NCBI GenBank assembly: GCA_002005505.1
Contig: KV908571.1
Location: 27,072-91,071, forward strand
Direction: 5' to 3'
DNA length: 64,000 nt
Source of the DNA: Botryococcus braunii
Taxonomy: Eukaryota; Chlorophyta; Trebouxiophyceae
Each line of letters begins with the position of its first letter. Positions within the stretch are counted from its first letter, which is position 1. The translations under genes and the position numbers were made by a program. Shown piece by piece: positions 1 through 64,000 of this stretch. The notes under the pieces were generated by a model, which was not told the origin of the DNA, did not search any database, and was given only the letters and a program-made list of their open reading frames with translations.

Positions 1-58
1 AGAGAGAGAGGAGAGAGAGGAGAGAGGAGAGAGAGAGAGAGAGAGAGAGAAGAGAGAG

Positions 59-120
<62 letters not shown>

Positions 121-121
121 G

Positions 122-153
<32 letters not shown>

Positions 154-154
154 A

Positions 155-202
<48 letters not shown>

Positions 203-217
203 GAGGAGAGAGGAGAG

Positions 218-267
<50 letters not shown>

Positions 268-273
268 AGAGAG

Positions 274-322
<49 letters not shown>

Positions 323-332
323 GGAGAGAGGG
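1..332. repeat. (GA)n microsatellite, interrupted
   Basis: Nearly pure GA dinucleotide repeat from the window edge, broken by GG interruptions every 10 to 30 bp. It probably extends beyond the window. Confidence 0.97.
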
Positions 333-764
333 AGGTGGGGGGCAGAGCCTATGAAATGGGGATCGGAACATTAATGGTAAACAAGACATCACGGGAAATA
401 GAATGTCAAAATCATTCCTGCACTAAGATAGAGAGAGTCACTCAATAGTGTGTGTGTGTGTTGTATGTGAAAGTGAAGCTGTCATGAATTACCTCGTCCA
501 ACAACTTCGTTTGCAGACCTTCGTTGCCTTTTGCTGTGCCTTGCAGGGCCCTCTGTTTCTTTGCTGTGCTCTTTATTCTTGCCATGATTTGGTTTTGAAT
601 GCACGGATCCGGATGCTTTTCCTGCCTGTACACACCCCAACCTATTTACTGCTTTGATATGTATCCAGCGTTAAGAAATATTGGGGGGGGGGGGGCGGGG
701 AGTGTTTAGCACTCACAAGGGGACAGACAGCAAGGGCTTTTGGACACAAGGATGACTCATACTA
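333..764. other. Unassigned interval
   Basis: No gene recognised. It holds a short GT run near 450 and a poly-G tract near 683-698. The short open frames have low-complexity or unremarkable translations. Confidence 0.5.
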
Positions 765-767
765 AAT

Positions 768-1268
768 TCATGTGCACATTATATGTTCTATAGTCACTAT
801 AGAATGAGTACAATTCAGCACAATGTACATAAACACGCTTGCCCGGGGTATGTAGTTTGAAACTTCATTCTCATTTACACGAGAAGAAAAACAGTCTGAA
901 TTGCAAGAATGACCACAGCAATATTGCAGCATATCAGGGTTGCAGGAGTCACCGGTGACCGCAAGCTTCTCCTGGGGGGGGGGGGGTGAAGTTGCTTCCT
1001 TTAGCTCTTCCACCTCAGTGTCCGAGTCATCCTCAGTGGATTCTTCCTCCGATACGACATTCTTGTTGGACTCATCCACCCTCTTTCCAAAGAACTGCAC
1101 ACCAGGAGACCACCATGCATGGCCATCAACTTACATACATTGCACTTGCATAATACAGATATATGAATTCCTGTACACCAAACACCCCATGCAGAAAATG
1201 GGTAGTACCTTAGCTCCCCCTTCCTTGACAAAGGCGCCAGAGTACGAAGGATTTTGGGATGACGACAT
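768..1268 (-). CDS. 5' end of a putative two-exon gene, function unknown
   Basis: On the minus strand an ATG at 1,268 opens a 20-codon exon (residues begin MSSSQNPSYS) that ends in AAG at 1,209, followed by GTACTACC. A 114-bp GT-AG intron (1,208-1,095) leads to a second exon at 1,094 that continues in the same phase with FFGKRVDESNKN and then a very acidic, Ser/Glu/Asp-rich stretch and PPPP. The phase match across a conventional intron and the non-repetitive translation support a real coding start. The frame stays open to 768, but the true 3' end of exon 2 is unknown and a further donor may exist near 950. No domain is recognised. It could be a host gene or a gene of an unrecognised transposon. 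Confidence 0.35.
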
Positions 1269-1455
1269 TATCGAAAGTCTGCAATCAAAGTGTGCACATG
1301 AGTTGCTGTAACCTTTGTTATTGCAGTACAGCCCAGAGTGTGAACTGCATAACGAATATTAACATATTGTATGCAATCCTGAACCATGCCCCCCCCCCCC
1401 CCCCAACCCCCCACCAGACAACGAGAGTGTATGCACCCTCGACTTGCAGAGTCTG

Positions 1456-1470
1456 CCCCCCCCCCCCCCC

Positions 1471-1545
<75 letters not shown>

Positions 1546-1575
1546 CACACACACACACACACACACACAGTGGGG

Positions 1576-1642
<67 letters not shown>

Positions 1643-1652
1643 AGAGAGAGAT
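1456..1652. repeat. Compound microsatellite C-run/(CA)n/(GA)n
   Basis: A run of C is followed by (CA)n to about 1,569, a short G-run and (GA)n to about 1,652. All long open frames across it are low-complexity artefacts. Confidence 0.97.
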
Positions 1653-2306
1653 AGAGATTGCAGATAAGGAATATGACTGTGCACGTGCTGCAGTAAAACT
1701 GGACCATGTACCTGGGTTATAGCTAAAACCATGCCCAGCTCCCCCTCCCCCAACCCCCACTGTGTATAAATAAAAAGAAAGAAAGAAAGAAAAAAAAAAA
1801 ACACACACAAAATGTCCACTCCTGTGCCCTGGTCCCCCCCCCCTTTCCCCCAAAGAAAGTAGTGTCTGCAAGCGACTTGCAGATAAAGTGTCGCTGCCCC
1901 ACCATCCAACTTACAATCACAGTATGCATCCTTGCGATACATATGTGGGCTACCGAAGAAGCAACTCATTTCATTGAAATACGTAAGAAAAAGTAGGCAC
2001 AACATATGTCATCATCTCTAAAATCAGTACGGTCAGAAGTTCTCATCTTACCTGTGAGCACCTCATTTGTTCCCGGCTGCATTCTTTCTGGTCTTCTTAG
2101 CTGGAGCACTCTCCACACACTGAGAACCTCGACAGCGCCCCTACGAGCACAACACCCTACCCATGTCTGCCATATATGCATTTGTGATGTCATGGTAAGT
2201 GAACAGGCGTATATTTTGTAACTTACCGTACATTTGTGGAGCTGCAGAGCCCCCAACAAGCCCCGACCTCTGCTAACCGTGCCTGATCCCAGCTTAGGCA
2301 ACCTCT
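1653..2306. other. Unassigned interval
   Basis: No gene recognised. There is a short A/G-rich tract near 1,770-1,800. Open frames are short and show no recognisable motif. Confidence 0.45.
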
Positions 2307-2753
2307 ATGGATTGTGAAGACTCGTCTGAATTTCCACATTCTCCTTTTGTAGTACCATGCAGGGCTCACTGTTGCTCAGACATGACCTGCAATGTGAAAA
2401 CCCACGAACCGATACCAGTTTGTAGGAGTGATGATATGAAGGTCACTGAAATTTCACTTCTAAGAGTGAAGAGAGAGGGACAATTGGCCCATATGCTTCC
2501 AAACCGTGGGCACCAACCACTCGATGCTGACAGCATATTTCCTTTGATACAGTTCCGAGTCGCAACCACCAACGAGGAATTAACTCATGGTCATACTGAA
2601 AGTAGAGCTTTAAAGTTTAAAGTGAAAGTAGAGCAAAAAAAATTAGAGCTGGTCAAGGATTGTGAGGTAGTGCAAGTAGCTCCAGCCGTACTTATAACAA
2701 TAACTTCTTGCCGTGCCCAAGACAGCCTCGAGAACTTTCGCAAAGCAAACTGA
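2307..2753 (+). CDS. Hypothetical open frame or exon, unknown function
   Basis: An open frame of 148 codons begins MDCEDSSEF. Its central part (about residues 45-130) is not low complexity and includes a Lys/Glu-rich segment (KFKVKVEQKK). It lies upstream of the multi-exon gene at 3.7-5.66 kb on the same strand and could be an earlier exon of it, with the G-tract array inside an intron. No splice sites joining the two were established. No domain is recognised, so it may be chance. Confidence 0.2.
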   Translation: MDCEDSSEFPHSPFVVPCRAHCCSDMTCNVKTHEPIPVCRSDDMKVTEISLLRVKREGQLAHMLPNRGHQPLDADSIFPLIQFRVATTNEELTHGHTESRALKFKVKVEQKKLELVKDCEVVQVAPAVLITITSCRAQDSLENFRKAN

Positions 2754-3039
2754 TAACGTTTTAGAGCATGGAATAACTAATCAAAGAAGACGAGAGAAAC
2801 CACAGCTACTACGGAGCACAAAAATTCAAATTGCACTTGGTGTAGCCGTTGGTTGCACGCCCCAAGCAACTCCGTCGTCAACTGTCAATGATAGACATGG
2901 AACAGAATGCCTCCAAACAATGGATTCGATATTCGCACAATTGTTATGTCTGTTGGTATCTGTTCACTGAACCGAACTTGCGCTTTCCGCCAAAGTCACG
3001 TAGGTTATCGGTCACGTAACTCGACAGTGTCACGGACTA

Positions 3040-3555
3040 GGGGGGTGGTACAACCTTGCGGCTTTTTTTCTCGCGAATACCGAGTGGGGGGGGGGGGTGG
3101 TACAACCTTACGGCTTTTTTCCTCGAGAATACCTAGTGGGGGGGGGGGGGGTATGGTACAACCTTGCGGCTTTTTTTCTCGCGAACACCGAGTGTGGGGG
3201 GGGGGGGTGGTGGTACAACCTTACGGCTTCTTTTCCTCGAGAATACCTAGGTGGGGGGGGGGGGGGTATGGTACAACCTTGCGGCTTTTTTCCTGGCGAA
3301 TACCGAGTGGGGGGGGGGGGGTGGTACAACCTTACGGCTTTTTTTCCTCGAGAATACCTAGTTGGGGGGGGGGGGGGGGTATGGTACAACCTTGCGGCTT
3401 TTTTTCTCGCGAACACCGAGTGGGGGGGGGGGGGGAGGTGTGGTACAACCTTACGGCTTTTCTTCTCGCGAATACCGAGGGGGGGGGGGGTACAGTCTTC
3501 CGGCTTTTTTTCTCGAGAATCCCTAGTGGGGGGGGGGGGGGGTACAATCTTACGG
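3040..3555. repeat. G-tract minisatellite with alternating two-unit higher-order repeat
   Basis: Ten copies of a 47-60 bp unit begin GTACAACCTT (or close variants) at 3,048, 3,100, 3,156, 3,213, 3,271, 3,324, 3,384, 3,443, 3,490 and 3,542. Each ends in an uninterrupted G-run of roughly 10 to 16. The first eight units alternate between type A (CTTGCGG, usually ..CGCGAA) and type B (CTTACGG, usually ..TCGAGAA), giving a dimeric period of about 110 bp. The last units are more divergent. Frames open through the array are artefacts of its composition. Confidence 0.95.
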
Positions 3556-3709
3556 TTCCATGATGCCCGTACAGTTCTGGTCTACGCACACTACCTTGAC
3601 TGCAGGGTATGCGGTAAGGCAAACTATGGGATTTGAGGTTAATCCTATTTTTAATACATATTCTCGTGACGTTATCCAGACCGGACGGTAATTTAACGTA
3701 TACCGTTTA

Positions 3710-4646
3710 TTGCCATTTGTATGCATGTTAGATCTAGATCGCCCAACAGCGTCGCAGCAATATGCGTCCATGTTGGGAAATGATGGCGTAGAATTAAAAA
3801 CAGAGGCATTAGAGGACCTCCTGTACGATCAGGATCAGTATGTGAAGGTTAGGAAATGGCAGACAGTGGGTACATGTACATCAGCTTGTAGCAACGCACA
3901 AGGAGAAAGGGGGCGGGTGATTCCGTGTTGTCATGCGCCGCAGACGGATTTAATGCCTTTGAAGAAAGCTCTGAGGCAAATGAAGGTGAGGGGTTTCAGC
4001 ATGGTTTTGTTTATTGGATGGCCAGTAAAGGTAGTGTAGAAAATGCGTTTAAAGGAATCTAAATACACTGAAAACGAAGGGAAGGCCCTAAGTATTGGAT
4101 AAACATTACCATGCCCGTATTTAAGACATTATGTGCTCATGTACAGGATGTACGGGAGCCACAAATATGGCAGACAAGAAACATTCCAGTCGACGTACTC
4201 AAGAAAGAAGTGGGCCATATTTTTCGCAATGGGGTGTTGGTCCAGCCACACCTATTAAACAACGAAGTCGTAAAAGCGCAAGTGACACAAGGTGCCGCCC
4301 CTTTACTCATGTTTAGTTGTATCCTACACAACACACAAGGGTGACCATATAATGAGGGTGTTGTGGAACAGGCACAATGCAAGATATCGTCGCAGGGAGC
4401 AAAGGATCATCAACCTTGTTCCACATTGATGCTCCATTGCCAATGCCATCGACGATATTTGTAATTGACGGCATCAAGGAGGTAGGTGTCCTATTCATGA
4501 AGTCTGAAACAGTATGTAGTGTACCTAGGCATTCAAAATTTTCAGCAGCACACAATGCACTTAACATAACATTCTGTGCATTCAAGGAGATATAATGGGA
4601 ATGTCATGTCCCCAATGGGTGGGGGATGGTGTGCTTATGTGTGGGG

Positions 4647-4725
<79 letters not shown>

Positions 4726-5655
4726 TATGGGTGGCTGTGTGTGTGTGTGTGTGTGTGTGTATGTATGGGTGTCACTATGTGTTTATGTGTGTGTGGGATT
4801 GTGTGTGTGTGTGTGTGTGTGTGGGCTGGGGATCATTGGTTGCACCAGTCTGGATACAAGTGTCAGTTGTTGCTCGCTTCCTCAATTGCCTCAGTGGGAC
4901 ATGAGGTGGAGGGTCCTGGGTTGCACCAGTCTGCATACTGGGCCCAGTTGTTGCTCCCATCCTTAATTGGCATATTGGGGAAGGAAGGTGGATGGTACTG
5001 GGTTGCACCAGTCTGAAACGTGGTTGCTGCTGCACAGGGTATAGATATCCCCACGTATTCCAGTACCGGTGGCTGCATATCAAGGGACCATTGGGAGGCG
5101 TTCAAGAACGCAGTATTGCGCGTGCAGGGGGTGTGGTTCGTTGTGTTGGGCAAAGGGCAACACGCCCACATTCCCCCGCTTCACGTGCATGCCGTGGTCA
5201 ACAACACTTTTTGCCTGTCTCTCAACAGCACAGGGGACGAGGCAGCCAGCCCGACGTACCTCCCGAAGGCTCTCTCCAGTTATGCCACAATGATGCGGCT
5301 GTCAGAGACTGATGAGATGAGGGAGTTCTTTCAGGGGACCATCAAGCTTGGTCCTGGCTTGAATGCAATCTACGAGGCGGCAGTTCAGAATATGTTTGCG
5401 ACAGATCTGGAGGAGTCCTCGTATGAGGAACGTGGAGTGATGGGAATGTGGGCTGGAGGGATGATTGAAGCCCTTTACAGCATCATGCATGCTAGAGCCC
5501 AGATGCAAGTACCTTTCATCATGCCTGGGTTCAGCAATGACCATATTTACAAGAAGGCGCGGGCCTTGAAGGTGGCCATGGGGTGGACCTCAAAGGACAA
5601 ACCAAGAAATGACAATACAGGGCGAAAGAGGCCTAGGAAAAATGCTGGAAACTAA
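3710..5655 (+). CDS. Putative multi-exon gene, function unknown
   Basis: Four coding segments on the plus strand join with matching phases at GT-AG borders. Exon 1 ends at AAG 3,985 (GTGAGG follows). Exon 2 is 4,147-4,291, after GTACAG and before GTGCCG. Exon 3 is 4,384-4,481, after AAG and before GTAGGTG. Exon 4 runs from 5,038, after TGCACAG, to a TAA at 5,655. Exons 2, 3 and 4 give continuous sequence (DVREPQIW.., DIVAGSKG.., GIDIPTYS..) ending in a basic tail (GRKRPRKN), a possible nuclear localisation signal. Exon 1 (3,710 onward) and any upstream exons are less certain. No family is recognised; it may be a host gene or part of an unrecognised DNA transposon. Intron 3 carries a GT microsatellite and an 82-bp minisatellite. 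Confidence 0.45.
4650..4823. repeat. (GT)n microsatellite
   Basis: GT dinucleotide repeat with GTAT and GGGT interruptions, inside the proposed third intron of the 3.7-5.66 kb gene. Confidence 0.96.
4838..5037 (+). repeat. 81-82 bp minisatellite ending at a splice acceptor
   Basis: GGTTGCACCAGTCTG recurs at 4,838, 4,919 and 5,001, giving two full units of 81 and 82 bp and a partial third. The partial unit runs directly into the TGCACAG acceptor proposed for exon 4 of the multi-exon gene. Confidence 0.85.
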
Positions 5656-5837
5656 TCTAGGTTTCTGGTTTTCAAATTTTTTTAATGGTAGACCAGCAGT
5701 TAGGAGGGGTGAGGTACTGGATACCTCAAATGCTGTACTTGTAAAAAACACCTGGATGAAAGCATGCATGTGTCACCAGCACCCTCAACTGTCTTTCTCC
5801 CTGAGATCTAAAGATATAACAGCATGGATGTATGTAA

Positions 5838-5855
5838 GTATGTGTGTGTGTGTGT

Positions 5856-5887
<32 letters not shown>

Positions 5888-5998
5888 TAATGTGTGTGTG
5901 TGTGTGTGTGTGTGGGTGTGTGTGTGTGTGTGTGTGTGTCAGAGTTTATACACAAGTACAGAGTGTTTATACACAAGTAGTTAATGTGTGTGTGTGGG

Positions 5999-6037
<39 letters not shown>

Positions 6038-6048
6038 TGTGTGTGTGT

Positions 6049-6113
<65 letters not shown>

Positions 6114-6115
6114 GC
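5838..6115. repeat. (GT)n microsatellite, interrupted
   Basis: Two long GT blocks (about 5,838-5,939 and 5,985-6,112) are separated by a short unique segment in which TTTATACACAAGTA occurs twice. Confidence 0.96.
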
Positions 6116-6230
6116 ACACACACTTGGACACATCCACATTATCATCAAGATCCATGGAATACCCCATGCGCTCTAGGTTACTGGCAGGACCATCACATGT
6201 TTTGCATTGCTTCCTAGGATGTACACATGT

Positions 6231-6371
6231 GATCCTGAGATGTTTTGGGGATGAACTGGGGATTTCCAGCATGTCTTGGCACCTTTCCAGCATTCACATG
6301 TGATCCCGAGAAGTTTTGGGATTGAACTGGGGATTTCCAACATGTCTTGGCATCTGTCCAGCATTCACCAG
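6231..6371 (+). repeat. 71-bp tandem duplication
   Basis: Two adjacent copies (6,231-6,301 and 6,302-6,371), each containing GAACTGGGGATTTCCA and ending near CAGCATTCAC, differ at scattered positions. Further degenerate CTTTCCAG-like motifs continue to about 6,610. Confidence 0.85.
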
Positions 6372-6629
6372 CACATTTACAGAATGTCTGGAAACCATCC
6401 CGATGGCCTGGGGATGTTTCCGGGAGTTCCCAAAGATGTCCCAGCCTACTCTAATCCCTTTCCGTGCTTTTACTAGGATGTTTCTGGGACACCCCAAAAA
6501 TAACCCAGAAAGCTTTGGGACTTTTTCAGTATCCTTCAGTACCTTTCCAGCTCGATCAAGACCTTTCCAGGACATTTAGGAGCTTTCCAGGACGATTCAG
6601 ACCTTTTCAGGTCAAAACTCGTCCTGCCA

Positions 6630-7427
6630 GTGAAACGGGCGTGGCTCATGTCCCAGTTAGAAGAGTGTGTTGCTCTCTTTCGTACTTGCCCTCGTCAGTT
6701 TTGGCGGACCTTCCGTGGCCATCCCCCTTCTTTGCCCTTGCCCTTAGATGACCATGAGGTTTGGAACACTTTCATGTCTGAGTTCACTCGGGGGGATATT
6801 GACACCCCGGACGAACCCCTTAGGCCCTTGTCGGAAGTGGCATATCCGACCACCCTCGTACCCGACGTATCGCTTAACCAACCCTTCACCTTACAGGAAA
6901 TGGAGGATGCTCTTAGTGCCTTGCACACAGGGATGAGTGTTGGGTTTCAGGGTTTTCCCTCTGAATTTCTTCGATTTGCCCAACGCCCCCCGGACCCCCA
7001 AACTGGCCGACAGGACCCCCATATCCTGGCACCGATTCTGTTAACCATTGTCAAAGGTATGTTTCAGGCGGTGACAATTCCCCCTCATTTCAATGTGTCC
7101 CGGGTGGTCCCCGTGTTCAAACCAGGGGCAAAGGACGCTCTGGATCCGGCGAATTACCGCCCTCTGGCTGTCCCTGAACCCTTCATGCGGCTGTACGCCA
7201 CCATGTTGAACACTAGGCTTATTCGGCACGTGGAATCCAAGGGGTTGCGCTGTCAGGCCCAAACGGGGTTCCGCCCGGGCTTCTCCACATTGCATCAGCT
7301 TTTTGCGATCCAACACTTCATTGACCTTGCTACCAAAGATCACCCCTTATTCTTATGCTCTTTAGATTTAAGTAAAGCCTATGATCGGGTTCCTCGCCCC
7401 CTTCTTTGGGAGGCCTTAACTCGGGTG
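6630..7427 (+). pseudogene. LINE reverse transcriptase, 5' part (split by CACTA insertion)
   Basis: This open frame encodes the region just before the reverse-transcriptase domain and the N-terminal part of that domain of a non-LTR retrotransposon ORF2. Visible RT features are [19 protein letters not shown] and the catalytic Asp segment [11 protein letters not shown]. No endonuclease domain precedes it, so the copy looks 5'-truncated. The frame reaches CGG GTG at 7,427, where a transposon with inverted ends begins. It resumes after one GTG duplication at 14,325-14,327 (GVPDQFLAAV). The two halves therefore form one gene split by insertion. Confidence 0.9.
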
Positions 7428-7436
7428 CACTGTGAC

Positions 7437-7625
7437 GAAGGAAGTTGTCGCAAAGGCTTCGCAATCCTGTCGTACCGGTTTGCGAAGTTCGTAAGCGTCG
7501 CAAAAATTTCGGATTATTTCCGACGCGAGATGGGCCCAACTTTTTGCGAAGACTTTGCGAAGGGTTTACGAAGACCTTCGTATTTCCTTCGTAATCCATC
7601 GGAAAAGTTTCGTATTTTTTGGGAA
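7437..7625. repeat. Left subterminal repeat cluster of the CACTA-like element
   Basis: Many copies in both orientations of TTCGCAA, TTCGTAA and TTGCGAAG occur within about 190 bp of the left terminus. Such clusters are transposase-binding sites in known CACTA elements; that role here is inferred. Confidence 0.75.
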
Positions 7626-9238
7626 CTTGTGACATGAGTGAGTATGCTGCAGACATGCTTCTCATGCACCCAGTATGTGATTTTGATGTGTCCCAGAAAT
7701 CCATCATGCCCTTGTGATGTCTGTTCTCTGAGCACTCGGTGGGGATCAACACATCAATGGTAGTGAATGCCTATATTGGCACCCTGGAGTACCACACTGT
7801 TAACATGCATGTTACTGCACATATTACTGACATAGTAAATATTGCTCCATGCACGTGGCAGAGTTCACTGGTGAGAATACGACATGTATGGTGTCATGTC
7901 AAGAAAGTTCAGCTGAATAGGAAAAAAGTCCAGTACTGCAGTACAAGGTGGGGCACCGTAGCCTTGTGTGGGATTTGAGGCCAGATTTTAGAGGCAGATA
8001 TACTGCAGTTACATTTGTGAGATGTTTAGGTACCATGGCAGGTCCTTCACATACCCATACGTGGATACACACTGATGTATCTAATAAGCATCAAGTGGCA
8101 CCTAAACCAGGCATATTAAGCTGCTGAGCTAATGCAAACAACTAATTATTGTACAGATTGACTCCATAAGTACACTCTTGAATTTCGGCTGCACACTAGT
8201 GTATTGCCATATCCAATTGTCTGCCATATGCAGGCCCCAGGAACAGCAGCCTGTCGGCCTAGCTAGGCCTGGACAGCAATGCACTTCAAAGACAAGCACT
8301 TCCAACTTCATTTGTACAGATGGATGCACTGCACTGCCATGCACAGCTCAAACTTCCCGGTGGAACGCTCCCCCGCCCCCCCCCCTTGTTCAGAAAATGG
8401 AAGTGGCTGCCTCCCTCTCTGTCCTACCCTCCTCACCCCAAGGCCAAATGCTAAATAAACAAGCGCAGGTTACAGCGCTTTTAGCTGAAAACAGTGGAGC
8501 CTTCCCCGCGCATTGATGTCCAGCTCGTGTTGGCGCCTTGAGCTGAAGATGTACCTTATAGAAAACATTAGGTCTGCAGTACATCGGAAAAAAGTAACGT
8601 GCACACCCTGAACTTCAAGCTGCACCGTTGCCAGCCCTTACTAGGTTTCAACATTTCAATGAATGTGGCAGGCTGCAATGTCCAAGTGTCTGTGGTCCCC
8701 TGGCCACAGAAAGGTCACATCATGTCAAGGAACATTCCCCTAAACTCTGTCACTGTAATGGCAATTGCATTGATGGTTCTTATACCTTGTGCTAGCTTGC
8801 GCTGACAGTATGCACGTGTGTGTGCAATAAATACTTCTCATTATTCGTACGCTCAAACTTCGAAAAAGGGGTCCTGCTATGTGCCAGACATGTTAGAGGA
8901 GGGCATGATCCATACACGCTTTCCCAATGGACCTGCCATTACATGCTTGTCAAGCATGTAAGAAAACAAGACAGGGTAATATTCAATCGTAAACTTCCCC
9001 ACCTCTTCTGCTGCCCACATACTGCCAATGGCCTCCGACTGTAAATGGTCACTATGCATGTGACAGATGGCCACCTCAACGGCTGACATGTGGGAGCCCT
9101 CACTTCGATAAAGAATTTAATCAATGCAACAGAAAAACCATGCCTGCCATCTTCTACATACTGAACCAGCACATTACATGATACTCTGGACTTTGGTGGG
9201 TTGTAATCCTATGGGTGGCCAACATCTTTCCCCTTTGG

Positions 9239-11169
<1,931 letters not shown>

Positions 11170-11170
11170 C

Positions 11171-11228
<58 letters not shown>

Positions 11229-11237
11229 GTGTGTGTC
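11170..11237. repeat. (GT)n microsatellite
   Basis: GT dinucleotide run with a few TT/TG interruptions, inside the CACTA-like element. Confidence 0.95.
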
Positions 11238-11361
11238 CTGGTCTCCATGTGAAAGTGACAGCATGCATGCTGTTACTTTGACATTTGATCGCGTAGTACG
11301 GCTGGTATGACTGGGGGTTTATGCGTTACTTATATTTTTCTATTCTGAACATATCTGGGTA

Positions 11362-11487
11362 ATTTATGGGTTACAGCACTTGAGAAATGCCATTGTCATG
11401 GGACAGTTTGGAGATAGTGCGCAAGGAGAGGCACTAGATACAGCAAATCAACCTGGACCACCTCCAAATGCACCCCCCAACGCCAAG
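11362..11487 (+). other. Exon-like segment, unknown function
   Basis: After TGGGTTACAG a short open segment encodes NAIVMGQFGDSAQGEAL followed by a Pro/Asn-rich tail, and ends AACGCCAAG before GTACTTC. The acceptor-like and donor-like borders and non-repetitive translation suggest a relict exon carried by the transposon. No family is recognised. Confidence 0.25.
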
Positions 11488-11814
11488 GTACTTCACGTAT
11501 ACCTAACCCTTGAATGTTACCTGCCATCGGAACTAGCTCGGTGCCTTTCTTTGGACTCAACTGTATGCCTTTACTGGGAAAATAGCCACAAGTCTGGAGC
11601 CAGCAGGTCAAGGCGTCTGTGTAACACTTTGGCCCTGGTCAACACATATTATGTACAAGTCTGGAGACTGCAGGTCAAGTCGTCTGTGTAACACTTTAGC
11701 CCTGGTCAACACATGCTATGTAAGCAGCAGTGTCGGACAGTCCAAACTTGTTTTGCCAGAGGGTGAACACTGCAACAAAGCCTGCCAAAAAAGCAACCAG
11801 TCCCAAACGTCTCC

Positions 11815-11949
11815 CCAAAGGCAAAGGGCCCCCTCCCGCCGAGAAGGTCCTCCCCTCCCCCTCTCTCCCCCCCCCCCCCTCTCATTAAGATCTATGTTAC
11901 CCAACCTTTCCCCTTGCTAGTATCAGGAATGCACTGGTGTCTCCGTGCC

Positions 11950-12016
<67 letters not shown>

Positions 12017-12073
12017 TGTCTGTGTCTGTGTCTGTGTCTGTCTTTGTGTCTGCATGCACGTGTGTGTGTGTGT

Positions 12074-12109
<36 letters not shown>

Positions 12110-12614
12110 TGTCTAGACAGATCTGTGTGTGCATGAGCGTGTGTATGTGTGAGCGCACGTGTGAGTGTGGGTGGGTGCGTGCATGCGCTCTTGCGTGCAT
12201 CTCTGCGTGTGCCTGATTGCTGCATTGATTGCAGTTGCCTCTGCAAAGTTGCCTCTGACTTTGCAGCTGCCTTTGCAAAGTTTCGTGGAGTGGTGCGGTG
12301 GGTCATGCCCGTGCACAGCAATATGCATCAAACCTTGCAAGTTTATTGACACCCCTGTGCCTTCTGCTGCCAGGAAATGGGGCACGTCTCGGACGCTCAG
12401 TTCTCTTTGGAGGAACAGAATAAGAAGGCAGCACGGCACAGGTAATGTGTACATATGAGCTCGCCAAGCAGCATTGGAGTTTCCTCTCCCTTGAGTCTGT
12501 CAAAGATAGCTTGCCTCCCGCTGATAAGGTCTCCGCACCCCTTCCCTAAGATCTGTGTCGCCCAACCTTTCCCCTTTCTAGGATCAGGAGTGCACCGCGG
12601 TGTATCCATGCCAA

Positions 12615-12689
<75 letters not shown>

Positions 12690-13101
12690 CGAGCGCGCGC
12701 GCGCATGCGTCTGTGTGTATGTGTGTGTGTGTGTGTGTGGCCGCGCGCGCACTGCTGCGTCTGTGTCTGTGCGTGTGCGTGCATATGCATGCGTGTCTGC
12801 GAATGCCTCAATACTGCATTGACTGCCTCTGCAAGTTTCTTGAAGTTGGATGTGTACAGCCATATCCAACTTTGCAAGTTTATTGAACCCCCCCCCTCCC
12901 CACCCCTTCTTGCTGCCAGCAAAGGGGAGACGTTTTGGATGTTCATTCCTCTCCGGAACAAGAAAATAGGAGGGCGGCACGGCTCTGCAAGGGCAGAGGG
13001 CCCCTTCCCGCCGATAAGGCCTCCCCATCCCTTCCCTTTGATTTGTGTCGCCCCACCTTCCCCCTTTCTAGTATCAGGAGTGCACCGGTGTCTCCATGCC
13101 G

Positions 13102-13187
<86 letters not shown>

Positions 13188-13500
13188 TGTGGTTGCGTGC
13201 TTTGGTGCGTTCGCTGTTGCGTGTGCGTGTGCATGTGCCTAATTGCTGCACTGACTGCCTTTGCAAAGGTTCGCGAAGTGGTCGTGAGCTGGTCATGGCC
13301 GTGCTGAGCATGCATCAAACTTGGCAAGTTGATTGACACCGCCCCCATTTTTGCTGCCAGGGAAAGGGGGACGTCTCGGATGTTCATGACTCTTCGGAGG
13401 AGGAAAACAACAGGCCAGCACAGAGAATATGTGGACAACTTGTAGGCCTGAGCTTGCCAAGCAGCATGCTTGCCTCTCCTTGAGTCTGTCAAAGATAGCT
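11815..13500 (+). repeat. About 0.5-0.65 kb tandem repeat, three units each with a (GT)n core
   Basis: Three related units carry, in order, a CCGATAAGG-type segment, TGTCGCCC(A)ACC, GGATCAGGAGTGCACC, a long (GT)n tract, GCATTGACTGCCT, a TTGCAAGTTTATTGA segment and a GGAAxxGGGGxACGTCTCGGA segment. Anchors for the first part fall near 11,882, 12,548 and 13,040. A partial fourth unit (GAGTCTGTCAAAGATAGC) ends near 13,500. The GT tracts are about 11,952-12,110, 12,616-12,740 and 13,104-13,185. Confidence 0.85.
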
Positions 13501-13826
13501 TTACTTCCGCGTATAGGGGTGGATGGGCAATCCTTAGAAATTGGGAGGTATATCATCCTGAACAATGTATACAGTGGTGCACGTGTTGGTATACAGTGGT
13601 CCTACGTAGTGCATGTGCTCATTGGTGGATCCCGATGCACCTGCAACTTACTTGCACATGACAATATCAACAGTGGCAGTCAGGAATACATGTACAGTGT
13701 GGTAAGTTTGCACGAGACGAGCTCGACGTTGTTGTCATATATACGATAAGGTTGTTGTCATATATACGATATGATTGTCAGTCTTCTCACGATAGCTACT
13801 AGTGCAATAGTAGCGCTCAGGTCGAA

Positions 13827-13928
13827 ATGCTAGTAGCTTTGCTAATGGAGGATATTATAATTAGCACTTCATCGTTGTACTTAGCTGCAGAGGCGGATGA
13901 AGTAATTCAGGGAATGGGCTCTGAGAAG
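13827..13928 (+). other. Exon-like 34-codon frame with splice donor
   Basis: An ATG at 13,827 opens exactly 34 codons (MLVALLMEDIIISTSS.., ..QGMGSEK) ending at AAG, followed by GTAACTTC. The sequence is not low complexity. It points toward the right end of the transposon, with only about 400 bp left, so it may be a captured first exon rather than a transposase start. No family is recognised. Confidence 0.25.
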
Positions 13929-14069
13929 GTAACTTCGTATGTAAATTTCTAGTCATTCGCATTTCCTTCGCATATACGTCTCATTTTCATCGTCGCCGAT
14001 TCGCAAAATCTCCGTATTGCCGCCGTAAATCACTCTCGAACGTCAGCTTCGCAATTATGTCGAGTATTA

Positions 14070-14310
14070 TTCGCAAATCCTTCGTAAAAGTACTTTCGGA
14101 AAGCATTCGCAAAAATAAAAATATCGGCCGAATCTCGGAAACCATTCGTAAACCTTTCGCAAATCTTTCATTTGAAATTCGTAACATTTTCGCATTTTGA
14201 AGCCCCTTTCACAAGACCTTCGACTCTGTTTCGTAAATGCTTCGTAAATCTTCGTAAACCCTTCGTATTTAAGAAATTTACGAATAAAATACGAAGACTT
14301 TCCGAAAAAT
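14070..14310. repeat. Right subterminal repeat cluster of the CACTA-like element
   Basis: Dense copies of TTCGTAAA, TTCGCAAA and TTCGGAAA lie within about 240 bp of the right terminus, mirroring the left end. Confidence 0.75.
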
Positions 14311-14324
14311 CCTTCGTCACAGTG

Positions 14325-15798
14325 GTGGGGGTACCGGACCAATTCTTGGCTGCTGTTAAATCTTTATATGAAGATGCCCAAGTCACTTTATGTGTAGGGG
14401 GCACCTCTGGGGAGCTCCTGAAGCCTCAGGTCGGTATCCTCCAAGGGTCCCCTATAAGTCCTACTCTGTTTGGTCTTTATTCGGATGGTCTGATTCGTTA
14501 TATTGAAGCTCGGTGTCCGGGTGTGGGACCCGCCACCCGGGATGGTCGTTGTGTCCCTATTCAAGGTTATGCTGATGACTATACACTCCAGGCCAAGTCC
14601 CTGGAGGAGTTGCAGGCTCACCTTCTCCCCGCTGCTTCAGATTGGTGCCAGTCCGCACGTATGCGGGAGCGTGTTCCTAAGTGCCATGCCATGGTCTTCC
14701 CCCCCCTCGAAGGAGGCCCCCCCTCCCGTGCTGTATGAGGGTCAACCCCTGCCTCAGGTGACCCAGGCTCGTCATTTAAGTTGTCATGCTTTCTACGGCT
14801 TCAGGCATTGGGGCCACCTTTGGCCATTTACGTGGCAAGATGTGGGGGGCCTGGTCTACTATTAGCACGCGTTATGGTAACCTCAAATGTGCACCCTCTA
14901 TCGGTATTCTCTTGCGTCTCTTCTTAGCATGTGTGGTGCCTGCCTGCTCATATGGGTGTGAGGTTTGGAGTCTACGGGTGTTTTCCCCATCTTCCACTCG
15001 GCCCTCCGCTAAGGATTTAGAAAAGGATTTTCTTACTATGTTACGGATGATCCTTGGGGTTCGTCAAACGGTCCGCACCGATGTGCTCCTTGCTGAGGTT
15101 GGCGTTTGGCCCCTTCATCATATCTGGTTCAAGCGTGTGGTCACCGTTTGGAACTCTCTGAAGGATCTCCCACCCGACCACTTGTATGCACGTATTCATA
15201 GGGACTCATGCTACTAGGCGTAACGCCTCGTTCCCCGTCCTGGGCGTGTTCTTTTATCGCTGCCCTTCGCCGCTTCGGTTACCCCTATGCGGCTGATTGT
15301 CAGCGCCCGCAGCCCGTTGATATGGATACCTTTTTAGTTCTCATTAGGCAGGCCAATACCCTCCCTGTGGCCTCTCTCCATGTCTCCCCTCGGTTAGCCC
15401 CTGCGGATCCCCAGCTATGTACTTATGTGCGGTGGTTTGCGCGCCCCACTAAGGCTCAGCGCTCCCTCCTCCTTTATCTGTTTCTTGATGTTGCCAAGGT
15501 CCGGCTCTTTCTCAGGTTTCGTCTTTGTGTTCATGGCCTCCCCATTGACATGGGCCGCAGACAACGGCTTCCGCGTCTTCAGCGCCTGTGTGATATGTGT
15601 GGCTCCTCTGTGGGTGATGAACACCACTTTGTCTTTCACTGTCCCGCTCTTACTGCGGTGCGGGACCGTTATCCCCACTTGTTTGTGGGTCCTTCTAGAT
15701 CTCTTCGGCAGTTCATTTGGCACGCTGACTTACGTGCGGTCGTCTCCTTTATCTCGAATGCATTCCAGGCTCGTGCTGATTTACGCCGGCTACGGTGA
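14325..15798 (+). pseudogene. LINE reverse transcriptase, 3' part, frameshifted
   Basis: This continues the LINE RT from 7,427. The segment to about 14,700 contains PQVGILQGSPISPTLFGLY and the catalytic box GYADDYTLQ. The frame then shifts near 14,700, in two C-rich runs, and again near 14,790. It goes on as thumb-like sequence ([13 protein letters not shown]) to about 15,217, overlapping a last frame at 15,208-15,798. That last part has a Cys/His cluster ([18 protein letters not shown]), typical of the C-terminus of LINE ORF2. The shifts and the transposon insertion make it non-functional. Confidence 0.85.
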
Positions 15799-16113
15799 CT
15801 TGGCCGCAGCCACGTCTGTGGCTGCCCCCCCCCCCCCTTATCCCCCCATCCTTCCCCTTTTCGTTTGCTCAGTTATGCCTTCGCTCTTCACTTGGCCACT
15901 TCTTGTGGTCAGTTCTTCCCAGTTTTGGCTTGTGTGTGTGTTGTGGACATCTCATCATGCCCTCGTGGCTGGACAGATGTAACTTCTTCTTCTTCTTCTT
16001 CTCGTTAGAGGCCAAAAGAGCCGCGTTCTGGTAAAGCACATGGATGCCACAGGACCTACCTATCCGAGGTGCCCAACTTTTAAGCGGGGGGCTTCCTCTT
16101 AATGGGGGAGAGA
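15799..16113 (+). other. Probable LINE 3' untranslated region and junction
   Basis: It contains a C-run, a (TTC)n tract at about 15,983-16,002 and, at its end, a purine tract (AATGGGGGAGAGA) just before TGTAACG at 16,114. No coding sequence is seen. Confidence 0.4.
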
Positions 16114-16852
16114 TGTAACGCGCGGAATGCGTCCCCGTCCGAATCGAGTTCATATACGAGGTCTAATTCGATCTCGTACGTCCGATCACGTGCAGCGCCT
16201 CTTTTGGGTTTCGATTCCGATCTGAGACCACTGTGGCAGGGCACGCCAGGCGAAGGTCCTGGGTTCGATTCCGCTGAGCGCTACATCTATAGTAGGGAGT
16301 AATGTGCCAATTGACCTGTTGTGGGGTCTCTGGATTTTAGAGTCACCTGTCTCCCCACAGAGTAGGCATACTATGACCTTGTTTTAGGGAAACCTTGGTT
16401 GACTGTATTTGTTGTATAAACTGATAGGTACGTATAGATACGTGATGGCAAACGTACTAGATACAGGGGCGCTATCAGTTTATCAAGTGGTTTTAGGAAA
16501 CATTGTATAACTTGAACTTCTCCACGTGTGGAGTACAAGTAAGAGGATGCGCCTGATTGCGTGTCTAAGGGTAATGTATTATGTTCAGTTAGGTTGATCA
16601 TATAGTGACCTCCATGCAGTACAGGTCTTGTACTAGTGACGGTAAGGTCACAAGGTAAAGACTCCATTGAGTGTGTACACGTGTATAAGTATGAGATCCC
16701 TGGTGCAGCTATAGAGCTACACGTTGGCATAGGGCCATGTCAGGGTTGTTTATGTGGCCATGCAGTACGGTACAGCCTCTCGAAAGGAACTGTACCGTTA
16801 CCGCCGGTTACGATTATAAGGTATAGAAACGCCAGATCGCGAGCAAGCTTTG
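16114..16852 (+). other. LTR-like or leader sequence upstream of the intron-bearing block
   Basis: It begins TGTAACG after a purine tract, like an LTR start after a polypurine tract. The first bases resemble the LTR at 37,953 (TGTAACG..GAATGCG). No matching second LTR was found in the window. A GGGTTCGATTCC box near 16,260 resembles a tRNA B box but has no matching stem. No coding frame is supported. Confidence 0.35.
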
Positions 16853-17495
16853 CAGTCGATGGGGTGTGGAATGCATCTGGGCTTCGAGCTCCAAGCTGAA
16901 TAGTGTTTGCTCTGTTTTGAAGGACTGCTTGATATACTGCTGTCACACTCATTTCAATACAGGTAAGCCAGCGATCGTTGGCAAGGGTAACCGTCGCAGT
17001 CGAGTGGCTGCGATCGCAGGCTTTAAGCACATGCATACTGACGTTACTGCCGATAATGAAACATTACATGTGTCTTGTGTTGCAGGAGCTGCATTGCTTG
17101 TATGTTACTGTTGTGCGAACAGTAAGGCTATTTGTGTGTGACGAGTTACACACTGGTTAATAGCGGTGAGTACAGATACGTATAACAAGCTTGCTCCTGC
17201 TGGTTAAATAACTGTTTTGTTTTGATCTCTGATGATCCACATATTGTGCAGATTGGTTGGGAGTAGCCATTAAACTCCTGGGACTGCTGAAGGGCCAAGG
17301 GTGTCCTGATCGGAGAGCAGTCGGTACGTACACATATGTGGATAGGTTGCGTGTGTGTTTGATTTGGTTTAGATATATTTTATGGACACTGATGAACCCA
17401 CAAGTAAATCGTAACGCTCGGGTGCAGGCAGATATAGACGGCAGTGCGAGCACTGGTCTATATAGACATTGAGAGTACTTGGTGGTGTTCACAGG
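16853..17495 (+). other. Intron-bearing (unspliced) block, four exons and three GT-AG introns
   Basis: Comparison with 17,521-17,850 defines exon 1 (16,853-16,962), intron 1 (16,963-17,085, GTAAGC..TTGCAG), exon 2 (17,086-17,165), intron 2 (17,166-17,251, GTGAGT..GTGCAG), exon 3 (17,252-17,323), intron 3 (17,324-17,427, GTACGT..GTGCAG) and exon 4 (17,428-17,495). No long open frame crosses the exons, so it is probably a non-coding leader or RNA rather than a protein gene. It lies upstream of the decayed Ty3 pol. Confidence 0.85.
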
Positions 17496-17520
17496 CAAAT
17501 ATACGTAGACCATTTGTAAC

Positions 17521-17850
17521 CAGTCGATGGGGTGTAGAATGCATCTGGACTTCGAGCTCCAAGCTGAATAGTGTTTGCTCTGTATTGAAGGACTACTTGA
17601 TATACTGCTGTCACACTCATTTCAATACAAGAGCTGCATTGCTTGTATGTTACTGTTGTGCGAACAGTAAGGCTATTTGTGTGTGACGAGTTACACACTG
17701 GTTAATAGCGATTGGTTGGGAGTAGCCATTAAACTCATGGGACTGCTGAAGGGCCAAGGGTGTCCTGATCGGACAGCAGTCGGCATATATAGACGGCAGT
17801 GCGAGCACTGGTCTATATAGACATTGAGAGTACTTGGTGGTGTTCACAGG
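17521..17850 (+). other. Spliced (intronless) copy of the preceding block
   Basis: This 330-bp copy reproduces exons 1-4 of 16,853-17,495 with identical exon lengths (110, 80, 72 and 68 bp) and lacks all three introns at exactly the GT-AG borders. Joins fall at 17,630/17,631, 17,710/17,711 and 17,782/17,783. A handful of substitutions separate the copies. The most direct explanation is reverse transcription of a spliced RNA and insertion 25 bp downstream of its template. Confidence 0.88.
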
Positions 17851-17950
17851 AAGTGACCCTCTGACGGCATACGTACCGCTGACAGTTACGGCATCCTCCA
17901 ACTAATGCATAACAGTATTTAATCCGGTTGTTAATTGGAAACTGAATGCA

Positions 17951-20923
17951 GTGTCATTGATTCATTCTGATAAGACACACGTACTTGTGGGCTGCCAAAG
18001 GTCAGGTGTACCCAAGTATGTTGTCTCTTCCATGGAAGTGGAAGAGTTGGTTAAGTTGGGTGATCCAATGTATCTTCTTCAGCTTAATGCAGTGACTGAA
18101 CCCTCCTCAAACATTAATGCATACGACGTGCCAGAGTTGGAGCAACTTTTGCAGGAATTTAAAGATGTCCTTTCAAGACTGCCTCAGGGCCTGCCTCCTT
18201 CTCGTGCTGGTGATCATCATATTAAATTGGAGACGGACGCCACTCCTCCAGCCTCCCGCAATTATCCACTGTCTGGAGCTCAGCTTGCTGAGCTACGTGC
18301 ACAGTTGCAGGAGCTCCTTGAGAGGGGATTCATCCACTCATCGACTTCCCCTTTTGGTGCACCCATTCTCTTTGTCCCAAAGAAGGATGGTGGTTGGCGT
18401 TTGTGTATTGACTATAGAGCCTTGAACATGATTACAGTGAGAAACCAACACCCTTTACCTAGGATTGATGAAATGTTTGAGCAACTGCATGGTAGTTCTG
18501 TCTTTTCTAAGCTGGATCTTGCTTCTGGTTATCATCAGATTAGGATGCATGATGACAGCATTGAGAAAACAGCATTTAAAACCAGATATGGCCACTATGA
18601 GTTCAGACTGATGCCTTTTGGATTACTAATGCTCCTGCAACATTCCAATCTGTTATGAATACTATCATGGCTCCCTTTCTGGATAGGTTTGTGTTGGTTT
18701 ACCTGGATGACATCCTGATTTATTCTAAATCCGTTGAAGAACACATGGAGCACTTACGTCTTATCCTGTCAGTGCTTAGGGAGCATAAATTCTACTGTAA
18801 AAGATCTAAATGTGAGTTTGTTTCTAAGCAGGTGGAATACTTGGGACACTTGTTGACACCCCAAGGGATTATGGTGGATCCAAGGAAGGTTGCAGCCATC
18901 CGGGATTGGCCCACTCCTTTGAATGTGTCACAGCTGAGAGGTTTCCTAGGCTTAACACAATATTATGACACATTTATGGATTTTGCAGATGTTGCATTTC
19001 CGCTTACTGAATTATTGAAGAAGGATGTGCCTTGGACTTGGGAGGGACCTCAAGCCCAAGCCTTCATTGCATTGAAGGATCGTGTTTCTTCCCCTCCATG
19101 TTTGTTAATGCCAGACTTAGACAAACCTTTTGTGATACATGTAGAGGCCTGTGGGTTTGCAGCAGGATCAAGGACAGGGACTGCAGCCTGACACTTTTGA
19201 GTCCAGGAAACTCCAGCCCCCTGAGAGGAAATTAGCCCCTTATGATAGAGAGTTACTTGCTCTTGTGCATGCTTTGTTGAAATGGAAGCATTTGCTGATG
19301 GGTGCTAAATTTACTGTTCACACTGACCAGCAGGCTTTAAAGTATTTGTTGACTGCTCCTGTTAGGACTAGTAGGCAGGAGGAAAGATGGCTCACTGAGA
19401 TTATGAGATTTATGCCTGATATTAAGTATGTTAAGGGCACTGATAATGTGGTTGCAGATGCTTTGTCTAGGCGTGTTGACCTTGCAGTGATGCATGTCTC
19501 CTCTGTTTCCGTCTCTTCTCTCCTACAAGAGATTGCCTTGCTTTGTGTTTCTGATCCCACAATTGCTAAACTTGTGAATGAAGGTGTTTTGGTATTGAGA
19601 GACTCTGTACCTTATTCTGTGCAGTCAGGGAAGGTGTATGTACCTGATGCATTGAGAGAGAAGGTGCTGAGAGAGTGACATGGCACACCCTTTTCTGGAC
19701 ATCTTGGTATTAACAAGATGTATGAGCTAGTGTGCAGGGAGTTTTGGTGGCCACGTCTCAGCTCATCAGTCAGGGACTTTTGCAGGTCTTGTGGCACCTG
19801 CCAGCGCACTAAAGGGATTGGAACCGTACCTTATGGTTTGCTTCAGCCACTGCCCATTCCGGATGGACCTTGGCAGAGCGTTTCCTTTGATTTAGTGACT
19901 GATTTACCTGTCTGCTGTGGTTTTGACTCTATTGTGGTATTTGTTGATAGGGTTTCTAAGTTGTGTGTCTTGGCTGCATGCACTAAAACCATCACTGCAC
20001 CTCAACTTGCACAACTGTTCATTGACAGGGTCTTTGTTAGGTTTGGTATGCCTACATCCATTGTTAGTGATAGGGATCCTAGATTCACTAGTCACTTCTG
20101 GAAGGCCTTTGTGAAATTACTGGGTACTGAGATTGCTATGTCTACTGCTTATTACCCTCAGACGAACGGGTAGACAGAGAGGATGAATCGGATCATGGAA
20201 GACATGTTAAGAGGGTTTGTGGGGCCGAGACAGGATGACTGGTGCAAGTATTTAAGCATGGTGGAGTTCGCTTATAATAATTCTCTCCAAGCTTCCACAC
20301 TGCAGACACCCTTCTTCCTGAATCACGGGCGCCATCCCCTTACTCCCTTGTCTTCTGCTGTCCCTTCACGTTCTGCCAATCCTGCTGTTCCTGAATGGGT
20401 TGAGGGGCTGCAGACTGCCTTAAAAAGTGCCAAGTCTAATCTTGCCTCTGCACAGCAACGGCAGAAGTCTTATGCAGATAGAAAGAGACGAGACCACCCT
20501 TTCAAGGTGGGGGACCAGGTGTTATTGGCTGCAAGGGAAAACCAGCTTTCACCTGGGCTCTCGTCTAAGCTATCAGCTAAGTATTTTGGGCCCTTTACTA
20601 TTGCTACAGCAGTTGGTACTCGTGCTTTTGGACTTACCTTGCCTGAGACTGCAAATATCCATCATGTGTTTCATGTTTCCCAGCTGAAGCCTAATGTGTC
20701 TTCATCTTCACCAGTGACCGTTACTTCACCTCCTTCTTTGTATGCAGATAAGCGTGGCGGCGTTTACGAAGTTGAGGCCATCATTGCTAAGAAGAGAGTT
20801 GGAAAGTCTTGGCGGTACTTGGTCATAGGGACGGGCTATGATGAGACTGAGAACACTTGGGAGCCCCTTGCCCATGTTCGCCACTTGGCAGACGACGTGG
20901 CAGCTGCCCCAGTCCTTTCTTAA
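17951..20923 (+). pseudogene. Ty3/gypsy chromovirus pol, decayed
   Basis: The order is protease end/linker, RT, RNase H, integrase, chromodomain. RT shows [31 protein letters not shown] and the catalytic VYLDDILIYSK. RNase H shows VHTDQQALKYLL and NVVADALSR. Integrase shows a GHLGINKMY..C..C zinc region and the DDE region up to YYPQTNG. The chromodomain is YEVEAIIAKK..NTWEPL near the end. Damage: one missing base near 18,622, in the RT motif after MPFGL; a shift near 19,150-19,190; an in-frame TGA at about 19,676; and a TAG at 20,171 inside the integrase. Gag and the aspartic protease core are absent, so the copy is 5'-deleted. Confidence 0.93.
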
Positions 20924-21662
20924 GTCCCACTTGCGGGCATCCCTTGCTGAGCCACTTGCGGCCTTGAGACTTTTCCAGCTATATGCGGCTGATGACCCTT
21001 GGATTTCGCCAGCCAGCTTGGATCTGGGAGGGAGGGAGGGCGGAAGGGTCTGGGAGGGAGAGGGATCATGAATTGGGTTTGCATGCATGTCTCTTATCTA
21101 TTTGTGTTGCATGGGTTATGTTTCCTTGACCCACGGCTCCATTTTGTGATGCACTTACTGTGGCAGTGTAGCAGCAAATTGTATTTCCGTGTCTGCATAA
21201 CTTGCTTTGGTATCTTACCCGTGAGATACACTATGTGGCAGTTAGTTGTGTATAGCTTGCTACTCTAGACAATATGCCTTATGCCTGTGCTGGAAAGCCA
21301 CCTCAAGCGAAGGTTACACTGCAGTGCAGGGTAACTGGACCTAAGGTTTGGTCAAGTGCTTGTCTAATGACTCAACCTAATTGTTTCATCACTGGTGTGA
21401 GTGCTGTCTAGAGAGTTCGTCCCCTAAGTTAGAGGATCCGCCTTGCAGACGATAGTCCTTAGAATGTTAAGGTATTCGAGCATTGAGCAGATGAGTCCCT
21501 CGTCTGTGTCGTGCTAACTTGCTTTGTGGACTTCATCCTCTGACTTGCCGAGTACTAACTATAGGAGGCGTGACGTCTATACTTACAGTAAGCAGGGTTC
21601 GTGATACCCCTTTCTTACGTTTGTGGCCCCATTGCCATAAACACCATCTCATAGCTTATGCC
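20924..21662 (+). other. 3' untranslated region of the Ty3 element
   Basis: No coding sequence is supported after the chromodomain stop. It contains a GGGAGGGAGGG tract near 21,030 and leads to a polypurine tract. Confidence 0.5.
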
Positions 21663-21675
21663 AAGGGGGAGGGCA
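21663..21675 (+). promoter_or_regulatory. Polypurine tract (plus-strand primer site)
   Basis: AAGGGGGAGGGCA lies immediately before TGTAGC, the normal arrangement of a polypurine tract and the start of a 3' LTR. Confidence 0.6.
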
Positions 21676-21981
21676 TGTAGCATTTCCTAGGGTATAATGC
21701 TCTAGTATGGTCCTTGGCATTGCTCTATGACTTGCCATGTGAATTAGATTCGCGGTACAACCTCGCTCAGGTAGTTCGCTCGGTTGCCCGACTACACGTC
21801 TGTGGCAGTACAGTGTACATCCAACCCTGGATGGATTTAAGAGCGGACCTGTGAATCAATCATGTAACACTCTTCCGTGCACACCACGAACTGTCTCACT
21901 GTCTCATAAAAACCTCTTCCGCTCAGTTATCGCTACAACCAAAGTCGGGTTTTGGGCTTCGTGGTCGGGGCAGTGGGTCAG

Positions 21982-22270
21982 ACATTCAATGGAGTCTTTA
22001 TCTCCAAGCAAGCTTGCTGATCAAGCAAGCTTGCTATGTCTCACCTGCGCGTACTCTTCTTGTTTGGCATGCGTGCTTAACTGCGTTAACAAGGTTCCGC
22101 ATGCCTATTACATTGGTAAGCCCCGACTGGTGAGAAGTATGTATAGCTTCATCTTCTAATCTCGTGTGAGCACCCAAAGCATTTTATGAGTCTAACTGGT
22201 GCAGGTGTAGTAAATATGTCGAATGACATTCGTCACCTACGGTAGTAAGAAGGTCGGCTTTGGGTTGCAG
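21982..22270 (+). other. Intron-bearing block, two exons and one GT-AG intron
   Basis: Exon A is 21,982-22,115, the intron is 22,116-22,204 (GTAAGC..GGTGCAG, 89 bp) and exon B is 22,205-22,270. Exon A is preceded by CAG and exon B is followed by GTAAGAG, so both outer edges also look like splice sites. It is defined by comparison with 22,341-22,533. Confidence 0.8.
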
Positions 22271-22340
22271 GTAAGAGTAGTCAGTTGTCGCACTTTAGTT
22301 CGTATCATTATGTGCACGTCATTCAATTCCTTTGTAATAG

Positions 22341-22533
22341 ACATTCAATGGAGTCTTTATCTCCAAGCAAGCTTGCTGATCAAGCAAGCTTGCTATGTCT
22401 CACCTGCGCATACTCTTCTTGTTTGGCATGCTTAACTGCGTTAACAAGGTTCCGCATGCCTATTACATTGGTGTAGTGAATATGTCGAATGACATTCGTC
22501 ACCTACGCTAGTAAGAAGGTCGGCTTTGGGTTG
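22341..22533 (+). other. Spliced copy of the 21,982-22,270 block
   Basis: Exon A (22,341-22,470, with a 4-bp difference from copy 1) joins exon B (22,471 onward) exactly at the GT-AG borders of the 89-bp intron. It is preceded by a 70-bp GT..AG segment (22,271-22,340). Confidence 0.82.
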
Positions 22534-22579
22534 TAAATACCACATGGAGGTTAAGGCACTTCGTGTATGTATGGGGGAC

Positions 22580-23429
22580 ACGGGGAGTATTGCACACATG
22601 GATGAAGGACTTAAGCATGTGGGCCGCTAGCAACGCTGCACATCAGGCATTCAGTAGGCAGAGACAGCTTTTAGGGTGAATAAAACTGAATATCTGGAGG
22701 GTAATGCATTTAAAGTTTATCTGCTTAGGTGCCACTTGAAGCTTATAGTTAAGCCAGTGTGTATCCATGTATGGGTATCTGAACGACTTGCCATTCTACC
22801 TATACGGATACATCATCAATTGTAACTGCAGAACATCTGCCTTCAAAATCTGGCCTCAAATCTTACTCAAGGTTGCGGTGCCCCCACCTTGAACTGCACT
22901 AATGTACTCAAGAGTGTGCTACTGATCAGCTGAACTCTCTGAACATGACACCATACATGCTGTATTCTCACCAGTGAACTCTGACACGGCTCAATATTTC
23001 ACAATGCATGTCAGTCAGGCACATGTGCAGTAACATGCATGTTAACAATGTGGTACTCCAGGGTGCCAATATAGGCATTCACTGCCAAAGAAGTGTTGGT
23101 CCCCACCAAGTGCTTGATCAAGAGCTCAGAGAACAGACATCACAAGGGCATGATGGGTCTCTGGGGCACATCAAACTCACATACTGGGTGCATGAGAAGC
23201 ATGTCTGCAGCATAATCACTCAAGTCACAAGCCCTAAAAAAATACGAAATTTTTACGTCGATTATGAATGAAATACGAAGGGTCTTCGTAAACCCTTCGC
23301 AAAATCTTCGCAACAAGTTGGGCCCATCTCGGGTCGGAAAAAATCCGAAACTTTTGCGACGCTTACGAACTTCGCAAACCGGTACGACAGGATTGCGAAG
23401 CCTTTGCGACCCATTCCTTCGTCACAGTG
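22580..23429 (-). mobile_element. CACTA-like element fragment, left end, inverted
   Basis: This is the reverse complement of the left part of the element at 7,428. It ends with the intact terminus TCCTTCGTCACAGTG at 23,415-23,429, preceded by the subterminal TTCGTAA/TTCGCAA cluster (about 23,240-23,410). The inner part matches 24,690-25,440 in reverse. It is internally truncated at about 22,540-22,580. Confidence 0.85.
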
Positions 23430-24640
23430 TTGGTGGTGCTTACATAATCTCGTCTCCGCGTGTGCCGGGTCATGCACACTTTAACTTTTTTCTAAGCACA
23501 CCTTTCGTATACTAATGTACCGCTGAGCTTTGAGCACTACTCAATTCTCGAGCTCTTGACGCTCCATTTCCTGATTTGTATTAGAACGAGTATTGCTGGC
23601 GAAAAGGGCCAGCTTCAGTCCCGTCCTTTGGCAATACGTGAAGGTGGCGTGAGTCGCAACTGGGCATTAATGGTGATGGTGACCGAGTAATGGACGACAT
23701 GTTTGTGAACACGAGTTAGAGTAACAAACGTCTGAAGTGTAACTCGTGTGCATACAAATACGATGTGAACAAGAGTTACACTTAGAGTTGGGCAACTACG
23801 CGCCGCGTAGATACGCGTACGTAAGAAAAGCGTAGAGAAAGCGAACGTAGATGGGATCCAACTACGGATGCCTACTCTTGTTTTCATGTGTTTTGGGGAT
23901 TTTGCGTTGATTATGACATTGAATACATATTCTATAATATAACCTGTAATCAGTAGCTACGTTTCGTGTGTACATGGACTCTTTTCGGTACTTATGTTGT
24001 CCGACCATGCTTATCCAACCTGGCAGAAGTACACCGGACTCCTGCCGTACTGCAGTACAAATGTCATGTATTGTATAAAATTGCGTTTTTTGTTTTCTTT
24101 GACAAGTTTTTTAAATTTTATGGGATGAAAGGCTTTGACTTTGACAAAAACAACCTCGACAGTGTCTGACAGGCAAAGCAAAATGAACTTAAGTTTCTCC
24201 ATGTGCCAATAGGCCATATCTGCTACAAAAGTGTATGAATATGTGCGAATTTCTATGAACTACGCCGGGCAATGTTGACGACTAGGATGTCCTTGATCGA
24301 ATGGTGCAGTCTGCCGCGAACTACACGACTTACGCCTACGCGTAGCACATCCATATGTAGATCGGCAAAAAGCGTAGAAAATGCCAACCCTAGTACTGCA
24401 GCTAGCAACGGGTGCTGCCAAAGGACTCTTTCGCGGTGCAACCCCAAACAAAAGCAATAATAAGCTTCACCCAATCTAAACCTCCACGGGAGGCCTGCAT
24501 AAACTTTCTCACTCTATTTCGTTTCGCTTATTGTGTCATGCAACCATTGTAAGCTGCGAGATATGTATGTCATCGGAACTACATGGGAAGGCGTCTATGC
24601 ATTTCGTCGTGGGACCCTTGACTCAAGTGGACTAAAATTT
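23430..24640. other. Unassigned spacer between inverted CACTA fragments
   Basis: No gene recognised. A segment at about 23,452-23,503 (CCGGGTCATGCACACTTTAA) recurs near 60,961-61,010. The remainder is A/T-rich with short frames only. Confidence 0.5.
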
Positions 24641-24669
24641 CGGAACCGCATGTATGTGACCTTCGCATT

Positions 24670-26640
<1,971 letters not shown>

Positions 26641-26945
26641 TCAGCATAGGCATACTTCAGGAAAGTGGCTGAGGTTACCGATTCTGCATTCTAGCCCTGA
26701 CGAAGGCCGGGAAAATCCTCTAACACTTTAGTTAGAGCCCGTTTGCAGGTTCCCAACATATGAGCCGGCACAACTGTACCGCTCCCGAGCAGCTGGGTTC
26801 CATCTGGAGCACCCGTGTCAGTGTTGGATCTGTGAATTTCCCCCCCTGCGCCGTTCAGAACCCCACTGCTCCAACCCAGCGACTTCAGGGTACTTGTACT
26901 TGAAAAGTGTCAAAGCCTTTCCAGGCAAAAGTAGTTGACAAGAAC
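26641..26945. other. Unassigned interval
   Basis: Nothing recognised. It lies between the CACTA-derived fragment and a partial copia LTR. Confidence 0.5.
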
Positions 26946-27333
26946 TGTTGAGTTGTGAACATACATTATAGAATGCCTTGTGCTTTAGGTGATCTTCAAA
27001 TGTACATTATTAGGATACGGGTCCACTATCCACATAAGTTACCTCAAGACACGTTCGGATGAGGTCTATTTCGAACATAAGGTACAATCTGATCAAGATT
27101 ACGCGTTAGTGTGAAAGGACTATTAAAGCTGCGATCACCGCATAGTCGAGCAACTGGTTTGGAAAGATACTGGGCACATAAGGATGCCAGTCTTGTTCAT
27201 GTAATTGCATGTGTCTAAAGAGCAGACAGTCGTCAAGGACTGTAGCTGGAGAGGCACGAACTTACGACCTGTCTGCATGCTTACAGGTGCGGTGACGCAG
27301 GATGTGTATTGGTAATGTGTTCATGTTTGATTG
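26946..27333 (+). repeat. Partial LTR of copia family 1, inverted relative to its neighbour
   Basis: TGTTGAGTTGTGAACATACA through TTCATGTTTGATTG matches the first 388 bp of the solo LTR at 41,957. It stops abruptly and joins a minus-strand gag fragment. Confidence 0.9.
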
Positions 27334-27334
27334 G

Positions 27335-28063
27335 CTCTGCCAGCGGGATATCCTGGTACTCCAAGTTCTCAATGGCAGTGAGGATCGTCTCCAGCATGTT
27401 GTATGGGTCTGACTTGGCGGAGGTAATTGCCCAAGCGTCGTTCTGCAAGACTGCAGGTAGCCCCTTAAACATATACCTGCAGATCTGGCGGTCGCTCAGC
27501 TGATGGTTATTGGCCTCCAGGGAGGCGGCAATACTGATGACTCGGTGGCACCATTCTTGCACTGTCTCTCCCTTTACCATGCCTTGTTTGAGCCCCTTGA
27601 TCCACTTCTCGATGATTTCCCTGTCCTTCCCTCCAGTGCAGCGGTCCGCCATCCACTGAATGAAGTCAAAAGCGCTCCCCCGCTGTTTGACTTCGTCGTG
27701 CCACATGGACGGGACAGACTGCAAAATGAAATGTTTTACTGCTGCGTTCTCCGTGGTCTTAGGCATAGCTGTCTCCAACGCTCCCATTGCTCCTTTTTGC
27801 ATTGCGCAGGACTCCAGCTCTTCACGCCAGGCCCTGAAATTAGTGCGATCAGCCTTCAGCTGCGTAGACATCTTGGGATTGGAGGAGTTCATCGTGTATG
27901 CATACGAGCTGGCTGCCGTGCCTCCAGTGGTCTGTCCTGATTGTCCAGCTCCTGAGGAGGCCGTGCTGCCTCCGGCTGGTGTCGCCATAGTCTCTGAACT
28001 GCTGGGATTACTTTCGGAAACCTTGCTTTGAGAACGAGTTTGAGGTCTGGTCATACACTTCAC
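27335..28063 (-). pseudogene. Copia family 1 gag, N-terminal fragment
   Basis: The minus-strand frame starts MKCMTRPQTRSQ and is nearly identical to the gag N-terminus at 34,062. It includes FRAWREELESCAMQKG, MWHDEVKQRG and VQEWCHRVISIAASLEANNH, of the copia gag (UBN2-like) type. It ends at about residue 243, where the inverted LTR fragment begins, so zinc knuckle, protease and pol are missing. Upstream (28,064-28,490) lie the 5' untranslated leader and a primer-binding site next to the LTR at 28,491. It is therefore the start of a second internal region sharing that LTR. Confidence 0.88.
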
Positions 28064-28282
28064 TTGCTCTCACAGCGTTCAGCCTGACACAGCTGGTTTA
28101 ACTTTACCCTTCCGGCGTACACCACCGAACTTTCAAGTACTCCACCCATTCGAGGTCTAGCATGTAACCTTAATATGCAACATATGCAAAATACTCTTCA
28201 GCAATGCAATTGCCTGACCACCCGGACCTAATGACGGTCTCACGACAACGACGACGGGTGATAATCTCAGGTCACTTCACGG

Positions 28283-28313
<31 letters not shown>
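28283..28313. repeat. A31 homopolymer in copia leader
   Basis: A run of about 31 A. The matching leader at 34,279-34,288 has only AAAACAAAA. Confidence 0.9.
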
Positions 28314-28315
<2 letters not shown>

Positions 28316-28476
28316 TCCCAAGAGATTGAAGACTCTGTCGGTAGGCCTTCTGAGTGAATATCCGGTTGTTCCTTTTTTACTTCTTCTTGCGGTCAGGCAA
28401 GTCCGTGGAAAACCCAGTACAGATGCTTTCGATGATGCCATGCACTCCTGTCTGCCCTTGCCTCAGCTGGAAGGGC

Positions 28477-28490
28477 GTGGGCCCATAACC
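28477..28490 (-). promoter_or_regulatory. Primer-binding site, initiator-Met tRNA anticodon arm
   Basis: GTGGGCCCATAACC on the plus strand directly abuts the LTR end at 28,491. Read on the element strand, it is complementary to the anticodon stem-loop of eukaryotic initiator tRNA-Met. Confidence 0.7.
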
Positions 28491-29674
28491 TGTAAAAGGT
28501 TATGGGCAGTGGCGTATCCTGTAAGCAAGCAGACAGGTCGTAAGTTCGTGCCTCTCCAGCTACAGTCCTTGACGACTGTCTGCTCTTTTAGACACATGCA
28601 ACTGCATGAACAAGACTGGCATCCTTATGTGCCCAGTATCTTTCCAAACCAGTTCCGTTACATGTTGATCTGTCAATGAGCATCTACACACGGATAAGCT
28701 CCTGACGGCTGAAAGCAAGTACCTTCCTATACTCAATCAAGACTCCGTCCCTTAGCTGTTTGGGAGACTTGATTGTCCACTAAGATGGTTCACTTACAAA
28801 CAAGCAATCAAACATGAACACATTACCAATACACATCCTGCGTCACCGCACCTGTAAGCATGCAGACAGGTCGTAAGTTCGTGCCTCTCCAGCTACAGTC
28901 CTTCACGACTGTCTGCTCTTTTAGTGTGATGGAATGTAGGGATTTCCCGGCATTTCTGGACATTTCCCTTACCCCCTAGCCTAGGCGCACATGTGGCGCA
29001 CATGTCGTACGAGCAACGCGAGTACGCACGTGCCTAGCGTCTAGCCTTGGCTTCCTAGCCGTCGAATTCCATTGGATAGTTATGGACGTTACTCTCATAG
29101 TAGGATTCTAGGATATTTTCTAGATACTATTGTAGAGGTTTGGTGGACTAGTGCGCTACCATTGGAGGAACGTGAACACACGATCACGAACCACGGGAAG
29201 GAACGGATAGAGACGTAAGCCACGGGAAGACACGCACTCAGGTAATTTGGAAGCTTAGTAGACCACAAGTAGGGAGTGGAAGCTCCGTGAGGTGGGGGTT
29301 ACTTGTAATTGGAAAGAGCGTCCAACTTGTCGGCCATCCGGCCTTGTCTCTCTCTCTCTCACAACTTGGAAATTCTCTCTAACTTGTGCATTCTACTACA
29401 TTTAGACACATGCAACTGCATGAACAAGACTGGCATCCTTATGTGCCCAGTATCTTTCCAAACCAGTTGCTCGACTATGCGGTGATCGCAGCTTTAATGG
29501 TCCTTTCACGCTAACGCGTAATCTAAATCAGATTGTACCTTATGTTCGAAATAGACCTCATCCGAACGTGTCTTGAGGTACCTTATGTGGATAGTGGACC
29601 CGTATCCTAATAATGTACATTTGAAGATCACCTAAAGCACAAGGCATTCTATAATGTATGTTCACAACTCAACA
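28491..29674 (-). repeat. 3' LTR of copia copy A (703 bp plus inserted solo LTR)
   Basis: On the minus strand it begins TGTTGAGTTG at 29,674, after the purine tract GCAAGGGGAAG, and ends CCTTTTACA at 28,491. Subtracting the 476-bp insertion and its 5-bp duplication leaves 703 bp, the same as the 5' LTR. Confidence 0.88.
28925..29400 (+). repeat. Ty3-type solo LTR inserted in the copia LTR
   Basis: TGTGATGGAATG..TTCTACTACA, 476 bp, is flanked by TTTAG on both sides (28,920-28,924 and 29,401-29,405). Its start resembles the LTR at 37,953 (GGAATG..GATTTCC..GCATTTC..GGACATTT). No internal region remains, so it is a solo LTR left by LTR-LTR recombination. Confidence 0.9.
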
Positions 29675-29694
29675 CTTCCCCTTGCCTGCATGCT

Positions 29695-31269
29695 TTATGT
29701 GTATCTTCTCAAACCTAGTGAATCACGATGACCAACAAACACGGGCTTAGCAAGTGGCTTGGTCATAATGTCAGCCACATTTCGAGCAGATTCTACATAG
29801 AGGATATCTACCTGCCCAAGTGCCATAGCTTCCCTAGCATAGTGGAAGCTTACTGCAACATGCTTTGTGAATTTGGAATAAAGGGGGTTCCGTAAATTGG
29901 AAATGCATCCTTGGTTGTCACAGAAAATTTTGACTCTCCAAGGTGCATCTCCAATCTCTTCCAAGAAGCCCCTAAGCCAGTTGGCTTCCTTCACAATATG
30001 GCCGGCTGCCATAAACTCGGCTTGCACAGTTGAGGTAGCAACTGAGCTCTGCTTCTTGCTTCCCCAAACCATGGCATTACCATAGACTGATAGAACATAG
30101 CCAGTGGTGGAATACCTGTGGTCCAGGTCCCCAGCATAGTCGGCATCAACATAGCCTTCTAGCTCAGGCCCCTTTCCACCCAGAGTAAGAGCTAATTCTC
30201 TCGTATCTCTCAAGTACTTCAGCACTCGAATGGCCTCATTCCAGTGTGAGGTAGTGGGTGTCATTCTATACCTTGACAACACTCCAACCGCCTGAGAAAT
30301 GTCAGGCCGGGTCGTATTGGCAATATATAGCAACGATCCAATCAACTCACAGTACCGATGACCAGGTGGCAGTGGGGTACCTGCCCCATGTGACAAACCA
30401 TCTGAGGACTCGGGTCTGCTGCTAGCCACGAAGTCCTTGGACATGGGGGTATCAACCACACGCCCATCATCAGCAACCCCAAACTTTTCCACAAGAGCAT
30501 CAATCTTGGGAGTGCAACTCATGGAAATAGTGCTCTGAACTCTATTGCGTAGGACCTGACACCCCAGGAAATCATTCACCTCTCCCAAATCATGGATGGT
30601 GAAGTCCTTCTTCAACAACTCTTTCCCCCACTCAATCTCTGCAACCAATCTGGCAACTATGAGAAGATCATCAACATAAACAAGAATAAAGGACAGGTTG
30701 CCATCAGGGGCCCTCCTGATGTATACACCCGCATCACTCTTGCACACACTATACCCCATCACGCTCAACTTGTCGGTCAAGGTCTTGTGCCAAGCCCGTG
30801 GGGCTTGTTTTAGACCGTATAGTGCCTTCCTGAGCTTGCACACAACCCTCGTGTTGCCATTCTCAAATCCTGGTGGTTGGGTCACATAGACCTCTTCCTC
30901 CAACTCTCCATTGAGAAAAGCCGTCTTGATATCCACTTGGTGGATCTCAAGATTCTGTGTGGCAGCCACTGCCAGCACAGCCCTCCTTGCCCCATAGCTG
31001 CTGGTGGGTGCAAATACCTCCCCAACATCTATCCCAGGGATCTGTCTACACCCTTGGGCAACTAACCTCGCTTTAAAGCGAGTAACATTCCCATGTGCAT
31101 CAATTTTAGTGGAGAATATCCAATGGACAGGAATAACTTTTTGTCCATGTGGTCTGTCCACATACTCTAGAACCTCATGGGTATCAAGGGAATCCATCTC
31201 TTCCCTCATTGCTTGTTGCCAAAAATCCCACTGAGGGGAGCATTGGGCTTCCCTCAGGTTAGATGGCAC
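29695..31269 (-). pseudogene. Copia family 1 reverse transcriptase and RNase H (copy A)
   Basis: The open frame of 524 codons starts within the linker before RT (SPQWDFWQQAMREEM). It contains the copia RT motifs KARLVAQGCRQIPGID, IHQVDIKTAFLNGELEEEVY, QPPGFE, ALYGLKQAPRAWH and the catalytic LVYVDDLLIVA. RNase H shows EGYVDADYAGD, AEFMAAG, FCDNQGCISN and ADIMTKPL, then the stop. The RT/RNase H frame is complete, but it is separated from the upstream gag-integrase frame by an internal deletion and shift (31,270-31,560). The element is probably not functional as a unit. Confidence 0.92.
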
Positions 31270-31542
31270 GTGAACCTTTCCCAGCTTGACATAAGGTACA
31301 TTTTGTACCTTATGCTGAGACTCTGCAGTACTGTCAGCACTCCTGGGACTTTTGTCTTTTATATTCCTCTGATCCTGGTTCTCAGAATAAGGTACATTTT
31401 GAGATCCTGCAGTACAGCCAGAACTGCCAGAGCCCTCCCCAACTCTCTCTCTCTTGAACTGCCAGACTCATGCGCTCCACCATTACAATCTCTCACCTTT
31501 CTCAATGCAGGTGGAAGCAGCAGCTCTCTCTCTCTCCTGGAC

Positions 31543-34062
31543 TCACACCTTTGGTCCAAATACAGACCGCTGACCTGGGGGAATGTGAACATGTGCCACA
31601 CAGCCCCATGTGCGCAAGGAAGCAACATCAGGCTTTACCCCATAGAACATATCAGTAGGGGTCAGAGGCCTGCCTGTGGTGGGGCCCACGTTGTACAGCA
31701 GGGTGGCAGACTCCAGTGCCGCCTTCCACAAGGAAGGGTCTGCTGCAGCGTGCACCAACAGGGTCCTTGTGCGCTCCTTCAGAGTCTGATTCATGCGCTC
31801 AGCAAGTCCATTTTGCTGAGGCGTGGATGGAGCTGAGGTCTCCATTTTAGTGCCCTGCTGAGCACAAAATTCTTTGAACTGCTGATTCAGAAATTCTGTC
31901 CCTCTATCAGATCTCACACACTTCACCACTTTCTCATGAAATGTCTGCCAGTACTTCAAGAGCTCAATGAGGGCCTTGGGAATGGCTTCTTTCGACTTCA
32001 CTGCCAATGAGGCTATCAGATGGGATTTTTCATCAACAACAGTAACCCAAAAACGCTCTCCCGTGATTGCAGCTGGTGAAATGGGACCCACAGTGTCCAC
32101 ATGCACTCTATCTAACACACTCTCTGCAGGCCTAGAGGAAGCTGGAAAGGGGGGGCGAGAATGTTTCCCTTGTATACATGACTCACACTGGGGAGAACAC
32201 TCTGAGCATGGAGCAAGGGACACATTGATCCCAGTGACCAGGTCTTCGTTGTCCAACCTTGTCATACTCTTAACCCCAGGATGCCCCAACCTTGCATGCC
32301 ATAGTAGTCGATCTGTACACACGTGCCCTTTCCTGGCATGATACGAGGCCACATGAGGACTGGACTGTGGCTGCGCATCATGCTGGCTCTTGACGGGACA
32401 CACCCATTCTAAAAAAAACAGCCCTCGCTCTCTGGCTATCTTACCAGACCAGCCTGCTGGGCCTTTCATGGTCGTGTACCCACCTGCACTGTCAGTGAGG
32501 AATGATGCTCCATCCTGAATGGCTCCTGTGACAGAAATCAGATTAGTGTGTGCAGTGGGCACACACTGCACATTATGCAGCCAAAACACCTCTTGTCTGG
32601 CATTGACCAGACACACAGACCCAGTTGCAACTATCCCTCCTTTGGCATCAGAAGTGGCCAAATGAAGAGGGAGGGGTTGAGCATGCATGACTGGGTTGTG
32701 TAGTAAAGACAGGTCATTTACAAGGTGCACCGATGCACCACTATCTATCAGCCACGAGGTACTGCAAGCCCCATGAGATGTAGGTGTAAGCACATTCAAC
32801 GAAACGAACATAGGCTCACCAGCACCTGGAGGAGGTGGTGGTGGGAGATGCCAGCCTGGGAAGAAGGGGAAGATAGTGGACACAGATCCAGGAGGATGTG
32901 AGGTTGACACGGGAGGGCCTCCTCTGGACTGGCCAGCATCCCACCAGCTGGCTTGTTGCTGAGGAGCTCCAGTGCCCCACCACGCAGCTGGGCCCGCACT
33001 TGCAGCTTGCATTGTGCCACGTAGAGCTTGCAGCCTCTTCAGTTCCAGGCAATCCCTCCAGAAATGTCCCGTCCTGTTGCAGAAGCGACACGCTAGTTCC
33101 TCCTTTGGCCTCCTGCCACGTCCAGACCCTCGCCCCCTGCCTCCAGCGTTGTGAGCAGAAGGGCCATAGGGGGCCTGACCATCAGCAGGTGCTCCAGCTC
33201 CCACTCCTGGTGCTGCTCCAGCGCCCGGTGCAGCTCCAGCGCCTTGGGGAGGCCCAGGGATTCCACCCTGAGCTGGCACGGCTGCTGCTGCTGCTGCCAT
33301 AACTGCTGCAGCTGATGCTTTGACTTGCACTGACTCTGCCAGCGGGATATCCTGGTACTCCAAGTTCTCAATGGCAGTGAGGATCGTCTCCAGCATGTTG
33401 TAGGGGTCTGACTTGGCGGAGGTAATTGCCCAAGCGTCGTTCTGCAAGACTGCAGGTAGTCCCTTATACATATACCTGCAGATCTGGCGGTCGCTCAGCT
33501 GATGGTTATTGGCCTCCAGGGAGGCGGCAATACTGATGACTCGGTGGCACCATTCTTGCACTGTCTCTCCCTTTACCATGCCTTGTTTGAGCCCCTTGAT
33601 CCACTTCTCGTTGATTTCCCTGTCCTTCCCTCCAGTGCAGCGGTCCGCCATCCACTGAATGAAGTCAAAAGCGCTCCCCCGCTGTTTGACTTCGTCGTGC
33701 CACATGGACGGGACAGACTGCAAAATGAAATGTTTTACTGCTGCGTTCTCTGCGGTCTTAGGCATAGCTGTCTCCAACGCTCCCATTGCTCCTTTTTGCA
33801 TTGCGCAAGACTCCAGCTCTTCACGCCAGGCACTGAAATTAGTGCGATCAGCCTTCAGCTGTGTAGACATCTTGGGATTGGAGGAGTTCATCGTGTATGC
33901 ATACGAGCTGGCTGCAGTGCCTCCAGTGGTCTGTCCTGACTGTCCTGCTCCTGAGGAGGCCGTGCTGCCTCCTGCTGGTGTTGCCATAGTCTTAGTACTG
34001 CTGGGATTACTTTCAGAAACCTTGATTTGGGAACGAGTTTGAGGTCTGGTCATACACTTCAC
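31543..34062 (-). pseudogene. Copia family 1 gag-protease-integrase (copy A)
   Basis: One frame of 839 codons. Gag is at about residues 1-250. The nucleocapsid zinc knuckle is CRFCNRTGHFWRDC, near residue 330. The protease site is WLIDSGASVHLV, near residue 450. The GAG-pre-integrase motif LLWHARLGHPGVKSM comes next, then the integrase core with DTVGP, SDRGTEF and APSTPQQNGLAERMN (catalytic D, D, E). The frame ends soon after FGPK, where copy B (35,710-36,580) shows that about 0.86 kb has been deleted. This removes the integrase C-terminus and the linker to RT and shifts the frame. Confidence 0.92.
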
Positions 34063-34453
34063 TTGCTCTCACAGCGTTCAGCCTGACACAGCTGGTTTAA
34101 GTATACCCTTCCGGCGTGCACCACAGCACTTTAAAGTATTCCACCCTTTCGAGGTCTAGCATGTACCCTTAATATGCAAGATATGCAAAATATTCTTCAG
34201 CAATTCAATTGCTTGACCACCCGGACCTACTGACGGTCTCACGACAATGACGACGGGTGATAATCTCAGGTCACTTCACGGAAAACAAAACTTCCCAAGA
34301 TATTGAAGACTCTGTCCGTAGGCCTTCTGAGTGAATATCCAGTTGTTCCTTTTTTACTTCTTCTTGCCGTCAGGCGCGTCCGTGGAAAACCCAGTACAGA
34401 TGCATCCGATGATGCCATGCACTCCTGTCTGCCCTTGGCTCAGCTGGAAGGGC

Positions 34454-34467
34454 GTGGGCCCATAACC
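34454..34467 (-). promoter_or_regulatory. Primer-binding site, initiator-Met tRNA anticodon arm
   Basis: GTGGGCCCATAACC on the plus strand abuts the LTR end at 34,468 with no spacer. On the element strand it pairs with the anticodon arm rather than the 3' end of initiator tRNA-Met. Confidence 0.72.
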
Positions 34468-35170
34468 TGTAAAAGGTTATGGGCAGTGAAGGATCCTGTA
34501 AGCAAGCAGACAGGTCGTAAGTTCGTGCCTCTCTAGCTACAGTCCTTGACGACTGTCTGCTCTTTTAGACACATGCAACTGCATGAACAAGACTGGCATC
34601 CTTATGTGCCCAGTATCTTTCCAAACCAGTTTCGTTGCATGTTGATCTGTCAATGAGCATCTACACACGGATAAGCTCCTGACGGCTGAAAGCAAGTACC
34701 TTCCTATACTCAATCAAGACTCCGTCCCTTAGCTGTTTGGGAGACTTGATTGTCCACTAAGATGGTTCACTTACAAACAAGCAATCAAACATGAACACAT
34801 TACCAATACACATCCTGCGTCACCGCACCTGTAAGCAAGCAGACAAGTCGTAAGTTCGTGCCTCTCCAGCTACAGTCCTTGACGACTGTCTGCTCTTTTA
34901 GACACATGCAACTGCATGAACAAGACTGGCATCCTTATGTGCCCAGTATCTTTCCAAACCAGTTGCTCGACTATGCGGTGATCGCAGCTTTAATGGTCCT
35001 TTCACGCTAACGCGTAATCTAAATCAGATTGTACCTTATGTTCGAAATAGACCTCATCCGAACGTGTCTTGAGGTACCTTATGTGGATAGTGGACCCGTA
35101 TCCTAATAATGTACATTTGAAGATCACCTAAAGCACAAGGCATTCTATAATGTATGTTCACAAGTCAACA
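34468..35170 (-). repeat. 5' LTR of copia copy A, 703 bp
   Basis: On the minus strand it runs TGTTGA..CCTTTTACA. Within it a segment of about 135 bp (AACTGGTTTGGAAAGATACT..TTACAG) occurs twice. At 35,170 it abuts the truncated plus-strand copy B. Confidence 0.88.
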
Positions 35171-37952
35171 TGGACACTGTGGGGCCCATTTCACCAGCTG
35201 CAATCACGGGAGAGCGTTTTTGGGTTACTTTGGTTGATGAAAAATCCCATCTGATAGCCTCATTGGCAGTGAAGTCGAAAGAAGCCATTCCCAAGGCCCT
35301 CATTGAGCTCTTGAAGTACTGGCAGACATTTCATGAGAAAGTGGTAAAGTGTGTGAGATCTGATAGAGGGACAGAATTTCTGAATCAGCAGTTCAAAGAA
35401 ATTTGTGCTCAGCAGGGCACTAAAATGGAGACCTCAGCTCCATCCACGCCTCAGCAAATGGACTTGCTGAGCGCATGAATCGGACTCTGAAGGAGCGCAC
35501 AAGGACCCTGTTGGTGCACGCTGCAGCAGACCCTTCCTTGTGGAAGGAGGCACTGGAGTCTGCCACCCTGCTTTACAACGTGGGCCCCACCACAGGCAGG
35601 CCTCTGACCCCTACTGAGATGTTCCATGGGGTAAAGCCTGATGTTGCTTCCTTGCGCACATGGGGCTGTGTGGCACATGTTCACATTCCCCCAGGTCAGC
35701 GGTCTGTATTTGGACCAAAGACCATTCCAGGCATGTTCACTGGGTATTGCCCACAGTCTAAGGCCTATAGAGTGTACGTAGGCAATGGTGTATGGAAAGA
35801 GAGCAGGGACGTTACATTCATTGAGCATTTGAGAGGAGGGGAGAGAGTGGGTATGTCTAAGGTGCAACCTGGATCCTCTCAATGGCTCTCAAGAGCGTCC
35901 TCGCGGGGCAGGGGAGGCAATTCCAATGTCCCCAGCTCACCAAAAGCCATTCCCGTGAATTTTTGGGAAGCAGAGGATGACCCTGTGGTGGAGTGCAAGC
36001 CCACTTGATCTCCTGCTACCACTGCCAGCTCTCCAGAGGATCACCGCAGGCTGAGGAGCTCAGTCGGACCTGTGGCTGGAGCCCCCAGCAGCCAGGATGG
36101 TTACCCTGCCACTTCAGAGACCTCACAGCAGTCATGGTCAGTGCTGGGCCATCTTCAAAATTTAGCTCGGGGGGTGCTGAAGCGCACTCGCAACTGGACA
36201 AACTGCAGAAGATGCAGGAGGGGGTCAGGTTCCAGGGGAAGTCTCAACATAGACTTCCCCCAGGAACCACCCTCACAAGGGATCAGCGTTATGAACAGCG
36301 CCAGGCTAGGAGGGACTCAGTAGGGGTCCCCATGCATGACCATGGATCAGGCCAGGTACTTGTGAGTGAGCCACCCTTGGTAGGTCTCCCTGATTGCAGA
36401 GGCAGGTTGAGACAGGGGAGGCTATGCTTGGACAAGATGTTAGCGAGGAGAGTAGTGGGCTAGAAGTGCCAGCAGAAGGGGAAGCACGTAGCCAAGTTGA
36501 GGTGGGAACCAATCATGCTTATGTGGTGCAGCCTGACACAATAGGCGCAGTTCAGGAAAGTCATAGTAGTGTACCTAGGTGTGAGTCCAGGAGAGAGAGT
36601 GAGCTGCTGCTTCCACCTGCATTGAGAAAGGTGAGAGATTGTAATGGTGGAGCGCATGAGTCTGGCAGTTCAAGAGAGAGAGTTGGGGAGGGCTCTGGCA
36701 GTTCTGGCTGTAATGCAGGATCTCAACATAAGGTACAAAATGTACCTTATTCTGGGAACCAGGATCAGATGGATATAAAAGACAACAGTCCCAGGAGTGC
36801 TGACAGTACTGCAGAGTCTCAGCATAAGGTACAAAATGTACCTTATGTCAAGCTGGGAAAGGTTCACGTGCCATCTAACCTAAGGGAAGCCCAATGCTCC
36901 CCTCAGTGGGATTTTTGGCAACAAGCAATGAGGGAAGAGATGGATTCCCTTGATACCCATGAGGTTCTAGAGTATGTGGACAGACCACATGGACAAAAGT
37001 TTATTCCTGTCCACTGGATATTCTCCACTAAAATTGATGCAGATGGGAATGTAACTCGCTTTAAAGCGAGGTTAGTTGCCCAAGGGTGTAGACAGATTCT
37101 TGGGATAGATGTTGGGGAGGTATTTGCACCCACCAGCAGCTATGGGGCAAGGAGGGCTGTGCTGGCAGTGGCTGCCACACAGAATCTTGAGATCCACCAA
37201 GTGGATATCAAGACGGCTTTTCTCAATGGAGAGTTGGAGGAAGAGGTCTATGTGACCCAACCACCAGGATTTGAGAATGGCAACACGAGGGTTGTGTGCA
37301 AGCTCAGGAAGGCACTATACGGTCTAAAACAAGCCCCACGGGCTTGGCACAAGACCTTGACCGACAAGTTGAGCGTGATGGGGTATAGTGTGTGCAAGAG
37401 TGATGCGGGTGTATACATCAGGAGGGCCCCTGATGGCAACCTGTCCTTTATTCTTGTTTATGTTGATGATCTTTTCATAGTTGCCAGATTGGTTGCAGAG
37501 ATTGAGTGGGGGAAAGAGTTGTTGAAGAAGGGCTTCACCATCCATGATTTGGGAGAGGTGAATGATTTCCTGGGGTGTCAGGTCCTACGCAATAGAGTTC
37601 AGGGCCCTATTTCCATGAGTTGCACTCCCAAGATTGTTGCTCTTGTGGAAAAGTTTGGTGTTGCTGATGATGGGCGTGTGGTTGATACCCCCATGTCCAA
37701 GGACCTTGTGGCTAGCAGCAGACCCGAGTCCTCAGATGGTTTGTCACATGGGGCAGGTATCCCACTGCCACCTGGTCATCGATACTGTGAGTTGATTGGA
37801 TCGTTGCTATATATTGCCAATACGACCCGGCCTGACATTTCTCAGGCTGTTGGAGTGTTGTCAAGGTATAGAATGACACCCACTACCTCACACTGGATTG
37901 AGGCCATTCGAGTGCTGAAGTACTTGAGAGATACGAGAGAATTATCGCTTAC
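35171..37952 (+). pseudogene. Copia family 1 integrase-RT, copy B, inverted and truncated
   Basis: It begins abruptly in the integrase core (DTVGPISPAAITGERFW) beside an LTR of the opposite-strand element. A missing base near 35,455, before the conserved Asn of the PQQNG motif, shifts the frame. Integrase continues at 35,475-36,008 (LYNVGPTTGRPLTPTEMF, WGCVAHVHIPPGQRSVFGPK). The linker is broken near 36,005. RT runs from about 36,840 (SNLREAQCSPQWDFW) with LVYVDDLFIVA, and stops after TREL at 37,952, where a Ty3 LTR is inserted. It retains the linker that copy A has lost, including a duplicated HKVQNVPY segment. Confidence 0.92.
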
Positions 37953-38445
37953 TGTAACGGAATGCGAGGATTTCCGAGCATTTCGGGACATTTGCGGGAG
38001 ACGCCCTTTGGCGCCATACTGCACGCCCGTAGGAGCCACGCCCGTAGGAGCCACGTGGTTAGCCGCTCGAACGAGAGTAGCACCTTTCGTCGGTGATGGT
38101 TGCTTACGCCATGCATAGTTGGCACTCCGTCATTGCGTGTGTTTGATGACAATAGTTGTCACCGTTAGCACGCCAACGAGTGGACGATCTAGGGCTCTCA
38201 CGAAGGATAGAGGGACATAAGTCGTACATGGGCCGATTCCGAATCATAGGCGTCCCCTGGCTAGGAACCCGCGTGCCGAGTAGATTAACACGAGAGAACA
38301 GAACTGGAGAAACCACAAGGGTAAGCTGTGTGGTGGGGTGGTTCTTGTAAACGCTTGCTTGCCCCAAGTGACGGACCTCGTGTCGCGCCTCGTTCCTTGC
38401 TCCCTTCCTGCCTTACTTCCTTATCAATTCCACTGAGTTATTACA
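37953..38445 (+). repeat. 5' LTR of a truncated Ty3 element, 493 bp
   Basis: It begins TGTAACGGAATGCGAGG and ends GAGTTATTACA; the first and last five bases are inverted (TGTAA/TTACA). It interrupts the copia copy B RNase H. A duplicated AGGAGCCACG unit lies at about 38,031-38,058. No matching 3' LTR is present. Confidence 0.85.
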
Positions 38446-38447
38446 TT

Positions 38448-38459
38448 TGGTATCGGCGA
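38448..38459 (+). promoter_or_regulatory. Primer-binding site TGGTATCGGCGA
   Basis: It lies two bases after the LTR end. The same 12 bases follow the LTRs of the inner and outer chromoviruses and occur at 62,240. The expected primer is a tRNA ending TCGCCGATACCA. Confidence 0.75.
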
Positions 38460-38551
38460 AAGCCGTTATCAATCCTTTGGGGTTTTCGATCAAGTTGTTG
38501 GAAGTTGGCAGATGCCGATGCAAGGATCTAACTTTGGGATGCCCCTCGTAG

Positions 38552-39817
38552 ATGAGCTCGGTGACATCAGATAGGTTTAAAAACCTTTCTGAGGACGACC
38601 GAAGCCTTTTGGAAGGTTCTTTGCGGGAAGGCTTCGAGATTACGGATTTGTTAGAGGAGGACGTCGATTTCATGAACCCGATCGCCCCTACAACCGAGGG
38701 ATCGGAAGGCAAAAGGAAGAAACGCCCCTTGTCAAAGGATGAAATTGAAGAATACATTAACACGTTAGTCGAACAAAAGTTGGAGGCTCGGCAGGCTGAG
38801 GCCCAAGCACCGATCCTCAAACCGGTGCAAGTGCGTGCTGCCCCTCCTTCTCTGTTTAATGGAAAAAGAGGAAGTTAAATGTTCTTTGCACGGAAATTGG
38901 CATCATATGCTAAACTCACTAACGTGCCTAATGCTAAGTGGGTTGCTCTTGCAGTTCAACACTTAGAGGAAAGGCCACTTAAAGTGTGGGATGCTTTTGT
39001 GCGTAAGTGGGAAAAAGAGGGAGGAGAGGAAGATGCCATAGAGTGGGACGACTTTAAAGCTTTTATGTCCAAAAGATATGATGCCACTGACACAGTAGCA
39101 ATAGCAAGACAAAAGCTTGACAAAGTCTACCAGGGAAATGAAAGTGTGGAGAGGTACATTGAAAGATTTGTTGCTTTGCTTTCGGATATTGAGGTAGAAT
39201 ATGAAATGGTAGAGCAGGATAAGTTGCACTTATTCATGAAGGGTCTTAATGTGCAGTTAAGATTGGCCAGTACCATCAACCCCGGGACAGGGAAACCCTT
39301 CACAGACCTGGATGACTTATGCTCCTTTGTGGTCAAGTATGAAGGTGGTTTCAAGAGTGCCCATGGGGATGCACAGGGAGGTCCCCCCAAGAGGAGGACA
39401 CTATCAAACTTCCACACCAATCTTGGTGCAGCTCATATCCCAGAGGAAGTTCAAGGGTCACCACCCTTCTGGGGAGCTGTTGGAGGACCCCCTGGTGCAC
39501 AAGGGAAGGGAGGAAAGTTGGACTCTCGGAAGGTCATCCCCGCTAGTAGGGAGTGTTACTTTTGCAAACAGTTGGGCCATGAAGCATGGCAATGTCAGTT
39601 GAAAAGGGAGTGGTTGGCTGCTAAAGCTAAAGCGGGAGGGTTCCAACCACCAGTTTTTCAACCGGGTTGCTTTCCCTCTGCACCACAGGCCCCACCAGTG
39701 GTGGCACCAGAGCAAGGAGGGCTTCCACCACCTCAAGGAGGGCAAGGTAATTGGCAAGGGAAAGGAAAGGGAAGAGGGAAGTGGAAGGGGAAAGGGAAGG
39801 GGAAACCCAAAACTTGA
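38552..39817 (+). pseudogene. Ty3 gag with one internal stop
   Basis: It is homologous to the gag of the inner chromovirus (GKRGS.., YVGQ/VYQGNESVERYIERFVALLSD, HLFMKGLN, TINPGTGKPFTDLDDLC), followed by the zinc knuckle CYFCKQLGHEAWQC and a Gly/Lys-rich basic tail. A TAA at 38,876-38,878 interrupts the frame at a position that is sense in the intact relative. The final stop is TGA at 39,815-39,817, and the pol frame continues in the same phase 12 bp later. Confidence 0.9.
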
Positions 39818-39829
39818 CTCGCAAGGGTC

Positions 39830-41030
39830 ATGGATCCCCATTGTTTGGCCTATTTGTCTTCACTCTCTGAACCCTTTGAGTTGGTAGTACCTAAGAAAAA
39901 TTGTGCAGAGGCTTGCTTGCATGATTACTTTGCAAAGAGAAAACATGATCCCAGCCTTGCTGCCTGCTTTGTTATGAGTCAAAAAGTCTGGAAAAGCAGG
40001 AGGTTTTTCTTAGAGTACAGGACAAAGGCCAAACTAAAAGTTCTTGCTCGGGGATGTAGGGGAGAACAATTTATGTTCTCGGGCAAGGCAGGAATATTTC
40101 CTTTTTCATTTGTGCTTGCATGTGTTTTGCCACAACCATCTTGTCATGAAGGGCATGTGGGAAATCTCTCACCACTCAACCTGACTTCTGCCGTTACTGT
40201 TCGAGGCATGGAGATTCGTGCACTCATGGACACTGGGGCTACCCATTATTTTGTCCGAGGCAAAGTACTACAAGGGCTTAGGTATCACAACAGTAGTCCT
40301 TGCAGATGGGTCCTTGTCTGAAACCAAGGGGAAGGTTGACCTAAGTGTTAGGTTCACCCCCTCGGTAGTCACCCGCCATACTTTCTTTGTATGTGATTCT
40401 ATCATGGAGGGAGTGGATCTCATTTTGGGTCAACACTGGATGTCTCCAAGGGAAGCCACAGTCAGTGTTGGGGTTGGAAAAGCACAAATAAAACATCAAG
40501 GGAAGTGGGTAACGTTGGACCCTCACAGGAAAGTCTTACCCTGCACGTTGCAATGGGGTATGAACATAGTGAGGAAGGCGAAGAACAAAGTAGATCAATG
40601 GAGACTTTGTCTGTTAAAAGTTGTCATGAGACCTGAAGAGTATGCATGGGATGAGCAGGAGTCATCCCGGGAGGAAAACGGGCTCGATCCCTCCGACGAC
40701 GAATTTCACATCTCCTCAACCAACTCCACGGGACCGGGTACCCAGGGCGGGCCGGTCCCGGAATTATTCTCGGAACCCCCAGTGGAGGGGGAGGAAGAGG
40801 GAATAATAGAGGAAGAGGAGGAGGAACAAACGTCGTCGTCGGGTAAGCTCACGGGATCCTTGGGACTGGAGGAGGTGTTGAAGGGCAAACCGGAACAATT
40901 GGGGGTGCTCCTTAGGGAGTACAGTGATTTGTTTCCTCAAGGTTTGCCAGGATTGCCACCGCACAGACAGGTGTATCACACCATCAGGATACAACCTGGC
41001 TCTGTACCTCCTAGACTAAACAGAGTTTTT
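39830..41030 (+). pseudogene. Ty3 protease and start of RT, frameshifted and truncated
   Basis: It starts MDPHCLAYLSSLSEPF, like the pol start of the inner chromovirus (MDATCLHVLHSL). The protease active site is LMDTGATHYFV. The frame shifts near 40,280, then continues ITTVVLADGS, MEGVDLILGQHWM and an acidic linker. It reaches the sequence preceding RT (LPGLPPHRQVYHTIRI) and stops resembling Ty3 near 41,030. RT, RNase H and integrase are lost at the junction with copia family 2. Confidence 0.85.
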
Positions 41031-41059
41031 CTAGCAACCCGTCCAGTCAGAGCATTCCT

Positions 41060-41956
41060 GGACGGGACTGTGGTGGCAGCCACCGGTCAGAGGAAGCATC
41101 ATATGCTTCCTCTGCCCCAGCCAAACATGATTGTGAGCGGGAGACAGGGTCTGCATCCCTGACTCCTTGTAAGGGACGAGAGGAGGAGGTGAATCAAGAT
41201 CACAGACATTGTGGAGACAGACCAAATTACAAGTGCTCACTGAGAGGTACCTGTGCCTGGGAGAATGATGTCAGAGATGTGAGGTCACTACCAACAGTGA
41301 CATTCAGTCGGTCTGAGAGGCATGTGGATCACGTAAAGCAGGGGAAGTGTGCAGACACTCTGCCATTTCCCGACGTTGCTTGTGAGAGACCTGAAGAGTC
41401 TGAACTCTTGCAGGCATGTCAGAGTGTGTCCGAGGAGGTGAATCGAAAGTCTGGACAAGGTGAAGGAATTCCAAATTACAAAGACTGTCCGAGAGGTACC
41501 TGTGCATGGGAGGATGATGTGAGGGATGAGCAGAGTAACTTGTGCAAAGCCAAGTGTGAGTCCAAGCGAGAGCGTGCTATGAGAGAGCATTCTACTCCTA
41601 CTGGAGAGCCTGTGAGGTGTAACTCGGCGAGTGTCGGTGGAAGAGTAGTGGGTTCTGGACAAAGCGAGAGAAAATCAGACAATATAGAGGAAAAGCACAC
41701 AGGTGTCAGATTTGGGAAAATTCACGTTCCCTCTAATTTGAGAGAAGCACAGATGTCTCCCCAGTGGGAATACTGGAAGGCAGGTATGCAGGAAGAGCAA
41801 AATTCACTAGATACTCATGAGGTCATGGAGTATGTGCCGAGACCTCATGGACATAAGGTTATTTCAGTTCACTGGATATTTTCAGTGAAAATGGATGCTC
41901 ATGGCAATGTGGTGAGATTCAAGGCCAGATTAGTGGCACAGGGATGCAGACAAATC
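41060..41956 (+). pseudogene. Copia family 2 pol, 5' part, interrupted by solo LTR
   Basis: The frame at 41,189-41,956 holds a linker with a repeated RGTCAWE(N/D)DVRD motif (41,244-41,280 and 41,492-41,530). The start of RT follows: NLREAQMSPQWEYW, WIFSVKMDAHGNVVRFKARLVAQGCRQI. It breaks at 41,956, where the solo LTR begins, and resumes in frame at 42,663. Gag, protease and integrase are absent, so the element is 5'-truncated at the junction with the Ty3 fragment. Confidence 0.88.
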
Positions 41957-42657
41957 TGTTGAGTTGTGAACATACATCATAGAATGCCTTGTGCTTTAGG
42001 TGATCTTCAAATGTACATTATTAGGATACGGGTCCACTATCCACATAAGGTACCTCAAGACACGTTCGGATGAGGTCTATTTCGGACATAAGGTACAATC
42101 TGATTTAGATTACGCGTTAGTGTGAAAGGACTATTAAAGCTGCGATCACCGCATAGTCGAGCAACTGGTTTGGAAAGATACCGGGCACATAAGGATGCCA
42201 GTCTTGTTCATGCAGTTGGATGTGTCTAAAGAGCAGACAGTCGTCAAGGACTGTAGCTGGAGAGGCACGAACTTACGACCTGTCTGCTCGCTTACAGGTG
42301 CGGTGACTCAGGGTGTGTATTGGTAATGTGTTCATGTTTGATTGCTTGTTCGTAAGTGAACCATCTTAGTGGACAATCAAGTCTCCCAAACAGCTAAGGG
42401 ACGGAGTCTTGATTGAGTATAGGAAGGTACTTGCTTTCAGCCGTCAGGAGCTTATCCGTGTGTAGATGCTCATTGACAGATCAACATGTAACGGAACTGG
42501 TTTGGAAAGATACTGGGCACATAAGGATGCCAGTCTTGTTCATGCAGTTGCATGTGTCTAAAGAGCAGACAGTCGTCAAGGACTGTAGCTGGAGAGGCAC
42601 GAACTTACGACATGTCTGCTTCCTTACAGGATACGCCACTGCCCATAACCTTTTACA
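41957..42657 (+). repeat. Solo LTR of copia family 1, 701 bp
   Basis: TGTTGAGTTG..CCTTTTACA is flanked by AAATC on both sides (41,952-41,956 and 42,658-42,662). It lies inside the RT frame of copia family 2. It defines the full family-1 LTR, including an internal direct repeat (42,163-42,297 and 42,495-42,629, 135 bp each). Confidence 0.94.
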
Positions 42658-44009
42658 AAATCCCTGGAGTGGATGTGATGGAGGTTGTCGCTCCTACTAG
42701 TAGCTATGGAGCTAGAAGGGCACTGCTGGCTGTTGCTGCAAGAGAGGGCTATGAAATTCATCAGCTGGACGTTAAGACCGCCTTTCTGAATGGTGAGCCT
42801 GAGGAGGAAGTATATGTAACGCAACCTCCTGGCTTTGAGAATGGTGATAAGAATATTGTGTGCCGATTGAGAAAGGCGTTGTATGGCCTGAAGCAGGCTC
42901 CACGTGCCTGGCACAAAACCCTGAATGACAAACTTGAAGTCATGGGGTATGAGGTGTGCAAGAGTGATGCTGGAGTGTATGTGAGATGCTCTACTGATGG
43001 AGGAAAGTCCTATGTGCTGATCTATGTTGATGATCTTCTGATAGTTTCCAAGGGTATGTCAGAAGTCGAGAGAGTGAAGGGACTCCTCAAGAAAGAGTTC
43101 ACCATCCATGATCTTGGAGAAGTGAAGGATTTCTTGGGATGTCAAGTGATGAGAGATAGAGATAAAGTTCTAATCACCCTGAGTTGCATCCCTAAAATCG
43201 ATGCACTTGTGGAGAAATTTGGCTTGGATCTTGAGTCAGTGGGACCGGATACTCCCATGACAAAAGATTTTGTAATGTCCCAAAGGCCTGCACCGAGAGA
43301 TGGGAGCGACAGCATTGGTGCTGGCAGTCCACTACCTCCAGGTCACCGTTATTGTGAGTTAGTAGGGTCTCTTCTGTATATAGCCAACACCACACGTCCC
43401 GATATAGCTCAGGCAGTAGGTGTATTGTCTCGTTACCGCATATCTCCCACCACGGCACATTGGAATGAAGCCATCCGTGTGTTGAAGTATCTGAAAGTAA
43501 CCCGAGATTTGGTTCTAACTCTCGGAGGGGGGGAGATAGAGCTGGAAGGCTATGTGGATGCCGACTATGGAGGTGATCAGGATCATCGCTTCTCTACCAC
43601 TGGCTTTGTCCTCACTGTGTTTGGAGGAGCAATGGTGTGGGGAGATAAAAAGCAATCTGCTGTTGCCACTTCAACAGTGGAGGCTGAATTCATGGCAACA
43701 AGTGCTGTTGTGAAGGAAGCGAATTGGCTGAGAGGTTTCCTGGAGGAAATTGGAGTGTTACCGTGGATAGTGAAGATTCATTGTGACAACCAAGGGTGTA
43801 TAAACCACCTGAGGAATCCTGTGTACTCCAAACACACAAAGCATATTGCAATTAGCTGTCACTTTGCCCGTGAAGCTATTGCAAAGGGCCAGGTTAATTT
43901 CAAGTACATTCAATTTGCTAGAAATGTGGCTGACATTTTTACCAAACCACTAGTTAGACAAGTGTTTCTGGGACATCGTGACTCACTGGGACTGGCCAAG
44001 TTTCTGTGA
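42658..44009 (+). pseudogene. Copia family 2 RT and RNase H, 3' part
   Basis: This continues the RT from 41,956 (PGVDVMEVVAPTSSYGARR). It carries IHQLDVKTAFLNGEPEEEVY, ALYGLKQAPRAWH and the catalytic LIYVDDLLIVS. RNase H shows EGYVDADYGGDQDHRFSTTG, AEFMATS, HCDNQGCINH and ADIFTKPL. The stop is at 44,009. Apart from the inserted LTR, the RT/RNase H frame is open. It is clearly a different family from copy A/B, though alignable throughout. Confidence 0.93.
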
Positions 44010-44032
44010 GGTAAAGGCAAGGGGAAGTATTA

Positions 44033-44390
44033 TGTTAATTAATTTTTATGCCTTTCCCTCAGAGGAGAAATAATGGCAAGTCTCCGGATGAAGACAATAC
44101 CAGTTAGGAAGGAGGGGCTGAACTCTGAGTTCTGCCAGGCAATACATACATTTGAACGGAGACAATCATAACGCAAGTTACAGACAGTTTTGTAGAAAGG
44201 AGGCGTATGGGGCAAGCACGGATAGGGAAGGCACTTTGTTGGAACTACAGTGGCACTCCGGGTGTCTATCAATCAGTTGCTAACCAGTCCTTGACTTGTA
44301 TATGTCCGTGCCTACTTAACAACGCACAAGTAGGAGGACATCGTCTAACACCCTCCGTGCCGCCACCATGCAGGATACGCCAAGCTCAGA
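44033..44390 (+). repeat. 3' LTR of copia family 2 (truncated or ending near 44,390)
   Basis: It follows the purine tract GGCAAGGGGAAG and starts TGTTAATTAATTT. Its latter half resembles the LTRs at 58,616 (inverted) and 63,596 (for example GGCACT..GG(G)TGTCTATC and CACCCTCCGTGCC). It gives way near 44,390 to minus-strand gag sequence. Confidence 0.6.
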
Positions 44391-44578
44391 ATTTGTCACC
44401 ATTGTTTTCAGGCAATTCTTGAGATTGATCATCCGGTTTACATACTGAGATATTGCTTCCCCTTGTCTCATGCCTCTAGACATCTCCTTTAGCCAGTCAA
44501 CATTGGCCTGAACAGTGCCTCCACCCGTGATTTTCTTGCAAATATGGACATATGCATCATATGCAGAAGGTTTGCTAG
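44391..44578 (-). pseudogene. Copia family 3 gag, C-terminal-side fragment
   Basis: The minus-strand frame KPSAYDAYVHICKKITGGG..ISQYVNRMINLKNCLKTM is copia-type gag. It is the direct continuation of the gag at 57,673-58,008: removing the outer Ty3 element and one GCTAG copy joins ..GEVSS to KPSAYDAY.. in frame. Confidence 0.85.
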
Positions 44579-44767
44579 TGTAGTATCTTGCCTGTCTCAA
44601 GTTCGTGTGAGAATGACCTCACACAGGTGCGACCCGTCTGATAGCACCCCGCCAGCCAAGCTGGCCAGATTACGTAATGAGGTCATCGTACCCCGCTCTC
44701 CGATCACGCGCTATCGGCTCGATGCCGATCGGCTCCCTAACGGACCCTTCGCACTCGGAACGTTACA
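44579..44767 (-). repeat. 3' LTR of outer chromovirus, 189 bp
   Basis: It matches 57,484-57,672 at every position compared. It abuts GCTAG on the left and a minus-strand purine tract (GGTGGGGGAGGG) on the right. Confidence 0.95.
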
Positions 44768-44780
44768 CCCTCCCCCACCT

Positions 44781-45388
44781 AGGCTCAAGCCGTCTCGGAT
44801 TGAGGGGGATGCATCTCCCACACAGGAAGCACTACAGTCAAGAGTGTATCACGTCCTGACCAGCCACCTTCGCAGGAAGCCCTACAGACAAGAGTCCCAT
44901 ACCTCTTGCCCAGCCACCCGCCACCCTAGTCCCGGCAGACTAGTGGTAACGACAATCCACACCCATGCTCATTTGGACTGCCCGCGGAGCACTCCCGGAA
45001 GTACAACCTCCGTCACCAGAAATCCATCTGGCTAATCAAGCTATTGGGGGCTTCACTGACCATCACCATAGCGCTTAGAGTACATGGTTACTCTAGAGTC
45101 ACAACCCACCATCAGCAGAGACTCTCAGACACCGAGTCCAGGACCCGGGGTGCACCATGCCCTTGAGACTATCTGAGGTGCTACTAAGTCCGCAGTGAAC
45201 GGAATAGGGCCCTTCCACATGGCATAGCCAGGGACAGGGAGGAGCTATTGAGTAGGACGACATGTTGAACAACGCAACCACTTCGCCGCTAACGAGGGAT
45301 GTCCCGTCGACTGGACATGTGGATCGAATGCCACGACCCCCGAAGTGACAACAGCCCGACTCAAGGCCATTTGTGTGTCTCCTGGGTC
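44781..45388 (-). other. 3' untranslated region of outer chromovirus
   Basis: Non-coding between the pol stop and the polypurine tract. A short direct repeat (CAGGAAGC..CTACAG.CAAGAGT) lies near 44,824 and 44,874. Confidence 0.6.
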
Positions 45389-46837
45389 CTAGCCCGTCTT
45401 GACCCGTGCCCAATACTCCTTCAACGCCCCAGGGGCATTCCGCAAGTTCGCCTCTGATTCCCACGTGTCATGTTCAGGGGAGTATCCCACCCACCGAACC
45501 AGGAACTCATACGAGCGGCGAGCCTTCCGGTGGTGAAGAATTTTCTCCACCTCGTACTCGTCCTCCCCCTCCAGCACCTCAGCAGGTGGTGGTGGTTGGA
45601 CACTGCCATCCCGGCGGTATCGTTCCAGCCGTGACACATGGAACACGTCATGTATCCTCCAGCGTGCCGGGAGGATCAACTCATAGGAGTTGCCTCCAAC
45701 AGACTTGGCAATTTGGAACGGCCCGACCCACCGAGGCAACAGCTTCGGTGTGCCCTCTTTGAACCTTAGGTTCTTAGCCGACAACAGGACCCAATCTCCT
45801 GGAGCGAACGTGACATCCTTACGCTTCGTGTTAGCGTAACGTGCCTGGCGTTCCGTCGCAATGCGATGTGTGCGCCGAGCTTCTGCCACTAAACGCTGAA
45901 TGCGTTGGACAAAGCTCGAGGCAGCCGGGACCCTGAACTCTGGCAGCACCGATACTGGTAGGTACGGGTGATGACCATAGTTCAACATGAACGGCGTGAA
46001 GCCTGTGCTGGAGTGCTCTGCATTGTTGATAGCAAACTCAGCACACGACAGCTTCTCGTCCCAGTCAGTCTGTGACTTAGACACATACATGCGGAGCATG
46101 TCCTCAAGAACACGGTTCACACGCTCTGTCTGCCCATCCGTCTGAGGATGATACGCCGTGGACATGGCCTGCTTGGTCCCAAGCATCCGACACAAGGCTC
46201 GAGTGAAGTGGCTGGTGAACAGGGGATCCCTGTCAGACACCACTTTCCTAGGCACTCCGTGGAGCTTCCAAATGTGATCCACAAACAGCTTCGCTGTCTG
46301 CTCAGCAGTAGCCGTGGTCTGCGTAGCCACCAAATGAACCATCTTCGTCAGCTTGTCCACCACCACCAGGATGGCATCATGCCCTTCCGCGGTGCGAGGC
46401 AACTGGGTGATGAAGTCCATGGTCACCGTGTCCCACGGTTTATGCGGAAGCTCAAGGGGATGCAACAGCCCCGAAGGCTTTGCATGCCTTGCCTTGTTCT
46501 TCTGGCAGAGGTGACAGTGAGTCACGTACTGCGTCACATCCTGTGTCATCGTCGGCCACCAATAATGGCGGGCAACCAGCTTCAGGGTTTTGTTCACACC
46601 TTGGTGTCCAGCATACGGGCTATCATGCATTTCTTCCATAAGGTGGGATCTAAGCCCAAATGCATGCGGCACAACAATCTTTCCTTCGTGTAACAGGAAG
46701 CCGTCGTGTGCGACCAGAGGCGCCACATTGCTAGGTTCCTTGAACCAAAGGTCTTCCTGATAACCACGCACAAACTTGTCCTTCCACGTCATGCCCTCTC
46801 CCCCACCTGAAGGAGGCCTAGACTCGTGTCCCATACC
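45389..46837 (-). CDS. Outer chromovirus pol, 3' part: integrase and chromodomain
   Basis: This is the continuation of the pol frame from 53,793. The zinc-binding region is H..HQGVNKTL..CHLCQKNK. The catalytic core shows MDFITQLPRT, VSDRDPLF and YHPQTDGQTERVNR (D, D, E). The GPF/Y-like segment WVGPFQIAKSVG and a C-terminal chromodomain (YEVEKILHHRKARRSYEFLVRW..DTWESE) follow. It ends at a stop at 45,389. Removing the inner element and one ACGAG copy joins ..LAAEAR to GMGHES.. in frame, so the coding capacity is broken only by that insertion. Chromodomains direct integration toward marked chromatin in known chromoviruses. Confidence 0.93.
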   Translation of the reverse strand, partial: GMGHESRPPSGGGEGMTWKDKFVRGYQEDLWFKEPSNVAPLVAHDGFLLHEGKIVVPHAFGLRSHLMEEMHDSPYAGHQGVNKTLKLVARHYWWPTMTQDVTQYVTHCHLCQKNKARHAKPSGLLHPLELPHKPWDTVTMDFITQLPRTAEGHDAILVVVDKLTKMVHLVATQTTATAEQTAKLFVDHIWKLHGVPRKVVSDRDPLFTSHFTRALCRMLGTKQAMSTAYHPQTDGQTERVNRVLEDMLRMYVSKSQTDWDEKLSCAEFAINNAEHSSTGFTPFMLNYGHHPYLPVSVLPEFRVPAASSFVQRIQRLVAEARRTHRIATERQARYANTKRKDVTFAPGDWVLLSAKNLRFKEGTPKLLPRWVGPFQIAKSVGGNSYELILPARWRIHDVFHVSRLERYRRDGSVQPPPPAEVLEGEDEYEVEKILHHRKARRSYEFLVRWVGYSPEHDTWESEANLRNAPGALKEYWARVKTG

Positions 46838-46842
46838 ACGAG

Positions 46843-47293
46843 TTTAACGAAGTGAGACGTGTAACTAAGATTTATAACAAGCTAAGCAAGGGTATCAGGC
46901 AAGGGTGACACCGAAGGTAGAAATCGAAGTTCCAATCCGTTACAAGTTCGCAGCCCTCCTCACGCAGGTCGTCCGAGTCTCCAAAGAACAATATATAATG
47001 AACAATGAAGAGAATGCTAGATGTCTCACTCGTAGCAGCAAAACCCAAAGACAATGATCGCCACCCGAGTTCCTAGTCCACCTATGCGCGGATCCGGCTA
47101 CGTCGTCCCTCTACGAGATGCTCTCGCGAGCATAGCGATATGGATGACGAGAGGAGACCCACTAGGATATTACAGTCATTTTCCTACACACAAGGACAAC
47201 GAGATCTACTCGTATCCCAAAGGGCACGAAGAAACATGAACTACGCGCACATCCTACGTGAGACGCGTCGCGTTGACGCGGCACCTCACTACA
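46843..47293 (-). repeat. 3' LTR of inner chromovirus, 451 bp
   Basis: On the minus strand it runs TGTAGTGAGG..CACTTCGTTAAA. It matches 53,337-53,787 with one difference seen. Confidence 0.95.
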
Positions 47294-47310
47294 TACTCCC
47301 CCCCTTATTC
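47294..47310 (-). promoter_or_regulatory. Polypurine tract of inner chromovirus
   Basis: The minus strand reads AATAAGGGGGGGAGTA immediately before the 3' LTR start TGTAGTG. Confidence 0.75.
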
Positions 47311-47851
47311 CTGTGCGTCCCCGCGCAGAAGGCAGAGCGCAACAACAAACAGACAAGGCAAACAAAGGAACAGAAAGACCTTCCAACATGCGGAGACTCA
47401 GACTTAGACCTACGGGCAACCCGCCTCCCGTGTTGCCAGACCCCAGCCGAATGCTGCGTATCGGGGTCCCCACCATAATGCAATAAGAACAAGGATCAGG
47501 CATGACTAACAGAACAAAAGACAAAACACTGAGAGAAAAACGAAAGTCCACATGATGAACAGCCAAAATGAGACACAAGGGCAGAGCTAAAAGTCCAGAT
47601 GTCCAAAAGTCCAGAGTCCAAGGGGAGTCCAATTTCCACATATAGTCCAGTATTACGCCAGTATTGCACCATATTGATCAGGTGTGGTAGTGAAGTGAAA
47701 AGGCCATACACCTAATGTGCACAAAAATCTATCCAGGTAAGGGACCCATGGTCAACCCTACCGGGTAAGGCAGCCTTACCCTAGCCTATCCAAAGTCCAT
47801 ATGGCCATACAGAGAGACCCCTCCAAGGAGGGCCAACCGGTCGACGGGACC
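47311..47851 (-). other. 3' untranslated region of inner chromovirus
   Basis: Non-coding between the pol stop and the polypurine tract. No further gene recognised. Confidence 0.6.
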
Positions 47852-50800
47852 CTAAGGGTGGACCCTAGGAGTCGTGCCCTTGGGAGGCAATGGCGGGAGC
47901 CCGTGACTCTCTCTGTATTCTTCCACTTTCTTGTGGCAACGCGTGAAATGGTTGAGTGGCTCCCAACTGTCCTCGCTGGGATCGTGGCCCTTCCAGCGGA
48001 CGAGATATTGCAGATGAGGGGACCCGTCCGGGTCGTACAGAGCACGGCCGCGGTCATCGGTGCGCGGCTTGTGATCCAGAATGGTCTCAACCTCATACTC
48101 AATGTGATTGTTGACGAGGTGCGGGGGTGGCGGCGGCGTGCGCACGCGGGCGCCCTCTGCAGTGCGGTAGAGGGTGAGGAAATTCACATTGACTACGGGG
48201 TGGTAGTGGTCGTAGCCGTCGGGGAAGTCCAGACGGTAAGCATTGGGACCGGGAGAGTCAAGGACCTTGAAGGGCCCCACGCGGCGAGGCGCAAACTTGT
48301 GTGGAAGTTTGCGGTGCACTGCAAAGAAGTCCCGGTCCACCAGCACGAAGTCACCGGTGGCGAAGGTGACATTGCTACGGCGCCTATTCGCATAGGCGGC
48401 CTGACGGTCTTGGGCTGCAGCCAAAAACTTTTGTGCCCGTCGGATGTCTGAGCCCATCTTCCGCACAAAGTCATCCGCATTCCCAATTCCAGTTTTGCCC
48501 AAGTGGCCATTCGCAAACGGCACGTTTGGATCTTGGCCATACGTGAGCCGAAAGGGTGTGGTGTTTATTGAGGTTTGCCATGCGTTGTTATATGCGAATT
48601 CTGCTTCAGGCAAGTAACTATCCCAGTCCTTCCCATGATCCGCCACATAGTGTTTCAGATAATCTCCCAAGATGCGGTTTGTCCTTTCGGTTTGACCATC
48701 CGTTTGAGGATGGAAAGCAGTTGAAAGGGCAGGTCGACATCCCGTAAGTTCATGTAATGCCTTCATAAACTTACTCACAAAGCGGGGATCCCGATCAGAA
48801 ACAATTTCCTCCGGATACCCATGATACATCCACACCCGTGTCCTTAGCAATTGTGCTACAGTATAAGCATCAGCATTCATGGTTGTAGCAGCAAAATGAG
48901 CACACTTGCTAAGCCTATCCACAACAACCCAAATCGCATCATGTCCACTTGGGGTCTTTGGGAGGTTAGTAATAAAATCCATAGACACACTTTGCCACTT
49001 CCTTGCTGGTATTTGTAAGGGGTGAAGAAGACCAGCAGGCAAAGTATTCCGAGCCTTGACTCGTTGACAAGAGTCACAATGAGCAACATAGGCTTTGACA
49101 TCCTCATACATTCCCGGCCAGTACCATTCCCTTGTTACAAGCTCGTACATGCGAGTTACTCCAGGGTGACCAACATGAGGTGGATCATGTAAAGCTTCCA
49201 AAATTCCACGTCGTAGGTTCTCCACGATAAGTTCCCCATCTTTCCTTTCCTCAAACAATGCAGGAACATATTTCCGTCCATTCCTCTCCCAAAAGCCTCC
49301 CTTTAGACTAACCTTCCTTCTATTCGCACGCGCTGCCAACCACGGATCGTATGTGTAAGCCTTCTCAAGTTTGCCAAGTAGGGATTCGTACCCATCGGTC
49401 TCGCGGGTAAGCTCACTCGGGCTGGCCAACCCGATTTGCTCCATCGTGCCGAGGGAGCTTGGGGTCTCGTGAGCGGGCCCCGGGAGCGTGACCTTGGGGA
49501 CCTTGCGGACCCGAGCTGTGAGGGTACCCTCGACATCCCGGCTGGAGGGGGTGAGGGAGTCCGGACTGGTGCGCCGACGCTTGCGCCGGAGGGCAGCCCC
49601 GGCCACAGCAGCCCCATTGTGCCTCCCCCCAGGTCCAGGGTGTTGAGTGAAGTGACACCTGGAGAGCGGATCCGCAATGTTGGTCTTGCCCGGTTCCCAT
49701 ACCCATTCAATCTCAAACTCCTGCAGGCGCTCGGCCCACCGAGCCCTCCGAGGACTAAGCCCCACCTGTTGACCCAAGAAGGTGTTGCACTTGTGATCCG
49801 TCACCACCGTTACTGGCTTACCTAACAAATAACATCTCCATTCCGTGAGAGCATACACTACAGCCAATAACTCCCGTTCCGTGGCACTGTAGTTCCTCTC
49901 GCTTGCTCCCAACTTTTTACTGAAATACGCACAAACCTTCCCATCTTGAAATAGCACAGCTCCCACGCCGTAATCGCATGCATCGCACACTACCTTAAAT
50001 GGCCGACGTACGTCCGGGAGTGTTAAGATAGGGGCACTTACCAAAGCTTCCTTTATGTTGTCAAATGCTTCCTGTTGTTCCTGTCCCCACTTCCAAGGTG
50101 CTTTTGCCCCAGAGAGAGCTGTCAATGGGGTTGCCAGGATACTGTAGTTCTGAATAAACTTTCGAAAGTAATTAGACAACCCAAGAAACCTCCTAACTTC
50201 CGTTACGTTTGTGGGCGTAGGCCACTCCTGCACCACCTTGACTTTATCCATATCCACTTCCAACCCATTTTCCCCAATGATGTGTCCCAAGTATTTCAAT
50301 TGTTTCTCAAAGAAAGAGCATTTGACAAGTTTTGCCAGGAGTTGATGTTCGCGTAGACGGGTGAAAACTCTGTCCAACTGCAGAAGGTGTTCCTCTTCCG
50401 TTTTGCTATAAATGAGCACATCATCCAAGTATACAACCAAAAAGCCTTCCCTTATAAAGTCGTGAAAAACCTCATTCATAAGCCGTTGAAATGTCGCGGG
50501 CGCGTTGGTCAAACCAAAGGGAAGTACAAGAAATTCGTACAAGCCAAAAGGGGTCCTGAAGGCAGTTTTAGGCACATCCTCCTTGCGAAGTCGCACTTGA
50601 TGGTACCCAGACAACAAGTCCAAGCTCGAAAACACCTTGGCTCCCTTAAGCCTATCCAACAGATCGTCAATTCTGGGGAGAGGGTACCTATCCGAGATGG
50701 TAATTTTATTCAGGGGACGGTAGTCTATTACCATACGCAAACTTCCATCCTTCTTTCTAACAAACAAAACAGGTGATGCAAATGGTGAGCAACTTGGCCT

Positions 50801-52039
50801 GATCAATCCCAATTTTAACAACTCATCAACCGTTTTTTCGCATTCCGCAAGCTCACTTGGAGCAAGACGGTACGCGGGCCTATTGGGGGGCCGATGTCCT
50901 TCTTCCAAATTTATTGTGTGAAACACTTCCCGCTCCGGGGGTAACCCCGGGAGTTGTTTTGCAAACAAGTCCTCATTTGCAAGTAACAAGTTTTTCAGGG
51001 CCTGTGGCTTGCCTTCCAACATGTCATTTATTTGATGAGTGAAAGTCATACCGGCACTACTGGGGGGTTTTGTGACGACGGGGGTGTCGTCCATAGATTT
51101 GTCGGTGTCCGCCAAGTCGGCCTCACTTGAGGCGTCCTCCCCGGTGATGTCCACCAGTTCAGCCTGCTCATTCACAAGCACAGTATACAAACAAACCTTC
51201 CAAACATCTTGACCCTTCCATCCTTTTCCATTCCTATCCTTCCTTCCTTCCTTCCTCTCTTGTGCTTGTAAACCCCAAATAAGTTTTGGCCCCACTGGCA
51301 ACGATGAATTTGCGTGTTTTAGGGTGACCCACTTCCCATTATGTCTAAATTGAGCAGCCTTTACACAAAAATCAATTGAGACTCCTCTTTCTTCCATCCA
51401 GTCCTGCCCCAAAATCATGTCTACCCCATCAATCATGGCAGGGCTTACAATGAAGTTGTGACGGGAAGTTATACCAGGCTTGAGTGTAAACGACACATCT
51501 ACCGTTCCTTTCGTATCGGACACACTTCCATCAGCAAGAGTCACGGATATGCATGCGGGTTTGTATCGCACCCCTAGCCCTTGCAAAGTATCACTTTCAA
51601 TAAACGAATGAGATGCCCCACTATCAAACAACACTGAAAGGATTTTCCCCTTAACATTCGCCGGAAAGGTCATAGCTAGCGGAGAGTCAGTAGTAACACT
51701 TCCCATGGTGAGTGTGGGTCTTGGGGGAACCACACAACATACAAAAGAGAATGGGTATACACTAGTTTGACCATTCATGTCCACCGCCTGTCCCTTCCTT
51801 CCTGAACACACTTCTACAATCCTTCCTCGCATACGGTGAGCATAGAGACTCTTACTTTTCCAAGTTTTCCTTCCCACAATGAAACAACAAGTGAGGGACG
51901 GGTTGCACCTTTGTTCCCATAAAAACTTGGAAATCTCAGATTCAGCCTTCCTAACATTTGGCACCACAAGGTTCACCCCTTCCTTTCCCAAATTGGAGGC
52001 CACAAGAGAGTGCAAAACATGCAAGCAAGTGGCATCCAT
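47852..52039 (-). CDS. Inner chromovirus pol polyprotein, intact
   Basis: 1,395 codons without interruption. The aspartic protease site is FDSGASHSFIE, near residue 140. RT has [43 protein letters not shown] and the catalytic VYLDDVLIYSK. RNase H has FKVVCDACDYGVGAVL, ERELLAVVYAL and NIADPLSR. Integrase has H..HVGHPGVTRMY..CDSCQRVK, MDFITNLPKTPSG, VSDRDPRF and FHPQTDGQTERTNR (D, D, E), then GPF..VLDSPGPNAY. The C-terminal chromodomain is YEVETILDHK..YLVRWKGHDPSEDSWEPL. The chosen ATG lies 11 bp after the gag stop in a different frame. Pol is open upstream of it, so a frameshift or internal start could be used. All catalytic residues checked are present. Confidence 0.96.
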   Translation of the reverse strand: MDATCLHVLHSLVASNLGKEGVNLVVPNVRKAESEISKFLWEQRCNPSLTCCFIVGRKTWKSKSLYAHRMRGRIVEVCSGRKGQAVDMNGQTSVYPFSFVCCVVPPRPTLTMGSVTTDSPLAMTFPANVKGKILSVLFDSGASHSFIESDTLQGLGVRYKPACISVTLADGSVSDTKGTVDVSFTLKPGITSRHNFIVSPAMIDGVDMILGQDWMEERGVSIDFCVKAAQFRHNGKWVTLKHANSSLPVGPKLIWGLQAQERKEGRKDRNGKGWKGQDVWKVCLYTVLVNEQAELVDITGEDASSEADLADTDKSMDDTPVVTKPPSSAGMTFTHQINDMLEGKPQALKNLLLANEDLFAKQLPGLPPEREVFHTINLEEGHRPPNRPAYRLAPSELAECEKTVDELLKLGLIRPSCSPFASPVLFVRKKDGSLRMVIDYRPLNKITISDRYPLPRIDDLLDRLKGAKVFSSLDLLSGYHQVRLRKEDVPKTAFRTPFGLYEFLVLPFGLTNAPATFQRLMNEVFHDFIREGFLVVYLDDVLIYSKTEEEHLLQLDRVFTRLREHQLLAKLVKCSFFEKQLKYLGHIIGENGLEVDMDKVKVVQEWPTPTNVTEVRRFLGLSNYFRKFIQNYSILATPLTALSGAKAPWKWGQEQQEAFDNIKEALVSAPILTLPDVRRPFKVVCDACDYGVGAVLFQDGKVCAYFSKKLGASERNYSATERELLAVVYALTEWRCYLLGKPVTVVTDHKCNTFLGQQVGLSPRRARWAERLQEFEIEWVWEPGKTNIADPLSRCHFTQHPGPGGRHNGAAVAGAALRRKRRRTSPDSLTPSSRDVEGTLTARVRKVPKVTLPGPAHETPSSLGTMEQIGLASPSELTRETDGYESLLGKLEKAYTYDPWLAARANRRKVSLKGGFWERNGRKYVPALFEERKDGELIVENLRRGILEALHDPPHVGHPGVTRMYELVTREWYWPGMYEDVKAYVAHCDSCQRVKARNTLPAGLLHPLQIPARKWQSVSMDFITNLPKTPSGHDAIWVVVDRLSKCAHFAATTMNADAYTVAQLLRTRVWMYHGYPEEIVSDRDPRFVSKFMKALHELTGCRPALSTAFHPQTDGQTERTNRILGDYLKHYVADHGKDWDSYLPEAEFAYNNAWQTSINTTPFRLTYGQDPNVPFANGHLGKTGIGNADDFVRKMGSDIRRAQKFLAAAQDRQAAYANRRRSNVTFATGDFVLVDRDFFAVHRKLPHKFAPRRVGPFKVLDSPGPNAYRLDFPDGYDHYHPVVNVNFLTLYRTAEGARVRTPPPPPHLVNNHIEYEVETILDHKPRTDDRGRALYDPDGSPHLQYLVRWKGHDPSEDSWEPLNHFTRCHKKVEEYRESHGLPPLPPKGTTPRVHP

Positions 52040-52050
52040 GGCTTCAGAAT

Positions 52051-53277
52051 TTACTTTTGAGGATTATGCCCCGGCCCTTTTCCCTTCCAATGTGCTCCCC
52101 GGCCACCACGGCCCTTCCACTGCCCACCTCGAGCTTGATTAGAGGGGACAGGAGGAGGTGGGGGCAATTGACTGTCGCGCCTGCTCTTCCTTTGCAAGTA
52201 GTCCCGCTTGGCCTGACATTGCCATTGCTCGTGACCAAAGTTTTTGCAGAAATAACACTGGCGCTCGGAGGGGACGCTTGTCCGAGAATCTAACTTCCCA
52301 CCAACGTTGTGTCCGACGGCTCCAAGCACAGGCCCCTGGGTGAATCCCGGAAAGTATGCCGGCGTGCTTGTTGGAGTCCTCTTCACAACGTTGAGAACCT
52401 TCCTTCCTTCCTGTCCCCTCAGCATCCCCCCTGATTTTAAGTTGCTTTCATATTGCACCACATAAGTGCACATTGAGTCGAGGCTTGTGAACCTGACACC
52501 AGTTTGAGGGTTAACTGTGCAAGCAACTCTAATAGGAGCATTCAGGCCTTTGAGGAACATATATATTTTATCATTTTCGCAGATGTCATATTCGGTTTCT
52601 ACATCACTCAACAAGGAAATAAACCTTTCTATGTATCTTTCAACGCTTTCTTGCCCTTGATAAACATGGTCTAATTTTTGCCGGGCAGCCATAACCAAAT
52701 CGGTAGAGTCGTAACGATTTCCCATAAAATTGTTAAAGTCTTCCCATGTTGGCTCTGTTTGACCTCCTTCCCTTTCCTTCCTTTTGAGGTATGTCCCCCA
52801 CACCTTTGTAGGTCGCTCCTCCATACATTGCAGCGCGACTGCCACCCACTTGTCCCTTGACACATTTGAAATGTTCACATATGATTCCACCTTACTAGCA
52901 AAGAATTGGAAGCTTCCTCTTTTTCCTGTAAACATGGCTGGTGTAGGCACACGCACGACGTTAGTGGTGGATGACGTCCGCTTGGATGCTCGTTCTCCCT
53001 CCAAGGCCTCAATCCGCTTCAATAACCGTAGAATTAGGGATTTAGTCTTATTTTTCTTCAAGGGTGTCTTCAAAGGAGTGGGTTTGGGTTTCGTTTTGGG
53101 TGTGGTCGGTTTGGGCGATGGGGCCAATTGCAATTCCGTTTCGGACTCTTCCAAAAGATCATCGACTTCAATACCTTCCTTTTCCAAACCTTCCAAAATT
53201 TCTTTCTCTTTAAGAGGGAGACCGGAGTACTTTTTTCCTTTCCGTTTAACCGCCATCATATCAATGGAACAATGCAA
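52051..53277 (-). CDS. Inner chromovirus gag, intact
   Basis: 408 codons encoding the capsid/nucleocapsid polyprotein that packages element RNA. After an acidic N-terminal part and a Lys/Thr/Pro-rich linker comes the retrotransposon gag domain (about residues 110-270: FFASKVESYVN, VYQGQESVERYIERFISLLSD, MFLKGLNAPIR). A zinc knuckle CYFCKNFGHEQWQC follows, with a basic Gly-rich tail ending in a TAA at 52,051. The ATG at 53,277 lies about 45 bp inside the primer-binding site. It is related to the gag at 38,552-39,817. Confidence 0.94.
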   Translation of the reverse strand: MHCSIDMMAVKRKGKKYSGLPLKEKEILEGLEKEGIEVDDLLEESETELQLAPSPKPTTPKTKPKPTPLKTPLKKNKTKSLILRLLKRIEALEGERASKRTSSTTNVVRVPTPAMFTGKRGSFQFFASKVESYVNISNVSRDKWVAVALQCMEERPTKVWGTYLKRKEREGGQTEPTWEDFNNFMGNRYDSTDLVMAARQKLDHVYQGQESVERYIERFISLLSDVETEYDICENDKIYMFLKGLNAPIRVACTVNPQTGVRFTSLDSMCTYVVQYESNLKSGGMLRGQEGRKVLNVVKRTPTSTPAYFPGFTQGPVLGAVGHNVGGKLDSRTSVPSERQCYFCKNFGHEQWQCQAKRDYLQRKSRRDSQLPPPPPVPSNQARGGQWKGRGGRGAHWKGKGPGHNPQK

Positions 53278-53323
53278 TTACAACCTTCCTTACGTCTCCC
53301 TTCGGTTCGAGGCTCTAACCGCC

Positions 53324-53335
53324 TCGCCGATACCA
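53324..53335 (-). promoter_or_regulatory. Primer-binding site of inner chromovirus (TGGTATCGGCGA)
   Basis: Minus strand, one base after the 5' LTR (which ends CGTTAAA). Confidence 0.8.
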
Positions 53336-53336
53336 A

Positions 53337-53787
53337 TTTAACGAAGTGAGACGTGTAACTAAGATTTATAACAAGCTAAGCAAGGGTATCAGGCAAGGGT
53401 GACACCGAAGGTAGAAATCGAAGTTCCAATCCGTTACAAGTTCGCAGCCCTCCTCACGCAGGTCGTCCGAGTCTCCAAAGAACAATATATAATGAACAAT
53501 GAAGAGAATGCTAGATGTCTCACTCGTAGCAGCAAAACCCAAAGACAATGATCGCCACCCGAGTTCCTAGTCCACCTATGCGCGGATCCGGCTACGTCGT
53601 CCCTCTACGAGATGCTCTCGCGAGCATAGCGATATGGATGACGAGAGGAGACCCACTAGGATATTACAGTCATTTTCCTACACACAAGGACAACGAGATC
53701 TACTCGTATCCCAAAGGGCACGAAGAAACATGAACTACGCGCACATCCTACGTGAGACGCGTCGCGCTGACGCGGCACCTCACTACA
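53337..53787 (-). repeat. 5' LTR of inner chromovirus, 451 bp
   Basis: Pairs with 46,843-47,293 and abuts ACGAG at 53,788-53,792. Confidence 0.95.
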
Positions 53788-53792
53788 ACGAG

Positions 53793-55893
53793 CCTCTGCA
53801 GCCAAGGGAGTACCCTGTGCCCGGGTAACGGCGCAAATGACATCCCGAAGGGAGCGATTTGGAAGACAAGGGGGACCCTCCGAAACGTATGAACGAGTGG
53901 AACGAACCACAACCGCGTTCACCAATGAGTTGGGAGGTGGATATCCCACCGGCGTGCGGCTCAGCGCATCGGCAACCACATTTGAGGCACCCGCCATATG
54001 TTCCCATGTGAAATGGAACCGGGAGAGAAACTCTGCCCAACGTGTCTGGCGGCGGCTCAACTGTGCCACAGTATCAAGGTAGGTAATAGCCTTGTGGTCA
54101 GTGACCACGCGGAACTCCGGCCCACCTTCAAGATAACAGCGCCACACCGTTAAGGCGTGAACCACTGCTAGCAGCTCTTGCTCCCCAGTAGGATAATTGA
54201 TTTCTGCCGGTGTGAGGCGACGACTCTCAAAGGCAATGGGGCGGCCCTCTTGATATAAGACGGCCCCTAGACCTGCCAAGGAGGCATCCGTGTGCACCTC
54301 AAACGGCTTAGTGAAATCCGGGAAAGCTAAGCACGGAGCTTGAGTCAAAGCCTGCTTAATAGCATCAAAGGCTTGCTGACACGAGCTCTTCCAGTCCCAA
54401 AGGACACCCTTGCGAGTCATGCCATGCAGGGGCATGGCCAGCCTTGCAAAGTCCTTAATGAACTTACGGAAGTATGTTGCCAATCCAAGAAAGGATCGCA
54501 ACTCCGGTAAGCACGTGGGCTTAGGCCAATTGTAGACTGCAGCAAACTTGCGTGGATCAACCTTCACGCCCTCAGAAGAGACAATATGGCCCAAGTAAGC
54601 CACTTCAGACTTAGCGAAGGAGCACTTCTTCATGTTTGCATAGAGCTGATGCTCTCGAAGAAGCTCCAACACTTGCCGCAAATGCTGGCAATGCTCCTCT
54701 GGGGTCTTACTGTAGATGAGGATGTCATCTAAGTACACCAGGACAAACTTATGCAGATACGGCCGGAATATTGTATTCATTGCCGTCTGAAAAGTTGCCG
54801 GCGCGTTCGTCAATCCGAACGGCAAGACACGCCAGTGAAACAATCCGTCGGGTGTACGAAAGGCAGTCTTAGGTACATCCTCGTCGGATATCCGGATCTG
54901 ATGGTACCCTGATGTCAAGTCCAGACTTGTAAACAAGGTCGCACCTTGAAGCTGATCCAGTGCATCATCAATGCGTGGCATTGGGTACTTGTTCTTGACG
55001 GTGAGTTTGTTCAGTGCGCGATAATCTATGACCATCCGCAAACCCCCGTCCTTCTTCTGGACAAACAGGATCGGTGCACCGTAAGGAGAAGTCGAAGGTT
55101 CTATGAACTTCTTCTCTAGGAGCAGCTTCACCTGCCTCTCAGCTTCCATCACCTCCGAACGAGACAGTCGGTAGAAGGGTCGTGATGGAGGCTTCGCGTG
55201 TGGATCAATCAGAGGGATTGTGTGAGAAACCCCAGGACGGTCAGGGGGAAGCCCTGGCACGTCTTCAGGGAAGACATCTGCAAACTCTTGTAGCAAAGAG
55301 TGCACACTCACAGGTACTTCCACAAGCGATGCTTCAGAAGACAGCAATTGCGTTACAGATGATAAGAACGTTTTACACCCCGCGCGCGCAAGACGCTTGG
55401 CCTGTACCATCGTTATGACTAACTTCTTTACATCTGTACAATCAGAGTCAGTCATGGCGATGTTGTCCTTACATCGTAACCGAAAGGGCTTACCCTTCCT
55501 AGTGTACCCAGTGACACATTTGTCATCGAAGTTCACACTAGCACGAGCTCTGGTCAACCATTGCTGCCCTAACAACACATCCCACTCACAGGAGTGAACA
55601 TGCATCACTGTACAAGTTACAGCAGCAAAACGGTAACCCTGGATCGTCACAGAGATTGTAACATGCCCAAGATGATCAACTTCCAGGCCATTGGCCATTT
55701 GCAACACTGCCTTCTCCGTGGGTGACTCTATTTGTAGACCAAGTCGATCCGCGAGCGCTGCACTGATGATGTTGCAGCTAGCTCCAGAGTCAGCCAATAC
55801 CTGGCAGTGCACGCCTTGCACCTGGCCACCAAAAATCATAGTCAGCTTTTGCACCTCAGCATCTGGGTGGAAAGCATTAGCTATAATCTGCAT
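53793..55893 (-). CDS. Outer chromovirus pol, 5' part: protease, RT, RNase H
   Basis: It starts MQIIANAFHP. The protease site is VLADSGASCNII, near residue 35. RT carries [43 protein letters not shown] and the catalytic VYLDDILIYSK. RNase H carries FEVHTDASLAGLGAVL, EQELLAVVHAL and NVVADALSR. The frame then reads a few codons into the inner element LTR at 53,787. It continues at 46,837 once that insertion is removed. Pol lies in the same frame as gag, separated by one TGA and 42 bp of open sequence. All key residues inspected are present. Confidence 0.94.
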
Positions 55894-55935
55894 TGGACTT
55901 ACATCAGCCCCCGCTTGGTCTGAAGGCCCATACCT

Positions 55936-57438
55936 TCAGGAAGCAGGTGCCTTGCCCTTGCCCTTGTCGTGGGCATCAGGCTTCTTGCAGAACTTGGCCG
56001 TGTGGCCCAGTTCCCCGCACTTGTAGCAGCGGCCTTCGCGCTTCATCCTCGCTGCATACGCGTTGGGCTGCGTGCCCGAAGGCCCAGCACCAGATCCATT
56101 CGAGCCCGGAGGCTTCCCAAAGGCAGCGCGCTTAGGAGGTGGAATAGCATCCCCGTCTGCCAGGCGCTTGCCCTTGATCAGGGCCTTCAGCTCCTGAGTC
56201 TCCTTCTCGCTCGCTGCACCCGGCAACATACGCAAGAAGGATTCAGCTTCCTTGGCAGCTTGAACAACAATGTCAAGGTTACCAAGCTCGTTACGAACGA
56301 GTGAATCTCTTGTTAAAACCTCCAAAATGTTTGGTTTTAACCCCGCCCTAAAGTAGGCACACGCTTCAGGGCCCGAGATTGGATACTTGACAGCTTCAAC
56401 CATGATAGCACGAAACATAGCATGGTAAGCTGCCACGGACTTAGTCTGCCTCAATCGCGCCAACCGTGGACGCACAGTATTTTCTACTTCCACTTCAACA
56501 AAATGAGCGAGAAGAGAAGTCTTGAAAACGGCAAAGTCCTTCACATCCTTTCCCTGAACAGAAAGGGACCTTTTAAGGAGCGCCCATTCCTTAGCGGCTC
56601 GGCCAGTAAGGCAAAGGGACGCGTGGGACACTAATTCATCATCACGAAGGCCCAAAATACACGAATAATCGTCAAATTGACCGAGCCAAGTGATTATGTC
56701 AGTCCCCTCCTTTTCCCCATTAAACAACGGAGCCGGTGGGCGCCGAAAGGGCCCACGTGAAGGTTCAGTTGTTCTCTTCGCATTGAATTCTGAATTCAAC
56801 ACGTCAACGGAAGGACCAGAAGTGGGGTGCCCACCTGCAACGCGTTGAGTCAGCACCGCAACTTCGGCCTCCAACATATCCACGCGATCCTCCGTACGAC
56901 CCACGGAAGAATCCGTATCGAGCTCGGCAGCGATGAAGTACAACTGCCAAACTCTCGTTTCGTATTCCAGTTTCGCCGTCGCGAGCCTCTGCATTTCGGC
57001 AAAATGCGCCACCGAGTCGAAACCCGGCTTAAAGCCGCCCTCTCCAGTTACCTGGAGGTGCAGCTGCGTCGACAGCTTCGCTAAGTGAACCTCGACCGGC
57101 TCAAGCTTCTCGAAATAATCACCGATTTCACGAACCAGTTGCTGCGTAGCGATCTCGGCACTAGGAAGTGCTTGGATCTCCACGAGCTTCTGTTTCGTGA
57201 AAGCGCGACAATTTTCGTAGCTCAAGCCGTTCGAAAGGTCCGGGACTCGGGGATTTTTCCTGGCCCAAGTGGGCCACGAGTCGTCCCAAACCGTCCCAAT
57301 AGCACACCTCCTCGTAGGAGGCACGGTTACAAATGTATTTCGCAACCCCTGCGGCACTTCGACAAGTGTCCGGAGTGCCATCGCAAACCCCAGGTTTACG
57401 ACCACGGACCCCAGGTCCGTAAAACACACAAGATACAC
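55936..57438 (-). CDS. Outer chromovirus gag
   Basis: 500 codons. A long N-terminal region comes first, with a likely coiled-coil-forming stretch (residues about 120-215, VGRTEDRVDMLEAEVAVLTQRV). The retrotransposon gag domain follows (about 245-400: FNGEKEGTDIITWLGQFDDY, WALLKRSL, VAAYHAMFRAIM, YFRAGLKPNI). A zinc knuckle CYKCGELGHTAKFC lies near the C-terminus, before a Lys/Gly-rich tail. The stop is TGA (55,936-55,938). Because the primer-binding site is at 57,470-57,481, the ATG at 57,438 leaves a leader of about 30 bp; a later ATG near 57,381 is possible. Confidence 0.92.
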   Translation of the reverse strand: MYLVCFTDLGSVVVNLGFAMALRTLVEVPQGLRNTFVTVPPTRRCAIGTVWDDSWPTWARKNPRVPDLSNGLSYENCRAFTKQKLVEIQALPSAEIATQQLVREIGDYFEKLEPVEVHLAKLSTQLHLQVTGEGGFKPGFDSVAHFAEMQRLATAKLEYETRVWQLYFIAAELDTDSSVGRTEDRVDMLEAEVAVLTQRVAGGHPTSGPSVDVLNSEFNAKRTTEPSRGPFRRPPAPLFNGEKEGTDIITWLGQFDDYSCILGLRDDELVSHASLCLTGRAAKEWALLKRSLSVQGKDVKDFAVFKTSLLAHFVEVEVENTVRPRLARLRQTKSVAAYHAMFRAIMVEAVKYPISGPEACAYFRAGLKPNILEVLTRDSLVRNELGNLDIVVQAAKEAESFLRMLPGAASEKETQELKALIKGKRLADGDAIPPPKRAAFGKPPGSNGSGAGPSGTQPNAYAARMKREGRCYKCGELGHTAKFCKKPDAHDKGKGKAPAS

Positions 57439-57469
57439 GAGAAATCGAAAACCCCAGGTTTTAGAATTC

Positions 57470-57481
57470 TCGCCGATACCA
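57470..57481 (-). promoter_or_regulatory. Primer-binding site of outer chromovirus (TGGTATCGGCGA)
   Basis: Minus strand, two bases after the 5' LTR end (CTACA). Confidence 0.82.
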
Positions 57482-57483
57482 AA

Positions 57484-57672
57484 TGTAGTATCTTGCCTGT
57501 CTCAAGTTCGTGTGAGAATGACCTCACACAGGTGCGACCCGTCTGATAGCACCCCGCCAGCCAAGCTGGCCAGATTACGTAATGAGGTCATCGTACCCCG
57601 CTCTCCGATCACGCGCTATCGGCTCGATGCCGATCGGCTCCCTAACGGACCCTTCGCACTCGGAACGTTACA
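57484..57672 (-). repeat. 5' LTR of outer chromovirus, 189 bp
   Basis: Pairs with 44,579-44,767 and abuts GCTAG at 57,673-57,677. Confidence 0.95.
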
Positions 57673-58008
57673 GCTAGACACTTCTCCCAGCCAGTCTTCC
57701 GGGACTAATTCATACAGCAGGAGCAAGGCAGCAACATCGTGGGTAGTTTTAGGCATGGCTTCTTGAACAGCAGGCAATGAGCCTTTTAAGTCATTTGCTG
57801 CAATGAAAGCATTATTCCACACTTTGAAGTTCTGACCTTTAGTCTGTAGTTTCACGTGAACCTTGACCTGGGAGGCAATGACCTTGGGCAGGCTGTCTCC
57901 ATCTCCTCTGGATGTGCTGGGGGTACAGGGTTCTCTGGTAGGCGTTGATGTAGACTGTTCGCTGGCTGACTTTGATGCCTCACTAGTGCTGGAACCCTTC
58001 TTCTTCAT
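57673..58008 (-). pseudogene. Copia family 3 gag, N-terminal-side fragment, split by outer chromovirus
   Basis: The minus-strand frame begins MKKKGSSTSEASKS, Ser/Thr-rich, then VHVKLQTKGQNFKVWNNAFI and a short PEDWLGEVSS end at the insertion. Its pattern (xxFxxWxxAF.., ..AMPKTT..) matches copia-type gag such as that at 34,062. It is interrupted after the GCTAG target site and continues at 44,578. Sequence upstream is also open in this frame for a while, so the true start may lie further 5'. Confidence 0.82.
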
Positions 58009-58024
58009 GCTGTTAGGTGACTGA

Positions 58025-58549
58025 TCAGCTTTCGCTGCGTTCTGAGATCTTGGAGTCTCCGTCCTCGCCCTCGCTGTCTGATTCTGGAAGCCACTCTTCT
58101 GGGCTATACCCTTTTATGCTGCCCACAAGAGAATCAAGAAAATCCTCGTCCGATGATGCTAGTGCAGTCTCCACAGCTGAGTAGGCTGCTCTCTCTGCCC
58201 AGAATTCCTCCTTGTCGGGGCCCCCAATATGCTGCAGATATCGCTCAAACAGCGACCGTGTTACGAAGCCTGGGTCTCCGTTGATGAATGAGCACTCCCA
58301 CTCGGTGACTTTATATGCTGGGTAGATGGGAAAGCGCAGCTTGAACCACTGGGGAGGAGTGAGATTGCCCTGTCCGTATGCACGGCTGACGAAGTCCTTT
58401 ATGATAAATGCTCGTTCTTCAGCCGTCCTTGGTCATGTCTTGCCACCAGCCTTTCTTCTTGAGTTATATGTAGGTGGTGGAGGTGGAGGTGGCCGCACAG
58501 GTCCCGTATAGCCAGTTGACATTCTTCCGGTCTTCCTCGTTCGCGCCAT
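58025..58549 (-). pseudogene. Additional reading frame upstream of copia 3 gag, one in-frame TGA
   Basis: An ATG at 58,549 opens 174 codons, interrupted only by TGA at codon 39 (58,433-58,435). The translation contains PPPPPP, then ERAFIIKDFVSRAYGQGN, FKLRFPIYPAYKVTEWEC, NGDPGFVTRSLFERYLQ and an acidic Ser-rich end (ESDSEGEDGDS). It lies between the primer-binding site and the gag frame, where the element's first coding sequence is expected, but in a different frame from gag. It may be an N-terminal gag domain joined by a frameshift or intron, or a separate protein. No family is recognised. Confidence 0.5.
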
Positions 58550-58601
58550 CGCGGATTATGCCAATCGAGTCATACATCTTACATGCCCAGCTTACAAGTT
58601 G

Positions 58602-58615
58602 GTGGGCCCATAACC
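58602..58615 (-). promoter_or_regulatory. Primer-binding site, initiator-Met tRNA anticodon arm (copia family 3)
   Basis: GTGGGCCCATAACC on the plus strand, directly before TGTAAACTT at 58,616. Same arrangement as copia family 1. Confidence 0.7.
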
Positions 58616-58870
58616 TGTAAACTTATGAGCTTCGCGTTTCCTGTATGACCCGGCACGAGGGTGTTTAGTCCGGCGGCACTCTTGTTGTGTGTCGATAAAC
58701 AAGCAGTGGCGACTGTGTGTGATGACTTGACTGGCAACTGTTAAGAGACAAACACCCGAAGTGCCTTTATAGTCCCAATCAAGTGCCTTGTCCCTTCGAG
58801 CCGGCGACATATATCCTTTCTAGCAAACCGTGTCAGATTACCTCATTCTCTCTAATCTAAGTGGAATCGG
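58616..58870 (-). repeat. LTR (at least partial) of copia family 3
   Basis: On the minus strand it ends ..AAGTTTACA at 58,616, next to the primer-binding site. It matches 63,596-63,845 in reverse complement (shared TTGCTAGAAAGGAT, GGCACTTGATTGGGAC, AAAGGCACTTCGGGTG, GGGTCATACAGG). The outer border is not defined. Confidence 0.7.
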
Positions 58871-59142
58871 TCTAGATTAGTCCTGGTAGAACTTCTAGGT
58901 TTTGCCACCTATTACTCATTCTAAGGATTGTTCCCGCATGTTGATCTGAGCTGATCTCGCCACTATTATTCTCCTGAGGGAAAGGCACATGTCTCTCTTC
59001 CAAAATATTAGACTTACCCGTGTTTCTTCACAAAGCAGTCGTTACACGTTTTGCAACAGAACACTTTAAAACAGATACAAGCTCGGAGAAGCGGATTTGA
59101 TTATGTCCACATCTAGCGACTGACGAGCTTGATCAGGTTCCT
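58871..59142. other. Unassigned interval
   Basis: No gene recognised; it may include the outer part of the copia 3 LTR. Confidence 0.4.
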
Positions 59143-59285
59143 GCGATCTACGACCTGCGATTTAAGCACCTCGATCTGCGATCTGCGATCTAATTAGATC
59201 GGTTATAAGCACCGATCTAAGCTACGATCTGCGATCTAAGCTACGATCTACGATCTAAGCGATCTAAGCAACTCGATCGTAACCG
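59143..59285. repeat. CGATCT-rich short repeat cluster
   Basis: Repeated (C/A)GATCT(A/G) motifs, with units such as CGATCTAAGCTACGATCTGC, occur many times in about 140 bp. Spacing is irregular. Confidence 0.8.
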
Positions 59286-59717
59286 CTAGTAACGGCACAC
59301 TGCTCACGAGTTGCCCCTCGATTGTACTTCATGACCATATAGAGTGACCATGACTAACATCCCTTTCATGCATATATCTTAATGCATCACTGATGTACCT
59401 AATCGTCACTTACGTGTACACCCTCAATGGAGTCTTTAACTAGTTGCCAACTTGCGACTGTCCAAAACTTATACTTGCGTGGAGGTACCTATGTGAACAT
59501 CATTTTATGCTCTTTTCAAACCACCCTTTAAACGCCCGCAGGCATTTGTATTTGCATTAACCACGAAGTTCAAGTCATATGATGTGTCTAAAACCCAGCC
59601 TTGTAAACACCATGAGCCCCTGTAGGCACCTGGTGGTTGCATCTATGCGTTTGTCAAAACCACGTACTTGTACGTAACTATACGTATTAACCGGCTCATG
59701 AGTTTACACAACAATGA
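59286..59717. other. Unassigned interval
   Basis: No gene or repeat recognised. Confidence 0.45.
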
Positions 59718-60177
<460 letters not shown>

Positions 60178-60530
60178 TTTATGGGATTTTGGATTTTAGG
60201 ATAAATTTTATGGGATTTTAGGTAGGTGCGGTGGGGACCATATATGTATGAGTGTTGGAAGAGGGGCCGATCCGATAGCCCCACATGTGCAAACCTGTCT
60301 GCCCCCGATTGCCATCAACATAGCTTACACAACACTCGCGGCCCCAAAGTGAAACCTTCGCACCATCCTTATGACACTTCTGTTTCTGCTATCTTAATTT
60401 GACGAGTTATAGTCCAGATAATGTCACGGTTAAAGGCAGTCCTAGAAACATTCGGTAATGGTCGTAGGGCGATGACGCGAACGGCAGAACCGGAGAACTT
60501 TTCCTGGAAGCTTACTGAACAAATAACCTT
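60178..60530. other. Unassigned interval
   Basis: It begins with a short GGGATTTTAGGAT-type repeat (60,170-60,225). Nothing else recognised. Confidence 0.45.
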
Positions 60531-60800
60531 TCAAGACATTTGAATGTAAAGAACACAGTGTTGGAGTGGCTGGGTGAAATCTGGAAACTTGTATGTGTGC
60601 ACATCGATATCAGTGATCTCCGGATGGCGGACCCGGAAAACATGATCCCGCAGATTTGCTTTATAAATACTGCTTCCATTCCATTTTAATGTGTAAAACA
60701 TATCTTGTTCTTGCAGGCCGAAACCAGAATCCTTGTAATCTGGCACATCGATGTTCGAACTCTTCGTGAAAACAGTATCCGTCGTATCCCCGTGAAACAC
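60531..60800 (-). CDS. Hypothetical open frame
   Basis: 89 codons on the minus strand with non-repetitive composition (DVPDYKDSGFGLQEQDMFYT, NLRDHVFRVRHPEITDIDV). No motif or partner exon was identified, and it overlaps another frame in the same strand. It may be an exon relict or chance. Confidence 0.2.
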   Translation of the reverse strand: MFHGDTTDTVFTKSSNIDVPDYKDSGFGLQEQDMFYTLKWNGSSIYKANLRDHVFRVRHPEITDIDVHTYKFPDFTQPLQHCVLYIQMS

Positions 60801-60922
60801 CCCTCGGAGCCCTCAGAACTTTTCAGAACACTATCAAATATTAAAACGGTACATTTAGCGGAGCCTTGTCCCGTTTGCTGAACTATGCTAGTTCGTAGCG
60901 ATGGTGTTTCGGAGGGGCACAT

Positions 60923-61916
60923 CTGTGCGGCTCCCTCAGCAGCAGAGCATACGGCATCTCATCTCCGCGTGCGCCGGGTCATGCACACTTTAATTTTTTT
61001 CTAAGCAGAGCATACGGCTCTGTCACGCGAACCAGGTGGTAGCATCACGCGCCTTGCAGCGAGCTTACACCGCGCAGAGTTACCTGCAACACACCGCTGT
61101 AAAAGAGCCGCCGCTCAGCCTGCCACGCCTGCTTCTCCCATCTACTCATGCTAAATGAGGCTGAAATTACCGTTTACAGACCTTATGGCCCACTTCCAGA
61201 CTTCTGAGCTACGCCGCATAAAGGCGCAGCTGTGGCCTCTTTATCGGGCGAGAACATAATTGCGAAAATTATAGGCCTTCCTAGCCAGAACGCGTGGGTT
61301 ACACCCCGTCCAAGCGTGTTGCTAATCGCGCCTGTGTTAGAAAAATGGACATTAACATGTATACCTTAGGTAGTTATGTGACATGTTGGGTCATTTCATA
61401 TTAGCATGTTTGTAAGCCACATCTATCATTAAAAGGCTTTATAATACTTATAATACATATAAACAATAAGGTACAGTCATATCTCACTTGAGTGTGTTTG
61501 TACTGTAAGGTACTTTATGGTTATATGACACGCATAGTGATTTATAGGGGCCATGGTACAATTCCGGCCTGTTTTCTGCCAGTTTTCTAGTATAGTATAC
61601 TCATCCCGGATCTCATCGATCGTGAGACTTTAAGTCCTGCGGTCCTTGGTTTCTGATTCGTGACTTGTATCGATGATGAGTTAAAGTTCCGAGTCACTTA
61701 GATTCGAGACTACCATCGACCGAGATTCGTACTGTTCATCGACGACCATGTCGAATCATAAGGTACATTGAAATTCCAGTGCATAGTACTGATGGCATGC
61801 AAACTTGATCGTGCCCGTACGCTTTAAGATCTGGAGTTGCAAACCTGTCAGGAGGCTAATAAATGTGTAGTCTCCTTGGTTAGTACAAATAGGAAGTGCT
61901 CTAACAGGCCAGTCAG
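60923..61916. other. Unassigned interval, probable leader or LTR of the downstream Ty3-like element
   Basis: It contains a 50-bp segment shared with 23,452-23,503. Further right the sequence is A/T-rich with AAGGTAC motifs (61,470, 61,508, 61,760). The primer-binding site at 62,240 implies that an LTR ends just before it, but the LTR start was not found. Confidence 0.4.
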
Positions 61917-62178
61917 TCTTGAATTCCCTTATCAAGCTCCTGTGCCGTTTGCTTGGTCGTGTTTCGTCCAGTTCTACAAGCTTTTGTTTGAGCACAGTTC
62001 ACTTACTCTAAAACAGTGTGACTTACAGGTAATTGCAACATCATTAGTTAGTTGTTATTGTAAAAGTCTTGAGTTCCCTTATCAAGCTCCTGTGCCATTT
62101 GCTTGGTCGTGTTTCGTCCACTTCTACAAGCTTTTGTTTGAGCACAGTTCACTTACTCTAAAAGAGTGTGATTTACAG
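61917..62178 (+). repeat. Duplicated 112-bp exon-like block with a 38-bp GT-AG spacer
   Basis: Copy 1 (61,917-62,028) is preceded by CAG and followed by GTAATTG. Copy 2 (62,067-62,178) is preceded by AAAAG and followed by GGAGTAAC. Both are 112 bp and start TCTTGA(A/G)TTCCC. The spacer 62,029-62,066 starts GT and ends AG. Confidence 0.9.
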
Positions 62179-62239
62179 GGAGTAACATTTTAACTTCAAA
62201 TTCTACAAATTCTGTTTTGAAGATGCCATTTTGCGTAAA

Positions 62240-62251
62240 TGGTATCGGCGA
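62240..62251 (+). promoter_or_regulatory. Primer-binding-site motif TGGTATCGGCGA
   Basis: The same 12 bases used by three Ty3 elements in this window, followed by a gag-like frame on the same strand. The LTR border just before it is not certain. Confidence 0.6.
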
Positions 62252-62589
62252 TTAAATCGCTTATGGTATTATCGTCTCCCGGCGCACGGGATCTTTGTAT
62301 GTGAAGAAGCCTCGCGGCCTTCTGCGTTTCTTTACAACACTCTTTAAAGATACAAGAGCACCTAAGCCTCCACAGGGTCTACGCAGACCACTGTGCTAGG
62401 TAGAAGGACTCTTGTAGTCTTGTGGTGGGTTACTCTGGTTGGGCTTCTCGATTGTCTAAGCCCCTGTGGCTAAGGCAATGGGAGAGAAGTTGGTTATTGG
62501 TTGTGGCAGCTTTCCCTTGGGAAGGCTGGGGTGGTCGCTGGAAGAGTTCTACTTGGTAGAGCTTGTGCTGACTACACTACTTTTATGCA

Positions 62590-63561
62590 ATGAGTGGCAC
62601 GTATACTGTGCCACCTTATGCTAATGTTACTGATTCATATAATGTACCTATTGAGGTTGAGGGTGATCCCTCAACCAGTTATAACAATGAAAGTTTCGAA
62701 CATTCCTTCTCTACACAGAGAGACTCAATGGGGTACACCACCAGTGCAGGCATAGGTGCAGGCAGCGGAACAGAGGACAGCGATGCAGAAGGGCGCCATG
62801 CAGGGGAGGTAAGTGAGGATTTTCTATACGGGGGTTATCACCACTCTGAATCTCTTCCTACTGATCCTGCTGGTCAACCCTAAACTGAGCTGGTACCTGC
62901 TGTGAGCGCAAGCACCTCACCTCCTGGTGGTACGCACTCAAACCTTCCTTCAGACCTTAGTAGTACTAGGAGGGCAGTTAGGATTAATCCTGTGCCTATT
63001 TCAAATGCACCAAGAGTCATGCGCAAATCTTCACAGTCTGCTATTTCTGGTTCAAGGGCACTTACCAGTGGCCCTTTGCAAGTTCCAATTTCACAACATC
63101 CTGCTATTTCGATTCAACCAGCTAGTGTTCCTGTTATTACTATTGGTGCAATCATTCCAGCAGCAACGTTAGCGAGTTCACAGACAACTGTGTATTTACC
63201 ACTAGCTACTGGGGCCATGATCCCCATTTCACTACCTGCCTCAACATTGAGTCAGATCTCTATCCCTTCTTTGGTTCAGCCAGTTAGTGTGCATGTGCCA
63301 TCCAACTTTGGATTGCCAACGTCAGCTTCTGCAATTCCAGCTGGAGGCCCTCCTGGTGGTGGTTACCCATACAGCTCAGGCAGTGGCCATCCTGGTGGTG
63401 GGCCACGATACAGTGGGGGTCCCCCTGGAGGAGCAAGCTCGATTTGGCATCCTCCACCAATCTCAGGCAACTACCCGCAATACTGTTATAATAGTGACAG
63501 AACATTTTTGGTGCCTTTCCCTCAGAAGAGTAATAGTGGCCAGATCAGCTTCGATGAATAA
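62590..63561 (+). pseudogene. Gag-like frame of a Ty3-like element, one internal stop
   Basis: A single reading frame from MSGTYTVPPY to ..GQISFDE, broken by one TAA at about 62,881-62,883. The first part is acidic and Ser/Gly-rich. The middle is Ser/Pro/Val/Ile-rich. Residues about 255-300 are Gly/Pro-rich (GGPPGGGYPYSSGSGH). Its place about 340 bp after the primer-binding site suggests an N-terminal gag region, but no gag motif or zinc knuckle is visible. Sequence related to a copia LTR begins 35 bp after the stop, so the rest of the element is missing here. Confidence 0.4.
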
Positions 63562-63565
63562 TTGG

Positions 63566-63589
63566 TGGCAGAACCTGGGGGTTCTGCCA
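63566..63589 (+). repeat. Perfect hairpin, 10-bp arms
   Basis: TGGCAGAACC and GGTTCTGCCA separated by TGGG, just after the stop codon of the gag-like frame. Confidence 0.8.
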
Positions 63590-63595
63590 GATCCC

Positions 63596-63845
63596 ATCTA
63601 GACCAATTGTACGTTGATTAGGAAGGATGAGGTAATCAGACACGATTTGCTAGAAAGGATTTATGACACCGGCGTGCAAGGACGAGGCACTTGATTGGGA
63701 CATTAAAGGCACTTCGGGTGCTTATCTCTTGACTGTTGCCTATCAAGTCCTCATTCACATTCGGTCACTGCTTGTTCTCCTACACACAACAAGAGTACCG
63801 ACGAGCTAATCACCCTTCGTGCCCGGGTCATACAGGTAAACTGAC
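63596..63845 (+). repeat. Copia LTR related to 58,616-58,870
   Basis: Similarity in direct orientation begins near TCTAGACC and continues through CGGGTCATACAGG. It lacks the TTTACA end and primer-binding site, so the copy is partial or diverged. Confidence 0.65.
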
Positions 63846-64000
63846 GTTAAGAGACTAAAGCCTCATTGACAACGAGTTAGGAAAGGTCTAGGTAGTATTC
63901 TTAAGTTGATGCTAATGTTTTTCCTCGTTGAACACCGATAATGCAGACTATCGATAGTTACGTAGATTAAATAGTTTGAATTACGGAGCGATGAGAGAAA

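Follow-up and report, generated by a model that had tools for sequence, protein, structure and literature searches.

An intron-containing leader and its spliced copy side by side in the LTRs of copia-type elements of Botryococcus braunii

Introduction

LTR retrotransposons are thought to shield their genomic RNA from splicing, and an intron that has been spliced out is lost in the next copy. In HTLV, BLV and the foamy viruses the splice donor lies in R, so that a leader donor is found inside the LTR; to our knowledge, the genomic RNA of these viruses is unspliced and has no duplicated leader. The introns of Ogre and Cer1 are, as far as we know, internal, and the LTRs of these elements hold no spliced copy. 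According to the part of PMC12786077 cited here, plant LTR elements are generally without introns, Ogre and EVADE being exceptions, and in EVADE and BARE1 splicing of the coding region makes a short GAG mRNA. Split-intron retroviral vectors, as the portion of PMC3182074 used here describes them, have a splice donor between U3 and R of the 3′ LTR that is copied to the 5′ LTR, and after reverse transcription the new RNA is spliced in its leader. Motif duplications in the HIV LTR, in the excerpt of PMC12115494 at hand, are transcription-factor sites.

The stretch of DNA analyzed here (the window) is 64,000 nucleotides from the green alga Botryococcus braunii (assembly GCA_002005505.1, contig KV908571.1, positions 27,072–91,071). 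It contains an LTR in which an intron-bearing block is followed, 25 bp downstream and in the same orientation, by a spliced version of itself. The upstream and downstream blocks are called unit 1 (R1) and unit 2 (R2) below.

Results and discussion

The window tandem is part of a solo LTR

Global alignment of 16,853–17,495 with 17,521–17,850 confirms the anatomy given in the initial annotation, namely four blocks in the same order and, in the first copy, three additional segments of 123, 86 and 104 bp (borders GTAAG..TTGCAG, GTGAG..GTGCAG and GTACG..GTGCAG) that the second copy lacks precisely at the GT-AG borders; homology starts at 16,854/17,522, or one base earlier in the window copy. The second block had been called an exact spliced copy, which it is not, as the exons of the two units differ at 8 of about 328 positions. 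Removal at the splice borders makes reverse transcription of a spliced RNA of the first block the best explanation of the second, as had been proposed. This was not a lone retrocopy that landed beside its template, since both blocks are parts of one copia LTR (family A; Table 1) and the tandem is found genome-wide. The LTR in the window is solo and gene-free, with a 5-bp target duplication at both ends. An adjacent retrotransposon had been noted and is indeed present, but it is an unrelated gypsy element, a reverse transcriptase piece of which matches RVT_1, and it is the host into which the LTR was inserted. Its pol remnant, unrelated to the LTR family, occupies 17,920–20,930 in several frames. 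The overall interpretation in the initial annotation is partly supported.

Table 1. Positions of LTR features in the window, with the basis of each assignment
Feature	Positions	Strand	Basis or remark
Target-site duplication GTATT, left, 5 bp	16,405–16,409		identical to 17,915–17,919
Solo LTR, copia family A, TGTTG...AACA, 1,505 bp	16,410–17,914	+	about 1,504 bp match to full-length L010 LTR, 96.3%
U3 part, upstream of presumed start site	16,410–16,853	+	comparison with other copies
TATA-like TATAGAAA, 32 nt upstream of presumed start	16,822–16,829	+	by eye; CATAGAAA in many other copies
Unit 1 exon 1; A16854 is the presumed transcription start	16,854–16,962	+	unit 2 starts at same base in most copies
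Intron 1, GT-AG	16,963–17,085	+	alignment; GT 50/50, AG 49/51 matched sites
Unit 1 exon 2	17,086–17,165	+	alignment
Intron 2, GT-AG	17,166–17,251	+	alignment; GT 51/51, AG 51/51 matched sites
Unit 1 exon 3	17,252–17,323	+	alignment
Intron 3, GT-AG	17,324–17,427	+	alignment; GT 51/51, AG 52/52 matched sites
Unit 1 exon 4, ends TTCACAG	17,428–17,494	+	alignment
Intron 4 stump, family GTAAAT, here GCAAAT, ends TGTAAC	17,495–17,520	+	52 GT and 1 GC of 53 sites
TGTAA, chlorophyte-type poly(A) signal, adjoins unit 2	17,515–17,519	+	one representative per family in 8 families; PMC1868727 (part cited)
Unit 2, spliced exons 1–4: 17,522–17,630, 17,631–17,710, 17,711–17,782, 17,783–17,849	17,522–17,849	+	alignment, unit comparison
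Exon 5/U5, directly joined to unit 2 exon 4	17,850–17,914	+	different U5 variants join at same CAG/G
Target-site duplication GTATT, right, 5 bp	17,915–17,919		identical to left flank
Family C unit 1: exon 1 21,978–22,115, intron 22,116–22,204, exon 2 22,205–22,270, donor GTAAGAG at 22,271	21,978–22,270	+	
Family C unit 2, spliced, after ..CCTTTGTAAT; exon 2/U5 joint not CAG	22,337–22,533	+	
Third family B LTR: unit 1 interrupted by insertion (29,468–29,401, 28,924–28,851), unit 2 28,654–28,518	28,518–29,468	-	
Second family B LTR: unit 1 34,964–34,828, unit 2 34,631–34,495	34,495–34,964	-	repeat reading
Family B LTR, unit 1 exon, then GTGCGG donor	42,163–42,298	+	repeat reading
Family B unit 2, after ..CATGTAACGG, then ATACGCC (U5)	42,495–42,630	+	repeat reading

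Family A and its fourth intron

A search of the 176-Mb genome for recurring unspliced-plus-spliced tandems, which the initial annotation had suggested, found the whole 998-bp tandem at full length and 96–98% identity in at least 39 places besides the window's own (40 scored of 193 candidates), many of them paired at distances of 6.1–6.7 kb. Across the genome there are 115 exon 4/spacer sites, against 0 matches for the control. In 20 tandem-bearing stretches that were read, LTRs of about 1.5 kb stand in pairs. Where both units were within reach, the family A LTRs that were read contain the tandem, the exceptions being the 5′ LTR of L020 and the spliced-only LTRs discussed below. That 5′ LTR (L020:775–1922) has no unit 2, and exon 4 runs straight into U5; the other LTR in the locus has unit 2, and recombination between two exon 4 copies is probably responsible. 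The LTR pairs of seven elements (L009–L014 and L017) are 98.7–99.9% alike and have identical 5-bp flanks, so family A has been active recently. Identical 5-bp flanks also enclose L035/L036, L040/L041 and the window solo LTR. These target duplications flank whole LTRs or elements and not the extra segments; independent insertion of the segments, each with its own target duplication, is not borne out, and at almost every site their splice dinucleotides are preserved. L015 is not a simple LTR pair; it belongs to an LTR chain on C41 whose outer ends share GGGAC. This chain (L015, L037 and L038; G000:C41:397306–419013) consists of four LTRs of different subfamilies and three internal regions, flanked as a whole by a single GGGAC target duplication, and is a recombined multimer.

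A pol piece of the full-length element L010 matches RVT_2 (PF07727, E 3.3e-65), and this type of reverse transcriptase places family A in Ty1/copia. Read by eye, a 1,434-amino acid frame has an HHCC-like and a DDE-like region before YVDD, which puts integrase ahead of reverse transcriptase. The sequence TGGGCCCAC, a candidate binding site for a tRNA primer of the minus strand, follows the LTR in families A, B, D, E and G; the presumed tRNA arm has four matches, and the three that were fetched are element-like sequence in which ARAGORN found 0 tRNAs.

In other copies the 25-bp spacer between the units begins as the donor of a fourth intron. At 52 of the 53 sites read (52 LTRs, L024 giving two sites), exon 4 of unit 1 runs into a 5′ splice site, GTAAATATACGTAAACCATTTGTAA or a close variant of it; the window alone has GC. 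Unit 2 has its exon 4 joined to U5 without a trace of the spacer in the copies read, except for the middle unit of L024. A donor after unit 1 with none in unit 2 identifies the spacer as the stump of intron 4, which has been removed from unit 2 as well. L024 has three units, the middle one without introns 1–3 but with intron 4 after it; a pattern search (89 nt, at most 3 mismatches) detected a spliced unit with intron 4 behind it at no other place. An ancestral LTR with a complete intron 4 was not found among the 53 of 115 sites read, all of which enter unit 2 1–3 nt past TGTAA. Shifted joints are absent among the unit-2 joints read, and point changes are present in the window, L016, L018 and L046; alternative splicing in unit 2 was considered as proof of repeated splicing and was dropped, as none of the joints read is shifted.

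Strongly divergent U5 variants follow a nearly constant exon 4 in L003, L009, L013, L016, L021, L026, L029 and L030, and in these eight loci the switch between variants falls at the exon 4/U5 joint. L042 (1–1840) and L043 (1–1810) contain the last 27 bp of exon 4, the intron stump and unit 2; foreign intron-like sequence, 98% common to both, precedes the end of exon 4, and their 3′ flank is as in L024.

Seven further families with the same layout

A scan of the window and the fetched loci (42 sequences) for internal direct repeats, followed by reading of the hits, found the same layout in seven more LTR families, B through H. There were 29 rows outside family A, of which 17 fit the layout and 12, which are simple or other tandem repeats, do not. 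One of these 12, at 61,915–62,179 of the window, is a 115-bp direct repeat with TGTAAA before its second copy and without a GT donor. TGTAA/unit-2 joints number 596 in family B and 293 in family E genome-wide, with 0 control matches each, and many of those listed are about 6.4 kb (B) and 6.6 kb (E) apart, as expected of LTR pairs. Beside a family B LTR, window positions 29,695–31,269 match PF07727 (E 9.2e-63); the copia protein link holds for A and B, and C, D and F–H are called LTRs by their anatomy. Families B and D–G have no complete intron in R1, and the last intron is the one sign of splicing in them. The second family B LTR of the window has TGCAACGA instead of TGTAACGG at the position of the TGTAA joint. 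At 34,453–34,494 (minus strand), family B U5 can pair with the sequence beyond the LTR (CCCATAACC with GGTTATGGG), which would form a hairpin at the LTR border. At G000:C27:676947 and 677861, two family B joints lie 914 bp apart in the same orientation.

Within an LTR the two units remain very similar while lineages differ. Unit 1 and unit 2 are 92–100% identical in 11 comparisons (A, B twice, C, D, E four times, F and G). Fourteen comparisons between lineages gave 29–92% identity, with units 1 and 2 agreeing within about 2 points; values of 0.3–0.55 are near the level of unrelated sequences. Family H is a distant relative of A and has the same intron series as far as its locus shows. In exons 3 and 4, the two exons compared for H, A and H are 62–64% identical and the two H units 97–99%; unit-1 exon 1 of H lies outside the locus, and the whole-unit value for H (0.61) is low owing to an internal repeat expansion in unit-1 exon 2.

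Marks at the joint between the units

Unit 2 starts 1–3 nt after TGTAA in all eight families (one representative LTR per family). According to the part of PMC1868727 cited here, chlorophytes use UGUAA as their poly(A) signal; it lies between -10 and -30 relative to the cleavage site, peaking sharply near -17, and streptophytes do not have UGUAA as a positioned signal. At this distance, the putative cleavage site would lie about 10–15 nt inside unit 2, so that the two ends of the RNA would have these bases in common. The presumed start is the A of R1, in family A in the sequence AGTCGATGG, and TATA-like boxes were seen by eye about 26–32 nt upstream of unit 1 in families A, B, E and F. In family A, R2 is itself preceded by an A/T-rich stretch, a possible second start site.

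The base before unit 2 is G in seven of eight families (one LTR each), family C lacking it, and unit 1 is preceded by C or T in each of the seven families where this base is readable. As each block is bounded by its first mismatch, the bases before the two units must differ, and the chance of a G is about 1 in 3 rather than 1 in 4. Among family A joints, G precedes unit 2 in 41 of 53, CC in 11 and C in one, and the joint bases vary between close relatives. Copying of the cap, as is usual for reverse transcriptases, would leave an added G, and the G before unit 2 may be cap-derived.

The two units change together

Differences between unit 1 and unit 2 sum to 138 over 46 family A LTRs, and random pairings of the units have a mean of 328 and a minimum of 274 (10,000 permutations); the 46 include pairs from one element, and the permutation is to be read as a strong contrast and not as a strict probability. 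Seven of the 53 sites were omitted because a unit is truncated or absent (the second of L018, and L027, L030, L031, L032, L042 and L043). The units are identical in 11 of the 46 LTRs and differ by 3.0 positions on average, versus 7.2 when the two units come from different LTRs. For 10 of the 14 diagnostic columns, the rarer unit-1 allele is in both units of every LTR that has it; at the remaining four it is in both units in 17/18, 8/10, 2/3 and 0/3 (column 42) LTRs. A single TC insertion close to the start site accounts for diagnostic columns 0 and 1, and it is present in both units of all six LTRs bearing it.

Among nine elements with matching target duplications, six have no unit difference common to both LTRs, which means that their units did not differ when the elements inserted; one common difference is present in each of L013 and L014, and seven in L011 (L016, with two common differences, and L015 and L037/L038, which are not simple pairs, are outside this count). 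In both LTRs of L011 the unit-1 exons are of one subfamily and unit-2 exons 1–2 are of the L028 type. This pattern would be expected if the strong-stop cDNA had derived from another RNA; because L011 has a U5 of the first type, this would also require a template switch inside the leader. The units of a tandem made once and then inherited would be expected to drift apart. Units 1 and 2 have not done so, and these comparisons suggest that the spliced copy has been rewritten repeatedly, at nearly every jump.

One competing explanation is a single ancient reverse-transcription accident followed by faithful copying, in which transcription starts at R2 and R1 is a passive part of U3. It would account for the one layout shared by the copies of a family, and the TGTAA just before R2 fits a conventional short R that starts there. 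Faithful inheritance does not, however, predict that subfamily variants are common to R1 and R2 of the same LTR or that both units change in step between lineages, and the joint bases differ among close relatives; we consider this explanation unlikely. Homogenization of an ancient tandem by gene conversion, or by template switching between R1 and R2, would also keep units alike. Direct repeats do recombine, R2 has been lost from the L020 5′ LTR, and L024 could be an unequal exchange. Such a process would have to act on four intron-separated exon blocks in family A, in all lineages read and in eight families, yet no intron has moved into R2 at any of the unit-2 joints read. It also leaves the G before R2 and the TGTAA at its edge unexplained, and the R2 of L011 is foreign as a single piece across an exon border. 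Homogenization is improbable as the source of the pattern. An assembly or annotation artefact, for which no sign was found, is hardly credible, given 115, 596 and 293 sites in families A, B and E, each with 0 control matches, and their different flanks and target duplications. An ordinary retrocopy of a host transcript beside its source, with a retrotransposon as chance neighbor, would fit the local anatomy, but it has next to no probability and is already refuted as a description of the family by at least 39 other places where the tandem lies in LTRs, the target duplications enclosing the LTR or element as a whole, and by an R2 that, in the copies read, sits between intron stump and U5 and has neither a poly(A) tract nor its own target duplication.

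A proposed rewriting cycle

Repeated rewriting is probably best understood as follows: the LTR keeps two versions of the leader, R1 with introns at the start site and R2, the spliced cDNA of R1, with U5. Transcription would begin with the first nucleotide of R1. Introns 1–3 of the 5′ LTR would be spliced out, and so would a last intron whose donor follows R1 and whose acceptor is the terminal CAG of R2. The intron stump and unit 2 would thereby be excised, and the 5′ end of the RNA would be exons 1–4 plus U5, the same as R2-U5. In the 3′ LTR, UGUAA at the end of the stump would direct cleavage about 10–15 nt inside R2, and the RNA would end with unspliced R1 and the first bases of R2, which equal its 5′ end and form a very short R. 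The minus strong-stop cDNA made on the spliced leader, in many cases extended by one cap-copied base, would then transfer to this short R. The product, U3-R1(unspliced)-R2(spliced)-U5, would be the starting structure with R2 freshly rewritten from R1. An earlier version, in which the cDNA jumped end to end onto the RNA 3′ end without homology, was replaced, as the TGTAA at the joints of other families points to a short R.

Comparison of the copies establishes that R2 has the form of spliced R1, that the units are alike within each LTR and that the layout is present in eight families. From these observations we infer the start site, the poly(A) site, the splicing of the last intron, the order of the steps and the rewriting at nearly every cycle. 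Several findings sit less easily with the proposed cycle. Splicing of introns 1–3 would be expected in the 3′ LTR as well, yet the pattern search detected one place, the L024 middle unit, where intron 4 comes after a spliced unit; a likely reason for the retention of introns 1–3 in the 3′ copy would be that splicing is efficient in the cap-proximal copy only. The family B LTR with TGCAACGA, and family C without the G and without CAG at the exon 2/U5 joint, also depart from it.

If the last intron were kept, one unit would be added each cycle; such additions are rarely seen, and the triple unit of L024, with intron 4 kept, fits the cycle as a by-product. In family B, one joint pair is exactly one unit apart (C48; among 100 listed of 596). 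A probe for U3 joined to a spliced unit gave five full-length matches (40 scored of 348 candidates), and the four of these that were read (L049–L052) are U3-spliced unit-U5, in three subfamilies by their variants. Such spliced-only LTRs would arise if the cDNA transferred to the homologous exon 1 of the 3′ R1 instead of the short R, and DNA recombination between the units could produce them as well. In L051 and L052 the C before the start base has been lost, which a cap-derived G fits better than DNA recombination does.

If the cycle is correct, the last intron holds the poly(A) signal and a whole second leader, and one splice would both silence the 5′ poly(A) site and make the RNA terminally redundant. 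This is a possible answer to the old question of how, with identical LTRs, a poly(A) site is ignored at the 5′ end and used at the 3′ end.

Comparison with known systems

Like copia and EVADE/ATCOPIA93, the elements described here have an RVT_2 reverse transcriptase (families A and B), LTRs and 5-bp target duplications (family A), as in Ty1/copia generally. They differ from EVADE and BARE1 in that the introns are in the LTR itself, which also holds the spliced product. Ogre and Cer1 have spliced LTR-element RNA, as is proposed here (PMC12786077, in the part cited). Processed retrocopies and the TyH3 intron-loss reporters, as covered in the same part of PMC12786077, likewise lose an intron by way of RNA. 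In those cases the intron is lost for good, whereas the present LTRs retain it in unit 1 and lack it in unit 2. Among engineered systems the split-intron vector comes closest, and the anatomy and concerted units found here would fit a comparable recreation of a leader intron. Those vectors are man-made, however; splicing deprives their RNA of the packaging signal, the spliced form is not intended for recopying and the LTR is not rewritten.

Two sequence scans of viral contigs found no relatives, and the searches made of openly licensed PMC papers turned up no description of such LTRs. The arrangement is a new kind of LTR organization within a known superfamily. We also favor, with somewhat less assurance than the proposed cycle, the fuller reading that this is an undescribed design of a whole clade of copia elements, with an unspliced leader in U3, a spliced one in U5 and obligatory rewriting at every transposition. 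The introns lie inside the LTR, and with 1,004 sites in three families alone (115 + 596 + 293) the design is a successful one. These LTRs may keep a visible record of splicing and strand transfer in their alike units, a possibly cap-derived G and the foreign unit 2 of L011.
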